Origin: Brenneria bubanii
GTDB lineage: Bacteria > Pseudomonadota > Gammaproteobacteria > Enterobacterales > Enterobacteriaceae
Length of the DNA stretch: 64,000 nt
Assembly (NCBI RefSeq): GCF_022378355.1
Contig: NZ_JAKMAJ010000010.1
Coordinates: 1-64,000, forward strand
Reading direction: 5' to 3'
The notes below the pieces were generated by a model. The model was not told the origin of the DNA. It did not search any database and was given only the letters and a program-made list of their open reading frames with translations. A program made the position numbers and the translations under genes. This document shows positions 1 through 64,000 of the stretch, piece by piece (position 1 is the first letter of the stretch; every line of letters starts with the position of its first letter).

Positions 1-48
1 TGGCTTCTTACTCACCCGGTAACTGCGTAATCGCTGTTGCCGTGTCAG

Positions 49-85
49 TGGGAGCGCATTATAGGGACTTCTCGGCGTCTGACAA
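49..85 (-). promoter_or_regulatory. rRNA operon P1 promoter firing out of the window
   Basis: On the minus strand there is TTGTCA (80-85), exactly 16 bp, then TATAAT (58-63), followed by a GCGC discriminator and a likely start A near 49. This matches E. coli rrn P1 promoters almost base for base, including the CTGACACGG start of the leader. The sequence just upstream (86-125) is A/T-rich, as an UP element would be. murI precedes rrnB in E. coli, so a 16S gene should lie just beyond base 1. The ribosomal genes themselves are not in the window. Confidence 0.9.
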
Positions 86-136
86 GCGCTAAATGCAAAA
101 AAATGATTGAGTGCTTATTATTTACCCATAAGGCTG

Positions 137-994
137 TTAAAGCGGTAGTTTTTCCAGCGATGCGAAGCCATAACGCTGCAATACTGGCCAGAGCGTCACC
201 ACTTTGGCCGTGATCGCCAGACAATAAACCAGATTTTTTTCCACCGAGGCTGGCGCATTTTCAAGGTTGGCGATCAGCCACGCCGTTCTTCTGGCGATAG
301 CGGAGCCCGAATCCACCAAACGCGTTCCACTCGGCAACGCCAGGCGCAATTCTGCCGCCAATAACGGAAAATGAGTACAACCGAGCACAACCGTATCTGG
401 CGGCTCCGGTAGTCTTAGCCATGGTCGCAAGATTTTTTGCAGATCTTCCGTGGCTATGCTCTCTCCCTGAAGCTTCGCCTCCGCCAATTCGACCAGCTCG
501 GAAGATCCCAACGACAATATCTGGCAGTCATTGGCAAAACGGGCGATAAGTTCATGCGTATAAGGCCGCTGCACGGTCGCGCGGGTAGCCAATAACCCAA
601 CGATGCCATTGCGCGTCAGCTTGGCTGCGGGCTTAACCGCGGGTACAACGCCCACCACCGGACAAGTAAAGCGCTCACGAAGCGCCGGAAGAGTAATGGT
701 GCTGGCAGTATTACAGGCAATGATCACCAACGCTAACTGATGACGTTGCTGAATTGCGCTAACAACCTTAAGAACGCGATCGACAATAAACTGCTGCGGC
801 TTTTCGCCATACGGAAATGCTTCATTGTCGAACGCATAGATATAGTGAAGATCCGGCAATAGTTGCCGGATTTCCTGGTAAACAGACAATCCGCCTACGC
901 CGGAATCAAACACCAGCACGGTAGGACGGGCTGGCAGGTCAGAAGGTATAGCTTCCGGAGAGATAGTATTCTCGTCCTGCCGTACGGTAGCCAT
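137..994 (-). CDS. murI: glutamate racemase
   Basis: Converts L-glutamate to D-glutamate for peptidoglycan in the cytoplasm. The 285-residue frame aligns along its length with E. coli MurI. It has the DSGVGGLSV nucleotide-loop-like N-terminal motif and both catalytic cysteine motifs, ACNTAS and GCTHFP. The start was set at 994 (MATVRQDEN) because it matches the family start. A longer frame reaches 1039 but has no homology upstream. With this start the gene overlaps the 3' end of btuB by 56 bp in another frame, as in E. coli, so it is probably translated from the btuB message. An rRNA promoter follows immediately. Confidence 0.96.
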   Translation of the reverse strand: MATVRQDENTISPEAIPSDLPARPTVLVFDSGVGGLSVYQEIRQLLPDLHYIYAFDNEAFPYGEKPQQFIVDRVLKVVSAIQQRHQLALVIIACNTASTITLPALRERFTCPVVGVVPAVKPAAKLTRNGIVGLLATRATVQRPYTHELIARFANDCQILSLGSSELVELAEAKLQGESIATEDLQKILRPWLRLPEPPDTVVLGCTHFPLLAAELRLALPSGTRLVDSGSAIARRTAWLIANLENAPASVEKNLVYCLAITAKVVTLWPVLQRYGFASLEKLPL

Positions 995-2816
995 ATGCCG
1001 TCTCATACTCTTTATCAAACAGGTTGCCGATTCTACCACGAACCCTAAGCTGGGGGGTTAGCGGATATGAGGCGGAAAGGTCCACCGTGCTGTAGCTCGG
1101 CAATACTTTTTGCTGAGGATTGTAGGATGAGCTTCGATTGTCATAACGCCGCCCATAGTACTGCCATGCGATATCCATATCGACATTGAACATTGTCCAG
1201 TCCAGTTGGTATTTCGCCTGACGCTTCGCACGGCGAGGCAAGACCTCATCCGTCCGATCGTCTCGAGGATCAATATACTGTAGGGTTACGCGGTGCGTGA
1301 AAATGCCGGTATCCAGATTCCCAGTCCACTCTGCGCCCTTGATGGTGGCGGAATTGATGTTGTAGTACGCGCTGTCGCCGTAGGTAATGAGATTTTGAAT
1401 CTTGTAGCGATATGTCGACAAGCGCCAGTCTAACGGCCCGGTAAGCCCTTCCAGCCCGGCTTCCCACTGCTTTGATTCTTCCGGTTTCAGGTCCGGGTTT
1501 GAAGCAATCGCTGGAGAGTATCGACTGGCGCCGAATTGCTGACCTAATGAAGGCGCAAGAAACCCCGTGCCATGAGAGAGCGTGATGCGATAGTTCTCAG
1601 CCAACGCCCAGCCTAATGCGGTTTGCCAGGTACCATGCCAGCCAAACTGCTGGTCTTTATCTTCACGGCCAGAAGCTTCCAGCGTTAAACGGCCAAACTG
1701 CTGCTGCCCTGTCAGATAGAGGCCGCTATTATCGCGTTTATAAATATCTGAGATAGTCTCATTGGACGAGGTCAGACGCTCTTGCTTCCAGTCTACGCCC
1801 GCCCCTATCGCTCCCTGACCCACGACGAAATTATTTCCCCACTGTATGTAACGCTGTTCCATATGGTCAAGCGAGGTCCCTGCTTGGTAGCGGCCGTACA
1901 TACTGCTGTAGTTGTAATCTTTAATTTTTTGAAGGCTGGCGATAAGCTGAGACGAATAACTTCCTGAATTGAAATGCATCCCCGCATCCCAGGCCTGATT
2001 ATAGACTTGGCGTTCCTCAGCGCTGTAAGACGGGGAATAGGGCGCGCTGCCCAAATCATAATCCGCATTATTGGCATAGCCATAGCCGCGGAAAAAACCG
2101 GTAATATCCTGATTAAACCGATGTTCCAGCCCCCCCCAGAAAGACTTGCTGCGAAACCCATCTCGATCGCTATCCGGCTCCCAGGTAGAGTTTCTTTGCA
2201 CATTAAACCCTTTTGTCGTTTTGTAAGCGCCGGCCAGGGTTGCGTCCGTATCGCCAAAGCGTTGACGCAAGATCCCGTCATATTCCTGATATCCCTTGGA
2301 TCCGACGCCGGCGCTAATCTCGGATTTTTCATCTGCCTTTTGAGTAATAATATTAATCACGCCGCCGATCGCTCCCGAACCATACATGGCGGAGCGGGGA
2401 CCACGGATATACTCGATACGCTGTACCAATGAGAGAGGGAACTGATTTAAATCAGGATCGTTAGAGATGCCCGAGCGGGCGACAGGAACCCCGTCGACCA
2501 ACACCAGCGTATGTTTCGCTTCCGTGCCACGAATATACGTCGAGGACGTCTGCCCCATTCCCCCATTCTGCGCGATATCCACCCCCGGCAGACGACGCAT
2601 GACATCCGTCATGCTTTTTGCTTGCCAGCGGTTGATGTCCTCACGGGTAACGACATCCGTCGAAGCCAGCACGGAGGAGACGGGTTGAGGAAAGCGATTG
2701 GCCGTAACGACGATGTCGCCGTCACGCTCTTGACGTAAATCCGTATTATCCTGCGCCCAGACGGGAAAGGCCGCGACAGAGAACGCTGTCGACAGCAATA
2801 TTTTTTTGTTAAGCAT
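939..2816 (-). CDS. btuB: TonB-dependent vitamin B12 outer membrane receptor
   Basis: A 625-residue outer membrane beta-barrel that takes up cobalamin using TonB energy. It has a signal peptide ending around residue 21 (VWA-Q), a TonB box near residues 34-41 (DIVVTANR), a plug domain with the RGTEA and YGSGAIGGVINI motifs, and a barrel ending in the typical C-terminal phenylalanine (GSYTF). Its length is close to the 614-residue E. coli protein. It is transcribed from behind a cobalamin riboswitch and overlaps murI downstream. Confidence 0.97.
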   Translation of the reverse strand: MLNKKILLSTAFSVAAFPVWAQDNTDLRQERDGDIVVTANRFPQPVSSVLASTDVVTREDINRWQAKSMTDVMRRLPGVDIAQNGGMGQTSSTYIRGTEAKHTLVLVDGVPVARSGISNDPDLNQFPLSLVQRIEYIRGPRSAMYGSGAIGGVINIITQKADEKSEISAGVGSKGYQEYDGILRQRFGDTDATLAGAYKTTKGFNVQRNSTWEPDSDRDGFRSKSFWGGLEHRFNQDITGFFRGYGYANNADYDLGSAPYSPSYSAEERQVYNQAWDAGMHFNSGSYSSQLIASLQKIKDYNYSSMYGRYQAGTSLDHMEQRYIQWGNNFVVGQGAIGAGVDWKQERLTSSNETISDIYKRDNSGLYLTGQQQFGRLTLEASGREDKDQQFGWHGTWQTALGWALAENYRITLSHGTGFLAPSLGQQFGASRYSPAIASNPDLKPEESKQWEAGLEGLTGPLDWRLSTYRYKIQNLITYGDSAYYNINSATIKGAEWTGNLDTGIFTHRVTLQYIDPRDDRTDEVLPRRAKRQAKYQLDWTMFNVDMDIAWQYYGRRYDNRSSSYNPQQKVLPSYSTVDLSASYPLTPQLRVRGRIGNLFDKEYETAYGYRTAGREYYLSGSYTF

Positions 2817-2823
2817 TTATTGA

Positions 2824-2847
2824 GCATCCAAACGATATGAAGGATGC
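2824..2847 (-). promoter_or_regulatory. ribosome-site hairpin of the btuB leader
   Basis: On the minus strand GCATCC pairs with GGATGC across a 12-nt loop, ending 8 nt before the btuB ATG. The 3' arm contains the GGA expected to act as the Shine-Dalgarno sequence. E. coli btuB has the same GCATCC/GGATGC hairpin at the same place, where it masks initiation when adenosylcobalamin is bound. Its function here is inferred from that match. Confidence 0.8.
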
Positions 2848-2898
2848 CGCATCACCATGATGAATAGCACGCGACGATCATGGCCACTGCGACGTATA

Positions 2899-3120
2899 CC
2901 GGCAGGTCTTCGGGCTTGGGGCCACTGTTACTCAGACTGCCGAAACATCGTTTGTCATACTCCTGCTTCGTAACAACAGATTTGTAACAACAAAGAGCGA
3001 TGACTTCCCATCTTTAACAAGACAGTGTCCGCATAATGCTATCGCTCGACTACCCTTACCGCTGCGCGTCAGCTCCAGATTCACACTGGATTCCCTTTTA
3101 ACTTGTAATAAAAGGCCGGA
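2899..3120 (-). ncRNA. cobalamin (adenosylcobalamin) riboswitch
   Basis: The minus-strand leader of btuB starts with CCGGCC, continues with GGGAATCCAGTGTGAATCTG and GAGCTGACGCGCAGCGGTAAG, then TTATGCGGACACTG and GGGAAGTCATC, and closes with the B12 box AAGCCCGAAGACCTGCCGG. All of these blocks match the E. coli btuB riboswitch in order. The variable peripheral arm (about 2930-2990) is longer and A/T-rich. Binding adenosylcobalamin should reduce btuB translation, together with the hairpin at 2824-2847. Confidence 0.96.
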
Positions 3121-3265
3121 TTTTCATGCTACGATCGCGCTACCCGGAGGTCTAGCCCCTAATTTCATTACAGAGTAATAACATTACGAAACTGGACTTT
3201 CCAGCCGGATCACCTGGATTTTCCGGTCAATATAGCCCTTTTGATGCCGTTCAGATGAGAAAACC

Positions 3266-4369
3266 ATGACGCCAGAGAACCTGCCTGTTGAACAATACGA
3301 CAACCAGCTAGCACAAAAAATAGAACGTCTTAGCAACATGATGGCATTATTTAATGCGCCAAAGCCTGCGGTTTTTCGTTCTCCCGTCAGCAACTACCGA
3401 ATGCGCGCAGAGTTTCGTATCTGGCATGACGGCGACGATCTTTATCACATCATGTTCGATCAGCAGACCAAACAGCGTATTCGCGTCGATCGGTTTCCAG
3501 CAGCCAGCGCGTTGATAAACCGATTGATGCCTGCATTGATTGCCGCTTTACGCCCCAATCCTATCCTGCGCCGCAAACTGTTCCAGATTGATTATCTTTC
3601 CACCATGAGTGGCGAGGTGGTGGTCTCCCTGCTGTATCACCGGGCGTTGGATGATGAATGGCAACGGCATGCCAGGTCGCTGCGCGACGCGCTGCGCGCG
3701 CAGAATTTTCAACTACAGCTTATTGGACGGGCGACAAAAACCAAGATTTGTCTGGATCGGGACTATGTTGACGAACGACTGCCCATTGCCGGACGCGAGA
3801 TGATTTACCGGCAGGTTGAAAACAGCTTCACCCAACCTAACGCCGCCATGAATATTAAGATGTTGGAATGGGCGCTGGACGCAACGAAAGAGTCAGTTGG
3901 GGATCTGCTTGAGCTGTACTGCGGCAACGGCAATTTCTCACTGGCGCTGGCGCGCAATTTTGATCGGGTGCTGGCGACTGAAATCGCTAAGCCGTCGGTT
4001 GCGTCCGCCCAATACAATATCGCCGCCAATCATATCGATAACGTACAAATTATCCGTATGTCGGCGGAAGAGTTTACGCAGGCCATGAATGGCGTTCGAC
4101 AGTTTAAACGCTTACAGGGTATTGATTTGACGGACTATCGCTGCGAAACCATCTTCGTCGATCCTCCGCGTAGCGGACTGGATTCGGAAACGCTCAACAT
4201 GGTGCAAGGCTATCCACGGATTCTCTACATTTCCTGCAACCCGGAAACGCTGTGCGCAAATCTGGAAACCTTGACTAAAAGTCATCAGATAAGCCGGCTA
4301 GCGCTGTTTGACCAATTTCCCTATACCCATCATATGGAATGCGGCGTACTGCTGGAGAAACGGCCGTAG
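3266..4369 (+). CDS. trmA: tRNA (uracil-5-)-methyltransferase
   Basis: Makes 5-methyluridine at position 54 of the tRNA T-loop using S-adenosylmethionine. The 367-residue protein matches E. coli TrmA (366) throughout. It has the SAM-binding [15 protein letters not shown] motif, the [10 protein letters not shown] motif, and the catalytic cysteine region ISCNPETL. The ATG at 3266 gives the family start MTPENLP. It is transcribed divergently from the btuB riboswitch. Confidence 0.97.
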
Positions 4370-4373
4370 GCGC

Positions 4374-4398
4374 GCGGTTACGCAGGCGGGCTAACCGC
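4374..4398. terminator. hairpin between convergent trmA and yijD
   Basis: GCGGTTA at 4374-4380 pairs with TAACCGC at 4392-4398, and a GGCGG/CCGCC pair lies inside. It sits in the 43-bp gap between two convergent genes. There is no clear T-run on either side, so termination is only inferred. Confidence 0.4.
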
Positions 4399-4412
4399 CT
4401 GCCACCGTCGAC

Positions 4413-4799
4413 TCACACCGCCGAACCATCGCCATCGTTGGCCGAGTGCCGGGACTTCAGCTTGAAGCCAATCCACAACACTAACGCCACGCAGAGAATC
4501 GAAGGAATAAAATTCGAGCCGATGGCTGGGTATTCAACCCGCACGATAGCGCTATATACCAACAATCCCAACAGAAAACTGGCGGCCACCAGCAAAGGCG
4601 CGCTTTCGGACATACTGCGGTTCATATAACGCTGATGCAGGCAATATACGGATAAAACCAGCGCGATCAGAGGAAATATCGAAAACGGTACCTGTGCGCT
4701 GAACAACGCCAAAAATGAACCGTTGACGGATAAACCTGCGACCAGCGCCAAAATCAGCGTGCCTTTTTCCCGATAATGATGATGAGATTGTTCTACCAT
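4413..4799 (-). CDS. yijD: inner membrane protein YijD (DUF1422)
   Basis: A 128-residue protein with about four hydrophobic segments, similar along its length to E. coli YijD (119 residues), for example in [24 protein letters not shown] and PAIGSNF. No biochemical function is established for the family. It lies 26 bp downstream of fabR in the same direction, the conserved fabR-yijD operon, so it is probably co-expressed with the fatty-acid regulator. Confidence 0.92.
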
Positions 4800-4825
4800 G
4801 GCTTTTCTCTTCTCGTACTAGTGAT

Positions 4826-5455
4826 TTACGACGTGCTTGTTCCGCTATCCTGTTCTTTCCGATACCAGTAATAAGCGCCTTTGGAAATCATGCGCAGTTG
4901 TAGCACCAGCCGCTCTTCCAGTTGTTTTCGCTGTTCCAAACCAACATCCAGCGCTTCAGCCCCGGCACTGAAAACAATCGTGACCATCGCTTCCGACTGC
5001 GCCTCGGCAAAACTGCGTGGAATATGATTTTCGACCTCCAAATAGTCGGCCAGTTCAGCAATAAAATGCTGAATCTCTCGCGCTACCGCCGCACGAAACG
5101 CGGCGGAAGTACCTGAACGTTCACGCAATAATAGCCGAAAGGCGTTTGGGTTATTGCCGATAAACTCCATAAAGGTTGAGACGGACGTTTTAATTACGCT
5201 GCCGCTTTTGGCAATCCGCTGGCGCGCCTGGCGCATCAGTTGACGCAACATCAGCCCGCTTTCATCGACCATCGTCAGTCCAAGTTCGTCCACATCACGA
5301 AAGTGCCGATAAAAAGACGTCGGCGCGATGCCGGCCTCACGAGCGACCTCACGTAGACTCAGGCTGGCAAAGCTGCGCTCCGCGCTCAATTGGCTGAATG
5401 CCGCTTCAATGAGGGAACGCCGCGTCCGTTCTTTTTGTTGTGCTCTGACACCCAT
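4826..5455 (-). CDS. fabR: TetR-family repressor of unsaturated fatty acid synthesis
   Basis: FabR represses fabA and fabB according to the saturated/unsaturated acyl-thioester balance. The 209-residue frame has an N-terminal TetR helix-turn-helix ([20 protein letters not shown]) nearly identical to E. coli. The start was placed at the ATG at 5455 (MGVRAQQKE), where homology begins; the frame is open to 5530 but those residues have no counterpart. An AGGA lies just upstream. It is divergent from sthA. Confidence 0.94.
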
Positions 5456-5647
5456 TATCCTGCCCAAATCATCCGTTTTTCTTTCCAAAAAATCACTATA
5501 GCAAACTTTATTGTCAGCATACTGAGACAAAGTTTGTCATATTAAAAATGTGATCGCAGGCCGCCATAATAAACACGGGGGTGGTTGGGTTCCCCCGGAT
5601 CAAATGTTACATTGTCGTTATTGTTTTGTATGAAAGGGTTTTACAAA

Positions 5648-7054
5648 ATGACCATGTCAAAACAGTACGATTATGATGCCATCGTCATCGGTTCCGGTCC
5701 CGGCGGTGAAGGCGCCGCCATGGGATTAGCCAAGCAAGGCGCGAAAATTGCGGTGATAGAGCGACATTATAGTGTCGGGGGAGGCTGTACCCATTGGGGA
5801 ACTATCCCCTCCAAGGCGCTGCGCCATGCCGTCAGCCGTATCATTGAATTTAACCAAAACCCGCTTTACAGCGATAACTCGCGCATTATCAGCTCTTCTT
5901 TTTCCGACATTCTGCGCCACGCGGACAGCGTTATCGGCCAGCAAACCCAAATGCGTCATGGCTTTTATGAACGTAACCAGTGCGCGCTGTTTTCCGGCGA
6001 AGCCCGTTTTATTGATGAACATACCCTTTCCGTTCATTACCCGGATGGTTCTCACGACAGGCTGACGGCGGCCAATATCATCATTGCCACAGGTTCACGC
6101 CCCTACCGCCCCAGCGAAGTAGACTTCAGCCACGACCGGATCTACGACAGCGACTCCATTCTGCAACTGGGTCATGAACCACGACACGTCATTATTTATG
6201 GCGCGGGCGTCATCGGCTGTGAGTACGCCTCCATTTTTCGCGGCCTCAACGTCAAAGTCGACCTCATCAATACCCGCGATCGCTTGCTGGCCTTCCTCGA
6301 TCAGGAAATGTCGGATGCGTTGTCTTACCATTTTTGGAACAACGGCGTGGTCATCCGCCACAATGAAGATTTCGATAGTATCGAAGGCCTGGAAAACGGC
6401 GTTATCATTAACCTAAAGTCCGGCAAAAAAATGAAAGCCGACTGTCTGCTGTACGCCAACGGACGAACCGGCAACACCGAAACGCTCGGCTTGGAAAACA
6501 TCGGTCTGAGTACCGACGGCCGAGGACAGATTAAAGTCAACAGTCTGTACCAGACCGGACTGGCGCATATCTACGCCGTCGGCGACGTCATCGGTTATCC
6601 CAGCCTGGCTTCCGCCGCCTATGATCAGGGGCGCCTTGCCGCGCAGGCGATCGTCAAAGGCGTTGCCAGCGCCCATCTCATCGAGGACATCCCTACCGGC
6701 ATTTATACTATTCCTGAAATCAGCTCGGTGGGAAAAACCGAGCAGCAGCTGACGGCGATGAAGGTTCCCTACGAGGTTGGCCGCGCGCAATTCAAGCATC
6801 TGGCACGCGCGCAGATTGTCGGCATGAATGTCGGAAGCTTGAAGATCTTATTCCACCGCGAAACAAAACGGATACTGGGGATCCACTGTTTCGGCGAACG
6901 GGCGGCTGAGATTATTCATATCGGACAGGCGATTATGGAACAAAAAGGTGAAGGTAATACCATCGAATACTTCGTTAATACCACCTTCAATTACCCAACC
7001 ATGGCGGAAGCCTATCGGGTTGCGGCGCTGAATGGATTAAACCGCCTGTTTTGA
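5648..7054 (+). CDS. sthA: soluble pyridine nucleotide transhydrogenase
   Basis: A cytoplasmic flavoprotein that moves reducing equivalents between NADPH and NAD+. The 468-residue protein has the FAD-binding [10 protein letters not shown], the [15 protein letters not shown] segment in which the usual redox disulfide partner is missing (normal for SthA), an NAD(P)-binding Rossmann motif ([12 protein letters not shown]), and the C-terminal dimerisation domain. ATG 5648 was chosen because AGGG lies about 10 nt upstream; ATG 5654 is an alternative. Its last 18 bp overlap the 3' end of convergent oxyR, as in E. coli. Confidence 0.96.
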
Positions 7055-7954
7055 CGCATTTTCCATATAGAGCTGCATATGTTCACGAATGGTGTCGGCC
7101 AGTTGCTCATAACGTCCGCGCAGCGGCGAACCAGGGCGATAAACCAACGCGATGGTGCGTTTCGGTACCGGTTTATAACAAGGCAGATAGCAGACGCCAT
7201 CGCGTTCACGCTCATGAGGCACGGACAGTGACGGCAACAGCGTGATGCCGCTGCCCGCCGCCACCATATTACGCAGGGTTTCCAGGCTGGTGGCGCGGAA
7301 ATGCGTATCTTCATCGGCACCGGCCTGGAAACAGAACCCCATAGCCTGATCGCGCAGGCAATGTCCATCCTCCAGCATCAGTAATTTTTCACCGGCCAGA
7401 TCGGCCATCGCCACGCGTTCCCGGTTTGCCCAGGGATGATCCTGATAAATCGCCAGTTTCATCGGTTCATCAAACAAAGGCACTTCAATAAAGGCTTCAG
7501 ACTCTTTCACCAGAGCCAGGATAGCGCAATCCAGCTTACCGCTGTCCAACTGGGCCAAAAGCTGATGGGTCTGAGCCTCATGCAGATACATTTCGAGTTT
7601 GGGGAATGTGCGGTGCAGCATGGGAATAATTTGTGGCAACAGGTAAGGACCCACGGTCGGGATCAGGCCGATGTGCAACGGTCCGGACATGGTTTCCCCC
7701 TGCTGACTCGCCATCTCCTTCAATACTTTAACTTCACGCAGCACCGTACGAGCCTGCTCAACCAGCAATAAACCGGCTTGGGTAAACAGCACTTTCCTAC
7801 TGGTCCGTTCCAGCAACATGACGCCCAACTCATCTTCCAGCTTACGGATTTGTCCACTGAGTGTTGGCTGACTAACGTGGCAAGAGTCTGCGGCACGCCG
7901 AAAATGACGATGTTCTGCGAGCGCCACCAGATACTCTAAATCCCGAATATTCAT
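7037..7954 (-). CDS. oxyR: hydrogen peroxide-sensing LysR-type activator OxyR
   Basis: A 305-residue regulator nearly identical to E. coli OxyR. It has an N-terminal winged helix ([20 protein letters not shown]) and a C-terminal sensor domain. The redox pair Cys199 and Cys208 is intact in [12 protein letters not shown], so the peroxide switch should work. AAGGAG lies 8-10 nt before the ATG. It is convergent with sthA and divergent from a degraded peroxiredoxin gene that was probably one of its targets. Confidence 0.97.
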
Positions 7955-7964
7955 TTATTATTCT

Positions 7965-8020
7965 CCTTATCACGATAGCAAGTAACGATAAAACGACTAT
8001 AGAAGAATGGTTATTCCTAT
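7965..8020. promoter_or_regulatory. possible OxyR binding region upstream of oxyR
   Basis: ATAG at 7975-7978 followed 11 bp later by CGAT (3 of 4 to CTAT) gives half of the OxyR ATAG-N7-CTAT pattern. A further ATAG (7999-8002) and CTAT (8017-8020) are present but out of phase. OxyR binds its own promoter region in E. coli. The match is partial, and an OxyS-like sequence is not seen. Confidence 0.3.
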
Positions 8021-8115
8021 CAAAATTCACAGTGAATAATACCTTCCATCGAAGCGTATCTGTTTATGTTTACCCAAATAAAACAACACTTTTACTATTA
8101 ATCGGTCGAATCCGT

Positions 8116-8471
8116 ATTATCAGCAGGGAAGGTAAGCAAACTTCACAAATCACGCCTCCCTACGCACCATGGCCACCATGGCGAATCGAAGTTACAACAA
8201 GCGCGCTGTTAAATGATAAAAACGTCATTACTTTCCCTTCACCAGAGGCTTTTTAACGGCCGGCTCCGCCGACCATCTGCCACGCTATAACGAGTTAGCG
8301 GGCGTATTCAAGCAATTTGGCACTAATCGCATTTCGTTTCTTGCCGCTAACGACACATCGACGGCGCAGGTTTGGGGTACGGAATTTTTTACAGATAATA
8401 TCGTATTTATCCGCCACAAGAGCGACAACATGATAACAATAGGAATTAATAGGTGTGGAAGACTTAACTAA
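8116..8471 (+). pseudogene. frameshifted remnant of hybrid peroxiredoxin-glutaredoxin
   Basis: Two frames read as the N-terminal half of a Prx5/glutaredoxin fusion enzyme. The first (8116-8253) gives REGKQTSQIT, then EVTTSALLNDKNVITF and PEAF. A one-base shift in a T-run at 8250-8254 then leads to HLPRYNELAGVFKQFG, NDTSTAQVWG and NIVFI. The family has PGAFTPTCS before HLPRYNEL; here that stretch is altered and the position of the peroxidatic cysteine reads glycine. The start codon appears lost (ATT at 8116), and the glutaredoxin domain with its CPYC-type motif is missing. Such fusions commonly sit divergent from oxyR, exactly as here. Identification is from remembered family motifs. Confidence 0.75.
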
Positions 8472-8534
8472 CAACTTATTGCGGAATAAAAAATAACGTA
8501 TCGCGACGATTTATTTCAAATGGCAGAATAACAA

Positions 8535-8558
8535 AACACCCTGCTCTGGCAGGGTGTT
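8535..8558 (-). terminator. metF: metF terminator
   Basis: On the minus strand a perfect 10-bp stem (AACACCCTGC / GCAGGGTGTT) with a 4-nt loop is followed by TTGTTATT. It lies 36 bp past the metF stop codon. Confidence 0.85.
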
Positions 8559-8593
8559 GAGATTACCGATGAAACCCGGGGCTTTTTCAGACC

Positions 8594-9511
<918 letters not shown>

Positions 9512-9549
9512 CTATCCTATTAACCAGTGCTGTTGTTATCGTTCTTCAT

Positions 9550-9573
9550 ATCCGTCTATACGTTTAGACGTCT
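9550..9573. promoter_or_regulatory. MetJ operator (met boxes) of metF
   Basis: Three adjacent 8-bp boxes: ATCCGTCT (6/8), ATACGTTT (6/8) and AGACGTCT (8/8 to the MetJ consensus AGACGTCT). They lie upstream of metF, and metJ is in this window. Repression by MetJ plus S-adenosylmethionine is expected from established knowledge of the regulon. Confidence 0.88.
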
Positions 9574-9779
9574 ATATAGAAAATGACGTAATCTGCCCGA
9601 AGAGTCAATATTTTTACTCAATTGCCTGCTGATGATTATTCATCGTAGATGAAAAATACTCATAATCAGCGTCATGCCTCCCAATAGGGGGCGCCTGAAA
9701 GGCCGTCGCCATGCAACCCCGCGTATGGCGAAAACCCAGCGAAAACAGGCAAGTGAGAATAGTGCAAAAAAGATGAATA

Positions 9780-9809
9780 GCGTGCGCAATCAACCATCGC
9801 CGCGCACGC
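9780..9809 (-). terminator. metB-metL operon terminator
   Basis: GCGTGCGC (minus strand, 9809-9802) pairs with GCGCACGC (9787-9780), and TATTCATCTTTTTT follows downstream. It begins 11 bp after the metL stop codon. Confidence 0.75.
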
Positions 9810-9819
9810 TAATTTTCAA

Positions 9820-12249
9820 TTAAAGCAGTTGCGCCAGACGATTCAAATCCGACTGAATCGCCCCGGCGGTAACGTCCCGTCCGGCGCCCGGACCACGGAT
9901 CACCAATGAGTTATCCCGGTACCAGCGGCTCTCTATCGAAAACACGTTATCGCCCGGCAGCAGCGAAGCCAGCGGATGATCGGGTCTGACTGCCTCGACG
10001 CCAACGCGCGCCTTACCATTGGCGTCGAAGCGAGCGACATGGCGCAGAACCATACCCATTTCCTGAGCCGATTCCAGCCGCTGCAGCATCTGCTCGTTCA
10101 GCGATTCTCCGTTCTCAAAGAACTGATCGACAGACCCCTGTTCGCAGCCCGTCGGCACCAACGATTCAACCCGCACCTGACTGGGCTCAATCTCATACCC
10201 CGCCTCACGCGCCAGGATCACCAGTTTACGCATCACATCCTGACCCGACAGGTCAACACGCGGATCAGGCTCCGTCAACCCTTGCTGACAAGCCTGATCG
10301 ACCAAATCCATAAAGGGCACGGAACCATCGAACTGTAGGAATAGCCACGACAGCGTTCCCGAAAAAATACCGCTGATAGCCAGAATGCTATCGCCGCTTT
10401 CGCGCAGATCGCGCACGGCAAAGTTAATCGGCAGGCCCGCGCCGACCGTCGCGTTATACAACCAGTGGCGGCCGGTTTTGGCGAATGCGTCTCGAATCTG
10501 ACGATAATTGTTGCCGCCCGACGCGCCCGCCAGCTTGTTGGCGCTAATCACATGGAAGCCATAACTGGCGAAATCGAGATACAAATCCGCCACTGATTCG
10601 CTGGCCGTTACGTCCAGCACGACTAAATCATCATACGGATGTGAACGCATCCACAGAAACAGATCCTCGCCGTCACGCTCTTGCGCTTCAGCGTCGAAAA
10701 ACGCCAATACCCGACTGACATCCAGACCGTCGTAACTCAGCAAACTTCGGGAACTGTCCACTACGCCGGCAAGCACAAACTCGAACCCGGTACGGGCGGA
10801 AAGGTGCGATTGTTCGCGAGCGAACAGCTCCAGCCAGCGGGAACCGATGTTTCCCTTGCCGAACAACACCAGGCCAATGCGTTTTTCCGCGCGAAACAAC
10901 GAATGGTGCAGCCCGCGCACCAGGTGTTCGGTCGGGCCGAGGCGCAGCACCGCCACCAGACTGATGCCATCTTCCGACTGCCAGATGAACTCTGTCGGCT
11001 GGTCTTTCAACTGTTGGTAAAAACGGTGGCTATGCAGAGGGTTGTTGCAAACCCCGGCGCCGACCATCGCCACCAGCGCCAACCCCTCGCGCAGGGTTAA
11101 CTGCGCCGACAACCCGGCCTGACTGAGCCGTTGCCAGGCGCTATCAAGCACTTCGGTGGTATAGCACAGCTGCAGGAGATTGCGATCGTGATGAACGCCC
11201 GTCGCCAGCGGTTTGATCTGCGAACGATTCAGTAACTGCTCGACGTCCTTTTGCATCTGCGAAAAGTCCTGGTCGGCAGACGCCTGAATTTCGATCAGAC
11301 ACACATCATCATGGCTGGTGACAATTTTGGCGCCGGTGCCCGACGCCAGCACGCGTTCAATGCGCGTAGAGCCTTGCTCAGGCTGATAGCTGCAACGCAG
11401 TTGCAGATCGATATCGCTGGCGGATACCGGCTGTAATGTACGGGTGTGCAGCACCGGCGCAGCCAGGCGCGCCAGCTCGCTCGCTTCATCCAGCCGCAGC
11501 AGCGGCAACAGACAGGCATCTTTTACCTTCCGCGGATCCGCGCTGTAAACCCCGGCGACATCACTCCAGATGGTCACCCGCTCAACGCCCGCCAGCGCGC
11601 CGATCTGGGTCGCCGAGTAGTCGCTGCCGTTGCGTCCCAGCAGTACCGCTTCGCCGGCCTCGTTGCGGCAGATAAACCCGGTAACGACCAAACGCTGTCC
11701 CGCATGCCGTTCCAAACATTGTTGCAGCAGCGGTCTGGATCGTCCCTCGTTCACCTGGGGCTGCGCCGCTCGCTCGGCGCACAAAAAATCACGCGCATCC
11801 AGCCAGGAAGATTGAATATCCATTTGGTTAAGCAGCGCGGCCATTAGACGAGCCGACCAGATCTCACCGTGACCGACGACTTCGGCATACACGGCATCGC
11901 TGATTTTGGCGTCCAGCAACCCGGCTAAACGCTCCAGATCGCGAATAAACTGAGTGATCAGCGGTTCCGCCGCCTCCGGAGGTAACAGACCGGCAATCAG
12001 GTCGCTCTGATAACGGCGTAACGCTTGTTGAACCTGATGAGCGGAAAGACGATCGCTTTGACTCAGCTTTAACCAGCTGATCAATTGGTTGGTGGTGCCG
12101 CCGGCGGCGGAAACCACCATTAAATCGCCAGGCTGGCTGTGCTCGGCCATAATACCGGCAACGCGCTGGTAACACTTCACATCAGCCAGACTGCTTCCGC
12201 CAAATTTATGCAGTTGTCGGCCCGTTACCGCTACTCCTGATGGACTCAT
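9820..12249 (-). CDS. metL: bifunctional aspartokinase II / homoserine dehydrogenase II
   Basis: Catalyses the first and third steps of the aspartate pathway toward methionine. The 809-residue protein has the N-terminal kinase domain (HKFGGSSLADVKCYQRV; GRNGSDYSATQIGALA), a central ACT-like linker, and the C-terminal dehydrogenase with a Rossmann motif (LFGKGNIGSRWLELF) and the NKLAGA/NATVGAGLP region. Length equals E. coli MetL (810). The start lies 2 bp after the metB stop with GGGG just before it, so the two are translationally close in one operon controlled by MetJ. Confidence 0.97.
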   Translation of the reverse strand: MSPSGVAVTGRQLHKFGGSSLADVKCYQRVAGIMAEHSQPGDLMVVSAAGGTTNQLISWLKLSQSDRLSAHQVQQALRRYQSDLIAGLLPPEAAEPLITQFIRDLERLAGLLDAKISDAVYAEVVGHGEIWSARLMAALLNQMDIQSSWLDARDFLCAERAAQPQVNEGRSRPLLQQCLERHAGQRLVVTGFICRNEAGEAVLLGRNGSDYSATQIGALAGVERVTIWSDVAGVYSADPRKVKDACLLPLLRLDEASELARLAAPVLHTRTLQPVSASDIDLQLRCSYQPEQGSTRIERVLASGTGAKIVTSHDDVCLIEIQASADQDFSQMQKDVEQLLNRSQIKPLATGVHHDRNLLQLCYTTEVLDSAWQRLSQAGLSAQLTLREGLALVAMVGAGVCNNPLHSHRFYQQLKDQPTEFIWQSEDGISLVAVLRLGPTEHLVRGLHHSLFRAEKRIGLVLFGKGNIGSRWLELFAREQSHLSARTGFEFVLAGVVDSSRSLLSYDGLDVSRVLAFFDAEAQERDGEDLFLWMRSHPYDDLVVLDVTASESVADLYLDFASYGFHVISANKLAGASGGNNYRQIRDAFAKTGRHWLYNATVGAGLPINFAVRDLRESGDSILAISGIFSGTLSWLFLQFDGSVPFMDLVDQACQQGLTEPDPRVDLSGQDVMRKLVILAREAGYEIEPSQVRVESLVPTGCEQGSVDQFFENGESLNEQMLQRLESAQEMGMVLRHVARFDANGKARVGVEAVRPDHPLASLLPGDNVFSIESRWYRDNSLVIRGPGAGRDVTAGAIQSDLNRLAQLL

Positions 12250-12251
12250 TC

Positions 12252-13412
12252 TTACCCCTTCACTGCGGCCTGAAATGCACGCTCCAGATCGGCGACCAGA
12301 TCGTCGCCATCTTCAATTCCGGTGGATATACGCAATAGTGTTTCTGAAATCCCGGCCGCGGCGCGCGCTTCCGGCGCCATTCCCGCATGCGTCATCGTCG
12401 CCGCGTGCGAGATCAGACTTTCCACCCCGCCCAAAGACTCCGCCAGGGTAAATAGCTCCAGCGATGACAGAAAACGGCGCAGGGTATCTTCGTCGCCATC
12501 CAGTTCAAAGCTCAGCATCGCCCCGAACCCGGATTGTTGGCGACGGGCGATCTCGTGACCAGGATTTTGCGGCAGCGCAGGATGATATAATTTTTTCACC
12601 AGCGGCTGCTGCTGTAAATACTCAACCAACTGTAGCGCATTTCGCTGCGCGGCGGCCATACGGGGAGAGAGCGTACGCAAACCGCGCAGCAACAGATAAC
12701 TGTCAAACGCGCTGCCGGTAACGCCGATATTGTTCGCCCACCAGGCCAGTTCGGTCACCCTTTCCGCATCGCGGGCGATCACCGCCCCGGCGACGACGTC
12801 CGAATGGCCGTTGAGGTATTTGGTGCAGGAATGCAGCACCAAATCCGCGCCCAGCGACAACGGCTGCTGTAAGGCGGGGCTAAGGAACGTGTTATCCACC
12901 ACGCTGACGGCTCCCGCTTCCCGCGCCGCCTGACAAATCGCCGCGATATCCACCACGCGCAGCAAAGGATTGCTGGGGCTTTCCACCAGAACCAGCTTCG
13001 GTTTTTCTTCCAGCGCCGCCTTAAGGGCCGCCTCATTGCCCTGATCGACAAATTTGACGCGAAACGCGCCGCGTTTGCTTAGGCTATCGAACAGGCGATA
13101 GCTGCCGCCATAGCAATCATGAGGCGCGACAAGCAGGTCGCCGGGACGCAGAAAAACAGTGCAGACCAGCATGATGGCGGACATACCGCTGCTGGTCATT
13201 ACCGCCCCCTCGCCGCCTTCCAGCTCGGCCAATGCGCGCTGAACGACATCGCGGCTTGGATTCCCCCGGCGGGAGTAATCATGCGATCTTGGCTGATTGA
13301 ATCCGGTGAAATTATAAGTGCTGGAAAGATGAATGGGAGGAACAACGCAGCCATACTGCTCATCATTGTTTAACCCACTACGAACTGCGATCGTTGCCTG
13401 TTTACGCGTCAT
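12252..13412 (-). CDS. metB: cystathionine gamma-synthase
   Basis: PLP enzyme joining O-succinylhomoserine and cysteine to give cystathionine. The 386-residue protein has the Cys/Met metabolism fold, with SRRGNPSRDVV, GEGAVMTSSGMSA, and the PLP lysine in HSCTKYLNGHSD. It is the first gene of metB-metL and diverges from metJ across a shared met-box array. Confidence 0.97.
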   Translation of the reverse strand: MTRKQATIAVRSGLNNDEQYGCVVPPIHLSSTYNFTGFNQPRSHDYSRRGNPSRDVVQRALAELEGGEGAVMTSSGMSAIMLVCTVFLRPGDLLVAPHDCYGGSYRLFDSLSKRGAFRVKFVDQGNEAALKAALEEKPKLVLVESPSNPLLRVVDIAAICQAAREAGAVSVVDNTFLSPALQQPLSLGADLVLHSCTKYLNGHSDVVAGAVIARDAERVTELAWWANNIGVTGSAFDSYLLLRGLRTLSPRMAAAQRNALQLVEYLQQQPLVKKLYHPALPQNPGHEIARRQQSGFGAMLSFELDGDEDTLRRFLSSLELFTLAESLGGVESLISHAATMTHAGMAPEARAAAGISETLLRISTGIEDGDDLVADLERAFQAAVKG

Positions 13413-13472
13413 CGGCTCTTTTCCTGACTGGAGGCCTAAAGATAAGGGTTAAAGAGTAAACCCAGTTAACTT

Positions 13473-13504
13473 GGACGTCAATACATCTAGACTTCTAAAC
13501 TTCT
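13473..13504. promoter_or_regulatory. MetJ operator shared by metB and metJ
   Basis: Four contiguous 8-bp boxes: GGACGTCA (6/8), ATACATCT (6/8), AGACTTCT (7/8) and AAACTTCT (6/8), with a weaker fifth after them. The array lies midway between divergent metB and metJ, the same arrangement as E. coli, and should repress both. Confidence 0.87.
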
Positions 13505-13598
13505 TTGCGTATAGATTGAGAGTAAGCATAATAACCGCTAGAATCGTGGTATTTCATGACAGATGCTGTCTTCATTACGACTATTTTTAAGGTATCCC

Positions 13599-13916
13599 AT
13601 GGCTGAGTGGAACGGCGAGTATGTCAGCCCTTACGCTGAACACGGAAAAAAGAGCGAACAGGTTAAAAAAATCACTGTATCTATTCCTCTTAAGGTATTG
13701 AAAATATTAACCGATGAGCGAACCCGACGTCAGGTTAACAATCTACGTCACGCAACAAACAGCGAGCTGCTGTGTGAAGCCTTTTTGCATGCCTTTACCG
13801 GTCAGCCGTTGCCAAACGATGAAGATTTACGTAAAGAGCGCAGTGATGAAATCCCGGAAGCCGCCAAAATCATCATGCGCGAGATGGGAATCGATCCCGA
13901 TACCTGGGAGTACTGA
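13599..13916 (+). CDS. metJ: methionine regulon repressor MetJ
   Basis: A 105-residue ribbon-helix-helix repressor that uses S-adenosylmethionine as corepressor. It is almost identical to E. coli MetJ, including the DNA-contacting strand [15 protein letters not shown] and the C-terminal DPDTWEY. The start at 13599 (MAEWNGEY) matches the family and has AAGG 8 nt upstream; the frame is open upstream to 13563 without homology. Confidence 0.98.
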
Positions 13917-14103
13917 TTCCTACAGGCCTTTTTGCTATCCCCTTCATCACGACATTAGCTGGCAACGATTTAACCGCCGTTCCAGCCTAATGTCTGACCG
14001 ACCGCTCGCCAAGACAGTCCAATGCCGAATGCCACGCGCCGTTGATACGGTTTTTCCTGCTAAAAGCGGATGAAATTGAGCTTGGATCAATAAGCCCTTT
14101 GTT

Positions 14104-14122
14104 AATTATGATAATAATTCCC
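14104..14122. promoter_or_regulatory. Fur-like box upstream of the metal-chelate importer
   Basis: AATTATGATAATAATTCCC matches the 19-bp Fur consensus (GATAATGATAATCATTATC) at 14 of 19 positions. It lies about 16 bp upstream of a possible -35 (TTGATT, 14138-14143). Regulation by iron is inferred from the match alone. Confidence 0.45.
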
Positions 14123-14156
14123 ACTAATCCGTTGGCGTTGATTGCTATTTTTGATA

Positions 14157-14171
14157 TGTTATAACATAACA
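14157..14171. promoter_or_regulatory. Zur-like box overlapping the importer promoter
   Basis: TGTTATAACATAACA matches the core of the gammaproteobacterial Zur motif (TGTTATANTATAACA) at 13 of 14 defined positions; over the 23-bp motif the match is 17 of 22. It covers the probable -10 (TATAAC, 14160-14165, 16 bp from TTGATT). This position would allow zinc-dependent repression of the ABC genes that start about 30 bp downstream. Confidence 0.55.
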
Positions 14172-14201
14172 ATAAAGCGGATTTTATGGTAACGCAGCCA
14201 G

Positions 14202-14999
14202 ATGACCTTCTGTTTTCAACACCGCGATGTGCTGTTGCAGCTTAAGAATGTAACCGTAGCGGATGCGCATCATCCCCCACGGCTCAGCAATATCTCGTTC
14301 TCCATCAGCAGCGGCGAGCGTCTGGCGCTTATCGGCCCCAACGGCAGCGGCAAGTCAACGCTGTTACGCACCCTGACCTGCGAACAAAAGCCCGCCACTG
14401 GAAACGTTTACCTCAACGGTCGAGACATCAGCACCTTCAGCCGTCAGGAACGGGCCAAGCGCATCGCTATTCTGGCGCAAAGCGACACGCCGGATTTACG
14501 CCTACAGGTGGAAGAGTATGTAGCCCTCGGCCGGCTCCCTCACCATGGCGACTGCACGCCTGAACAGGATTATCACATCATTGAGCAATGCCTGGCGGAT
14601 AGCGGCCTGCTCGCCCTGCGTCGTCGTCTGCTCGGCACTTTATCCGGCGGAGAACGGCAGCGCGCGTCGCTGGCGCGCGCCTTTGCCCAGACGCCGCAGC
14701 TACTGCTGCTGGACGAGCCGACTAATCACCTCGATCCGCTAGCCCGCGCCCACATGCTTGCGCTGGTGCGCCAGCGGGGCGTCACCACGCTGGCCGTACT
14801 GCACGATCTGCCGCTCATCGAGCCATTCGCCGATCGGGTCGCGGTACTTCAGCACGGCAGACTGGTTCGCTGGGGGACGCCTGAATACGCGCTGTCGCCG
14901 GACTGTGTGCGTTCCGTTTTCGGCTTTAACAGCTTTACCGTCACTCATCCGGTGACCGGCGCGCCATTACGTATTTTTGAAGCGTCAGAAAATAGCTGA
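14202..14999 (+). CDS. ABC transporter ATP-binding protein, FecE/BtuD type
   Basis: A 265-residue ATPase of the siderophore/cobalamin/heme importer class. Walker A is GPNGSGKST, the signature is LSGGERQRASLARA, Walker B is LLLLDEPTNHLD, and the switch histidine is in LAVLHD. It opens a three-gene unit with the binding protein and permease. The start is uncertain: ATG 14202 has no good ribosome site, GTG 14229 begins where homology starts (VLLQLKNV), and an ATG at 14186 opens a different frame that stops after 19 codons. The substrate is not deducible; Fur- and Zur-like boxes upstream suggest a metal chelate. Confidence 0.88.
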   Translation: MTFCFQHRDVLLQLKNVTVADAHHPPRLSNISFSISSGERLALIGPNGSGKSTLLRTLTCEQKPATGNVYLNGRDISTFSRQERAKRIAILAQSDTPDLRLQVEEYVALGRLPHHGDCTPEQDYHIIEQCLADSGLLALRRRLLGTLSGGERQRASLARAFAQTPQLLLLDEPTNHLDPLARAHMLALVRQRGVTTLAVLHDLPLIEPFADRVAVLQHGRLVRWGTPEYALSPDCVRSVFGFNSFTVTHPVTGAPLRIFEASENS

Positions 15000-15021
15000 G
15001 CGCGATGCCAAAGGAATCATC

Positions 15022-15978
15022 ATGAAGAAACACAACCTATTGGGATTACTGACGCTGACATCCGTCTGGGCGCAGGCCTCCGGTTTTCCCGTAACGGTTG
15101 AAAGCTGCGGCCAGCCGTTGACGTTTACCCATGCCCCTCAACGCGCGGTAGTCCATGATCTCAATATGGCGGAAATGGCGTTCGCATTAGGGCTGCAAAA
15201 AAATATCGTCGGGCTGACCGGCATCAGCGGCTGGTACAAAGCCCCGCCTGAATTTAGCAGACAGCAGGGAAAGATCCCCGAGCTGGCGGCGAAATATCCG
15301 ACGATGGAAAACCTGCTGGCGGCACAGCCGGATTTCTTCTTTGCCGGCTGGAATTACGGCATGAAAGTCGGTGGCGACGTCACGCCGCAAACGCTTAAAA
15401 AATATGGCGTTCAAACGTTGGTACTGAGTGAAAGCTGCATCTTCAGCACGCAGCATCGTCCGCGAGCCACCATGAACCTGCTTTACGGCGATATGCTGAC
15501 GTTGGGTCAGGTGTTCGGTAAAGAGGAACAGGCGCAGGCGCTGGTCGAAGGCTGGAAAAAACAGATAGCCGACCTACAGGCGCAAATCGGCCGGCAGCCC
15601 AGAGATAAGGTGTTCCTCTATGATTCCGGGGAGGATAAGCCATTCACCAGCGGAAAATACGCCATTCCGACCGCGATGATTGAAGCGGCGGGCGGCCGCA
15701 ATGTGATGGACGACATGGACACCAGTTGGGCAACCACCTCATGGGAACGCGTGGCGGCCGCCGAGCCTGATTTCATTATCCTGCTGGATTACCAAAGCGG
15801 CAACGGCGCGGCGTCGCTACAGCAATTTCTGGAATCGCACCCGTTGATGAAATATACCCCGGCGGTGCGACATCATCGCTACCTGAAGCTCCAATATGCC
15901 GAGTTAACCCCGGGACCGGCCAATATTCCGGCGATCGTCAAACTGGCCCATGCCATGTATCCGGATGTTTTTAAGTGA
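15022..15978 (+). CDS. periplasmic metal-chelate-binding protein (peripla_BP_2 family)
   Basis: A 318-residue class III substrate-binding protein. It has a signal peptide (MKKHNLLGLL through QASG, cleavage near residue 20), then the two-lobe fold with the HAPQRAVVHDLNMAEMAFAL motif, PTMENLLAAQPDFFFAGWN, and SWERVAAAEPDFIILLDY. The start at 15022 is preferred over an open stretch from 14977 because AAGGAA lies 7 nt upstream and the signal peptide begins there. The stop overlaps the permease start (GTGA). The family binds iron-siderophores, heme or corrinoids; which applies here is unknown. Confidence 0.88.
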   Translation: MKKHNLLGLLTLTSVWAQASGFPVTVESCGQPLTFTHAPQRAVVHDLNMAEMAFALGLQKNIVGLTGISGWYKAPPEFSRQQGKIPELAAKYPTMENLLAAQPDFFFAGWNYGMKVGGDVTPQTLKKYGVQTLVLSESCIFSTQHRPRATMNLLYGDMLTLGQVFGKEEQAQALVEGWKKQIADLQAQIGRQPRDKVFLYDSGEDKPFTSGKYAIPTAMIEAAGGRNVMDDMDTSWATTSWERVAAAEPDFIILLDYQSGNGAASLQQFLESHPLMKYTPAVRHHRYLKLQYAELTPGPANIPAIVKLAHAMYPDVFK

Positions 15979-16979
15979 TATCCGCCAGATCGCGCTATGC
16001 GTTAACGATATGTTGTGCGCTGCTGCTGCTGGCGGGACTGATGCTGCTTGCCATCGTCACCGGTAGTACGGCTATTCCGCTATCGCAGGTATTGGCGGCG
16101 TTGGGACTATCCTCGGCCGACGTCCCCGCAATGATTTCACGCATCGTCCTGGATCTTCGCGTTCCCCGCAGCCTGCTGGCTGTACTGACCGGCGCCGGAC
16201 TGGCGATGGTCGGCGCATTTTTGCAAACGGTCTCCCGCAACGATCTGGCCGATCCATTTTTGTTCGGCCTGTCTGCCGGGGCCTCCGCCGGCGCGGTCGC
16301 CGTCATCACCCGCTTTGGGGAACGACTCGGTGATTGGGCGCTGCCGGCGGCGGCATTCAGCGGCGGTATTTTATCGGCGATTGCCGTTATCGTTCTATTT
16401 TTACTGCAACAGGCGCGTGGCCCCGAGCGTCTGATTATCTGCGGGCTGGCGATTTCATTCCTGTTTGGCGCGCTGACCAACTATCTGGTATTTTCTGGCG
16501 ATCAGCGGGCGGCCAGCTCCGTTCTTTTCTGGTCGCTTGGCGGACTGGGGTTGGCTCGCTGGGACAATCTGCCGTTTGCTTTAACCAGCGTCCTGCTGCT
16601 TTTTGGCCTGGCGATCTTTCGCTGGCGTTCGCTTGATGCCTTACTCGCGGGCGGGGAAACCGCGACCTCAATGGGCGTCAATCTTTGCCGCCTGCGCATC
16701 GAAATCTTTATCTGCTGCGCCTTCGCTACCTCGCTGCTGGTTGCGCTTACCGGCGTAATTGGATTCGTCGGGCTAATGGTTCCACACCTGGCTCGGCCGC
16801 TGAGCGGCGTGCTCCATCGTCGACTATTACCGCTAACGGCTATTCTGGGAGCGATACTGATGTGCGGCGGCGACATACTCAGCCGCCAGCTGTTGGCGCC
16901 TCAGGAACTGCCGGTCGGGATCATTACCGCCGGTCTTGGGGGCGTTTTTGTGCTGGGACTCTTGGTTAAACGCCTGTAG
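15975..16979 (+). CDS. FecCD-family ABC transporter permease
   Basis: A 334-residue inner membrane protein with about ten hydrophobic segments and the FecCD hallmarks: RVPRSLLAVLTGAGLAMVGAFLQTVSRNDLADPFLFGLSAGAS split along the N-terminal half, the coupling region GVNLCRLR, and GFVGLMVPHLAR near the C terminus. It starts at GTG 15975 in a 4-bp GTGA overlap with the binding-protein stop, so translation is coupled. It completes the importer; no TonB-dependent receptor is adjacent. Confidence 0.9.
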   Translation: MISARSRYALTICCALLLLAGLMLLAIVTGSTAIPLSQVLAALGLSSADVPAMISRIVLDLRVPRSLLAVLTGAGLAMVGAFLQTVSRNDLADPFLFGLSAGASAGAVAVITRFGERLGDWALPAAAFSGGILSAIAVIVLFLLQQARGPERLIICGLAISFLFGALTNYLVFSGDQRAASSVLFWSLGGLGLARWDNLPFALTSVLLLFGLAIFRWRSLDALLAGGETATSMGVNLCRLRIEIFICCAFATSLLVALTGVIGFVGLMVPHLARPLSGVLHRRLLPLTAILGAILMCGGDILSRQLLAPQELPVGIITAGLGGVFVLGLLVKRL

Positions 16980-16991
16980 GCGTTTAAAAAC

Positions 16992-17019
16992 AACAAAGGC
17001 ACCCGAAGGTGCCTTTGTT
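16992..17019. terminator. bidirectional terminator between the importer and rpmE
   Basis: A perfect 12-bp stem AACAAAGGCACC / GGTGCCTTTGTT with a CGAA tetraloop lies between convergent genes. On the minus strand GTTTTT follows closely, so it should end rpmE transcription, and it can stop the importer transcript too. Confidence 0.88.
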
Positions 17020-17038
17020 ACCGCTAACCGGGTAAAAC

Positions 17039-17254
17039 TTATTTTTTGCTGCCCGGTACGCTGAAACGCTTGTTGAAGCGCTCAACACGACCGCCGGTAT
17101 CAACAACGCGTTGTTTACCGGTGTAGAACGGGTGGCAAGCGCCGCAAACGTCCAGGTTCAAGTCGTGGCCCACGGTAGAATGGGTTTTGATAACATTACC
17201 GCAAGAGCAAGTTGCAGTAACTTCAACATAATTCGGGTGAATACCTTGTTTCAT
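17039..17254 (-). CDS. rpmE: 50S ribosomal protein L31, zinc-binding form
   Basis: A 71-residue large-subunit ribosomal protein. It keeps all four zinc-ligand cysteines, at residues 16, 18, 37 and 40 (TCSCGN and [10 protein letters not shown]), so it is the C+ form rather than the zinc-free paralog used under zinc starvation. It matches E. coli L31 nearly end to end. In E. coli it lies next to metJ; here the ABC importer separates them. Confidence 0.97.
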
Positions 17255-17343
17255 GGGAAACCTCTGTTAAGGCCGTGTCGCTATCCAGCCCTGTTCCGCC
17301 AGACACCACACGAAAGTTGAGTTTAAGAAGTTGAATCGATCAA

Positions 17344-17367
17344 CCATTATACAATGCAGTATAATGG
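17344..17367. promoter_or_regulatory. symmetric promoter-like palindrome between rpmE and priA
   Basis: CCATTATAC at 17344-17352 and GTATAATGG at 17359-17367 form a perfect 9-bp inverted repeat around AATGCA. Each arm carries a consensus -10 (TATAAT), one on each strand, between two divergent genes. Good -35 elements are not evident. It may be a pair of overlapping promoters or an operator. Confidence 0.5.
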
Positions 17368-17453
17368 CGGCGAATCATACAGAAACTAGCCACCCGATGC
17401 AATCGCATCAACACATTATCATGCGCAACATGTACACTAGCGCCTTGCATTAA

Positions 17454-19709
<2,256 letters not shown>

Positions 19710-19964
19710 CGCGCGCCACCGCCTCGTTATTGCGAAACGCATTCAGAAACCGATATCAATCACACTTGTGATGCAAATTAAGCCGCAAAATTTGCGCGTA
19801 ATCTGTTAAGACTGTGCGCAAAAAGCAGTATTCTGAAGGGCGGCGCCGAAAACCGTACCACGCAATGAATACTGTCATTGAAAATGGCAGTCTGTAACCA
19901 CAGTCTGAATGCGGGAAAGCCCATAGCGATAGCGCCAGTTCAGACTGACGCAAGGAGAAAAGCG

Positions 19965-21008
19965 TTGGAGCAGAAGAAAGGCATCACCACAGCGACGATG
20001 AAAGACGTGGCGGATAAGGCCGGCGTGTCCACCGCCACCGTTTCCCGAGCGTTGATGAGTCCGGAAAAAGTGTCCGCAGTAACACGACAGAAAATCGAAC
20101 AGGCGGTCATCGCTGTAGGATATTCTCCCCACGCCTCGGCCCGAAACCTGAAACGTAATGAGTCACGAACCATTCTGGCTATTGTTCCCGATATCTGCGA
20201 TCCCTTTTTCTCCGATATTTTCCGCGGGATCGAGGAGGCTGCGGCTGAACATGGATATCTGGTGCTGATTGGCGATTGCGCCCACCAGCAGCAGAAAGAG
20301 AAAACGTTTGTCGATCTCATCATCACCAAACAGATCGACGGCATGCTGCTGCTGGGCGCCAATCTGCCGTTCGACGCGGGCAAAGAAGAGCAGCGTAACC
20401 TGCCGCCAATGGTCATGATCAATGAATTTTCCCCGGAGCTGGAGTTACCGACCGTACACATTGATAATCTGACCGCGGCCTTTGAGGCGGTGCACTACCT
20501 GCAGCAGTTAGGCCATCAGCGAATTGCCTGCATTGCCGGGCCTGAACATGCGCACCTGAGCCAATATCGTTTACAGGGTTATGTTCAGGCGCTGCGCCGC
20601 AATGGCATCGCCGTCGATAACCAATATATTATTCGGGGCGACTTTACTTATGAAACCGGAGCAAATGGCCTGACCGCGCTGATGAAACACCCTTCGCCCC
20701 CCAGCGCCATTTTTTGCCATAGCGATATCATGGCGATCGGCGCGCTTTCACAGGCAAAAAAAATCGGACTGGATATACCGCGTGATATCTCCATCGTCGG
20801 TTTTGATGATATCTTGCAATCTCAGTATTGTTCGCCATCATTAACCACGGTGGCGCAGCCTCGTTATCAACTGGGGCGCGAAGCGATGTTGCTGCTGTTA
20901 GCGCAACTGCATGGACATATGGTGCACGGCGGTTCTCGACTGCTGGCCAGCGAATTGGTGATACGCGAAAGCACAGCGCCGCTAAATTATTCCCGAAACC
21001 GGCTTTAA
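19965..21008 (+). CDS. cytR: LacI-family repressor of nucleoside uptake and catabolism
   Basis: CytR represses deo, udp, cdd, nupC and related genes in concert with CRP, relieved by cytidine. The 347-residue protein has the helix-turn-helix TMKDVADKAGVSTATVSRAL and a periplasmic-binding-like domain matching E. coli CytR (IVPDICDPFFS; ITKQIDGMLLLG; HIDNLTAAF). The start is set at TTG 19965 (MEQKKGITTATMK), with AAGGAG 9 nt upstream. The frame is open upstream to 19878 but unlike CytR there. Confidence 0.93.
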   Translation: MEQKKGITTATMKDVADKAGVSTATVSRALMSPEKVSAVTRQKIEQAVIAVGYSPHASARNLKRNESRTILAIVPDICDPFFSDIFRGIEEAAAEHGYLVLIGDCAHQQQKEKTFVDLIITKQIDGMLLLGANLPFDAGKEEQRNLPPMVMINEFSPELELPTVHIDNLTAAFEAVHYLQQLGHQRIACIAGPEHAHLSQYRLQGYVQALRRNGIAVDNQYIIRGDFTYETGANGLTALMKHPSPPSAIFCHSDIMAIGALSQAKKIGLDIPRDISIVGFDDILQSQYCSPSLTTVAQPRYQLGREAMLLLLAQLHGHMVHGGSRLLASELVIRESTAPLNYSRNRL

Positions 21009-21089
21009 GACTTCAGGAGCTGGTCAAATATTTTAGTGTTCAGTAACATGGCATCCTAATTAATCTATTCAATTCACAGCGAAACGACA

Positions 21090-21914
21090 GTGGCACAAAG
21101 AGACTATGTCAGCCGGGGACGTTCCAATACGCGCCGGAAAAAGACAACCAGCCGGAGAAAAAGCAACGCTTCAGGCATGTCCAAAACCATGATAGCGCTG
21201 GCTGTCGCTGTTTTGGTCACCTTTGCAGGCGGGCTGTATTTCATCGCCCATAACAAACCGGCGGAATCGCCGATTTTGCCACATCAAAACGCCAGCAAAG
21301 GCAATGGTCTGCCGCCGAAGCCGGAAGAACGCTGGCGCTATATCAAAGAGCTGGAAAACCGTCAGTTGGGCGTATCTACCCCGACGGAACCGTCCGCCGG
21401 AGGCGGGAGCCAGACACCGGCGCAGCTGACCGATGAACAACGCCAGTTGCTGGAGCAGATGCAGTCCGACATGCGCCGTCAACCGACGCAGCTCTCTGAA
21501 GTGCCCTATAACGATCAAACGCAGATACCGCGCTCGCAGGTCACCATCAAACCGCCGGAACAGACGAAGCCGATCACACCGCCGCCAACGGCGCGAGCGC
21601 CGGTCACCGCCGCCCCGGTCGCGCCAAAGCAGGATACGCCGAGGCCGGAAGCGGCTAAGCAGCCTGAACCGGCGAAAACGGAAAAGTCACAGCGCTGGAT
21701 AGTGCAATGCGGCTCATTCAAGAGCATGGAGCCTGCCGAATCGGTCAGGGCGCAGTTGGCGTTCGCCGGGATTGAAAGCCGGATTTCCTCCAACGGCGGA
21801 TGGAACCGGATCATGCTGGGTCCTTACAATAACCGGGCCGCGGCAGATAAAATGCTGCAGCGGCTCAAGGGAATTGGCACGTCCAGTTGTATTCCGCTTG
21901 CCGGCGGGGGTTGA
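21090..21914 (+). CDS. ftsN: essential cell division protein FtsN
   Basis: A 274-residue bitopic inner membrane protein that activates septal peptidoglycan synthesis. It has a basic cytoplasmic tail with MAQRDYVSRG, a transmembrane helix near residues 31-53, a long Pro/Gln-rich periplasmic linker, and a C-terminal SPOR domain (about 199-274: WIVQCGSFKSMEPAE, RIMLGPYNNRAAAD) with a Cys pair. It starts at GTG 21090, as in E. coli. It is about 45 residues shorter than the E. coli protein, all in the linker. Its stop codon lies within the hslV promoter. Confidence 0.95.
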   Translation: MAQRDYVSRGRSNTRRKKTTSRRKSNASGMSKTMIALAVAVLVTFAGGLYFIAHNKPAESPILPHQNASKGNGLPPKPEERWRYIKELENRQLGVSTPTEPSAGGGSQTPAQLTDEQRQLLEQMQSDMRRQPTQLSEVPYNDQTQIPRSQVTIKPPEQTKPITPPPTARAPVTAAPVAPKQDTPRPEAAKQPEPAKTEKSQRWIVQCGSFKSMEPAESVRAQLAFAGIESRISSNGGWNRIMLGPYNNRAAADKMLQRLKGIGTSSCIPLAGGG

Positions 21915-21938
21915 AAAACCCTACGCCATCCCCATTTA
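21911..21938 (+). promoter_or_regulatory. sigma-32 heat-shock promoter of hslVU
   Basis: TTGAAA (21911-21916), a 13-bp spacer, then CCCCATTTA (21930-21938) match the RpoH consensus (CTTGAAA, 13-14 bp, CCCCATnT) nearly perfectly. The -35 overlaps the ftsN stop codon, and hslV starts 61 bp downstream. rpoH is present at 54.5 kb in this window. Heat induction of hslVU by sigma-32 is established in E. coli. Confidence 0.9.
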
Positions 21939-21998
21939 TAAAATCAATATGCCCCGCGGTCAGTGGGGGTCTTTTTATTTGGTAACGGGGACGGACTC

Positions 21999-22529
21999 GT
22001 GACAACAATTGTAAGTGTACGCCGCAACGGCCATGTGGTCATCGGCGGTGATGGGCAGGCGACGCTGGGAAATACCGTCATGAAGGGCAACGTGCGTAAA
22101 GTACGCCGCCTCTATAACGATCGCGTTATTGCAGGCTTCGCCGGCGGCACGGCAGATGCCTTTACCCTGTTCGAACTCTTTGAACGCAAACTGGAATTGC
22201 ATCAGGGGCACCTGGTAAAGGCCGCGGTAGAGCTGGCGAAGGATTGGCGTACCGACCGTATGCTGCGCCGCCTGGAAGCCTTACTTGCCGTAGCGGATGA
22301 AAATGCGTCATTGATCATTACCGGCAATGGCGATGTGGTGCAGCCGGAAAATGATTTGATCGCCATCGGTTCCGGTGGTCCCTACGCACAGTCCGCCGCT
22401 CGCGCCCTGCTGGAAAATACAGAGCTCGGCGCGCGGGATATTGTCGAGAAATCGTTAGGTATTGCTGGCGATATCTGCATCTATACCAACCAATTCCACA
22501 CGATTGAAGAATTAGCCTCAAAGGCGTAA
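21999..22529 (+). CDS. hslV: HslV proteasome-like protease subunit
   Basis: A 176-residue threonine peptidase forming two stacked hexamers and paired with the HslU unfoldase. After Met removal the mature N terminus is [19 protein letters not shown], giving the catalytic Thr and the conserved Lys-containing [10 protein letters not shown]. The start is GTG 21999 with GGGGA upstream; the frame is open to 21963, but only this start exposes the catalytic threonine. hslU follows 9 bp later. Confidence 0.97.
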
Positions 22530-22538
22530 GGATCAACT

Positions 22539-23870
22539 ATGTCTGAAATGACCCCGCGCGAGATAGTCAGCGAACTCGATAGCTACATTATCGGTCAGCA
22601 TAACGCCAAACGCGCGGTAGCCATCGCGCTGCGCAATCGCTGGCGAAGAATGCAGTTGGAAGCATCGCTGCGCCACGAAGTAACGCCCAAAAATATTCTG
22701 ATGATTGGTCCGACCGGCGTGGGTAAAACCGAAATCGCCCGTCGTCTGGCCAAACTGGCCAATGCGCCCTTTATCAAGGTTGAGGCCACCAAGTTCACCG
22801 AAGTCGGCTATGTCGGTAAAGAAGTGGATTCGATTATCCGTGATTTAACGGATTCAGCGATAAAAATGGTGCGCCAGCAATCCATAGAGAAGAACCGCCA
22901 TCGCGCAGAAGAGCTGGCGGAAGAGCGTATTCTCGATGTTCTGCTGCCTCCGGCTAAAAATAACTGGGGACAGACGGAAGACAATCATGAACCATCAACG
23001 GCGCGTCAGACGTTTCGCAAGAAACTGCGCGAAGGCCAACTGGACGATAAGGAAATTGAAATCGATCTGGCCGCCGCACCGGTGGGCGTTGAAATCATGG
23101 CGCCTCCGGGCATGGAAGAAATGACCAACCAGCTGCAATCCATGTTTCAGAACCTGGCGGGTCAGAAGCAAAAAGCGCGTAAGGTGAAAATCAAAGAAGC
23201 CTTTAAGCTGCTGGTGGAAGAGGAAGCGGCCAAGCTGGTTAACCCGGAAGAGCTGAAGCAGCAGGCGATTGAATCCGTTGAGCAACACGGTATCGTGTTT
23301 ATCGATGAGATCGATAAAATCTGTAAACGCGGCGAAAGCTCCGGCCCGGATGTGTCCCGCGAAGGGGTACAGCGCGATCTGCTGCCGCTGGTGGAAGGCT
23401 GCACCGTCTCAACAAAACATGGCATGGTTAAAACCGACCACATCCTGTTTATCGCCTCCGGCGCATTCCAGGTGGCCAGCCCGTCGGATTTGATCCCTGA
23501 ACTACAGGGTCGGCTGCCCATCCGTGTTGAATTACAGGCGCTGACGACAGAAGATTTTGAGCGTATCCTGACGGAGCCAAGCGCGTCACTGACCGAGCAA
23601 TACAAGGCATTGATGGCAACAGAGGGCGTCAATATCGAGTTTTCCGCCGACGGTATCCGCCGGATTGCGGAAGCGGCATGGCAGGTCAACGAACGAACCG
23701 AAAACATCGGCGCTCGTCGTCTGCATACCGTGCTGGAGCGTTTAATTGAAGATATCTCTTATGATGCCAGCGAAATGAGTGGCCAAAACGTTACCATTGA
23801 CGCAGATTACGTACGTAGTCACCTGGATGAATTAGTAGCAGATGAAGATCTGAGCCGATTTATCTTATAA
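22539..23870 (+). CDS. hslU: HslU ATPase, unfoldase of the HslVU protease
   Basis: A 443-residue AAA+ ClpX-type ATPase, the same length as in E. coli. It has [21 protein letters not shown] split at the N terminus, Walker [13 protein letters not shown], the pore motif GYVGKEV, the intermediate I-domain (about residues 110-245), Walker B FIDEIDK, sensor 2 GARRL, and a C-terminal DLSRFIL that docks into HslV. It recognises and unfolds substrates for HslV. Co-transcribed with hslV and ended by a strong hairpin. Confidence 0.98.
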
Positions 23871-23900
23871 TCCGTTTTCACGGATCGTCCTGTTAACAGT

Positions 23901-23928
23901 CAAGTGGGAGGCCAAGGCCTCCCACTTG
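23901..23928 (+). terminator. hslVU terminator
   Basis: A perfect 12-bp inverted repeat CAAGTGGGAGGC / GCCTCCCACTTG with a 4-nt loop, 30 bp after the hslU stop, followed by a short TGTTT. The weak T-run lowers the certainty. Confidence 0.75.
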
Positions 23929-23957
23929 TGTTTATGGCACTGTCGTTACAGAAATTT

Positions 23958-24068
23958 TATACCCAATATTTCAAGATGCGGGAAGACGGCCACCGAGCGG
24001 CGCCACAAGCCACAAGAAGGTTGAAACCTATCAGGCCTGCGCACCTGTGACTTGAAAGATGAGGGGTA
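23958..24068. repeat. ERIC-like intergenic inverted-repeat element
   Basis: About 111 bp that begins TATACCCAATATTTCAAGATGC and ends with CTTGAAAGATGAGGGGTA, so its termini are imperfect inverted repeats. Related ends occur at 36136-36156 (ACTTGAAAGATGCAGGGTATA) and possibly near 50854. The form resembles the non-autonomous palindromic repeats common between enterobacterial genes. Its family is assigned only by these termini. Confidence 0.55.
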
Positions 24069-24126
24069 GATTCATAAACAATAGATGTATCCTTACCGGG
24101 ATCGTCAATAAAAATTGAAGCGCACC

Positions 24127-25044
24127 ATGACCTTATCAACCCATAAAAGCAAAACCCAAGCCTGGCTGGACAGCTTGCGTCCAAAAACGTTGCCGTTAGC
24201 TTTCGCGTCCATCGTTACCGGCTCGGCGATTGCGAGCTGGCATAGCAGCTTTAAACCGGGCATCGCACTGCTGGCTTTGCTTACGGCCGGATTATTGCAA
24301 ATTCTTTCCAATCTGGCGAATGACTATGGGGATGCGATAAAAGGCAGCGACACCGAAGACCGTATCGGCCCATTGCGCGGTATTCAGACGGGCGCGATTA
24401 CCCTGGCGCAACTAAGAAACGCGCTGATAATCACCATTGCGCTGACCATCATTTCCGGCGTCTGTCTGGTGGTCGCCGCCTGTGAAAAACCCACGGATAT
24501 CGTCGGATTTCTGATCCTCGGCCTGCTGGCGATTCTGGCCGCCATTACTTATACCGTCGGCAGCAAGCCATACGGTTACATCGGGCTGGGCGATATCTCG
24601 GTGCTGATATTCTTTGGCTGGCTGAGCGTTGCCGGCTCCTATTACCTGCAAACCGGCCACTTCGACAGCATCGTCATGCTGCCGGCCACCGCCTGCGGCC
24701 TGCTGGCTACCGCCGTATTGAACATCAACAATCTGCGCGATATCGATAACGATCGCATCAGCGGGAAGAATACCTTGGCGGTTCGCCTCGGCGCGCAAAA
24801 GGCTCGCTGCTACCACACCATGCTGCTGTTATTGGCGCCGGTTTGTCTCGGCCTGTTCGCCGTCTTTTACCTGCACAGTCTGGCCGGCTGGCTGTTTATT
24901 CTGGCTTTGCCTCTGTTGCTCAAGCAGGCTATTTACGTGTTACGGGAAACCAGCGCCTTCGGCATGCGTCCGATGCTGGAGAAAACCGTCAAGTGCGCGC
25001 TGCTGACCAACATTCTGTTTGCCGTGGGCGTCATACTCAGCTAA
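24127..25044 (+). CDS. menA: 1,4-dihydroxy-2-naphthoate octaprenyltransferase
   Basis: A 305-residue inner membrane prenyltransferase that attaches the octaprenyl chain in menaquinone synthesis. It shows the UbiA-family aspartate motif in LANDYGDAIKGSDTEDRIGP and the second one in NNLRDIDNDRISGKNTLAVRLG, with eight to nine hydrophobic segments. ATG 24127 (MTLSTHK) was preferred to an upstream in-frame TTG at 24115. rraA follows on the same strand, as in E. coli. Confidence 0.96.
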   Translation: MTLSTHKSKTQAWLDSLRPKTLPLAFASIVTGSAIASWHSSFKPGIALLALLTAGLLQILSNLANDYGDAIKGSDTEDRIGPLRGIQTGAITLAQLRNALIITIALTIISGVCLVVAACEKPTDIVGFLILGLLAILAAITYTVGSKPYGYIGLGDISVLIFFGWLSVAGSYYLQTGHFDSIVMLPATACGLLATAVLNINNLRDIDNDRISGKNTLAVRLGAQKARCYHTMLLLLAPVCLGLFAVFYLHSLAGWLFILALPLLLKQAIYVLRETSAFGMRPMLEKTVKCALLTNILFAVGVILS

Positions 25045-25077
25045 CGGCAGCAAAGTCCGGCGCTATCCACAGCCTGA

Positions 25078-25668
<591 letters not shown>

Positions 25669-25692
25669 CCCGGTTCGACAACCTTCGGGGCG

Positions 25693-25716
25693 AAAAGGGC
25701 GAAGGTTCGCCCTTTT
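25693..25716. terminator. bidirectional terminator between rraA and zapB
   Basis: AAAAGGGCGA / TCGCCCTTTT with an AGGT loop lies between two convergent genes. T-rich arms flank it on both strands. Confidence 0.85.
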
Positions 25717-25725
25717 CTGAAAGAG

Positions 25726-25965
25726 TCAGACTTCTTCCATCTTTCCTAACAGGGCACGCAGGCGCTCCTGCCACATCGTTTGCTCTTCTTTCAATTGCTC
25801 GTTTTCACGCACCAGCGCTTCGCGAGAGCCTGACGCTGCCTGAATATCTTGCGACAAGGCGTTATTTTTCTCTTTCAGCTCTTCAATTTCCATTTGTAAC
25901 AGCGTAATAGTATCAATCGCTTGCTGAACTTTTGCTTCCAGCTTCTCAAACACTTCAAATGACAT
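25726..25965 (-). CDS. zapB: cell division protein ZapB
   Basis: A 79-residue all-helical coiled-coil protein that stabilises the Z-ring and links it to ZapA and MatP. It begins [18 protein letters not shown] and shows continuous heptads, like E. coli ZapB. It is convergent with rraA. Confidence 0.95.
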
Positions 25966-26377
25966 TCTTCAAACCCCTTTTAATCGCAAGGCATAAAAAT
26001 CGGTTAACACTAGCCCAAAGCATCCGCTGTGGTCACGATACAACCGCACACCTGACACGGTGTCCGTTTAATACGCCCATAGACGTAAACCGATGGCGGG
26101 ACTGACCTGACACCAGGACTGACCATAGTGGAATTGTATGTAGCCAAGGTATCGCTGTCTAGCAAACATCCCATACAACGTCGAGTGTGACATCTTTTCC
26201 TGGCAAGCTCTATCAGCACAGACTGAAAAAGCAGGTTAACAGCTTTTCGCCTCATGCCCCATGTTAATAAATTTAACGCAATGGTTAACATAAGATAGGC
26301 ATCAGCAATCGTCCAAGACGACTCATTATGCGAATACGCTCATTTTCTTGACCTACAACACACATTTTGATTTCGAT
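25966..26377. other. 412 bp without a recognisable gene
   Basis: Lies between the divergent zapB and glpF genes, together with the GlpR-like site at 26378. It holds an A/T-rich glpF-proximal part and a pair of arms, ATGTTAA and TTAACAT, at about 26262-26290. A 93-codon minus-strand frame (26010-26291) has no ribosome site and resembles nothing I know. No repeat or RNA gene was recognised. Confidence 0.5.
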
Positions 26378-26397
26378 ATTTCTCGTTTTCGAGCATT
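26378..26397. promoter_or_regulatory. possible GlpR operator upstream of glpF
   Basis: ATTTCTCGTTTTCGAGCATT matches the GlpR operator consensus (WATGTTCGWTAWCGAACATW) at 15 of 20 positions, with the strong half CGAGCATT on the right. It lies about 100 bp before the glpF start. GlpR is known to repress glpFK in E. coli. Confidence 0.45.
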
Positions 26398-26499
26398 AAC
26401 GATAAATTCACATCATAAACACATTTAAAGTGGCGACGTCCGTTGTTCCGGCGTCATTTTTAAGCCCCACATCGCTGTACCCTACACCGCAGGACAATA

Positions 26500-27342
26500 A
26501 TGATGAGTCAGTCAGACAGTTCAACGCTAAAAAGCCAGTGCATCGCCGAATTTTTAGGTACCGGCCTACTGATTTTTTTCGGCGTCGGCTGCGTCGCCGC
26601 GCTAAAACTGGCCGGCGCCAGCTTCGGGCAATGGGAAATCAGTATCATCTGGGGTCTGGGGGTGGCGATGGCCATCTACCTGACCGCCGCAATTTCCGGC
26701 GCGCATCTCAACCCGGCGGTCACCATCGCCCTGTGGCTATTCGCCTGTTTTGAAGGCCGAAAGGTCATTCCCTACATGCTGGCCCAGATAGCGGGCGCTT
26801 TCTGCGCCGCCGCACTGGTCTATGGCCTGTATTACAATCTGTTCGTGAATTTTGAACAGACGCACAACATGGTGCGCGGTAGTGTGGAAAGCCTCAACCT
26901 CGCCAGTATCTTCTCCACCTATCCGCATCCACAGATCTCAGTCATGCAGGCGTTTCTGGTTGAAACCGTGATTACCGCTATCCTGATGTGTCTGATTCTG
27001 GCGCTGACTGATGATGGCAACGGTATTCCGCGAGGACCGCTGGCGCCATTGCTGATCGGTATTTTAATCGCCGTGATTGGCGCCTCAATGGGGCCGCTCA
27101 CCGGCTTTGCGCTGAACCCGGCGCGTGACTTTGGGCCCAAACTGTTCGCCTTCCTGGCCGGCTGGGGAAACGTCGCCTTCACCGGCGGCCGCGACATACC
27201 TTACTTCCTGGTGCCGATTTTCGGCCCGATAGTCGGCGCCGGCCTGGGAGCATTGGGTTACCGCATGTTGATTGGCCGCAATCTACCTTGCGATGTTTGT
27301 GAAGCCGGCAGTGAAACGACAGTACGCACCGAGAGCCATTAA
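26500..27342 (+). CDS. glpF: glycerol facilitator aquaglyceroporin
   Basis: A 280-residue inner membrane channel for glycerol. It has six transmembrane segments and both half-helix NPA motifs (SGAHLNPAVTIAL and GFALNPARDFGPK), with the extra aspartate after the second NPA arginine that marks glyceroporins. It matches E. coli GlpF throughout. AGGA lies 5 nt before ATG 26500; ATG 26503 is equally possible. It is followed 50 bp later by glpK. Confidence 0.97.
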   Translation: MMSQSDSSTLKSQCIAEFLGTGLLIFFGVGCVAALKLAGASFGQWEISIIWGLGVAMAIYLTAAISGAHLNPAVTIALWLFACFEGRKVIPYMLAQIAGAFCAAALVYGLYYNLFVNFEQTHNMVRGSVESLNLASIFSTYPHPQISVMQAFLVETVITAILMCLILALTDDGNGIPRGPLAPLLIGILIAVIGASMGPLTGFALNPARDFGPKLFAFLAGWGNVAFTGGRDIPYFLVPIFGPIVGAGLGALGYRMLIGRNLPCDVCEAGSETTVRTESH

Positions 27343-27359
27343 ATTTAACGCCGCGGTGA

Positions 27360-28904
<1,545 letters not shown>

Positions 28905-29004
28905 CGATGCGCTTCTGCGTCAGGGCGTCGGCTTAGGCACAAGCTCAGAGGGCAATTCGGGTTTGCCCGTTACCCGGCGTAAAAATTATGCTGAGGAGGC
29001 GAAA

Positions 29005-29046
29005 GGCGCAGGCTTGAAACGCAAGGATGTGATTCAAGCCTGCGCC
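29005..29046. terminator. strong inverted repeat between convergent glpK and cyuA
   Basis: A perfect 14-bp stem, GGCGCAGGCTTGAA (29005-29018) with TTCAAGCCTGCGCC (29033-29046), has a 14-nt loop. It lies 28 bp past the cyuA stop and about 100 bp past the glpK stop. Only a short TTT follows on the minus strand, so it may terminate or merely protect 3' ends. Confidence 0.55.
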
Positions 29047-29074
29047 GCGTGGGGAGCTTTCCTGCATTAACCAA

Positions 29075-30391
29075 TCAGCGCGCCTTACTCGCCATAATCT
29101 CTATAATCTGGATATCCGTCTGCTGCATAGCACCGCTGGCCAGCGCGCACAAATTGACAATCGATTGGTCCACATCGTGAGCCACGATGCCTTCATTGCC
29201 GGTGACCACGCTGTCATCCAGCGCCATCAATACCGCTTTATACGCCGCGGAGACGCTGGTCGACACTTTCATCGCACAGCTATTGGATGCGCCGTCGCAT
29301 ATCATGCCGCTCACGTCGCCGATCATGCTGCTGATCGCCATCGCCACGGGTTCATACCGGCCGGCGATCAGCCAGGCGATCCCGGCCGCGGCCCCCATCG
29401 AGGCAGTCGTCGCCGCGCACAGCGCCGAAAGTTTGGGGAGCTTGCTATGGATATAAATCGCCGTCAGATGCGACAGCATCAGCGCACGCGCCAATCTTTC
29501 CTCGCCGCAGTTTAAATACTCCGCCGCGGCCACCACCGGCATGGTCGCCGCGATCCCTTGATTGCCCGAACCGGAATTGCTCATGGCGGGCATGACGGCG
29601 CCGCCCATGCGCGCGTCGGATGCCGCAGTCGTGCGGATCATGATATCCGAGAGCAAATCATGCGATAGCAATCCCTGTTCACGCTGGCGCGCCAGCGTCG
29701 CGCCGATATGCAATCCATAAGGTTTACTCAGCCCTTCCCTGGAGAGCGACGCGTTCAGTTCGGCCGAGTCCAGAATAAAGCGAATACGCGCAAAGTCGAC
29801 CTGAGTGGAAAAATCGTAAACGTCGCGTGTCGTCGCATTTTTCAGGCAGTCGTCATCAATCGCATCATCGGCCTGACGGCCATCGTTCTGACGTTCATCG
29901 AACAGCACCTCGCCGTTTCGTTCGATGCGGATGACATGGGTGTGGCTGCCGGCGATCGTCACCGTAGCCGACGCGTCCTGGCTGTAGACGGTAACCTGTG
30001 AGTAAAGAATGTCCTCACAGGGTTGCATCATACTGACGCGCACGCCGCCTTGCGCCAGCAGTGTTTTCCCCGCTTCAATGGCCTGAGGCTTGGCGTGCCG
30101 CAGCACTTCCAACCCGGCCTGCGGATCGCCGCCGAATGCGCCGACCGCCGCGGCGATCGGCAACCCCACCATACCGGTGCCGGGGACGGCGACGCCCATG
30201 CCGTTTTTCATCAGATTGGGCGACACGCTGGCCGTCACGCGTTCCACAACCCCAGGCAGATAAGAGGCCGCCAGCGCCGAAGCCAATGCCACTGAAATCG
30301 GTTCGGTACAGCCTACCGCCGGTTTAACTTCTTGTTGTACGATGCGGATAAATGCATGCCACAACGGGTTGTTTTCGTGCTTATTCATCAT
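29075..30391 (-). CDS. cyuA: L-cysteine desulfidase, CyuA/YhaM family
   Basis: A 438-residue protein very similar to E. coli CyuA (YhaM, 436 residues, UPF0597), which breaks L-cysteine into pyruvate, ammonia and sulfide with an iron-sulfur cluster. It keeps [12 protein letters not shown] with the catalytic cysteine at residue 28, the [22 protein letters not shown] block, and cluster-ligand cysteines in [10 protein letters not shown] and [14 protein letters not shown]. It is alone on the minus strand, divergent from a LacI-family regulator. In E. coli it pairs with the CyuP transporter and CyuR; neither is adjacent here. Confidence 0.93.
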
Positions 30392-30735
30392 TCATACCTT
30401 CAGCCCACGTGATTGTCCGATAGTTGCCGGCTTTTGCTATAAGTAATCATATTCCAGGTTGGGTAGAATTTTTTTTCAACTTTCATCGTCCATGCGGGGT
30501 TTATTAGAAAAATTTTCTCCATTTAAGTTGATTGAATTGCTTTAAATCTAACTATAAGCAAATTTATATAATAAATTATCTATCCACCCTATTTCAGAGC
30601 GTCGACGCCGCTCAGTCGGTAACGACGGCAAAACCATCGACGGTCAGCGGATTGATTGGCGACAGGCTTTCCATTTCAGCAGGCTACGGTGCATAATCGC
30701 CCCATCTCCTTCTGCCATGCCTTCAGGTATGATTC
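30392..30735. promoter_or_regulatory. divergent promoter region of cyuA and the LacI-family gene
   Basis: 344 bp, strongly A/T-rich in the middle (30460-30590), between two divergent starts. It should hold both promoters and probably the operator of the adjacent regulator. I could not pick out a convincing operator palindrome or a CyuR/Lrp-like site. Confidence 0.4.
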
Positions 30736-31728
30736 ATGAAAAAACAACGCGTTACGCTACAGGATATCGCCCAGCTATCTGGCGTAACCAAAATGACGGT
30801 CAGCCGCTATCTACGTACGCCTGAAAAAGTGGCGCCGGAAACCGCGGAACGCATTGCCAACGTCATGGTAGAGGTCAATTATTGCGCGGAGCGTCAAAAG
30901 GAAAGCCAACCATCCACTTTAGCGCCGCGCATCGGCATTCTGGTACCGTCTTTCAATAATCAAATATTCTCCGATCTGCTGGCGGGTATCGAATCGATAA
31001 CCCTGGCAAAAGGTTATCAAACGCTGGTCGTGAACTATGACTACGATAAGCCTCGTGAAGAAGAACAGATTATCAACCTGCTATCGTGCCAGATATCCGG
31101 CCTGATCCTTACCGACTGCGAACATACGCTACGCGCCAACAAATATTTGGCGTCGACGGAAATTCCGGTGGCGCAGGTGATGGATCTGGAAGCAATTCCC
31201 GGCCGTATCGTTGTGGGTTTTAACAACTATCAGGCCGCTTACGATATGACAGACGCGCTGTTAGCCAGCGGAAAGCGTCATGTCGTTTATTTTGGCTCGA
31301 TGTCGGATAGTCGCGATCGCAAGCGTTATCAGGGCTATAGCCAGGCGATGGCGGACGCCGGCCGGTCGCCGATGCACATCACGCCGAATAAGGTTTCTTC
31401 CGTCTCGATCGGCGCCGGCATGCTGGCGTTGGTGCGCCAGATGTACCCCCAGGTGGATGCGATTTTCTGTACCAACGACGATATTGCGGTCGGGGTGTTG
31501 CAGGAGTGCCTGCGATTATCTATCGCCATCCCAGCGCAAATGGCGATATCCGGTTTTCATGGTCTGGATATCGGCAAAGCCACCACTCCGGCGGTCGCCA
31601 GCGTCGTTACGCCGCGTTTTGAAATGGGTAAAGTCGCTACCGAGATTTTAATAAAAAAAATCAACAAACTACCTACCATTGAATATGTCGATCTTCACTA
31701 TCGGCTTTCACTTGGCGGCACGCTTTGA
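30736..31728 (+). CDS. LacI-family regulator resembling GntR (gluconate repressor)
   Basis: A 330-residue repressor. The helix-turn-helix is VTLQDIAQLSGVTKMTVSRYL with a hinge helix after it, and the effector domain has IGILVPSFNNQIFSDLLAGIES split as in E. coli GntR, then VDAIFCTNDDIAVGVLQECLRL and MAISGFHGLDIG. These segments resemble GntR/IdnR more than CytR or LacI, so a sugar-acid effector is likely. It probably controls the MFS gene downstream and perhaps divergent cyuA. The ligand is not known. Confidence 0.8.
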   Translation: MKKQRVTLQDIAQLSGVTKMTVSRYLRTPEKVAPETAERIANVMVEVNYCAERQKESQPSTLAPRIGILVPSFNNQIFSDLLAGIESITLAKGYQTLVVNYDYDKPREEEQIINLLSCQISGLILTDCEHTLRANKYLASTEIPVAQVMDLEAIPGRIVVGFNNYQAAYDMTDALLASGKRHVVYFGSMSDSRDRKRYQGYSQAMADAGRSPMHITPNKVSSVSIGAGMLALVRQMYPQVDAIFCTNDDIAVGVLQECLRLSIAIPAQMAISGFHGLDIGKATTPAVASVVTPRFEMGKVATEILIKKINKLPTIEYVDLHYRLSLGGTL

Positions 31729-32158
31729 TTGAGGTCAGCATAAGCGCCCCGCCAGCATCGTTATTCCCCTGCATGTTTTTTTTCGCCTGACGGCAGTACG
31801 CCGCCGGGATAATTGCAGAGGCGATCACATTACCGGTAACATCCGTTTTTAACATGATTTACAGTGATCCTAATCACAAACATGAAATCTAAAAACGGGT
31901 CTTATAGCGGCATCGATTCACTACAGGGTATGCCGTTATTTCTTGAACGCTGAAAAAGAGAATTAACCACGTATTAATACCGGGGTTATTTATTAATTTT
32001 ATTTTCATAAAAACCATTGAAAATAATCATCATCAAATATTTATTTACAGGTTTTAATTTAAAAACCTGATGCTGCATTTTATCTAAAAATAAAAAATCA
32101 CTTTATCTGAAATATAGATGAAATTTGGAATATATCATTTCAAATTAAACAGGTAACC
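31729..32158. other. 430-bp A/T-rich gap with a possible dehydrogenase fragment
   Basis: The part 31980-32158 is very A/T-rich and should carry the MFS promoter. In 31735-31855 the minus strand reads MLKTDVTGNVIASAIIPAAY, then GGALMLTSIKAC, which recalls the middle of a short-chain dehydrogenase (NVTG, then GG and a TSS-like motif). No start context, cofactor motif or YxxxK follows, so at most it is a remnant. Confidence 0.25.
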
Positions 32159-33454
32159 ATGATGACACATAAAAAACTCGCTGTTCGACGCTGGTGGTAT
32201 TTAATGCCCATCATATTTATCACCTATAGTCTGGCCTATCTCGATCGGGCTAATTATGGATTTGCCGCCGCATCCGGTATTGAGGTGGACTTGGGCATTA
32301 CCAAAGGAATGTCTTCTTTAATCGGCGCGCTTTTTTTTCTGGGGTATTTCTTCTTTCAAGTGCCGGGGGCGATATACGCGGTAAAACGCAGCGTGCGAAA
32401 ATTAATTTTCTTCAGTCTGCTATTATGGGGCGTCTGTGCCGCCGCTACCGGGCTGGTGAGTAATATTCCCATGCTAATGGTGATCCGTTTTATACTCGGC
32501 GTGGTTGAAGCCGCCGTTATGCCGTCTATGTTGATTTATATTAGTACCTGGTTTACCAAAGAAGAGCGCTCTCGCGCCAATACCTTTCTTATTCTGGGCA
32601 ATCCGGTGACGGTTCTGTGGATGTCGATTGTTTCCGGCTACCTGATTAATGCATACGGCTGGCGCGAGATGTTTATTATTGAAGGGGCACCGGCCATTAT
32701 CTGGGCCTGTTGCTGGTGGATTCTGGTGCGGGACAAACCCGCTGACGTATCATGGCTAAGCGCGCAGGAAAAAGCCGATTTGCAGACGCTGATGGACGAC
32801 GAGCAGAAAAACATCAAGCCCGTGCGTAATTATGGCGAAGCGCTGCGCTCACGCAATGTCGTTATGCTCTGCGCCGTACATGCGTTGTGGAGTATCGGCG
32901 TTTACGGCTTTATGATGTGGATGCCGTCGATTATTAAATCCGCCGCCGCCATGGATATCGTCGCTGTCGGCTGGCTGTCGGCGCTGCCTTATTTTGCCGC
33001 CATCGTCACCATGCTCGGCGTGTCCTGGCTGTCGGACAAAATGCAGAACCGTAAACTGTACATTTGGCCATTGCTGCTGATTGCCTCGGCGGCGTTTTTT
33101 ACATCCTACTCAATAGGCAACCACGCTTTCTGGCTCTCCTACGCCTTGCTGGTTATTGCCGCCGCCTGCATGTACGCGCCTTATGGGCCGTTCTTCGCGT
33201 TGATTCCCGAGCTACTGCCGAAAAACGTCTCAGGCGTATCCATTGGGTTAATCAACAGCTTCGGCGCGCTGGGCGCCTTTTTGGGAGCCTGGCTGGTTGG
33301 CTACCTGAACGGCGTTACCGGTAATCCAAGTCTGTCATACAGCTTTATGGCCGCATCACTTTTGCTTTCGGTGGTCGTCATGGCCAAGGTTCGCGCCCCT
33401 GTTCAGGAAAATACCGTTATCTCTCATGCAGGAAAGAGCCTGCCCCAACGTTAA
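32159..33454 (+). CDS. MFS transporter, anion:cation symporter (ACS) family
   Basis: A 431-residue inner membrane protein with twelve predicted segments. YLDRANYGFAA in helix 1 is the ACS-family signature (hexuronate, tartrate, phthalate and rhamnonate carriers), with GYFFFQVPGAIYA and RFILGVVEAAVMPSML following. It lies downstream of a GntR-like repressor in the same direction, so it likely imports an organic or sugar acid. No catabolic enzyme for such a compound is adjacent, apart from a possible dehydrogenase fragment. Confidence 0.88.
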   Translation: MMTHKKLAVRRWWYLMPIIFITYSLAYLDRANYGFAAASGIEVDLGITKGMSSLIGALFFLGYFFFQVPGAIYAVKRSVRKLIFFSLLLWGVCAAATGLVSNIPMLMVIRFILGVVEAAVMPSMLIYISTWFTKEERSRANTFLILGNPVTVLWMSIVSGYLINAYGWREMFIIEGAPAIIWACCWWILVRDKPADVSWLSAQEKADLQTLMDDEQKNIKPVRNYGEALRSRNVVMLCAVHALWSIGVYGFMMWMPSIIKSAAAMDIVAVGWLSALPYFAAIVTMLGVSWLSDKMQNRKLYIWPLLLIASAAFFTSYSIGNHAFWLSYALLVIAAACMYAPYGPFFALIPELLPKNVSGVSIGLINSFGALGAFLGAWLVGYLNGVTGNPSLSYSFMAASLLLSVVVMAKVRAPVQENTVISHAGKSLPQR

Positions 33455-33597
33455 TCGCCACCGTCCGTGCCGTTCAGGCGGCGCGGACAAGCCGCGACGA
33501 CCAACGCAAGTCTTGTCATTTGCGCGTCCCGCCATCGGGTGTGATAAAATCTTCGCTCACAGATTCCCTCCCCCGGTTTAATAACAGACAGGTATCC

Positions 33598-34608
33598 ATG
33601 AAACGTGAATTAGCCATCGAATTCTCGCGCGTCACCGAAGCAGCGGCGCTGGCAGGTTATAAATGGTTGGGACGCGGCGATAAAAACGCCGCTGACAATG
33701 CAGCGGTACAAGCCATGCGCATTATGCTCAATCAGGTCAATATCAATGGCCAGATTGTCATCGGTGAAGGCGAAATTGATGAAGCGCCGATGCTGTTTAT
33801 CGGCGAGCAGGTCGGCACCGGTCAGGGTGATATGGTCGACATCGCCGTCGACCCGATCGAAGGCACCCGCATGACCGCGATGGGTCAGGCCAATGCGCTG
33901 GCGGTACTGGCCGTTGCCGAAAAAGGGGCTTTTCTGCACGCGCCTGACATGTACATGGAAAAACTGATCGTCGGTCCGCAGGCCAAAGGCATCATCGATC
34001 TGGAGCGCCCGTTGGCGGAAAACCTGCGTAACGTCGCAAAAAAAATGAACAAACCGCTCAGCCAGTTGACGGTGATTACGCTGGCCAAACCGCGCCATGA
34101 CGCCATCATCGCAGAAATGCAGCAGCTTGGCGTGAAGGTGTTCGCCATTCCCGACGGCGACGTCGCGGCCTCTATTCTTACCTGCATGCCGGACAGTGAA
34201 GTCGATGTGCTGTATGGCATCGGCGGCGCGCCGGAAGGGGTTATCTCCGCGGCCGTGATCCGGGCGCTCGACGGCGATATGCAAGGTCGCTTGCTGGCTC
34301 GTCATCAGGTTAAAGGCGACAGTGAAGAAAACCGCCGTATCGGACAGGATGAGCTGACGCGCTGTCAGCAAATGGGGATTGAAGCCGGCAAAGTGCTGCA
34401 ACTCAGCGATATGGCGCGCAATGACAATGTGATCTTTTCCGCTACCGGCATTACCAAAGGCGATCTGCTGGAAGGGATCTCGCGCAAAGGAAATATCGCC
34501 ACGACGGAAACGCTGTTGATTCGCGGCAAGTCGCGCACTATTCGCCGTATCCAGTCTACTCACTACCTCGATCGTAAAGATAGCGCGCTGCACGACTTCC
34601 TGCTGTAA
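33598..34608 (+). CDS. glpX: fructose-1,6-bisphosphatase class II
   Basis: Hydrolyses fructose-1,6-bisphosphate in gluconeogenesis. The 336-residue protein matches E. coli GlpX in length and motifs: VIGEGEIDEAPML, DPIEGTRMTAMGQANALAVLA (metal site), IGGAPEGVISAAVIRALDGDM region, and SATGITKGDLL. ATG 33598 fits the family start; the open frame back to 33520 does not. It is detached from glpFK by the cyuA-regulator-transporter insertion and now precedes fpr. Confidence 0.97.
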   Translation: MKRELAIEFSRVTEAAALAGYKWLGRGDKNAADNAAVQAMRIMLNQVNINGQIVIGEGEIDEAPMLFIGEQVGTGQGDMVDIAVDPIEGTRMTAMGQANALAVLAVAEKGAFLHAPDMYMEKLIVGPQAKGIIDLERPLAENLRNVAKKMNKPLSQLTVITLAKPRHDAIIAEMQQLGVKVFAIPDGDVAASILTCMPDSEVDVLYGIGGAPEGVISAAVIRALDGDMQGRLLARHQVKGDSEENRRIGQDELTRCQQMGIEAGKVLQLSDMARNDNVIFSATGITKGDLLEGISRKGNIATTETLLIRGKSRTIRRIQSTHYLDRKDSALHDFLL

Positions 34609-34679
34609 TTCAGCGATTGCCGATAGCGCTTTAACCGACTGATTGTTTCACAGTTGTTAATAATTAGCGTATCTTAGGG

Positions 34680-34699
34680 GCGGCCGATTTAACGGCCGC
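34680..34699. terminator. GC-rich hairpin between glpX and fpr
   Basis: GCGGCCG / CGGCCGC with a 6-nt ATTTAA loop, 72 bp after the glpX stop and 66 bp before the fpr start. It lacks a T-run. Confidence 0.35.
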
Positions 34700-34764
34700 T
34701 CAGGCGTTGCGTGAATCAATAACGCCCGGCGTCGAACTTCAAGCAGATACAGGAGCACAGAACG

Positions 34765-35511
34765 ATGGCTGAATGGGTAACCGGCAAAGTTATTCAGGTG
34801 GAAAACTGGACAGAGGGTCTGTTTAGCATCCGTATTCACGCCGCTATCGCCCCCTTCACTGCCGGACAGTATGCCAAGCTGGCGTTGGATGTGGATGGCG
34901 AACGGGTTCAGCGGGCTTATTCCTACGTCAATGCGCCCAGCGATCATAATCTTGAATTCTATCTGGTCAACGTTCCCGAGGGGAAATTAAGCCCCCGGCT
35001 ACACGCGTTGCGCCCCGATGATGAAATCATGATCACCAAAGAGGCCGCCGGATTTTTTGTGCTGGAGGAAATTCCAACGTGCGAGACGCTGTGGATGCTG
35101 GCGACCGGTACGGCAATCGGGCCTTATCTTGCCATCTTGCAGGAAGGCAAGGATCTGGCGCGCTTTAAAAATATCGTACTGGTTCATGCCGCTCGCTTCG
35201 CGCGGGATCTGAGCTATCTGCCGCTGATGCAGCAACTGCAACAGCGCTACAACGGTCAATTGCATATCCAAACGGTGGTCAGCCGTGAAGAACAGCCCGG
35301 TTCATTGACCGGCCGTATCCCAGCGTTAATCGCAAACGGCGCGCTTGAATCCGCCGTAGGTCTGACGATGGATACCGCGACCAGCCATATCATGCTGTGC
35401 GGTAATCCGCAGATGGTGCGCGACACTCAGCAAATACTGAAAGAAGAACGGCAAATGACCAAACATCTGCGCCGCAGACCCGGTCATATCACCAGCGAGC
35501 ATTATTGGTAA
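34765..35511 (+). CDS. fpr: ferredoxin/flavodoxin-NADP+ reductase
   Basis: A 248-residue FAD protein passing electrons from NADPH to flavodoxin or ferredoxin. It has the FAD motif RAYSYVNAP, the NADP-binding LATGTAIGPYLAIL, LCGNPQMVRDTQ, and the C-terminal EHYW as in E. coli Fpr. E. coli fpr belongs to the SoxRS regulon; no SoxS box was identified here with confidence. Confidence 0.97.
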   Translation: MAEWVTGKVIQVENWTEGLFSIRIHAAIAPFTAGQYAKLALDVDGERVQRAYSYVNAPSDHNLEFYLVNVPEGKLSPRLHALRPDDEIMITKEAAGFFVLEEIPTCETLWMLATGTAIGPYLAILQEGKDLARFKNIVLVHAARFARDLSYLPLMQQLQQRYNGQLHIQTVVSREEQPGSLTGRIPALIANGALESAVGLTMDTATSHIMLCGNPQMVRDTQQILKEERQMTKHLRRRPGHITSEHYW

Positions 35512-35518
35512 ATCGCTA

Positions 35519-35941
35519 TCAGAGGGCGAATTTAACCGGTTGCGCCTGCGGTCCGAATCGATTTTCCCCTGGGGTGCCGGCAAAAACGCCGCAGTCGAGA
35601 AACACCATCATCCCGATTAATGACGGAATAAAACGCCCAACGCCCCACTGCCAAACGCCCGGCAACATATACCAGTTGCCGGCGGCAAGCACCCACGCCG
35701 CAACCAACAGCAACGCCCACCAGCCGCTTTTATTGCGATCATGTAGACGTTTTATCAAAATCGCCGCGCTAGGCCACAGCAAGGCGACCAGCCCAAAAGC
35801 CGCCGATTGCGTGTCCAGCCAGTTTTGACCGGCCAGAGTGAATAACACCGCCATCAATACCAACCAACTGCCCATCCAGATCCAGAAATCACGGCGGCCA
35901 ACCCGGCCCTTAAACGAAAAACACCACTGTTGTAACGTCAT
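35519..35941 (-). CDS. yiiR: DUF805 inner membrane protein YiiR
   Basis: A 140-residue membrane protein with a DUF805 domain: FKGRVGRRDFWIW near the N terminus, KRLHDRNKSGWW in the middle, and four hydrophobic segments. It matches E. coli YiiR in sequence and position (convergent with fpr). Function unknown in the family. Confidence 0.92.
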   Translation of the reverse strand: MTLQQWCFSFKGRVGRRDFWIWMGSWLVLMAVLFTLAGQNWLDTQSAAFGLVALLWPSAAILIKRLHDRNKSGWWALLLVAAWVLAAGNWYMLPGVWQWGVGRFIPSLIGMMVFLDCGVFAGTPGENRFGPQAQPVKFAL

Positions 35942-36135
35942 TGAGTACAGAGTCCTGCGTTGTCATTTGATTTTGGCTGAGTTTACCCTAACACTAGGCG
36001 GCGCCGGCCATCTTTATGCGAATGCTAACCTGCGGGGCCGTCAGTATCGCCCGGTAAGGATCGAGCTTCGGCCAAGCCCAAACGCGCGACAAACGGGTCG
36101 GGAAGCCGGCTTACGGCAGCACGACGACATCTGAA

Positions 36136-36156
36136 ACTTGAAAGATGCAGGGTATA
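36136..36156. repeat. terminal arm of an ERIC-like repeat
   Basis: ACTTGAAAGATGCAGGGTATA closely resembles the right end of the element at 23958-24068. The opposite arm is not clear in the G/C-rich sequence to the left (36020-36130), so this is probably a degenerate or partial copy. It lies between yiiR and yiiQ. Confidence 0.45.
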
Positions 36157-36227
36157 CCGCTTTAATCAAACGTATCGTCGTTATCGCCACGCTTGGCGCA
36201 ATGTGTCATTCATCAGATAATACACCC

Positions 36228-36824
36228 ATGATAAAAAAATACTTTGTGCCCTTATTTGCCTTGTCCACGCTGGCGCTGTACCTGCCAGGGGCATGGTCTG
36301 AACCGGTATTTCCACCGAAAACATCGCCCGCCGCCCCATACCTGTTGGCCGGCGCGCCCACATTCGACCAGACGATTATGCAGTTTCGCACGCGCTATAA
36401 TCTGAGTAACCCAACGCTGCCGCTCGGCGAATTTCGGGTCGTCGATACCGGCCATAACTCCAATCTGCTGACTCGCGCCGCCAGCCGGATCAACGATCGG
36501 CTGTATGCTTCAACCGCCCTGGAGAAGGGAACCGGTAAAATTAAAACGCTGCAAATCACCTACCTTCCACAGCAGGAAGATACCGAGGCCGACGCACGAC
36601 GCACGCAGGCCGTCAGCTATATGGCGGCGTTATCGCGGGTTTTCGCGCCTTCGCTGACGGAAGAACAGAGTATGCATAAAATCACCGAATTGCTGGAAAA
36701 GGGGAAAGGACAGCATTTTTACCAGCAAACCGAAGGCGCTTTGCGCTATGTGGTGGCAGATAACAACGAAAAGGGGCTAACTTTTGCTGTTGAACCGATT
36801 AAGCTAACGCTATCTGAACAGTGA
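36228..36824 (+). CDS. yiiQ: DUF1454 exported protein YiiQ
   Basis: A 198-residue protein with a signal peptide (MIKKYFVPLFALSTLALYLP, cleavage near residue 25) and a DUF1454 domain: YLLAGAPTFDQ, LTRAASRINDRLYASTALEKG, and TEGALRYVVADNNEKGLTF. It matches E. coli YiiQ and sits before tpiA as there. ATG 36228 was chosen because the signal peptide starts there; the frame is open to 36138 through the repeat. Function unknown. Confidence 0.9.
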   Translation: MIKKYFVPLFALSTLALYLPGAWSEPVFPPKTSPAAPYLLAGAPTFDQTIMQFRTRYNLSNPTLPLGEFRVVDTGHNSNLLTRAASRINDRLYASTALEKGTGKIKTLQITYLPQQEDTEADARRTQAVSYMAALSRVFAPSLTEEQSMHKITELLEKGKGQHFYQQTEGALRYVVADNNEKGLTFAVEPIKLTLSEQ

Positions 36825-36951
36825 GCAATGCGCTAATTAATGACGAAAAACCGAGCCACGGCCACATTTCATCTTTATACTGTGGGCAGTTCAGACTGCC
36901 GGCAGGCAGTAAAATTTTGATTCATTCGCTATTCCGTCTGGAGGAAAACAA

Positions 36952-37719
36952 ATGCGACATCCATTAGTTATGGGTAACTGGAAACTTAACGGCAGCACCA
37001 GCATGGTCAACAGCCTGATCACCGGCCTGCGCAAGGAATTGAGCGACGTCGATGGTTGCGGCATCGCCATCGCGCCGCCGGCAATCTATGTGGATATGGC
37101 TAATCATTTACTGGCCGGCAGCCGTATCGCGCTGGGCGCGCAAAACGTAGACGTAAACCTTTCCGGCGCGTTTACCGGTGAAACCTCTGCCGACATGCTG
37201 AAAGATGTCGGCGCCAAATACATCATCATCGGTCACTCAGAACGCCGTACCTATCACAAAGAAAGTGATGAATTCATCGCTAAGAAATTCGGCGTACTGA
37301 AAGAAGCCGGTCTGATCCCGGTGCTGTGCATCGGTGAAACCGAATCAGAAAACGAAGCGGGTCAAACCGAAGCCGTATGCGCCCGTCAGTTGGACGCGGT
37401 TCTGAATACGCTGGGCGCCAAAGCGTTCGAAAACGCGGTCATCGCTTACGAACCAATCTGGGCTATCGGTACCGGCAAGTCAGCAACGCCTGCTCAAGCT
37501 CAGGCCGTTCATAAATTTATCCGCGATCATATCGCTAAACAGGATAAAGCCGTTGCTGAACAAGTTATCATCCAGTACGGCGGCTCCGTGAATGCGAGCA
37601 ACGCAGCGGAATTGTTCACTCAGCCAGACATTGACGGCGCATTGGTTGGCGGCGCATCACTGAAAGCCGACGCTTTCGCCGTGATCGTTAAAGCGGCTGC
37701 GGCAGCAAAACGCGGCTAA
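36952..37719 (+). CDS. tpiA: triosephosphate isomerase
   Basis: Interconverts glyceraldehyde-3-phosphate and dihydroxyacetone phosphate. The 255-residue TIM barrel has the substrate lysine in GNWKLNG, the catalytic histidine in IIGHSERR, the catalytic glutamate in [12 protein letters not shown], and the phosphate loop [14 protein letters not shown] lies 7 nt upstream of the ATG. Ended by its own strong terminator. Confidence 0.98.
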
Positions 37720-37740
37720 GTCTGAGATTATTGTCATATC

Positions 37741-37770
37741 AATGCCTGCGAAAGCAGGCATTTTTTTTGG
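37741..37770 (+). terminator. tpiA terminator
   Basis: AATGCCTGC and GCAGGCATT pair around GAAA, followed by a run of eight T. It is 21 bp after the tpiA stop. Confidence 0.93.
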
Positions 37771-37773
37771 CGC

Positions 37774-37817
37774 GCCGTCGCAAGCGACGTTAAAAATCGC
37801 TCCTGGCGATTTTTTAT
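37774..37817. repeat. first copy of a 44-bp direct repeat (terminator-like)
   Basis: Identical to 37847-37890. Each copy holds two hairpins, GTCGC-AA-GCGAC and AATCGC-TCCTG-GCGATT, the second followed by T-runs on both strands. It lies between convergent tpiA and aguA and can stop transcription from either side. Confidence 0.85.
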
Positions 37818-37846
37818 TGCGGGCTATCCCTGCCCGCTACCCTGGG

Positions 37847-37890
37847 GCCGTCGCAAGCGACGTTAAAAATCGCTCCTGGCGATTTTTTAT
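37847..37890. repeat. second copy of the 44-bp direct repeat, overlapping the aguA stop
   Basis: Identical to 37774-37817, 29 bp apart. The last bases include the aguA stop codon, so the aguA terminator begins within the coding end. Probably a tandem duplication of the aguBA terminator. Confidence 0.85.
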
Positions 37891-38975
37891 GCCATGGCGG
37901 GAATTTGCTGAGTGATACAGTGAATATTGCCGCCTCCCAGCAGAATCTCGCGGGCAGCTACGCCGCTTATCGTATAGTCCGGGAATATCCGCTGTAATAA
38001 ATCGCGCGCGATATCATCCGTACGGGCATCCAGCAATGGGAAAATGATCTGCCGATTGCTGATCAAAAAATTCACATAGGATCCCGCCAAACGCGAGCCG
38101 GCGTTGCGCTCAATCGCATTCCCCGCATCCACGCCGCGGGCCTCTTCCGGCGTGGCGAACAGCGGACCAGGCGCCGGCAGTTTCCAGATTTTCAACTGAC
38201 GACCTTGCGCATCGCGGACGGCGGACAAGACCTGATAGGCAGCGGCGGAACGCGCATACTGCGGATCGTTTTCATCATCCGTCCAGTGCAGCGCGACTTC
38301 GCCGGGGCGAACAAAACAGCACATGTTGTCGATATGCCCGTCGGTTTCGTCGTTATAAACCCCTTCAGCCAGCCAGATCACCGTCGAAACGCCCAGATAG
38401 TCACGCATCAACTGCTCAATCTGCGCTTTATCCAACTGCGGATTACGGTTGGGGTTCAGCAGGCACTCAGCCGTCGTCAGCAAGGTACCCTCGCCATCGG
38501 TATGAATCGATCCGCCCTCCAGAATCAACGGCGCGGCGTAGCGATCATTCCCATGATAAGCCAGCACCTGCTCCGCGACTTTCTCATCCTGGCGCCAGTC
38601 TTCATATAACCCGCCCAGTTCTCCGCCCCAGGCATTGAACCGCCAGTCTATGCCGCGACGCTCTCCCGCCGGATTCAGCACCATGGTTGGCCCGGTGTCG
38701 CGCATCCAGGCATCGTCGCTTTCCATTTCAACCAGCGTAACCTCGGCCGGCATGATGCGTTTGGCGTCATCCATACAGCGGGCGGGCACGCCCATGATCA
38801 CCGGCGTTTTCCGCGAAATCGCCTCAGCCACCGCGGCAAAGGTTTTCTGCGCGGGCAAGGCGTTGTCGCGCCAGTTGTCCCGGCGATAGGGCCACAGCAT
38901 CCAGACGGCGTCCTGCGGCGCCCATTCAGCCGGCATGCTAAAGCCGTCCTGATGCGGCATAGTGAGTTGTGACAT
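37887..38975 (-). CDS. aguA: agmatine deiminase
   Basis: Converts agmatine to N-carbamoylputrescine in putrescine synthesis. The 362-residue pentein-fold protein has the family motifs [32 protein letters not shown], the catalytic ETDGHIDN, and the nucleophilic cysteine in [13 protein letters not shown] at the C terminus. It starts 3 bp after the aguB stop with GGAG upstream. E. coli K-12 lacks this gene and has cdh/sbp between tpiA and pfkA. Confidence 0.95.
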
Positions 38976-38978
38976 CGG

Positions 38979-39863
38979 TTATCTCCGGGCTTTGCCGTCA
39001 GAACTGGCGATTACGCCGTACATATCAGGACGGCGATCGCGGAACAGCCCCCATGCCGCACGCTGGGCGGCGATAGCCTGAAGATCAAATTCATGCACCA
39101 GAACGGCTTCATCCGTTTTATTCGCCGTCGCCACCAACGCGCCGGTTTGGTCGGCGATGAAAGAAGAACCGTAGAAGGTCATTTCCAAACCGTCGATATA
39201 CTTACTGCTTTCCGTGCCAATACGGTTGGAAGCAATCACCGGCACCAGGTTAGCGGCGGCATGCCCCTGCTGGACCCGCGTCCAGTGCGGCTGGCTGTCG
39301 ATATCGGGATAAGCGGGTTCGGAACCAATCGCGGTCGGATAGAAAATCAACTCTGCGCCCTGCAAAGCCAAGCAACGCGCGGTTTCAGGGAACCACTGAT
39401 CCCAACAGATACCCACGCCGATTTTCGCATAACGCGTTTGCCAGACTTTAAAACCGGTATCACCCGGTATAAAGAATTGCTTTTCCTGATACGCCGGGCC
39501 GTTGGGGATATGGGTTTTACGGTAAATATCAAGCACCGCGCCATCGGCGTCGATCACCACCAGCGAGTTGTAATAGGCGTTATTGGCGCGCTCAAAAAAG
39601 CTCAAGGGCAGAACGACTTCCAGTTCAGCGGCCAGCGCGGAAAAATGTTTAATCAGCGGACTGGTTTCCAACTCCTGCGCCAGCGCGTAGTGTTCAGGAC
39701 TCTGATCAATACAGAAATAGGGCGCGGCAAACAGTTCCTGAATCAGGATCACTTGCGCCCCTTTTGCATGTGCTTGTCGCACCAGCTTCTCGGCATTCTC
39801 AATGTTTCTGGGCAGATCCCAGGAACACGCCATTTGTGTTGCGGCAACGGTAACTTTTTTCAT
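38979..39863 (-). CDS. aguB: N-carbamoylputrescine amidase
   Basis: Hydrolyses N-carbamoylputrescine to putrescine, CO2 and ammonia. The 294-residue nitrilase-fold enzyme has the Glu-Lys-Cys triad: VILIQELFAAPYF, YRKTHIPNGPAYQEK and GVGICWDQWFPE. It is the first gene of the aguB-aguA operon. Confidence 0.95.
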   Translation of the reverse strand: MKKVTVAATQMACSWDLPRNIENAEKLVRQAHAKGAQVILIQELFAAPYFCIDQSPEHYALAQELETSPLIKHFSALAAELEVVLPLSFFERANNAYYNSLVVIDADGAVLDIYRKTHIPNGPAYQEKQFFIPGDTGFKVWQTRYAKIGVGICWDQWFPETARCLALQGAELIFYPTAIGSEPAYPDIDSQPHWTRVQQGHAAANLVPVIASNRIGTESSKYIDGLEMTFYGSSFIADQTGALVATANKTDEAVLVHEFDLQAIAAQRAAWGLFRDRRPDMYGVIASSDGKARR

Positions 39864-40300
39864 GCGAAAACCTCGATAATCTCTTATTTATACCCGCCAT
39901 ATTCGTCAGACGGATATCGGCAGTAAGCACTATCACGCATCGGTCTGTGACGGAATGCCCTAACGAGTTTAGGCCAACAAACCGTCCAATGCCCGGGTTA
40001 AGGGAGCTGGTCAGGCATTCACCGGAAATGACATGTGCATTATGCCAGTTAATCGTCCGACGTTAATAAAATAAACCGACTCTTCGCGCCGAAAAGGATT
40101 TCAGTTCGTTGACAAATAAACGTTTTATGAGTGAATCGCGATTGGCGGCCAGGTCAGAGGCGCCACTTCCGGCTTGGGGGATAAATCGCTTAGCATCTTG
40201 CCTGCCCGGTTCATCAGGCAGACGACGCTCTGTTTACTCTGGCGGCTGAATATCCCGCTGTTACAGCCTGCGCGCGATAAGCGCCTGCAGGAGAGCGCTA
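39864..40300. other. 437 bp upstream of aguB without a gene
   Basis: Carries the aguB promoter on the minus strand. Small inverted repeats occur (for example GCCTG/CAGGC near 40201-40221), but no operator or RNA gene was recognised, and the short open frames here lack homology. In E. coli this interval holds sbp and cdh; no trace of them is evident. Confidence 0.4.
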
Positions 40301-40329
40301 AAAAAACAAAACCCCCGAAAACGGGGGTT
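40301..40329 (-). terminator. pfkA terminator
   Basis: On the minus strand AACCCCCG pairs with CGGGGGTT across a TTTT loop, followed by TTGTTTTTTT. It is 60 bp after the pfkA stop. Confidence 0.92.
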
Positions 40330-40389
40330 GGTCGACGAGTGACGATGCCGCCTTGAGGGCGGAATCTACGCCATAGAACACAGCAAGGA

Positions 40390-41352
40390 TCAAAACAGCT
40401 TTTTAGCCGTTTCCAGCCAATCCTTCTTGAAAGGACGCTTCATGTTTTCGATCGCATCGATGATGTCATGATGTACCATTTTTTCATTCTGGATACCGAC
40501 GCAGCGGCCGCCGTAACCCTGCAGCAGCAGCTCGATTGAATACGCGCCCATGCGAGAAGCCAGAATACGGTCATACGCCACCGGAGAACCACCGCGCTGA
40601 ATATGGCCCAGCACCGTAGCTCGCGTTTCGCGGCCGGTCTCTTTCTCGATATATTTCGACAGCTCATTAATATCGCAAATGTGTTCGGTAATGGCGACAA
40701 TGGCGTGTTTTTTACCCTTATCGATGCCGACCTTGATTTCCTGCACCAAATCTTCCGGGCTAAATTCGACTTCCGGCAGGACGATGAACTCACAACCGCC
40801 GGCAATCGCCGCCGCCAGGGTTAAATCGCCGCAATAGCGTCCCATGACTTCAACAATGGAAATACGCTGATGCGATGAAGAGGTATCGCGCAGACGGTCG
40901 ATGGCTTCCAGCACCGTTTCCAGCGCGGTGAAATAACCGATGGTATAGTCGGTGCCCGCAACGTCGTTATCGATAGTGCCGGGCAACCCGATGCAAGGGA
41001 ACCCCATTTCCGTCAGGCGTTTCGCCCCCATATAGGAACCATCGCCGCCAATGACCACCAGCGCGTCAAGTCCCCGCGCCTTCATGTTTTGGATCGCGAC
41101 TTCGCGCACGCTTTCTTCGCGGAATTCAGGGAAACGGGCAGAGCCGAGGAAAGTACCGCCGCGGTTGATCATGTCGGATACGCTGTAGCGATCCAACTGC
41201 ACCATCCGATTCTCATACAAACCCAGATAGCCATCATAAATACCGAAAACCTCTAACCCTTCTGTCAGCGCAGTACGCACCACACCACGAATTGCCGCAT
41301 TCATGCCGGGTGCATCGCCACCACTCGTCAATACTCCGATTCTTCTAATCAT
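40390..41352 (-). CDS. pfkA: 6-phosphofructokinase I
   Basis: Phosphorylates fructose-6-phosphate in glycolysis. The 320-residue protein equals E. coli PfkA in length, with the ATP site [18 protein letters not shown] split over the N terminus, [12 protein letters not shown], the catalytic aspartate in [12 protein letters not shown], and the substrate site GRYCGDL. AGAGG lies upstream of the ATG. E. coli pfkA is Cra-repressed; no convincing Cra site was found. Confidence 0.98.
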
Positions 41353-41425
41353 GACAACCTCTGGATTTGTAGATGTAATTTCGCAGGATTCTTCTATCGA
41401 AAATTGACCGTCGACTGCGTTAGCC

Positions 41426-41446
41426 TTTCAAGTAGGTTACTTGAAA
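41426..41446. repeat. 9-bp palindrome upstream of pfkA
   Basis: TTTCAAGTA (41426-41434) and TACTTGAAA (41438-41446) form a perfect inverted repeat around GGT, 74 bp upstream of the pfkA start. It could be an operator or the remains of an intergenic repeat; TTTCAAG is also the end motif of the ERIC-like elements here. Confidence 0.5.
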
Positions 41447-41588
41447 CCTACCAGATGTTATCGACAGTATCCCTCTCATTTTTAATAAAGGCATATTATA
41501 ACAAATACCCACAGCTGAATTGATTCAGGTCAGGCTAAATTGCGCAATAATTTTTTCACCGCCGCCAGTAACCCAGAACAGAACCAGG

Positions 41589-42491
41589 CTACACATTCAG
41601 CTTCCCTCGCTGCGTTTCCGGCACCGCCGAAACCGGATCCTGATGGATAAGCACATCAGAACCAGGAAACTGTTTAAGCAATGCCTGCTCTACATCATCG
41701 GCAATCTGGTGTGACTGCACCAGAGGCAGCGTATCATCCATCTCTAGATGCAGTTGGATGAACCGGGTAGGCCCGGACCGGCGGGTGCGCAGATCGTGGG
41801 CGCCGCGGATACCCGGCCAGCCGGCAATAATATTGACGATAGCGTCGCGTTCGTCATCCGGCAATGCGCGATCCAGCAAGGATTGCACGGCTTCATACCC
41901 CATACGCAGCGCGCTATACAGAATATAAACACCAATGCCCAGAGCAAATAGAGCATCGGCATGGGTCATGCCGTACCAACTCAGAACCAGTGCGACTAAA
42001 ATCGCCCCGTTCATCAGAAGATCGGACTGATAATGCAACATATCCGCCCGCACAGCCTGGCTATAGGTGTGTTTAACCACCCAACGCTGAAATGACACCA
42101 GCAGTAACGTCGACACCAGGGCGATAACCGTCACCCAGATACCGATCTCCGGTGAACTTAACGCCTGAGAGGTCACCATATGCTGTAACCCGGTCAGAAT
42201 AAGAAACAACGCGGAGCCAGAGATAAACATGCTCTGCGCCAACGCAGCCAGCGACTCCGCCTTGCCGTGGCCAAAAGTGTGCTTGGAATCTGCAGGCTGA
42301 AGCGAATAGCGTACGACAAAAAGATTGACCAGCGATGCCGCGATATCGACCAGCGAGTCCACCAGTGACGCCAGCAGGCTCACGGAGCCGGTATACCACC
42401 AGGCAAACAGTTTCATCATAAACAGCAGACAGGCTACTGTTGTCGCCCCAATTGCCGCCATGGTGACAAGACGCGAGTATTGTGAATTCAT
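41589..42491 (-). CDS. fieF: cation diffusion facilitator FieF (Fe/Zn efflux)
   Basis: A 300-residue CDF antiporter exporting ferrous iron and zinc in exchange for protons. It has six transmembrane helices with the metal-site DSLVDIAAS and the second DMLHYQSD motif, [10 protein letters not shown], and a C-terminal cytoplasmic metal domain ([20 protein letters not shown]). Same length as E. coli FieF and next to pfkA as there; the usual cpxP neighbour is missing. Confidence 0.97.
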
Positions 42492-42517
42492 AACGCTCCC
42501 ATTCGAGCCTGGAACAA

Positions 42518-42548
42518 TGCCGGCTTAGCTTTAAAAGCTTAGCCGGCA
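42518..42548. terminator. long inverted repeat between sotB and fieF
   Basis: TGCCGGCTTAGCTTT and AAAGCTTAGCCGGCA pair with one mismatch across a one-base centre (14 of 15). It lies 129 bp after the sotB stop and 27 bp before the fieF start, both on the minus strand. It could be the sotB terminator or a leader element of fieF; no T-run follows. Confidence 0.5.
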
Positions 42549-42676
42549 GGCGTATTTGTCGCAGCCAGTTTAGGCGCGGGCGGCGCGCAAAACCGGAGCG
42601 CAGGTAAATACCTGACAGGTTCCGCGCACTGCCCAAGCCACAAGGACGAGAGAAACCGTCCGAATAAAGCAGATGG

Positions 42677-43864
42677 TTAATTGATTACAGTATTGTTTAA
42701 AACCAGAGCATAGCGTCTGAAGATCAAAACGCACAATATCAGCCCAATCACGCCAATCGCCGCGCCGACGAAGCCAATATCCGACAGGGTCATATGCGTA
42801 ATAACCAGGTTCCCCAGCAACGCGCCGCCGCCGATGCCGACATTGTAGATACCGGAAAACAGCGACATGGCGACATCGGTCGCGTCGGGCGCCAACGTCA
42901 TGACTTTGACCTGCATACTCAGTCCTATCGCCATAATGGCGATGCCCCAGACACAGCACAGCAAGGCCATCGTGATGTTATTGAAAGAAAGCGGCAATAA
43001 CAGGATCTGGCACACCGGCAACAGCGCGATAGCCGCCGTCAGAAAAGCGGTGGGATACCTGCTGCTGTAGCGACTGAATAGCATGCTGCCGATGATGCCG
43101 GCGCCGCCGAACAAAAGCAGCAGGGCGGTAATAAAGCCGTCGCTTAACATCGCCACTTTCTGTACAAAAGGTTCGATATAGCTGTAAGCGGTAAAATGCG
43201 CGGTAACCACGATCACCGTTAAACCATAAATGCAGAGCAATGCCGGACGTTTAAACAGCTCGGGCACGCTTTTTAACGACCCGGCATGACGACTAGGCAA
43301 TAAAGGCAGCAGTTTTATCATGACCAGCATAACCACGCAGGCCACGATACCGATGATCGAAAAAGTCATGCGCCATCCTAAATACTGCCCAATCAGCCGG
43401 CCCAGAGGCAGGCCCAGCACCATCGCCAGCGCGGTCCCGGTCGCCAGCAAACTCAGGGCTTGCGCCTTTCTGCCGTGAGGCGCCAGACGCACGGCCAGAG
43501 AGGCCGTAATTGACCAAAAAATCGCATGGGACAACGCCACGCCGACGCGGGCAATCACCAAAACCCAGAAGTTCCACGCCACGCCGGATAACAGATTACT
43601 GGCGACGAACAGAATAAAAATCTTAATCAACAGCCCGCGTCTTTCCATTTTGCTGGAGATCAGCATAAACGGCAGCGACATCAGGCCAACCACCCAGGCA
43701 TAGATGGTAATGATCAGTCCCACCTGAGCGGCGCTCATCGAAAAGCTGACGGCGATGTCAGATAAGAGCGCTACAGGGACAAATTCGGCGGTGTTGAAAA
43801 TGAAGGCTGCCAGAGCAAGGCTGACAACTCGCAACCATGCGGTCGATCGAGGAGAACGAATCAT
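42677..43864 (-). CDS. sotB: MFS sugar efflux transporter SotB (YdeA)
   Basis: A 395-residue drug:H+ antiporter-1 type carrier with twelve helices, matching E. coli SotB, which exports arabinose and other sugars: [20 protein letters not shown] at the N terminus, [35 protein letters not shown] region, and [15 protein letters not shown]. In E. coli sotB is elsewhere (near marRAB), so its position between the fieF end and the dcrB block marks a rearrangement. Confidence 0.92.
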
Positions 43865-44010
43865 ATATGGATATCAAAGGTTAAAATGATGGAAGAATGC
43901 GAAAATCAGCTCTAGGTAGAGGGGATCACGCGAAGCATCAATACTACCGGCAGAGTATAACGCTGAGATTTCAAATCTGTAATCAATAACCATGCTTTTC
44001 TGACCCGCAA

Positions 44011-44045
44011 ATAAAAAATCCCGGACGTCGTCTCCGCGCCCGGGA
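44011..44045 (-). terminator. dcrB terminator
   Basis: On the minus strand TCCCGGG-type arms (44045-44039 and 44025-44019) enclose a 13-nt loop and are followed by TTTTTTATT. It starts 19 bp after the dcrB stop. Confidence 0.85.
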
Positions 44046-44063
44046 CATTTCATGGCTATCTGA

Positions 44064-44630
44064 TTATTTCAGCTTCAGTGTACGAATAATATTTTCCGCT
44101 TCAGTCTGAGCCTGTTGCTGGTTACCTGCCGGTAGCGTAATTTGCAATATCAGCAGTTTATCGTCCATTTTGCCCAGCACCACGGATGAATAGGCCTGCT
44201 GTCCGCTGCTGGTGATAATGCTGTCCAACTGCTGCATCTCTTTTCCGTCCACGTCAATGGACTTGTTGGTCACAACCTGTAGGTTGGCATCACGCGCGCG
44301 CTGTTGATCTTCCAGGCGTTTCGTTAATACGGAGAGCGTTTCGCTGGTGTTATCACCCAAAATGACGATCACCGCTTTTTGCCCGCTCTCGTTTGCGTAA
44401 ACGTGCATATTGTTTGCCTGCGTGCCCAGCTTACCGCTTTGATCTTTCATATCCGCCGGCAGGGTAAAGGCAATATTGCCAGACATCAGTTCAATAGCTA
44501 CGCCTGTTGAAGCCTCCGCCGCCGGTTGATCCTGTGCCGGCGCCGCCGGGCGCTCTTCTGTTTTGTCGTCACAGGCGGCAAGCATGACAACCAGCAGACT
44601 CATTCCAAGGTATTTAACGACATTCGGCAT
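44064..44630 (-). CDS. dcrB: DcrB-family lipoprotein
   Basis: A 188-residue protein with a lipoprotein signal (LVVMLAAC, lipidation at the cysteine near residue 20) and a body matching E. coli Dcr[25 protein letters not shown] region, [19 protein letters not shown], and MQQLDSII. In E. coli it is needed for phage C1 infection; its cellular job is poorly defined. It lies next to yhhQ, as in E. coli. Confidence 0.93.
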
Positions 44631-44780
44631 AGGGTTCCCTTTCGTTTTTGTTGGAACAGATTAAGGCATTATCGCACGCTATTCTGTATGTAAAAACAAG
44701 CGGTTTGTTGTCACAAACCATAAATTCAGACCTGAAGAATAGCAGTCTTTTGCCGTCCTGTTCGAACGGCGAAACAGGGT

Positions 44781-45458
44781 TTAGCGGCGGTTTTCGGCTG
44801 ATAGATAAGGCATATCAGGCTGTTGTTCGCTCAGGCGCTTGAGCACCACATTCAGCATTACGCCATACATAGGCAGAAAGAAAATAAGGCTTATCAGCAA
44901 CTTGAAAGTATAATCCACCAAAGCGATTTCAACCCAATTAGCGGACATAAAAGGGTCGGTACTGCGGTAAAACGCAATAAAGAAAAAGGCCAGCGTATCG
45001 CTGAGATTCCCAAACAGCGTCGAAACCGTTGGCGCCACCCACCAGGCATTACGCTGGCGCAGACGGTTAAAGACGTGAACATCCAGAATTTGCCCCAGGA
45101 CATAGGCCATAAAACTGGCGCTGGCGATCCGGGCAACCACGATATTTACCTGCCCCAGCGCACTGAAAGATTGCCATTGCCCCTGGTAGAACAACACGGA
45201 TACCAGATAGGAAACCAACAGTGCGGGAACCATAACGGTCAGAATGATGCGCCGAGCCAGCGGCGCGCCAAAAACACGCACGGTCAGGTCGGTAGCCAGA
45301 AAAATAAACGGAAAGGTGAAGGCCCCCCAGGTGGTATGAAAACCGAAAATCGATACCGGGAGCTGAACCAGATAATTACTGGAAGTAATGATCAGAAGAT
45401 GAAATAACGAAAGCCATATCAGCGCCGTCAGCCGCTGTTGGGGAGTAAATCGATACAT
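44781..45458 (-). CDS. yhhQ: queuosine precursor (preQ0/preQ1) transporter
   Basis: A 225-residue inner membrane protein of the COG1738 (VUT) family that imports queuosine precursors. It matches E. coli YhhQ in SLFHLLIITSSNYLVQLPVSI region, GFHTTWGAFTFPFIFLATDL region, LGQILDVHVFNRLRQ and STLFGNLSDTLAFF. ATG 45458 was chosen: AAGG lies 8 nt upstream, and the longer frame from 45497 would run through a preQ1 riboswitch. Ligand-controlled translation is expected. Confidence 0.96.
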   Translation of the reverse strand: MYRFTPQQRLTALIWLSLFHLLIITSSNYLVQLPVSIFGFHTTWGAFTFPFIFLATDLTVRVFGAPLARRIILTVMVPALLVSYLVSVLFYQGQWQSFSALGQVNIVVARIASASFMAYVLGQILDVHVFNRLRQRNAWWVAPTVSTLFGNLSDTLAFFFIAFYRSTDPFMSANWVEIALVDYTFKLLISLIFFLPMYGVMLNVVLKRLSEQQPDMPYLSAENRR

Positions 45459-45462
45459 ATAT

Positions 45463-45498
45463 GTAACCTTTTTGGTTATTGGGGTAAGGGAACCCAAG
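45463..45498 (-). ncRNA. preQ1-I riboswitch of yhhQ
   Basis: Minus strand: TTGGG and CCCAA form stem P1; the loop TTCCCTTAC holds CCTT, which can pair with AAGG after the A-rich tail AATAACCAAAAAGG to form the pseudoknot P2. The layout follows the Thermoanaerobacter tengcongensis preQ1-I aptamer, whose CTGGG, ACCCCAG and A-rich segment align block by block. The AAGG that enters P2 is the yhhQ Shine-Dalgarno, 8 nt from the ATG, so preQ1 would block initiation. Identified by eye; a one-base shorter loop 1 is the main difference. Confidence 0.85.
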
Positions 45499-45657
45499 AG
45501 ATATTGCGGCTTTTTTGCCGGCGCGGGCGCATGATACTCAATTACGCCGGCATTGCAATGGCTGTTTTTTGCGCAAACGTTGTCGCAACTTGCGCCTGAA
45601 AATCCTCAGCGTAAACTATGGCGGCTTTTTATTATTCGCTAATCGCAGAGAACATTG

Positions 45658-45903
45658 ATGACCGACCCATTCGCCAATCCCGATAAAACCCTTGATGCCC
45701 GGGGGCTGCGCTGCCCCGAGCCGATAATGATGGTGCGCAAGGCGGTACGCCAAATGGAACCCGGACAAACGCTGTTAATCCTGGCTGACGATCCGGCGAC
45801 GACCCGTGATATCCCCGGGTTCTGCCTTTATATGGATCACCTGCTGCTGGCTCAGGAGACCGAACAGCTACCCTATCGGTATTTGCTGCGTAAAGGGGAT
45901 TAA
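45658..45903 (+). CDS. tusA: sulfur carrier protein TusA
   Basis: An 81-residue carrier that accepts persulfide sulfur from IscS for tRNA 2-thiolation. The active cysteine is in [16 protein letters not shown] near residue 19, and [13 protein letters not shown] follows. It matches E. coli TusA in length. ATG 45658 was used rather than the in-frame TTG at 45655. Divergent from yhhQ and convergent with zntA. Confidence 0.96.
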
Positions 45904-45905
45904 TC

Positions 45906-45969
45906 CCCCGATAGCCCGGATACGCCTGACGTGATGACGCCCGTTGAACCGGGCGTCGGGCTATCGGGG
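45906..45969. terminator. branched inverted repeat between tusA and zntA
   Basis: CCCCGATAGCCCG (45906-45918) pairs perfectly with CGGGCTATCGGGG (45957-45969); a second hairpin ACGCCCG/CGGGCGT sits inside. It fills almost the whole gap between convergent genes. No T-run on either strand, so it may act as a 3'-end stabiliser or Rho-assisted stop. Confidence 0.55.
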
Positions 45970-45973
45970 CGGC

Positions 45974-48274
45974 TCAGTTCCGTTTCTGCAGTAGCCGCAG
46001 GGCGTTGGCGGTAACCAGCGCCGTCGCGCCGGAGTCCGCCAGCACCGCCAGCCACAAACCGGTGATCCCCAGTACGCTGGTAATAAGAAACAGCGCCTTT
46101 AGCCCTAGCGCAAGCGTAATATTCTGACGAATATTACGCTGTGTCGCCCGTGAGAGCCGGATCATCATGGCTACCCCATTAAGACGGCTATGGGTCAACG
46201 CCGCGTCCGCCGTCTCCAGCGCCACGTCAGTGCCGCCGCCCATCGCGATGCCGATGGTGGCCGCCTTCATCGCCGGAGCATCGTTAATGCCGTCTCCCAC
46301 CATCGCCGTGGGATGACGCAGATTAAGCGTGCCGACCGCCGCCACTTTATCCGCCGGCAGCAGGCCGGCCTGGTACTCGATGCCCAATTCACTCGCAATA
46401 GATGCCGCGGCCCGAGGATTATCTCCCGTCAGCATGACGCAGCTGATACCCAGCGTCCGTAATGCATGCAGCGCGGAACCGGCATCGTGACGCAGCGTGT
46501 CCCGCAGTGCCAGCAGCCCCGCCACCTGAGTATCCTCATGCGCGACAACCACGGTTTTCCCTTCATTTTCCAATGCTTCGATACGCTGCCGCCAGTCGGC
46601 GTCCAGCATATCCGCCGGCAGCTTGGCCGGCGAGCTAACCTGAAACCGCCTGCCGGCAATCGTCCCCTCGACGCCGATGCCCGCCAGCGTTCGGCGATTG
46701 TCCGCGACAGGCAAAAACGTACTCACTTCCCGCGCCCGCTGTACGATGGCTTTGGCCAGTGGATGATGTGAACCGGCTTCTATCGCCGCAGTGCGCGTCA
46801 GCAGCGCGGTTTCGCTGAGGCCGGCCGCGGGCAGAATTTCCGTTACCTGCGGTTTTCCTTCGGTTAAGGTTCCGGTTTTATCGAACGCGACCGCGCGAAT
46901 GCTGCCAAGTGATTCCAGCGCCGCGCCCCCCTTAATCAGCGCGCCCTGACGGGCGGCCGCCGCCAGACCTGACGTAATCGCCGCCGGAGTGGAAATCACC
47001 AGCGCGCAAGGGCAGCCGATCAGCAATAACGTCAGTCCACGATAGATCCACTCTTGCCAAGGCTGAGCCAGCAGCAACGGCGGGATCAGGATAACGAGTA
47101 AAGACAGCAGCATAATGGCCGGCGTGTAGTAGCGGCTGAAGCGGTCGAGGAAACGTTCTATCGGCGCGCGTCGCTCTTCCGCTTCCTCGATCAACTGAAG
47201 AATACGGTCGATGGCGCTATTGCCCGGTTGCGACACCACCCGTAGGCGCACGTTACGGTCGACGCACAGACTGCCGGCCGCCACTTTGTCGCCCGGTTCG
47301 CGTTCGACGGGCACCGACTCCCCGGTTAATGCGCTTTCATCAAAACTGGCTTCAGAGATCAGCAGTTCCGCATCGGCCGGCAAACGGCCGCCGGGCGCCA
47401 CCTCAATGACATCGCCAGGCGTCAGGCCGGCGACCGGCACGCTGAGACGGCGCTCATCACGGATCACCGTCGCCTCTTCAGGCAACAGCGCCATTAACGC
47501 ACTAACGCCTCGCCGGGCGCGATTGGCCGCGTAGGACTCCAACCGCTCGCCCAGCATGAAAAGCAGCAGAACGAACGTGGCTTCGGCCGTCGCGCCAATC
47601 AGCAACGCCCCGATGGACGCCACGCTCATCAGCGTTTCTATCGCGAAAGGCGTACCGGAGCGCATAAGCTGCATCGCTTTTTTCAATACCGGAATGAGAC
47701 CCACGATGGTGGTCGCGATAAAAGCGATGCGTCCGCCGTCGCCGTTCAGCAGTGAAAGTCCCCAGCTTGCCGCCGCCAGCAGCGTAAAAAGGATCAGGAA
47801 ACCATATTCATGGATAAAACGGGGTGAATCAGAAGAAAGGGGCGTTTGCGCAGAGAGGTTCTGCAAAGTAAAACCGATTTGCTGAACCGTTTTCTGCACC
47901 TGCGGGCGGACATCATTGCGGGCATCGACGATCAGCTTTTCCGTGGCGAACAGCACGTTGACCTGTTTTATCCCGGAGAGATTCCTTACGGCGTTTTCAA
48001 TTTTTTTTGCACAACTGGGACAATCCATCCCACTGATTTTCCAGCTAAAACGCTGGCATGACGAGGGTCGGTCGCCATCGCTCCCGTCGGGGTCGTCCGA
48101 ATCGGCGTTATTACCGCTTTCCGATGTATTTTGATCCGTCCCCCGCCCGGTATCGGCAACCGCGACCGGCGCATATTTTACGGCGCAGCAGCTTTTTTGC
48201 GCGCGTGACGAATGACGGGCGTGCTCACGACAGCAGGTTGATTTTTCAGTGCAGTGATGCTGATGAGAATGCAT
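45974..48274 (-). CDS. zntA: Zn/Cd/Pb-exporting P1B-type ATPase
   Basis: A 766-residue inner membrane ATPase. It has a Cys/His-rich N-terminal extension (residues 1-35, with HQHHC and CC pairs), an HMA domain with GMDCPSCAKKI, the transmembrane metal site CPC in LIGCPCALVISTP, the phosphorylated aspartate in AFDKTGTLTEG, GSHHPLA, MLTGDNPRAA and MVGDGINDAPAM. About 34 residues longer than E. coli ZntA, mostly in the N-terminal linker. AGGAGG lies just before the ATG, and a Fur-like box covers the promoter area. Confidence 0.97.
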   Translation of the reverse strand: MHSHQHHCTEKSTCCREHARHSSRAQKSCCAVKYAPVAVADTGRGTDQNTSESGNNADSDDPDGSDGDRPSSCQRFSWKISGMDCPSCAKKIENAVRNLSGIKQVNVLFATEKLIVDARNDVRPQVQKTVQQIGFTLQNLSAQTPLSSDSPRFIHEYGFLILFTLLAAASWGLSLLNGDGGRIAFIATTIVGLIPVLKKAMQLMRSGTPFAIETLMSVASIGALLIGATAEATFVLLLFMLGERLESYAANRARRGVSALMALLPEEATVIRDERRLSVPVAGLTPGDVIEVAPGGRLPADAELLISEASFDESALTGESVPVEREPGDKVAAGSLCVDRNVRLRVVSQPGNSAIDRILQLIEEAEERRAPIERFLDRFSRYYTPAIMLLSLLVILIPPLLLAQPWQEWIYRGLTLLLIGCPCALVISTPAAITSGLAAAARQGALIKGGAALESLGSIRAVAFDKTGTLTEGKPQVTEILPAAGLSETALLTRTAAIEAGSHHPLAKAIVQRAREVSTFLPVADNRRTLAGIGVEGTIAGRRFQVSSPAKLPADMLDADWRQRIEALENEGKTVVVAHEDTQVAGLLALRDTLRHDAGSALHALRTLGISCVMLTGDNPRAAASIASELGIEYQAGLLPADKVAAVGTLNLRHPTAMVGDGINDAPAMKAATIGIAMGGGTDVALETADAALTHSRLNGVAMMIRLSRATQRNIRQNITLALGLKALFLITSVLGITGLWLAVLADSGATALVTANALRLLQKRN

Positions 48275-48292
48275 ACCTTCCTCCTGTGTTGA

Positions 48293-48316
48293 TGATAGTG
48301 ATTCTCATCAGAGAAT
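48293..48316. promoter_or_regulatory. Fur-like box and overlapping dyad upstream of zntA
   Basis: TGATAGTGATTCTCA (48293-48307) matches the 7-1-7 Fur core (TGATAATNATTATCA) at 12 of 14 defined positions. It overlaps a perfect dyad ATTCTC-ATCA-GAGAAT (48301-48316). On the minus strand the dyad sits between GTGTAC and TATCAT with a 19-bp spacer, the geometry of MerR-type promoters such as the ZntR target. Which regulator binds cannot be settled from sequence. Confidence 0.45.
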
Positions 48317-48364
48317 GTACACCGTCATATCGGGCTGATCCAGCGTTTCACATCCCCATCGGCA

Positions 48365-48994
48365 TTAAAAATAGAGCGAGCGAACGATTAAGAAATGCCC
48401 GCCGAAATAGCAGACCGCCACCATGGCCTGATGCGCGCGAAAATTTATCCGGTAATGGTGAATAAACCAGGTCGCATGGGCGAGAAACAGTAGCGCGCAT
48501 CCAGCCAGCAGCGAGAAGTTATAATCCGTTCCAAGGGCGAAATAACGTTCGCCAGCCACCCAGACCATGACGGTGGTCATCATGATTAACGCGCAGGCCG
48601 GCCAGCGCTGAGTTTCCAGACGACTCCAGACGATCGCGATCAGAATCATCGCCAGAAGAATGAGCACCAGCGCCAATGGCCAGAAAAACGTGAAGGCCAT
48701 CTGGCTGGTGAAAAAACTGATCGTATACAGCAGATGAGAGACAAAGTAGGCGCCGAACGCATAAAGCAGGCGTTGTGTCGGCAGCAGCAGCAGCATGTCC
48801 GCCACCAGCGACGCCAGCAGCCCGACGACGATCAGATAGCCCGGAACGGCCAGCTGCGGCGTTTGCCAGGCCAACGCCAGCAATAATAACAAGGTGACGG
48901 GTTTAAACAGCCAACGTTGCCATACCGGGCCACGGTAGCTGGCATCAACGTACAGCCAACCGGAAAAAAGCACGGCAATAAACGACCAAAGCAT
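48365..48994 (-). CDS. yhhN: YhhN/TMEM86 family membrane protein
   Basis: A 209-residue inner membrane protein with about eight hydrophobic segments, matching E. coli YhhN (208): [39 protein letters not shown] region, SHLLYTISF and the C-terminal [13 protein letters not shown]. Eukaryotic TMEM86 relatives are lysoplasmalogenases; activity of the bacterial protein is not established. Lies upstream of zntA on the same strand. Confidence 0.9.
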
Positions 48995-49199
48995 AGATTA
49001 TCCTTATTCTGTATTAAATAAGTCGGATCGAAGCCCGATAGCGGCATCCATCACTTTATTCATTCAGTGTAGGGGATCGGGGTAAGGATCAACAACATCG
49101 GGCGAGACAGATGCGCATACCGGTGCTTCATGCTATGTTATCGCCCCATTCGGACCGCAGATTGGCGCACGTAATTATCCTCAAGGAGAGTATGGTTGA

Positions 49200-49520
49200 A
49201 TGAGTAATGAACCCGCACTTTATCGTATTCAGTTCATGAATAATGGTAAAAACTACCAGCTTTATGTGCGTGAACTGGTTTCAAGCAATCTGTTCGGTTT
49301 TATTGAAATTGCCGATTTCGTTTTCGACAGTCAATCAACAGTACTGGTTGATCCTTCGACCGAAAAACTGAAAACCGAATTTTCGGGCGTCAGCCGCAGC
49401 TTTATTCCTTTACAAGCCGTGATCCGCATTGATGCGGTAACGGAAAAAGGTAGCGCCCGCATCTCTGAATTAGGCGATAACGTTACGAACTTCCCCTATC
49501 TTCCGGGCAAGAAACCCTGA
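49200..49520 (+). CDS. DUF1820 family protein
   Basis: A 106-residue soluble protein matching the DUF1820 pattern: LYRIQFMNNGKNYQLYVRELVSSNLFGFIEIADF region, LVDPSTEKLKTEFSGV and SFIPLQAVIRIDAV. Function unknown; not part of the E. coli yhhM locus. ATG 49200 overlaps the stop of a three-codon frame (ATG at 49192, reading MVE) that lies at ideal distance from AAGGAG; the DUF1820 start itself is 11 nt away. yhhM follows 3 bp after its stop, so the two form an operon. Confidence 0.88.
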   Translation: MSNEPALYRIQFMNNGKNYQLYVRELVSSNLFGFIEIADFVFDSQSTVLVDPSTEKLKTEFSGVSRSFIPLQAVIRIDAVTEKGSARISELGDNVTNFPYLPGKKP

Positions 49521-49523
49521 CGC

Positions 49524-49880
49524 ATGCGTGATTTTCCGCCGCTACTGATACTGGTTTTTGCACTGATTCTGATGTTGGCCTGGCGTCAATATCAGCATCA
49601 GCGAAATCAGGAAGCGCGCAATGATGCGGCGCCGCTGCAAACGATATTGGTGGAAATAAAAACCAAACGTGCATTGCCGAAGACCCGCAACCGTTCCCAT
49701 GGTTATGAGGACGGAATAGAAGACATGTGTTATGAGGTTACCTTTCAACCGGTAGATGGCTGCGCCGGCATCACGCTGGACCTCAAGGCGGCCGATTACA
49801 ACCAGATCGACAAAGATATGCGGGGCATGTTGCAAGTCAAAGGCACCCGCTTTATCAGTTTTGTGCCCAGGCAGGAATAG
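49524..49880 (+). CDS. yhhM: DUF2500 protein YhhM
   Basis: A 118-residue protein with an N-terminal membrane anchor (LLILVFALILMLAW) and a periplasmic or cytoplasmic small beta domain ending KGTRFISFVPRQE, like E. coli YhhM (KGTRFVSFVGEQ). APLQTILVEIKTKRALP corresponds to the E. coli APLQQKLV block. Function unknown. Confidence 0.88.
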   Translation: MRDFPPLLILVFALILMLAWRQYQHQRNQEARNDAAPLQTILVEIKTKRALPKTRNRSHGYEDGIEDMCYEVTFQPVDGCAGITLDLKAADYNQIDKDMRGMLQVKGTRFISFVPRQE

Positions 49881-49883
49881 CCG

Positions 49884-50165
49884 CTATTTTTTGGCTGGTT
49901 TCGGCTGTTTTTTCTGCCAGGCAAGCAGTTCAAATACGCCGAACAGAAAAATACGCGCCTGAAACGCATGACTCAACGCCGGGCTCTCTTTGGGCTGGCT
50001 GGCCTTTAACAACAGCAGTTGAAAACCATGCATCAGGATCGTGAAGATCATCGCCACCGTCATAAAAATATTCAATGGTCTGGGGAAAGGCTGAATCAGG
50101 TTAAACACCAGAATCCCCCATATTCCCAGCATCAATAATCGGCCAAGATTAATCCATATCATCAT
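49884..50165 (-). CDS. yhhL: DUF1145 membrane protein YhhL
   Basis: A 93-residue protein with two to three hydrophobic segments, matching E. coli YhhL: IWINLGRLLML, FNLIQPFPRPLNIF, MHGFQLLLLKASQPK and FLFGVFELLAW. The start at 50165 has AAGGGGA 5-11 nt upstream. The frame is open upstream to 50285 within rsmD, but that part is not coding for this protein. Convergent with yhhM (3 bp gap), downstream of rsmD. Confidence 0.9.
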   Translation of the reverse strand: MMIWINLGRLLMLGIWGILVFNLIQPFPRPLNIFMTVAMIFTILMHGFQLLLLKASQPKESPALSHAFQARIFLFGVFELLAWQKKQPKPAKK

Positions 50166-50196
50166 GTTCCCCTTGATTCTCTTTTCTCTACGATGA

Positions 50197-50772
50197 TTAT
50201 TGGCGGATATACAAGCGATATGCCACCTGGCCGGCGACTTTTTCGCGGTGCAGTTGCCAGTTTTCCGGAATAACCAGCTGTGCATTCTCAGTTTCGGTTT
50301 CCACGTAGATCCACGCGTCTGGCGCTAACCAGCCCTGTTGTTCCAGCAGCGATAGCGTATCGTTCAATAAATCTTTGCGAAACGGCGGATCGAGAAAAAC
50401 CACATCAAACGGTTCGCCGTTCTGAGACAGCCATTGCAAGGTATCAGTATTAACGACGAGGGCATTCTCCGCGCGGAGCAGCGTCAGATTTTGCGTTAAT
50501 TGCTGCGCCACGATACGTTCCTTTTCCAACAGCGTGGCATGAGCGGCATAGCGCGACAGCGCCTCCAGCCCCAGAGCGCCGCTGCCGGCAAAGCAATCCA
50601 GACAGCGCGACTGCTGAATAACCGGCGCCAGCCAGTTGAACACCGTTTCACGCACGCGATCGGTGGTTGGCCTTAAGCCCGGGCTGATGGGAACAGGGAG
50701 TTTTCTGCCACGCCACTGACCACCGATAATTCGGATTTGCCCGGCGGCTGACGATGCATTTTTTTTAGCCAT
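50197..50772 (-). CDS. rsmD: 16S rRNA (guanine-966-N2)-methyltransferase
   Basis: A 191-residue SAM-dependent methyltransferase acting on the assembled 30S subunit. It has IRIIGGQWRGRKLPVP near the N terminus, PTTDRVRETVFNWL, the SAM motif DCFAGSGALGLEAL, and the catalytic DVVFLDPPF. It is divergent from ftsY, as in E. coli. Confidence 0.96.
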   Translation of the reverse strand: MAKKNASSAAGQIRIIGGQWRGRKLPVPISPGLRPTTDRVRETVFNWLAPVIQQSRCLDCFAGSGALGLEALSRYAAHATLLEKERIVAQQLTQNLTLLRAENALVVNTDTLQWLSQNGEPFDVVFLDPPFRKDLLNDTLSLLEQQGWLAPDAWIYVETETENAQLVIPENWQLHREKVAGQVAYRLYIRQ

Positions 50773-51086
50773 AGTTCACGTATTGGTCACCGTGCGGATA
50801 GCCCGCACAGCACGGTCGGGAAGATTTAAGCGTTATTCTAACGGCGCTTAAGCCATATACCCAATAGATTTATGGCGCGCCACCCGCACACCAGACAGGG
50901 CCGGCGTCACGCCGACTGCATAGAGGCGCGATTTGACATACTTCGTTACCGAGATTCTCCGCCATTGCCCCCTCTGGCTGCGTGTTGCTGATGCCAGTAA
51001 AGTGTTAAACTTGTTGTTTATCGTCACTATAGATTGGTCTTAATTATTTATTCGCCGCAGTGGACGGCGTGGAGCGCGATTGCAAC
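50773..51086. other. 314 bp between rsmD and ftsY without a gene
   Basis: Should hold the rsmD and ftsY promoters. TATACCCAATAGATTTATGG at 50854 begins like the ERIC-like element at 23958, but no matching opposite arm was found. Nothing else was recognised. Confidence 0.4.
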
Positions 51087-52496
51087 ATGGCAAAAGAAAA
51101 GAAAAAGCGCGGTTTTTTTTCCTGGCTTGGGCTAGGCCGTCAGGAAGAAGAACGACAAGAGCAACCGCAAGAGAAGTCTGAAATTCCTGAGACACCGGTC
51201 GCTGAAGCCGATGCCGAGACACATCCGGCCGCGGAGCAAGAAACGGAGCTACGGAAGGCTCCCGTTGTGGAAAACAATGCAGATCCCGAACGGCCGCGGC
51301 CGGAAGCAGCCGATGCGGCGACGGAAGATCTGACGCGGGAACCCGCGCCGGCGAAAGACGTCGAACCAGAAGAACAGACCGCGCAAATAGAAACAACGAG
51401 CGCCGCCAGTGAAGCTGAAACGGCTAGCGCCGCCGATGAGGATGAGAAAGAAGAACCCGCCGGTGATCACGCAAATCCAGTCGAAGAGCCGACGGAAACG
51501 GCCCTCGCCGTTGAGGATGAAGCGGACGCCGCAATCCAGCCCGTGACGGTCACGCACGAACAGGAACGGCCGACCCGGGAAGGATTCTTTGCTCGTCTGA
51601 AACGCAGTCTGGTAAAAACCCGTCAGAATTTAGGTTCAGGATTTATCGGATTGTTTCGTGGTAAGAAAATCGACGATGATCTGTTTGAAGAGCTGGAAGA
51701 ACAGTTACTGATTGCGGATGTCGGCGTTGAAACCACGCGTAAAATCATTACCAGCCTGACGGAGCACGCCAACCGTAAGCAATTGAAAGATGCGGATACG
51801 CTTTTTGCCAAGCTGAAAGAAGAAATGGCGACAATACTTGCTAAAGTTGATGAACCGCTGAATATCGAGGGCAAAACGCCCTACGTAATCCTGATGGTCG
51901 GCGTCAACGGCGTGGGGAAAACCACCACCATCGGCAAAATGGCGCGGCAATTTCAGGCGCAGGGCAAATCAGTGATGCTGGCGGCGGGAGATACGTTCCG
52001 CGCAGCGGCGGTTGAACAGCTTCAGGTTTGGGGCCAGCGTAATAATGTCGCGGTGGTCGCGCAGCATACCGGCGCCGACTCGGCTTCGGTCATTTTCGAC
52101 GCCATTCAGGCGGCGAAAGCCCGCGGAGTGGATGTGCTGATTGCCGATACCGCCGGTCGCTTGCAGAACAAAGCCCACCTGATGGAAGAGTTGAAGAAGA
52201 TAGTCCGCGTAATGAAAAAGCTGGATGACGAAGCGCCGCATGAAGTTATGCTGACGCTGGATGCCAGCACCGGACAAAACGCGGTGAGTCAGGCGAAACT
52301 TTTCAACGAAGCGGTCGGCCTGACGGGGATCGCATTAACCAAACTTGATGGCACCGCCAAGGGCGGGGTAATTTTCGCCATCGCCGACCAGTTTAGCATC
52401 CCGATTCGCTATATCGGCGTCGGCGAAGGTATCGAAGATTTGCGGCCGTTTAAGGCTGCCGATTTTATTGAGGCACTTTTTGCCCGAGAGGATTAA
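51087..52496 (+). CDS. ftsY: signal recognition particle receptor FtsY
   Basis: A 469-residue GTPase that docks ribosome-SRP complexes at the membrane. It has a membrane-binding N-terminal helix (KKRGFFSWLGLG), a long Glu/Ala/Pro-rich acidic A domain (about residues 20-165), the N domain, and the G domain with GVNGVGKTTTIGK, DTFRAAAVEQL, DTAGR, and TKLDGTAKGG. ATG 51087 was chosen by homology; the frame is open to 51060. First gene of ftsYEX. Confidence 0.97.
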   Translation: MAKEKKKRGFFSWLGLGRQEEERQEQPQEKSEIPETPVAEADAETHPAAEQETELRKAPVVENNADPERPRPEAADAATEDLTREPAPAKDVEPEEQTAQIETTSAASEAETASAADEDEKEEPAGDHANPVEEPTETALAVEDEADAAIQPVTVTHEQERPTREGFFARLKRSLVKTRQNLGSGFIGLFRGKKIDDDLFEELEEQLLIADVGVETTRKIITSLTEHANRKQLKDADTLFAKLKEEMATILAKVDEPLNIEGKTPYVILMVGVNGVGKTTTIGKMARQFQAQGKSVMLAAGDTFRAAAVEQLQVWGQRNNVAVVAQHTGADSASVIFDAIQAAKARGVDVLIADTAGRLQNKAHLMEELKKIVRVMKKLDDEAPHEVMLTLDASTGQNAVSQAKLFNEAVGLTGIALTKLDGTAKGGVIFAIADQFSIPIRYIGVGEGIEDLRPFKAADFIEALFARED

Positions 52497-52501
52497 AACG
52501 G

Positions 52502-53173
52502 ATGATTCGCTTTGAACAGGTCAGTAAAGCTTATCTCGGTGGACGTCAGGCGTTGCAGGGGGTGGACTTTTATCTGCGCCCGGCAGAAATGGCCTTCCTG
52601 ACTGGTCATTCTGGTGCGGGGAAAAGTACCCTGCTGAAGCTGATTTGCGGTATAGAACGTCCCAGTGCTGGTCAGATCCTGTTCGGCGGACACAATATCA
52701 GCCGCCTGAAAAAGCGTGAAGTACCCTTTTTACGCCGCCAGATCGGGATGATCTTTCAGGATCACCATTTGCTGATGGAACGTACCGTTTATGACAACGT
52801 CGCGATGCCGCTGGTTATCGCCGGCGCCAGTCGCGAGGACATTCGCCGCCGGGTTTCCGCCGCGCTCGACAAGGTAGGCCTGTTGGACAAAGCCAAAAAC
52901 TACCCTATTCAGCTCTCCGGCGGGGAACAGCAGCGTGTCGGCATCGCGCGGGCGGTGGTCAACAAGCCCGCGGTTTTGCTGGCGGACGAACCGACCGGTA
53001 ACCTGGATGACGCTTTGTCCGAAGGCATTCTCCGCCTGTTTGAAGAGTTCAATCGCGCAGGCGTCACCGTGTTGATGGCGACCCATGATACCGGGCTGAT
53101 ATCGCGACGAAATTACCGGGTCTTGACGTTGTCCAATGGCCGCATGATTGGGGGAAGTCATCATGGCGAATAA
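52502..53173 (+). CDS. ftsE: cell division ATP-binding protein FtsE
   Basis: A 223-residue ABC ATPase that with FtsX controls septal peptidoglycan hydrolases through EnvC. Walker [11 protein letters not shown]-loop [10 protein letters not shown], signature [14 protein letters not shown], Walker [12 protein letters not shown] and switch histidine MATHD are all present. It starts 5 bp after ftsY stops, and its end overlaps ftsX by 11 bp. Confidence 0.98.
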
Positions 53174-54131
53174 TAGCCGCAATGTGAAAAAGCCTGGCAC
53201 GAAGGCCAGGTCATTACGCGGCGGCTGGCAGGAACAGTGGCGTTACGCATGGATGAATACGCTGGCCGATATGCTGCGCCAGCCGCTGGCGACGTTGTTA
53301 ACCATTATGGTGATAGCGATTTCTCTGGCGTTACCCAGTATTTGCTATCTGGTGTGGAAAAACGTCAGTCAGGCCGCCGAGCAGTGGTATCCCACGCCGC
53401 AGTTAACCGTGTATCTGGATAAATCCCTGGACGACAACGCCGCGCAGGCGGTGATCACTCGGCTGCAATCGGAAGAGGGCGTCGAAAAGGTCAACTATCT
53501 GTCGCGCAATGAGGCGATGGGCGAATTCCGCAACTGGTCGGGCTTCGGCGGCGCGCTGGATATGCTGGAGGAAAATCCGTTGCCGGCGGTCGCCATCATT
53601 ACCCCGAAAATGACCTTCCAGAGTGCGGAAACCTTGACGACGTTGCGCGATCGAGTCGCCGCCACCCAAGGCGTGGACGAGGTCCGCATGGACGATAGCT
53701 GGTTTGCCCGCCTGGTCGCCCTGACCAGCCTGGTTGGCCAGATTTCCGCGACGATTGGCATATTGATGGTGATCGCCGTCTTCCTGGTGATCGGCAACAG
53801 CGTGCGCCTGAGCATCTTTAGCCGACGGGAAACCATCAACGTCATGAAGCTGATTGGCGCGACGGACGGTTTTATTCTGCGCCCCTTCCTCAACGGCGGC
53901 GCCGTAATGGGCTTTGCCGGCGCCGTGTTGTCGCTAATCCTGTCTCAGGCGCTGGTATGGCGGCTTGATGCGGTCGTCGCCCAAGTCGCGTCGGTCTTCG
54001 GCACCACCTTCAGGGTCAGAGGACTCAGTTGGGATGAATCCCTGCTGCTGTTGCTGATCGCCGCGATGATCGGCTGGTTGGCCGCGTGGCTGGCCACAGT
54101 CCAACATTTACGTCGTTTTACACCAGAATAA
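53163..54131 (+). CDS. ftsX: cell division protein FtsX
   Basis: A 322-residue inner membrane protein with a long cytoplasmic N terminus, four transmembrane segments and a periplasmic loop between the first two (about residues 75-190) that binds EnvC. It matches E. coli FtsX in [22 protein letters not shown] region, [13 protein letters not shown] and [23 protein letters not shown] region. ATG 53163 overlaps ftsE and has GGGGGAAG 5 nt upstream; an in-frame TTG at 53148 is less likely. Confidence 0.96.
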
Positions 54132-54150
54132 TCTTTTTTTGTTATACTCT

Positions 54151-54182
54151 TCCCTTGTGCATCGGGCTGTATGCACAAGGGA
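54151..54182. terminator. 12-bp perfect hairpin between ftsX and rpoH
   Basis: TCCCTTGTGCAT pairs with ATGCACAAGGGA across an 8-nt loop, 19 bp after the ftsX stop. A run of seven T lies before it rather than after, so on the plus strand it is not a canonical terminator; on the minus strand AAGAGTATAAC follows. It may still separate ftsYEX from rpoH. Confidence 0.5.
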
Positions 54183-54278
54183 ATGCCCTTCGGCCACCGC
54201 GTTTTTTTCGTCTCCGCCGACCCATAAATTCCTCAGTGATTCATCTTGATATGTTAAATAAGATGGATGAAAATAGGG

Positions 54279-54306
54279 GAACTTGTGAGAGAAATCACAG
54301 TCTGAA
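54279..54306 (+). promoter_or_regulatory. sigma-E promoter of rpoH (P3-like)
   Basis: GGAACTT (54279-54285), a 15-bp spacer, and GTCTGA (54301-54306) match the sigma-E consensus (GGAACTT, 15-16 bp, GTCTAA). E. coli rpoH P3 has GAACTT and TCTGA with a very similar spacer. It lies about 160 bp before the rpoH start and would link envelope or extreme heat stress to sigma-32 production. Confidence 0.9.
54285..54300. promoter_or_regulatory. CRP site inside the sigma-E promoter spacer
   Basis: TGTGAGAGAAATCACA is a perfect TGTGA-N6-TCACA CRP motif. It fills the spacer of the sigma-E promoter exactly. E. coli has a weaker match at the same place (TGTGG and TCACG). CRP is known to act on rpoH promoters there. 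Confidence 0.8.
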
Positions 54307-54467
54307 TACATTAGCTACTACGACGAATTTTCAATGAATTACCGCGGAAAGTCGGAGTAACACAGATAAATATCGCGGCTTGTTATTAACATATCGTTTT
54401 CGACAAGCGCATAGGCGATCTTCTCATTAAGAAGCATCGTATAAACCGTAGTCATGAGAGAGGTTGA

Positions 54468-55325
54468 ATGACCAAAGATATGCAAACTTTCACCTTAGTT
54501 CCCCAAGGCAGTCTGGAAGGTTATATTCGCGCCGCCAATGCCTATCCGATGCTGACGGCGGAGGAAGAGCGGGCTCTGGCTGAACGGCTGCATTATCAGG
54601 GCGATCTGGAGGCGGCTAAACAGCTTATTCTGTCGCACCTGCGTTTTGTTATTCATGTAGCCCGTAATTATGCCGGCTACGGCCTGCCGCAGGCGGATCT
54701 GATTCAGGAAGGCAATATCGGCCTGATGAAAGCGGTGCGCCGTTTTAATCCAGAAGTGGGCGTTCGTCTGGTCTCCTTTGCCGTGCACTGGATCAAGGCT
54801 GAAATCCACGAATACGTGTTGCGCAACTGGCGTATCGTGAAAGTCGCGACCACTAAAGCGCAACGTAAGCTGTTCTTCAACCTGCGGAAATCCAAACAGC
54901 GTCTTGGCTGGTTTAATCAGGATGAAGTCGAATTGGTCGCCCGGGAACTGGGCGTAACCAGTAAAGACGTGCTTGAGATGGAATCACGCATGGCGGCGCA
55001 GGACATGACCTTTGATCCGACGCCGGACGAAGAGACGCACGACGGCAAAGCCATGTCGCCGATGCTTTACCTGCAGGATAAGTCTTCCGATTTTGCCGAC
55101 GGCATTGAGGAAGACAACTGGGAAAGCCATGCGGCGGATAAACTGACCTACGCATTGGAAGGTCTGGACGAACGGAGTCAGCACATTATCCGTGCCCGTT
55201 GGCTGGACGATGACAACAAATCGACACTGCAGGAACTGGCCGATCAATATGGTGTTTCCGCGGAGCGCGTACGCCAGTTGGAAAAGAACGCCATGAAAAA
55301 ACTGCGAGCGGCGATAGAGGCCTGA
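54468..55325 (+). CDS. rpoH: heat-shock sigma factor sigma-32
   Basis: A 285-residue group 3 sigma factor directing transcription of chaperone and protease genes. It has region 2 ([33 protein letters not shown] over residues 57-90), the RpoH box QRKLFFNLR, and the region 4 helix-turn-helix [20 protein letters not shown]. It matches E. coli RpoH from end to end. The leader carries sigma-E and CRP signals; as in E. coli the mRNA start probably folds as a thermosensor, but I did not model it. hslVU in this window has a matching promoter. Confidence 0.98.
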
Positions 55326-55366
55326 ATCTGCTGACGGCATGCTCATGGCGCCGCACGCCACATCAT

Positions 55367-55394
55367 AAAAATCCCCGCGCCAGCGGGGATTTTT
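55367..55394 (+). terminator. rpoH terminator
   Basis: AAAAATCCCCGC and GCGGGGATTTTT pair around GCCA, with T continuing after the stem. It is 41 bp after the rpoH stop and also faces the end of panM, so it can work in both directions. Confidence 0.93.
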
Positions 55395-55408
55395 TTACGC
55401 CCAACCAA

Positions 55409-55840
55409 CTATAAATGCCCGTCTAAGCTAGCCAAACCGCCATGCTTTACATAGCGCCAACCGCCGGAAACCGGTGAGAAACCACAGCTGATCATGAATT
55501 TCCCCAGTATCGACTCATTAACCGTCGAGTGATCGGCCGTGACCAGCCACCACTCTTTGATCTCGGGCAAGGCCCTGAGCGTCTCTTCTACCAGGTAGCG
55601 CCCCACGCCGCGCCTTCGGGTCTCTACACGCACCATAAGATCATTCAGCTGAGCGTATTCTCCTTTTATTTCCACGAGCACACTCGCCGACAGTCGGTCG
55701 TTAAAGCGGGCAGCAAACACACGTCTTTCCGGCGTAAGTTGCTTTTCCAGCAGCTCAATATGTTGATGCGGCCAGATCTTAGACAGGTCAATTTTATCCT
55801 GGGGGCTGAATACGCTAAGAGACTCAACGGTTAATTTCAT
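55409..55840 (-). CDS. panM: PanD maturation factor PanM (PanZ), GNAT family
   Basis: A 143-residue acetyltransferase-fold protein that triggers self-cleavage of aspartate decarboxylase PanD in response to acetyl-CoA. It has the acetyl-CoA loop RRRGVGRYLVEETL, DLSKIWP near the N terminus, and VFAARFNDRLSASV, matching E. coli PanM (127 residues) with a C-terminal extension. Lies between rpoH and the liv genes as in E. coli. Confidence 0.93.
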   Translation of the reverse strand: MKLTVESLSVFSPQDKIDLSKIWPHQHIELLEKQLTPERRVFAARFNDRLSASVLVEIKGEYAQLNDLMVRVETRRRGVGRYLVEETLRALPEIKEWWLVTADHSTVNESILGKFMISCGFSPVSGGWRYVKHGGLASLDGHL

Positions 55841-56248
55841 TTACTAGCACTCCATTATATGAGTGAAGAATAATGTATCTGGTTTGTAGTCAAATGGTTA
55901 TCCAATCAATTTGTTACCATACACAGCAAAAATGTTTTTTTGATTAACCAAATTTTCGAATAAAACGTTATTGATTAACGAGTAATGCAGCACAAATCAC
56001 TATAAAAAAATTAAACACTGAACTTTAAACCTAGTATTTTATGCTGTTTAGACAGCTTGTTTTTGATGGCTTCAGTTGATTTGCAGCATAAAATTCCTGT
56101 TTAATAATATGAAAAATAAAGTCTTATTAGAAAATATTACTAATAATGACGCTAACCTATTCTTGTATATCAGGAAAAAGGTTATCTTATGGCACAGGGC
56201 AGTCAATTTTTCGACAGTATCCATAATAACGATACATGGGGTAAACGG
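55841..56248 (+). promoter_or_regulatory. liv promoter and leader region
   Basis: 408 bp, strongly A/T-rich with several A and T tracts, as expected for an Lrp-controlled promoter. It contains an 11-bp perfect stem, ATTTTATGCTG (56036-56046) with CAGCATAAAAT (56084-56094). Its left arm overlaps a smaller hairpin, GCTGT-TTAG-ACAGC (56043-56056), which is followed by TTGTTTTT. The two folds exclude each other. No ORF of note lies here. Confidence 0.5.
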
Positions 56249-57361
56249 ATGAAATTTAGTAAAGGTAAAGCATTGCTGATGGGATGCATGGCTATCGCAC
56301 TGAGTCAGACTGCACATGCCGAAGATATCAAAATCGCGGTTGTCGGGGCGATGTCTGGTCCTGTCGCACAGTACGGCGATATGGAGTTTATCGGCGCGCG
56401 TCAGGCCATTGCCGATATCAACGCCAAAGGGGGCGTTGAGGGAAATAAGCTGGTTGGCGTTGAATACGATGATGCGTGCGACCCGAAACAGGCGGTCGCC
56501 GTTGCCAACAAGGTGATCAATGACGGCATTCGCTATGTGATCGGCCATTTGTGTTCTTCCTCCACGCAGCCGGCGTCTGATATTTATGAAGAAGAAGGCG
56601 TGATTATGATTACGCCGGCCGCAACCAACGCCGATCTGACCACTCGCGGCTACAATCTGGTGCTGCGCACCACCGGTCTTGATTCCGATCAGGGTCCAAC
56701 CGCGGCAAAATACATTGTCGAGACGATTAAACCTCAGCGTATTGCCGTTGTACACGACAAACAACAATACGGCGAAGGTCTGGCTCGCGCCGTTCAGGAT
56801 AACCTGAAAAAATCCGGCGCAAATGTAGTGCTGTTTGAAGGTGTGACGGCGGGCGATAAAGATTTTTCCACGCTGGTTGCGCGTTTGAAGAAAGAAAATG
56901 TGGACTTCGTTTATTTTGGCGGCTACTACCCGGAAATGGGCCAGATTTTGCGGCAAGCGCGTCAGGCCGGCATGACGACCAAATTTATGGGGCCGGAAGG
57001 CGTGGGTAACTCATCCCTGTCCAACATTGCCGGCGCTGCATCCGAAGGCATGCTGGTTACGCTGCCTAAACGTTACGATCAGGTCCCCGCCAACCAACCG
57101 GTTGTTGATGCGCTGAAGGCGAAAAAGCTGGATCCGAGCGGTCCGTTCATCTGGACCACCTATGCCGCCATTCAATCGCTGACGACCTCAATGCAGCGTA
57201 GCGGCAGCATGGAGCCGGAAAAGCTGGCGAGCGACCTGAAGGCCAAATCCGTTGATACCGTGATGGGGCCATTGGGCTGGGATGCAAAAGGCGACCTGAA
57301 AGGGTTTGAGTTTGGTGTGTTTGAGTGGCATGCAGACGGTACGTCCAGCGCAGTGAAATAA
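56249..57361 (+). CDS. livJ: branched-chain amino acid periplasmic binding protein
   Basis: A 370-residue class I binding protein for Leu/Ile/Val. Signal peptide from [13 protein letters not shown] to AHA-ED (about residue 24), then [34 protein letters not shown] and [19 protein letters not shown]. The signal peptide (KGKALL.GC) and [11 protein letters not shown] and SVDTVMGPL resemble LivJ more than LivK; E. coli has both, here one gene occupies the locus. ATG 56249 fits the signal peptide. An in-frame ATG at 56189 has the better ribosome site (AAAGG) and would add 20 residues before it. Confidence 0.93.
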
Positions 57362-57440
57362 GCAACCGAATCTGTATTAATCCCTCAATACCGATGCCCC
57401 CGTAATCGCAAGACCCGGGGGCAGAATTTAAGGTAAAGGT

Positions 57441-58367
57441 ATGTCCGAGCAGTTCCTCTATTTTCTTCAGCAGATGTTCAACGGCCTGACGTTGGGCAGC
57501 ACTTATGCGCTGATCGCCATTGGCTACACCATGGTTTACGGCATTATCGGCATGATTAACTTTGCGCACGGCGAAGTTTATATGATCGGTAGCTATGTCT
57601 CTTTTATCGTTATTGCCGCCCTGATGATGATGGGCATTGACGCCGGCTGGTTATTAATCGGCGCGGCCTTTATCGCCGCCGTGGTGATTTCCAGCGCCTA
57701 TGGCTGGAGCATCGAGCGCGTGGCCTATAAACCGGTGCGCACCTCCAAGCGCCTGATCGCGCTTATTTCCGCCATCGGCATGTCGATTTTCCTGCAAAAC
57801 TACGTCAGCCTGACCCAGGGTTCCCGTGACGTCGCGCTGCCAAGCCTGGTTACCGGGCAATGGACGCTGGGTGAGAGCAACGGTTTTGCCGCGACGGTCA
57901 GCACCATGCAATTAACCATCTGGGTTGTCACCTTCCTGGCAATGCTGGCGCTGACGCTATTTATTCGTTATTCGCGCATGGGGCGCGCCTGCCGCGCCTG
58001 CGCCGAAGATCTGAAAATGGCCAGCCTGCTGGGCATCAGCACAGACCGGGTCATCTCTTTGACGTTTGTGATTGGCGCGGCAATGGCCGCGGTGGCCGGT
58101 GTTCTGCTGGGGCAGTTCTATGGCGTGATCAACCCCTACATTGGCTTCATGGCGGGGATGAAAGCCTTTACGGCCGCAGTGCTTGGCGGCATCGGCAGTA
58201 TTCCTGGCGCGATGATCGGCGGTTTGATTCTGGGCGTGGCGGAAGCGCTGACATCCGCCTATCTGAGCACGGAGTATAAGGACGCCGTCTCCTTCGCGCT
58301 GTTGATCGCCGTGCTGTTGGTCATGCCCACCGGTATTCTTGGCCGCCCGGAGGTTGAGAAAGTATGA
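57441..58367 (+). CDS. livH: branched-chain amino acid ABC permease LivH
   Basis: A 308-residue inner membrane permease, same length as E. coli LivH, with about eight helices. Recognisable blocks are [25 protein letters not shown] region, [26 protein letters not shown] (the cytoplasmic loop that contacts the ATPases), and [17 protein letters not shown]. Its stop overlaps livM (ATGA). Confidence 0.97.
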
Positions 58368-59635
58368 AAAAGCTCAATCCCCTCAATGCCTGTATTTGCG
58401 CATTCACCCTGCTGGTGCTGGCTAGCTTCGTCATGGGCATGCAGCTTGAGCTTGATGGCACCAGACTGGTTGTGCGGGGCGCCGATCAAATCCGCTGGCA
58501 CTGGATTGGAGCCGGCTGTGTTGTGGTTTTCTTCTTTCAGTTGGTCCGCCCGCTTATCCAGCAGGGTATGCAGAAGTTTTCCGGCCCATCGCTGGTGCTG
58601 CCGAGTTTTGACGGCAGTACGCCCCGGCAGAAACTGCTGGCGGGGGTGATAATTATCGCCGCCATCGCCTGGCCTTTTCTGGTTTCACGCGGCACCGTGG
58701 ATATCGCCACCCTGACCCTGATTTACGTCATGCTGGGCCTGGGATTAAACGTCGTCGTCGGCCTGTCCGGCCTGCTGGTGTTAGGCTATGGCGGTTTTTA
58801 CGCCATCGGCGCTTATACCTATGCGCTGTTGAATAATTACTATGGCTTGGGCTTTTGGGAAAGCCTGCCGCTGGCCGGCATAACCGCCGCCCTGTCGGGT
58901 TTTCTGCTGGGCTTCCCGGTATTGCGTCTGCGGGGCGACTACCTGGCCATCGTCACGCTGGGATTCGGCGAAATCGTACGTATCCTGCTGCTGAACAATA
59001 CTGAAATCACCGGCGGTCCGAACGGCATCAGCCAGATCCCCAAACCGACTCTTTTTGGTCTTGAATTCAGCCGTAGCGCGCGTGACGGCTGGGATACCTT
59101 CCATCACTTCTTCGGACTGAAGTACGACCCCAGCGATCGCATTATTTTCCTCTACCTGGTGGCGCTGCTGCTGGTGATCCTGACTGTATTTATCATCAAT
59201 CGCCTGCTGCGGATGCCGCTGGGCCGGGCCTGGGAAGCGCTGCGCGACGATGAGATCGCCTGCCGCTCGCTGGGACTCAGCCCGACGCGCATCAAGCTGA
59301 CGGCATTCACCATCAGCGCCGCGTTCGCCGGTTTTGCCGGCACCTTGTTTGCCGCCCGCCAGGGATTTGTCAGCCCGGAATCTTTCACCTTCGCCGAGTC
59401 CGCATTTGTCCTGGCGATTGTAGTGCTGGGCGGCATGGGCTCGCAGTTCGCGGTGATTCTCGCCGCCATATTGCTGGTGGTGTCGCGCGAGCTGATGCGT
59501 GATTTGAACGAATACAGCATGCTGCTGCTGGGCGCGCTGATGGTATTGATGATGATTTGGCGTCCGCAAGGTCTGCTGCCGATGAAGCGCCCGCAGATGA
59601 AGCTGAAAGTAAGCGAGAAGGAAGAGCAGGCATGA
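58364..59635 (+). CDS. livM: branched-chain amino acid ABC permease LivM
   Basis: A 423-residue second permease subunit with about ten helices. It has [24 protein letters not shown] region, [21 protein letters not shown] region, [15 protein letters not shown] as the coupling loop and [13 protein letters not shown]. Matches E. coli LivM (425). It overlaps livH and livG by 4 bp each (ATGA). Confidence 0.97.
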
Positions 59636-60402
59636 GTACGCAGCCATTACTATCCGTCAGAGGTCTGATGATGCGTTTCGGCGGTCTGCTGGCGGTCAAC
59701 AACGTTGAACTGGATTTAAACGCGGGAGAAATCGTCTCGCTTATCGGCCCGAACGGCGCCGGTAAAACCACGGTATTTAACTGCCTGACCGGTTTTTATC
59801 GCCCCACCGGCGGCACTATCATGCTGCGCGATCGGCATCTGGAAGGCTTGCCCGGACAGAAAATCGCCCGGATGGGCGTGGTTCGCACCTTTCAGCACGT
59901 GCGCCTGTTTCGTGAAATGACCGTGATTGAGAATCTGCTGGTGGCCCAGCACCAGCATCTCAAAAGCGGCATCTTCGCCGGGCTGCTGAAAACGCCGGGA
60001 TTTCGGCGCGCGGAAGCCGACGCCCAGGCGCGCGCGGCCGAGTGGCTGGAACGAGTCGGCCTGCTGGAGCTCGCCAATCGTCAGGCCGGCAATCTGGCAT
60101 ACGGTCAGCAGCGACGGCTGGAAATCGCCCGCTGCATGGTGACCCGACCGGACCTGTTGATGCTGGACGAGCCGGCGGCCGGACTCAACCCAAAAGAAAC
60201 CGAAGAGTTAAATCTACTGATCGCCGAGCTGCGCGATCGTCATCAGGTTTCTGTACTGTTGATTGAGCATGACATGAAGCTGGTTATGGGCATTTCCGAT
60301 CGGATTTATGTCGTCAATCAGGGAACGCCGCTGGCCCACGGAACCCCGGCTGAAATTCGTAATAACCCGGATGTCATCCGTGCTTATCTGGGTGAAGGAT
60401 AA
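59632..60402 (+). CDS. livG: branched-chain amino acid ABC ATPase LivG
   Basis: A 256-residue ATPase: Walker [10 protein letters not shown], signature [14 protein letters not shown] (the LivG-type variant of LSGGQ), Walker [16 protein letters not shown], and [13 protein letters not shown] 59632 overlaps the livM stop; a longer open frame from 59557 lies inside livM and is not used. Confidence 0.97.
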
Positions 60403-60407
60403 CCTTT

Positions 60408-61109
60408 ATGCTGTCATTAAATCGGGTTTCGGCCCACTACGGGAAAATTCAGGCGCTGCATCAGGTCAGCCTGCACATCGAACAGGGAGAGATCGTTACG
60501 CTCATTGGCGCCAACGGCGCTGGGAAAACCACGCTGCTGGGTACGCTGTGCGGCGATCCGCGCGCCACCGAAGGCACCATCACCTTCGATGGCAAAGACA
60601 TCACCGGCTGGCAGACCGCGAGAATCATGCGTGAAGCGATCGCCATTGTGCCCGAGGGGCGCCGCGTATTTTCCCGCATGACGGTGGAAGAAAACCTGGC
60701 CATGGGCGGATTCTTTGCCGAACGAAGCCAGTATCAGCAGCGAATCGAACGGGTGTACGATCTCTTTCCCCGCCTGTATGAACGACGCGCCCAGCGCGCC
60801 GGCACCATGTCCGGCGGCGAGCAGCAAATGCTGGCCATTGGCCGCGCACTGATGAGCCAACCGCGTTTATTGTTGCTTGATGAACCCTCATTAGGGCTTG
60901 CGCCGATCATCATTTTGCAAATTTTTGATACTATTCAGCAACTGCGTGAAGAAGGCATGACCATTTTCCTCGTGGAGCAAAACGCGAATCAGGCGTTACG
61001 TTTAGCCGATCGCGGCTATGTGCTTGAAAATGGTCACGTTGTACTGGAAGACAGCGGAGCAGAATTACTCGCAAATGAGGCGGTTCGTTCAGCCTACCTG
61101 GGCGGCTAA
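60408..61109 (+). CDS. livF: branched-chain amino acid ABC ATPase LivF
   Basis: A 233-residue ATPase pairing with LivG: Walker A GANGAGKTT, AIVPEGRRVFSRMTVEENL, signature MSGGEQQMLAIGRAL, Walker B LLLLDEPSLGLAP, and VEQNANQAL. Starts 5 bp after livG stops, with AAGGA upstream. Last transport gene of the operon. Confidence 0.97.
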   Translation: MLSLNRVSAHYGKIQALHQVSLHIEQGEIVTLIGANGAGKTTLLGTLCGDPRATEGTITFDGKDITGWQTARIMREAIAIVPEGRRVFSRMTVEENLAMGGFFAERSQYQQRIERVYDLFPRLYERRAQRAGTMSGGEQQMLAIGRALMSQPRLLLLDEPSLGLAPIIILQIFDTIQQLREEGMTIFLVEQNANQALRLADRGYVLENGHVVLEDSGAELLANEAVRSAYLGG

Positions 61110-61161
61110 CCGAATTCAGGCCGGTTTATCCGGCCTGTCGTTCTGATAAGGCAAAATAAAA

Positions 61162-62349
61162 ATGGCAACCGAAGGTTTATTGGCGCAGCGTATCGCGCAG
61201 TTGAAAAGTTCAGCAATTCGAGAACTGCTTAAGCACAGCAAGATGGATAACATCATCTCGCTGGCCGGGGGAATACCGTCAGATAAACTGTTTGATTTTG
61301 ACGGCTTGAATCAAGCAACCCAGTTAGCCATTACCGAACAGCCCAAAACGGCTTTTCAATATGGATTAACGGAAGGTAGCCCGATTTTGCGCGAGCGCAT
61401 CGCCGAGCTGTGCGCCATTCGCGGGGTAAAAACCTGCGCGGAAGACATCGTGGTCACCGCCGGTTCACAGCAGGCGCTGGACCTGATAATGCGGGCGATG
61501 ATTGATCCGGGCGATATATTCGTCGTTGAGCGTCCGACCTATCTCGCCGCATTACAGACGCTTGAGCTGGCGCAGGCGCAGGTGATGTCCGTTGCCTCGG
61601 ATGAAAACGGTATGGTGGTCGACGATCTGGAAGCCCTGCTGCAGAAACAGCGCATCAAAGGCGTGTATATCGTGCCGAACTTTGGCAATCCGAGCGGCGT
61701 CACCCTGAGTTATGAGCGGCGCAAGCAGCTGATCAAGCTGGCGGAACGCTATGGTTTCATCATTGTTGAAGACGATCCGTACGGAGAGTTACGTTTTACC
61801 GAAGAACGTCACCCAACCCTGTTTCAACTGGCTCAGGACGAATTGGGCAATACCGAAAATGTGCTCTATACCTCCACATTTTCAAAGATCCTGGCGCCGG
61901 GCTTACGTCTTGGCTGGGCGATCATGCCGGATTGGTTGCTGCATAAAGTCGCCATCATTAAGCAGGCGGCCGATTTGCACGCCAGCGCGCTGTCGCAGAG
62001 CATTGTGGAGTGTTATCTGGGTCTGGGACGTCTGGAGGCTCAAATTGAAAAAATTCGCTATTCCTACAAAGAAAAAAGCGAACTGTTGGCCGGCCTGATC
62101 GAAAAAGAGCTGGGCGACGTAATGACGTTCAATCAGCCTAAAGGCGGTATGTTCCTGTGGGCTCGATTCCGCCAGCCGTTTAATACCACGCAGTGGCTGA
62201 AGCAGACGCTGGATCACGGTGTGGTGTTCGTGCCGGGCGAATTCTTCTTCTCCGATGCGCCGGACTATTCAACGCTGCGCTTTTCCTATGCGACCGCAAC
62301 GGAAGCGCAGATGCATGAAGCCGTCGCACGGCTGCGCCGCGCGCTGTAA
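61162..62349 (+). CDS. PLP-dependent class I aminotransferase (LysN/2-aminoadipate type)
   Basis: A 395-residue fold-type I aminotransferase. SLAGGIPSDKLFD at the N terminus, YGLTEGSPILRERIA, TAGSQQALDLIMRAMIDPGD, YIVPNFGNPSGVTLS, the PLP lysine in STFSKILAPGLRLGW, and the C-terminal RFSYATATEAQM all fit the subgroup related to LysN and to the catalytic part of MocR regulators, without a GntR DNA-binding domain. It lies 52 bp after livF on the same strand, so it may transaminate branched-chain or aromatic substrates taken up by LivJHMGF. The substrate is not deducible. Confidence 0.87.
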   Translation: MATEGLLAQRIAQLKSSAIRELLKHSKMDNIISLAGGIPSDKLFDFDGLNQATQLAITEQPKTAFQYGLTEGSPILRERIAELCAIRGVKTCAEDIVVTAGSQQALDLIMRAMIDPGDIFVVERPTYLAALQTLELAQAQVMSVASDENGMVVDDLEALLQKQRIKGVYIVPNFGNPSGVTLSYERRKQLIKLAERYGFIIVEDDPYGELRFTEERHPTLFQLAQDELGNTENVLYTSTFSKILAPGLRLGWAIMPDWLLHKVAIIKQAADLHASALSQSIVECYLGLGRLEAQIEKIRYSYKEKSELLAGLIEKELGDVMTFNQPKGGMFLWARFRQPFNTTQWLKQTLDHGVVFVPGEFFFSDAPDYSTLRFSYATATEAQMHEAVARLRRAL

Positions 62350-62364
62350 TCCCCCCAGCCAGAC

Positions 62365-62386
62365 AAAGGCCGCGAACGCGGCCTTT
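62365..62386 (+). terminator. terminator after the aminotransferase gene
   Basis: AAAGGCCGC and GCGGCCTTT pair around GAAC, followed by CGTTTTAT. It is 15 bp after the stop codon. Confidence 0.88.
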
Positions 62387-62488
62387 CGTTTTATCACATC
62401 CCCCGGATTCCGATCGCCATCTTGCTCTCCACAGGAAAGAGGATGGTCGGACTTTTCAGCGGTCGCGCCGTAAAGCCAGAGTCACCGT

Positions 62489-62614
62489 TTAAAACGCGTC
62501 CCAGTCTCTGTCGAAGGCACTCGCAAGTTCGGGCTGAGCCGGCGTGTTTAATCGCATAGCGGCGCGGGCGGATTGTTCCACCAGCGCCGCCTCCTGTATT
62601 ACCGGGTCGGCGAA
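62489..62614 (-). pseudogene. C-terminal remnant of a chemoreceptor
   Basis: A 41-codon minus-strand frame, directly after an in-frame stop, reads VIQEAALVEQSARAAMRLN and ends DRDWDAF. This resembles the end of a methyl-accepting chemotaxis protein: [16 protein letters not shown] followed, after a longer tail, by a pentapeptide like NWETF. The residues usually between the two are deleted. It lies 14 bp beyond the stop of the intact receptor gene, with no start codon or ribosome site. Probably the tail of a second receptor lost by recombination. Confidence 0.7.
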
Positions 62615-62628
62615 TCACTCAGCCTGGA

Positions 62629-64000
62629 TCAGAATGATTCCCAGTTTTGCGGGCCTGACGATGTTCCACTCGCCAACTTCAAGGTTTGCACCGGCGATGA
62701 CCCCGCTTTGACCGCGGATTTACCCGCGTAGGTAGCGCTTAAACGGAAAAGGCTCATCAGCTCGACAAGGCGTTTAGCCTGGTCGCTTAAACTGTCTGCG
62801 GCTGTAGCGGACTCTTCCACCAACGCGGCATTCTGTTGCGTCACTTCATCCAACTGGTTAACCGCGTCATTGACCTGAGAAATGCCCTGTGACTGTTCAC
62901 GGGTCGTCACGCCAATTTCACTAAGCAGTTCGGCAACGCGACGCACCTGCTCGACGATTTCGCCCATCGTCGTACCCGCCTCATTGACCAGGAAGGAACC
63001 TGTTTCCACCTTTTCCACACTCTCGCCTATCAGATCCTTGATCTCTTTCGCGGCGGAAGCGGAACGCTGCGCCAGCGAACGCACCTCGCCGGCGACAACG
63101 GCAAAACCACGCCCCTGTTCGCCGGCACGCGCCGCTTCCACCGCGGCATTCAACGCCAAAATATTGGTCTGAAACGCAATACCGTCAATAACGCCGATAA
63201 TATCACCGATCTTGCGTGAACTGGCGGTTATATCCCCCATCGTGGCGACGACGTCATTCACGACGTTCCCGCCCTTAACCGCCGTAACGCTGGCGGAATT
63301 AGCCAATTCCGATGCCATATGGACGGTATCGGTATTCTGCTTGATGGTGGTGTGCATCTGTTCCATGGAAGCCGCGGTCTGTTGTAAATTGGACGCCTGT
63401 TCTTCCGTCCGCTGGCTCAAGTCAGTGTTGCCGATCGCAATTTGCCCCGCACCAGTGGCGATGGACTCGCTGCTCTGGCGTACCTGGTTCACCGTTTCAC
63501 TCAAACCGTCGCGCATCGCCGCCATCGCCGCCAAAACGCTGGCGGTATCCCCGGAACGCAGCTGAATCTCCAGCGCCAGATTGCCCTGCGCCACCTGCTG
63601 CGCGATATCAACCGCATATGCGGGTTCGCCGCCCAATTGTTTCTTAATCCGATGAGTAATACTCCAGGCGACCAATCCCCCCAACAGAGCGGCCAGCGCC
63701 GCAATGATCAACATTAACCTACCGGCCGAAGTCGCCCGCTGTTGCGATTTTTCAGCGGTTTCAATGGTCAGCGTCGTCTGATAGTCAATCATTGCATCCA
63801 GGGCATTGAAAATGCCATTTTGCGCATCCCGCAGATCGCCGAACAGCACGGTCCGGATTTGTGTCGAGTCGCCCGACATGCCCGCGTCGACCGACCTATG
63901 CACGGTTTCAAGATAAGCCGGTATGAGTTTTTCCAGATTCTGCGTCCGAGTGCGCGCTTCCGGCGAGATCGTACGTTGGCGAATTTGCGTAAACAGTTCG
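62629..64000 (-). CDS. methyl-accepting chemotaxis protein, cut by the window edge
   Basis: The C-terminal 456 residues of a chemoreceptor; the 5' end lies beyond base 64000, and a GTG at 63903 is internal. The visible periplasmic part is helical and of the Tar/4HB type, then a transmembrane segment ([20 protein letters not shown] region), a HAMP domain, methylation helices ([20 protein letters not shown]), and the signalling hairpin ([39 protein letters not shown]). It ends in NWESF, a CheR/CheB-tethering pentapeptide, so it is a high-abundance type receptor. The ligand is unknown. Confidence 0.95.

Follow-up and report, generated by a model that had tools for sequence, protein, structure and literature searches.

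The window studied here, namely the whole stretch of 64,000 nucleotides, carries the gene yhhQ on its minus strand, and the identity of the gene is given by NCBIfam model NF008406 at 376 bits (cut-off 252). Downstream of yhhQ lies dcrB, while tusA (on the other strand) and zntA lie upstream; the order zntA-tusA-yhhQ-dcrB is common to the window and E. coli, except that a small hypothetical gene separates zntA from tusA in the E. coli record. Both queF and tgt are present in the genome to which the window belongs, and according to PMC10622847 QueF makes preQ1 and Tgt uses it. Two other structured RNAs were located elsewhere in the window, a cobalamin riboswitch (2884-3136, minus strand, 84.9 bits) and an L31 ribosomal protein leader (17260-17312, minus strand, 59.7 bits).

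Read on the minus strand, the yhhQ leader runs CTC TTGGG TTCCCTTAC CCCAA TAACC AAAAA GG TTACATAT ATG, with TTGGG at 45497-45493, TTCCCTTAC at 45492-45484, CCCAA at 45483-45479, TAACC at 45478-45474, AAAAA at 45473-45469 and GG at 45468-45467, followed by 8 nt and the yhhQ ATG at 45458-45456. The gene and the parts of its leader, together with the basis on which each part was assigned, are as follows.

44781..45458, minus strand: yhhQ, 7-cyano-7-deazaguanine/7-aminomethyl-7-deazaguanine (preQ0/preQ1) transporter, 225 aa, ATG start
45493..45497, minus strand: P1 5' strand UUGGG, positions 1-5 (sequence, alignment, P1 covariation)
45490..45492, minus strand: U6, U7 and C8, forming L1 and the turn (sequence; structural role from PMC10622847)
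45487..45489, minus strand: P2 5' strand or anti-Shine-Dalgarno CCU, that is C9, C10 and U11 (sequence, covariation; role from PMC10622847)
45484..45486, minus strand: L2, made up of the variable U12, A13 and the specificity base C14 (alignment; role from PMC10622847)
45479..45483, minus strand: P1 3' strand CCCAA, positions 15-19 (sequence, covariation)
45474..45478, minus strand: L3 linker UAACC, which could pair with GGUUA (45468-45464) when ligand is absent (sequence, folding)
45469..45473, minus strand: AAAAA, the A-rich strand of L3, of which the last two A are shared with the Shine-Dalgarno (sequence, alignment)
45467..45470, minus strand: Shine-Dalgarno AAGG, whose final A, G and G are the P2 3' strand (sequence, covariation; role from PMC10622847)
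45531..45558, minus strand: candidate sigma-70 promoter TTGCAA-16-TATCAT, 9/12 (weak evidence: one found against a shuffle mean of 0.6)

The aptamer proper comprises 31 nt (45497-45467, minus strand) and lies just 5' of yhhQ. A reading of this DNA made beforehand from its letters, hereafter the sequence-only reading, had proposed a 36-nt leader at this place as a minimal preQ1-I aptamer; the leader sequence was recovered on the minus strand as claimed, including AAGG 8 nt before ATG, and the location holds, while the length of the aptamer had to be corrected to 31 nt.

Systematic analysis of base pairing was done on an alignment of 54 distinct leaders, in which P1 occupies columns 6-11/21-26 and P2 columns 15-17/44-46. 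It was found that 88.2% of the cells were paired and that two-sided changes occurred in five of the nine pairs, with a covariation score of 0.152, compared with 0.066 on average in shuffles; none of the 500 shuffles scored as high, a result that is not to be read as a probability because related leaders inflate it. Further pair types were no better represented in the 54 leaders than in shuffles (12 versus 11.4; 229 of 500 as high). Sliding of the partner strand resulted in fewer paired cells, fewer two-sided changes and a lower covariation score, with the further pair types tying at a slide of +2. The covariation for which the sequence-only reading had proposed that leaders be aligned was indeed seen, in four P1 pairs and one P2 pair, the latter being C9-G30, which becomes U-A in 3 of the 54 leaders. 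Pairing is loose at the outer end of P1, where the last pair is open in 36 of the 54 leaders and its neighbour in 17, and the G-C pairs beside the loop hardly vary and hence say little. P1 is short with a conserved GGG/CCC right under the loop, and the A-rich L3 ends in an AAGG tail that is both P2 strand and Shine-Dalgarno (AAAAAGG, 45473-45467, 8 nt before ATG).

With regard to the pseudoknot, every cell with letters on both sides (100%) is paired at each of the three P2 positions, and C14 is kept in all 54 aligned leaders; the check on CCTT/AAGG and the conserved C, which the sequence-only reading had named as one that could count against it, thus did not refute it. The same reading had paired CCTT with AAGG over four pairs. 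Its pairing of the loop with the Shine-Dalgarno stands, but P2 consists of three pairs (C9-G, C10-G and U11-A), since a pair at position 12 is possible in only 3 of the 54 leaders and this position belongs to L2 in the crystallised E. coli RNA, while the A touches preQ1 (PMC10622847). All four bases, C, A, U and G, occur at position 12 among the relatives. A fourth P2 pair (45486 with a tail A), possible on paper in the window and in two further leaders, was tested and discarded as a conserved element.

Variants of the pairing were observed in other genomes. A U at position 9 was present in 29 of 394 genomes of the order. It stands opposite A30 as a compensatory U-A pair in 11 of the 394, from families f10 and f20 (L075-L085, also L053, L056 and L057), and in these leaders a separate AGG starts 0-3 bases downstream, so that the Shine-Dalgarno core falls outside P2. 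In 18 of the 394, all from family f27 and all with very short linkers (L086, L167-L173), U9 stands opposite G30 as a wobble. Nineteen of the 29 genomes with U9 were inspected, and in each of the 19 a reading frame followed directly, its first 60 residues YhhQ-like by eye. Where P1 otherwise has a constant middle G-C pair, L052 (a genome of the order) and L073 (a genome from outside it) have A-U instead (GAG/CUC).

It could be argued that a conserved ribosome site and a hairpin arisen by chance stand next to each other without any response to a ligand, and AAAAAGG is certainly constrained in part as a Shine-Dalgarno. We consider this extremely improbable, as the loop, which serves neither coding nor the ribosome, shows the same degree of constraint as the tail, compensatory changes occur in P1 and P2 (including U9-A30 in the 11 of 394 genomes), and the E. 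coli counterpart is a proven riboswitch (PMC10622847).

The element is also singular within its genome and much too specific to have arisen by chance. The pattern GGGTTCCCTNACCCC-N{1,30}-AAAAGG gave one match in the 4.89 Mb genome, and the reversed pattern gave none. When the core alone was searched with up to three mismatches, five matches were obtained in the window against 3.7 expected, the exact one being at the yhhQ leader only, and the loose matches therefore carry no meaning. A covariance model (R2), constructed from 21 leaders that belong to the same order but not to the window's family, scored 50.6 bits (E 8.3e-11) at 45464-45503, minus strand; the element is thus recovered by a profile built on other members, its own family being left out. 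The runner-up in the window reached 14.1 bits (E 0.14), and over the whole genome the yhhQ leader was the sole match with E <1, these E-values being rough by the tool's own statement. The folding energy of the leader is unremarkable (z -1.41 and -1.64), and thermodynamic folding alone would consequently have missed the element.

Rfam holds a family for class I preQ1 riboswitches, RF00522 (PreQ1), and a match to this model was among the checks suggested by the sequence-only reading. None was obtained at the site at E <=10, nor at gathering level in the window or the genome, and the window element thus scores below the curated cut-off. The test is an unfair one, since a scan of the E. coli yhhQ leader (L001 1400-1650), a proven type III element, with Rfam release 15 gave no match either. 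Among 14 control genomes including E. coli, RF00522 matched only in B. subtilis. The Rfam negative therefore concerns the model, which matches neither the window's element nor the E. coli type III element, and not the biology. A CRISPR-repeat match (E 9.2), the sole Rfam match at the site at E <=10, was dismissed as chance.

The distribution of the element among relatives was assessed in several sets. The core with its AAAAGG tail was present exactly in 183 of 394 genomes of the order, against none in the reversed control; this count refers to motif matches among all genomes scanned, whether or not yhhQ is present, with 29 of the 394 carrying the U9 variant. A protein search with YhhQ gave a match in 65 of 99 genomes. 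In the loci L001-L066, comprising E. coli, the window's genome and relatives, the gene start was matched in 65 of 66, and the motif pattern was seen in 62 of the 65 leaders compared, L061 having a variant loop and L062 and L063 lacking the motif. Among the best 80 of 553 named yhhQ relatives the motif was present in 79, and L112 also has it, with an N directly after GG. Across the class, a second covariance model (R1) matched 7 of 369 genomes at E <=0.001 under Infernal's stricter filters, with which weak matches are lost; of these seven, two belong to the order (one being the window's genome) and five lie outside it. All five matches outside the order sit directly before yhhQ, none of them before another gene. 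In the window, too, the element stands before yhhQ in a gamma-proteobacterium.

Class I preQ1 riboswitches of type III are recognised by a combination of UU following the 5' strand of P1 with AC preceding its 3' strand (PMC11625349). The short pyrimidine loop of the window, UUCCCUUAC at 45492-45484, has both, the C being the specificity base. The preQ1-I class named by the sequence-only reading is upheld, whereas the T. tengcongensis aptamer that it used as a yardstick belongs to type II and the direct equivalent is the type III element of E. coli. A type I or type II aptamer, or one that prefers preQ0, was also weighed, given that YhhQ carries preQ0 as well (PMC10622847). The combination of UU and AC is however that of type III (PMC11625349), and the E. 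coli type III RNA discriminates about 138-fold against preQ0 (PMC10622847), which leaves these assignments hardly any likelihood. Taken together, the yhhQ 5' leader almost certainly holds a class I type III preQ1 riboswitch, in which preQ1 would bury the Shine-Dalgarno and turn import off.

The spacing from CCCC to AAAAAGG is 7 nt in the window compared with 11 in E. coli, where the linker is GGUUAAUC (PMC10622847). Seven is the commonest spacing, seen in 30 of 62 leaders and in 53 of 79 among the best 80 of 553 relatives, close relatives being counted repeatedly. In the construct used for the published crystal the linker had been deliberately shortened, to a spacing of 6 by our own count (PMC10622847), and bacteria with a spacing of 7 therefore use a linker close to that of the construct. 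Other lengths were also recorded. A spacing of 9, as in a 34-mer said not to appear natural (PMC10622847), was found in three genomes (G133, G238 and G272) and is rare, occurring in none of the 62 leaders and in 1 of the 79 best relatives. The shortest spacing seen was 3 (CCCC-ATT-AAAAAGG, family f27). Long L3 linkers of 21-46 nt, with a predicted hairpin between P1 and the A-rich strand, occur in L025, L029, L037 and L038, and in L028 the aptamer hairpin lies even farther from the tail.

A particular trait of the window is that its linker UAACC (45478-45474) is predicted to pair with GGUUA (45468-45464), and this raises the question of whether the same riboswitch also has a ligand-free linker/Shine-Dalgarno hairpin that would hold yhhQ low and with which preQ1 would compete, giving a damped or bistable switch. 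The hairpin is predicted at -3.5 kcal/mol in the window, and the predicted probability that GG pairs with the linker is 0.97, the highest of 63 leaders; in the alignment its three inner pairs are possible in 81.4% of cells versus 45.5% when slid by one column, and the same UAACC/GGUUA occurs in Yersinia similis (L121). However, covariation between linker and tail is absent, with 81.4% paired against 80.5% when shuffled (126 of 500 as high) and a score equal to the shuffled mean. In nine other genomes of the genus a C in place of U breaks the fourth hairpin pair and the probability is 0.35-0.55, the hairpin of this commoner genus sequence reaching -1.5 kcal/mol and none being predicted in the E. 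coli linker segment.

Nor is a paired GG special to the window. In nearly all of the 63 leaders, E. coli included, GG is mostly paired, usually with downstream bases (median unpaired 0.06), and the folding of these leaders, whose model excludes both pseudoknot and ligand, predicted no open Shine-Dalgarno; such fold predictions are not to be leaned on, since GG is paired in most leaders anyway. Random linkers and tails, with a composition chosen by us, reach five pairs in about 1% of cases. A competing hairpin of this kind is accordingly regarded as unlikely, and the test for covariation lent it no support, strong as it is in the window's strain. That the linker doubles as an anti-Shine-Dalgarno, providing two mutually exclusive ways to hide the ribosome site with and without ligand, is more doubtful still; if it were a second anti-Shine-Dalgarno, the switch would set kinetics or leakiness instead of a plain ON/OFF. 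The UAACC/GGUUA hairpin might rather be a local quirk that tunes the ON state.

Returning to the type III riboswitch without such a second hairpin, its sequence, the gene that it precedes, its homology, and the covariation of P1 and one P2 pair are observed directly, and by homology to the E. coli element the yhhQ leader RNA very probably senses preQ1 and hides the ribosome-binding site. The ligand, its contacts, and the direction and size of the regulation would be those of the equivalent E. coli RNA, from whose behaviour the mechanism is taken over. When preQ1 is plentiful, it would bind between P1 and the A-rich strand, with C14 reading its Watson-Crick face and U6, together with the leading A of the Shine-Dalgarno, reading another edge; U6 touches preQ1 in the E. 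coli structure (PMC10622847). Binding would lock the Shine-Dalgarno AAGG with the loop CCU in the three-pair pseudoknot, the ribosome could then not start, and import of the precursor would stop. When preQ1 is scarce, the tail would be freed and yhhQ translated. The aptamer, the overlap of pseudoknot and Shine-Dalgarno, and the repression of import proposed by the sequence-only reading thus draw their support from the homologous E. coli element (PMC10622847).

A riboswitch in the yhhQ leader is already known in kind and in gene, and the copy in the window is an ordinary one with a slightly shorter linker. A literature search on preQ1 together with Brenneria returned no riboswitch paper by title. 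The analysis assigns a known riboswitch its proper place in a genome in which Rfam does not annotate it. The comparative set shows further that the commonest spacing among the relatives is four nt shorter than that of the E. coli RNA that has been studied, and the lineages with a re-paired P2 and a displaced Shine-Dalgarno core offer natural material for testing what part of the ribosome site has to be hidden.

Overall, the closest known system is the class I type III riboswitch of E. coli yhhQ, which binds preQ1 with a KD of 57.9 nM, has a cocrystal structure at 2.30 A, and represses a reporter 6.1-fold with an EC50 of 291 nM (PMC10622847); the class is thus known, as had been stated from the sequence, with the E. 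coli element both crystallised and tested (PMC10622847). The E. coli leader TTGGGTTCCCTCACCCCAATGGTTAATCAAAAAGG has the same 19-nt hairpin as the window except at position 12 (C there, U in the window) and the same A5-GG tail as Shine-Dalgarno, whereas P1 has five pairs in the window and six in E. coli. With the type II riboswitch of T. tengcongensis the window element would share the class I H-type pseudoknot, the C as specificity base and the L3 adenines at the ligand, but that RNA has a larger pseudoknot loop and a Shine-Dalgarno that makes no contact with preQ1 (PMC10622847).
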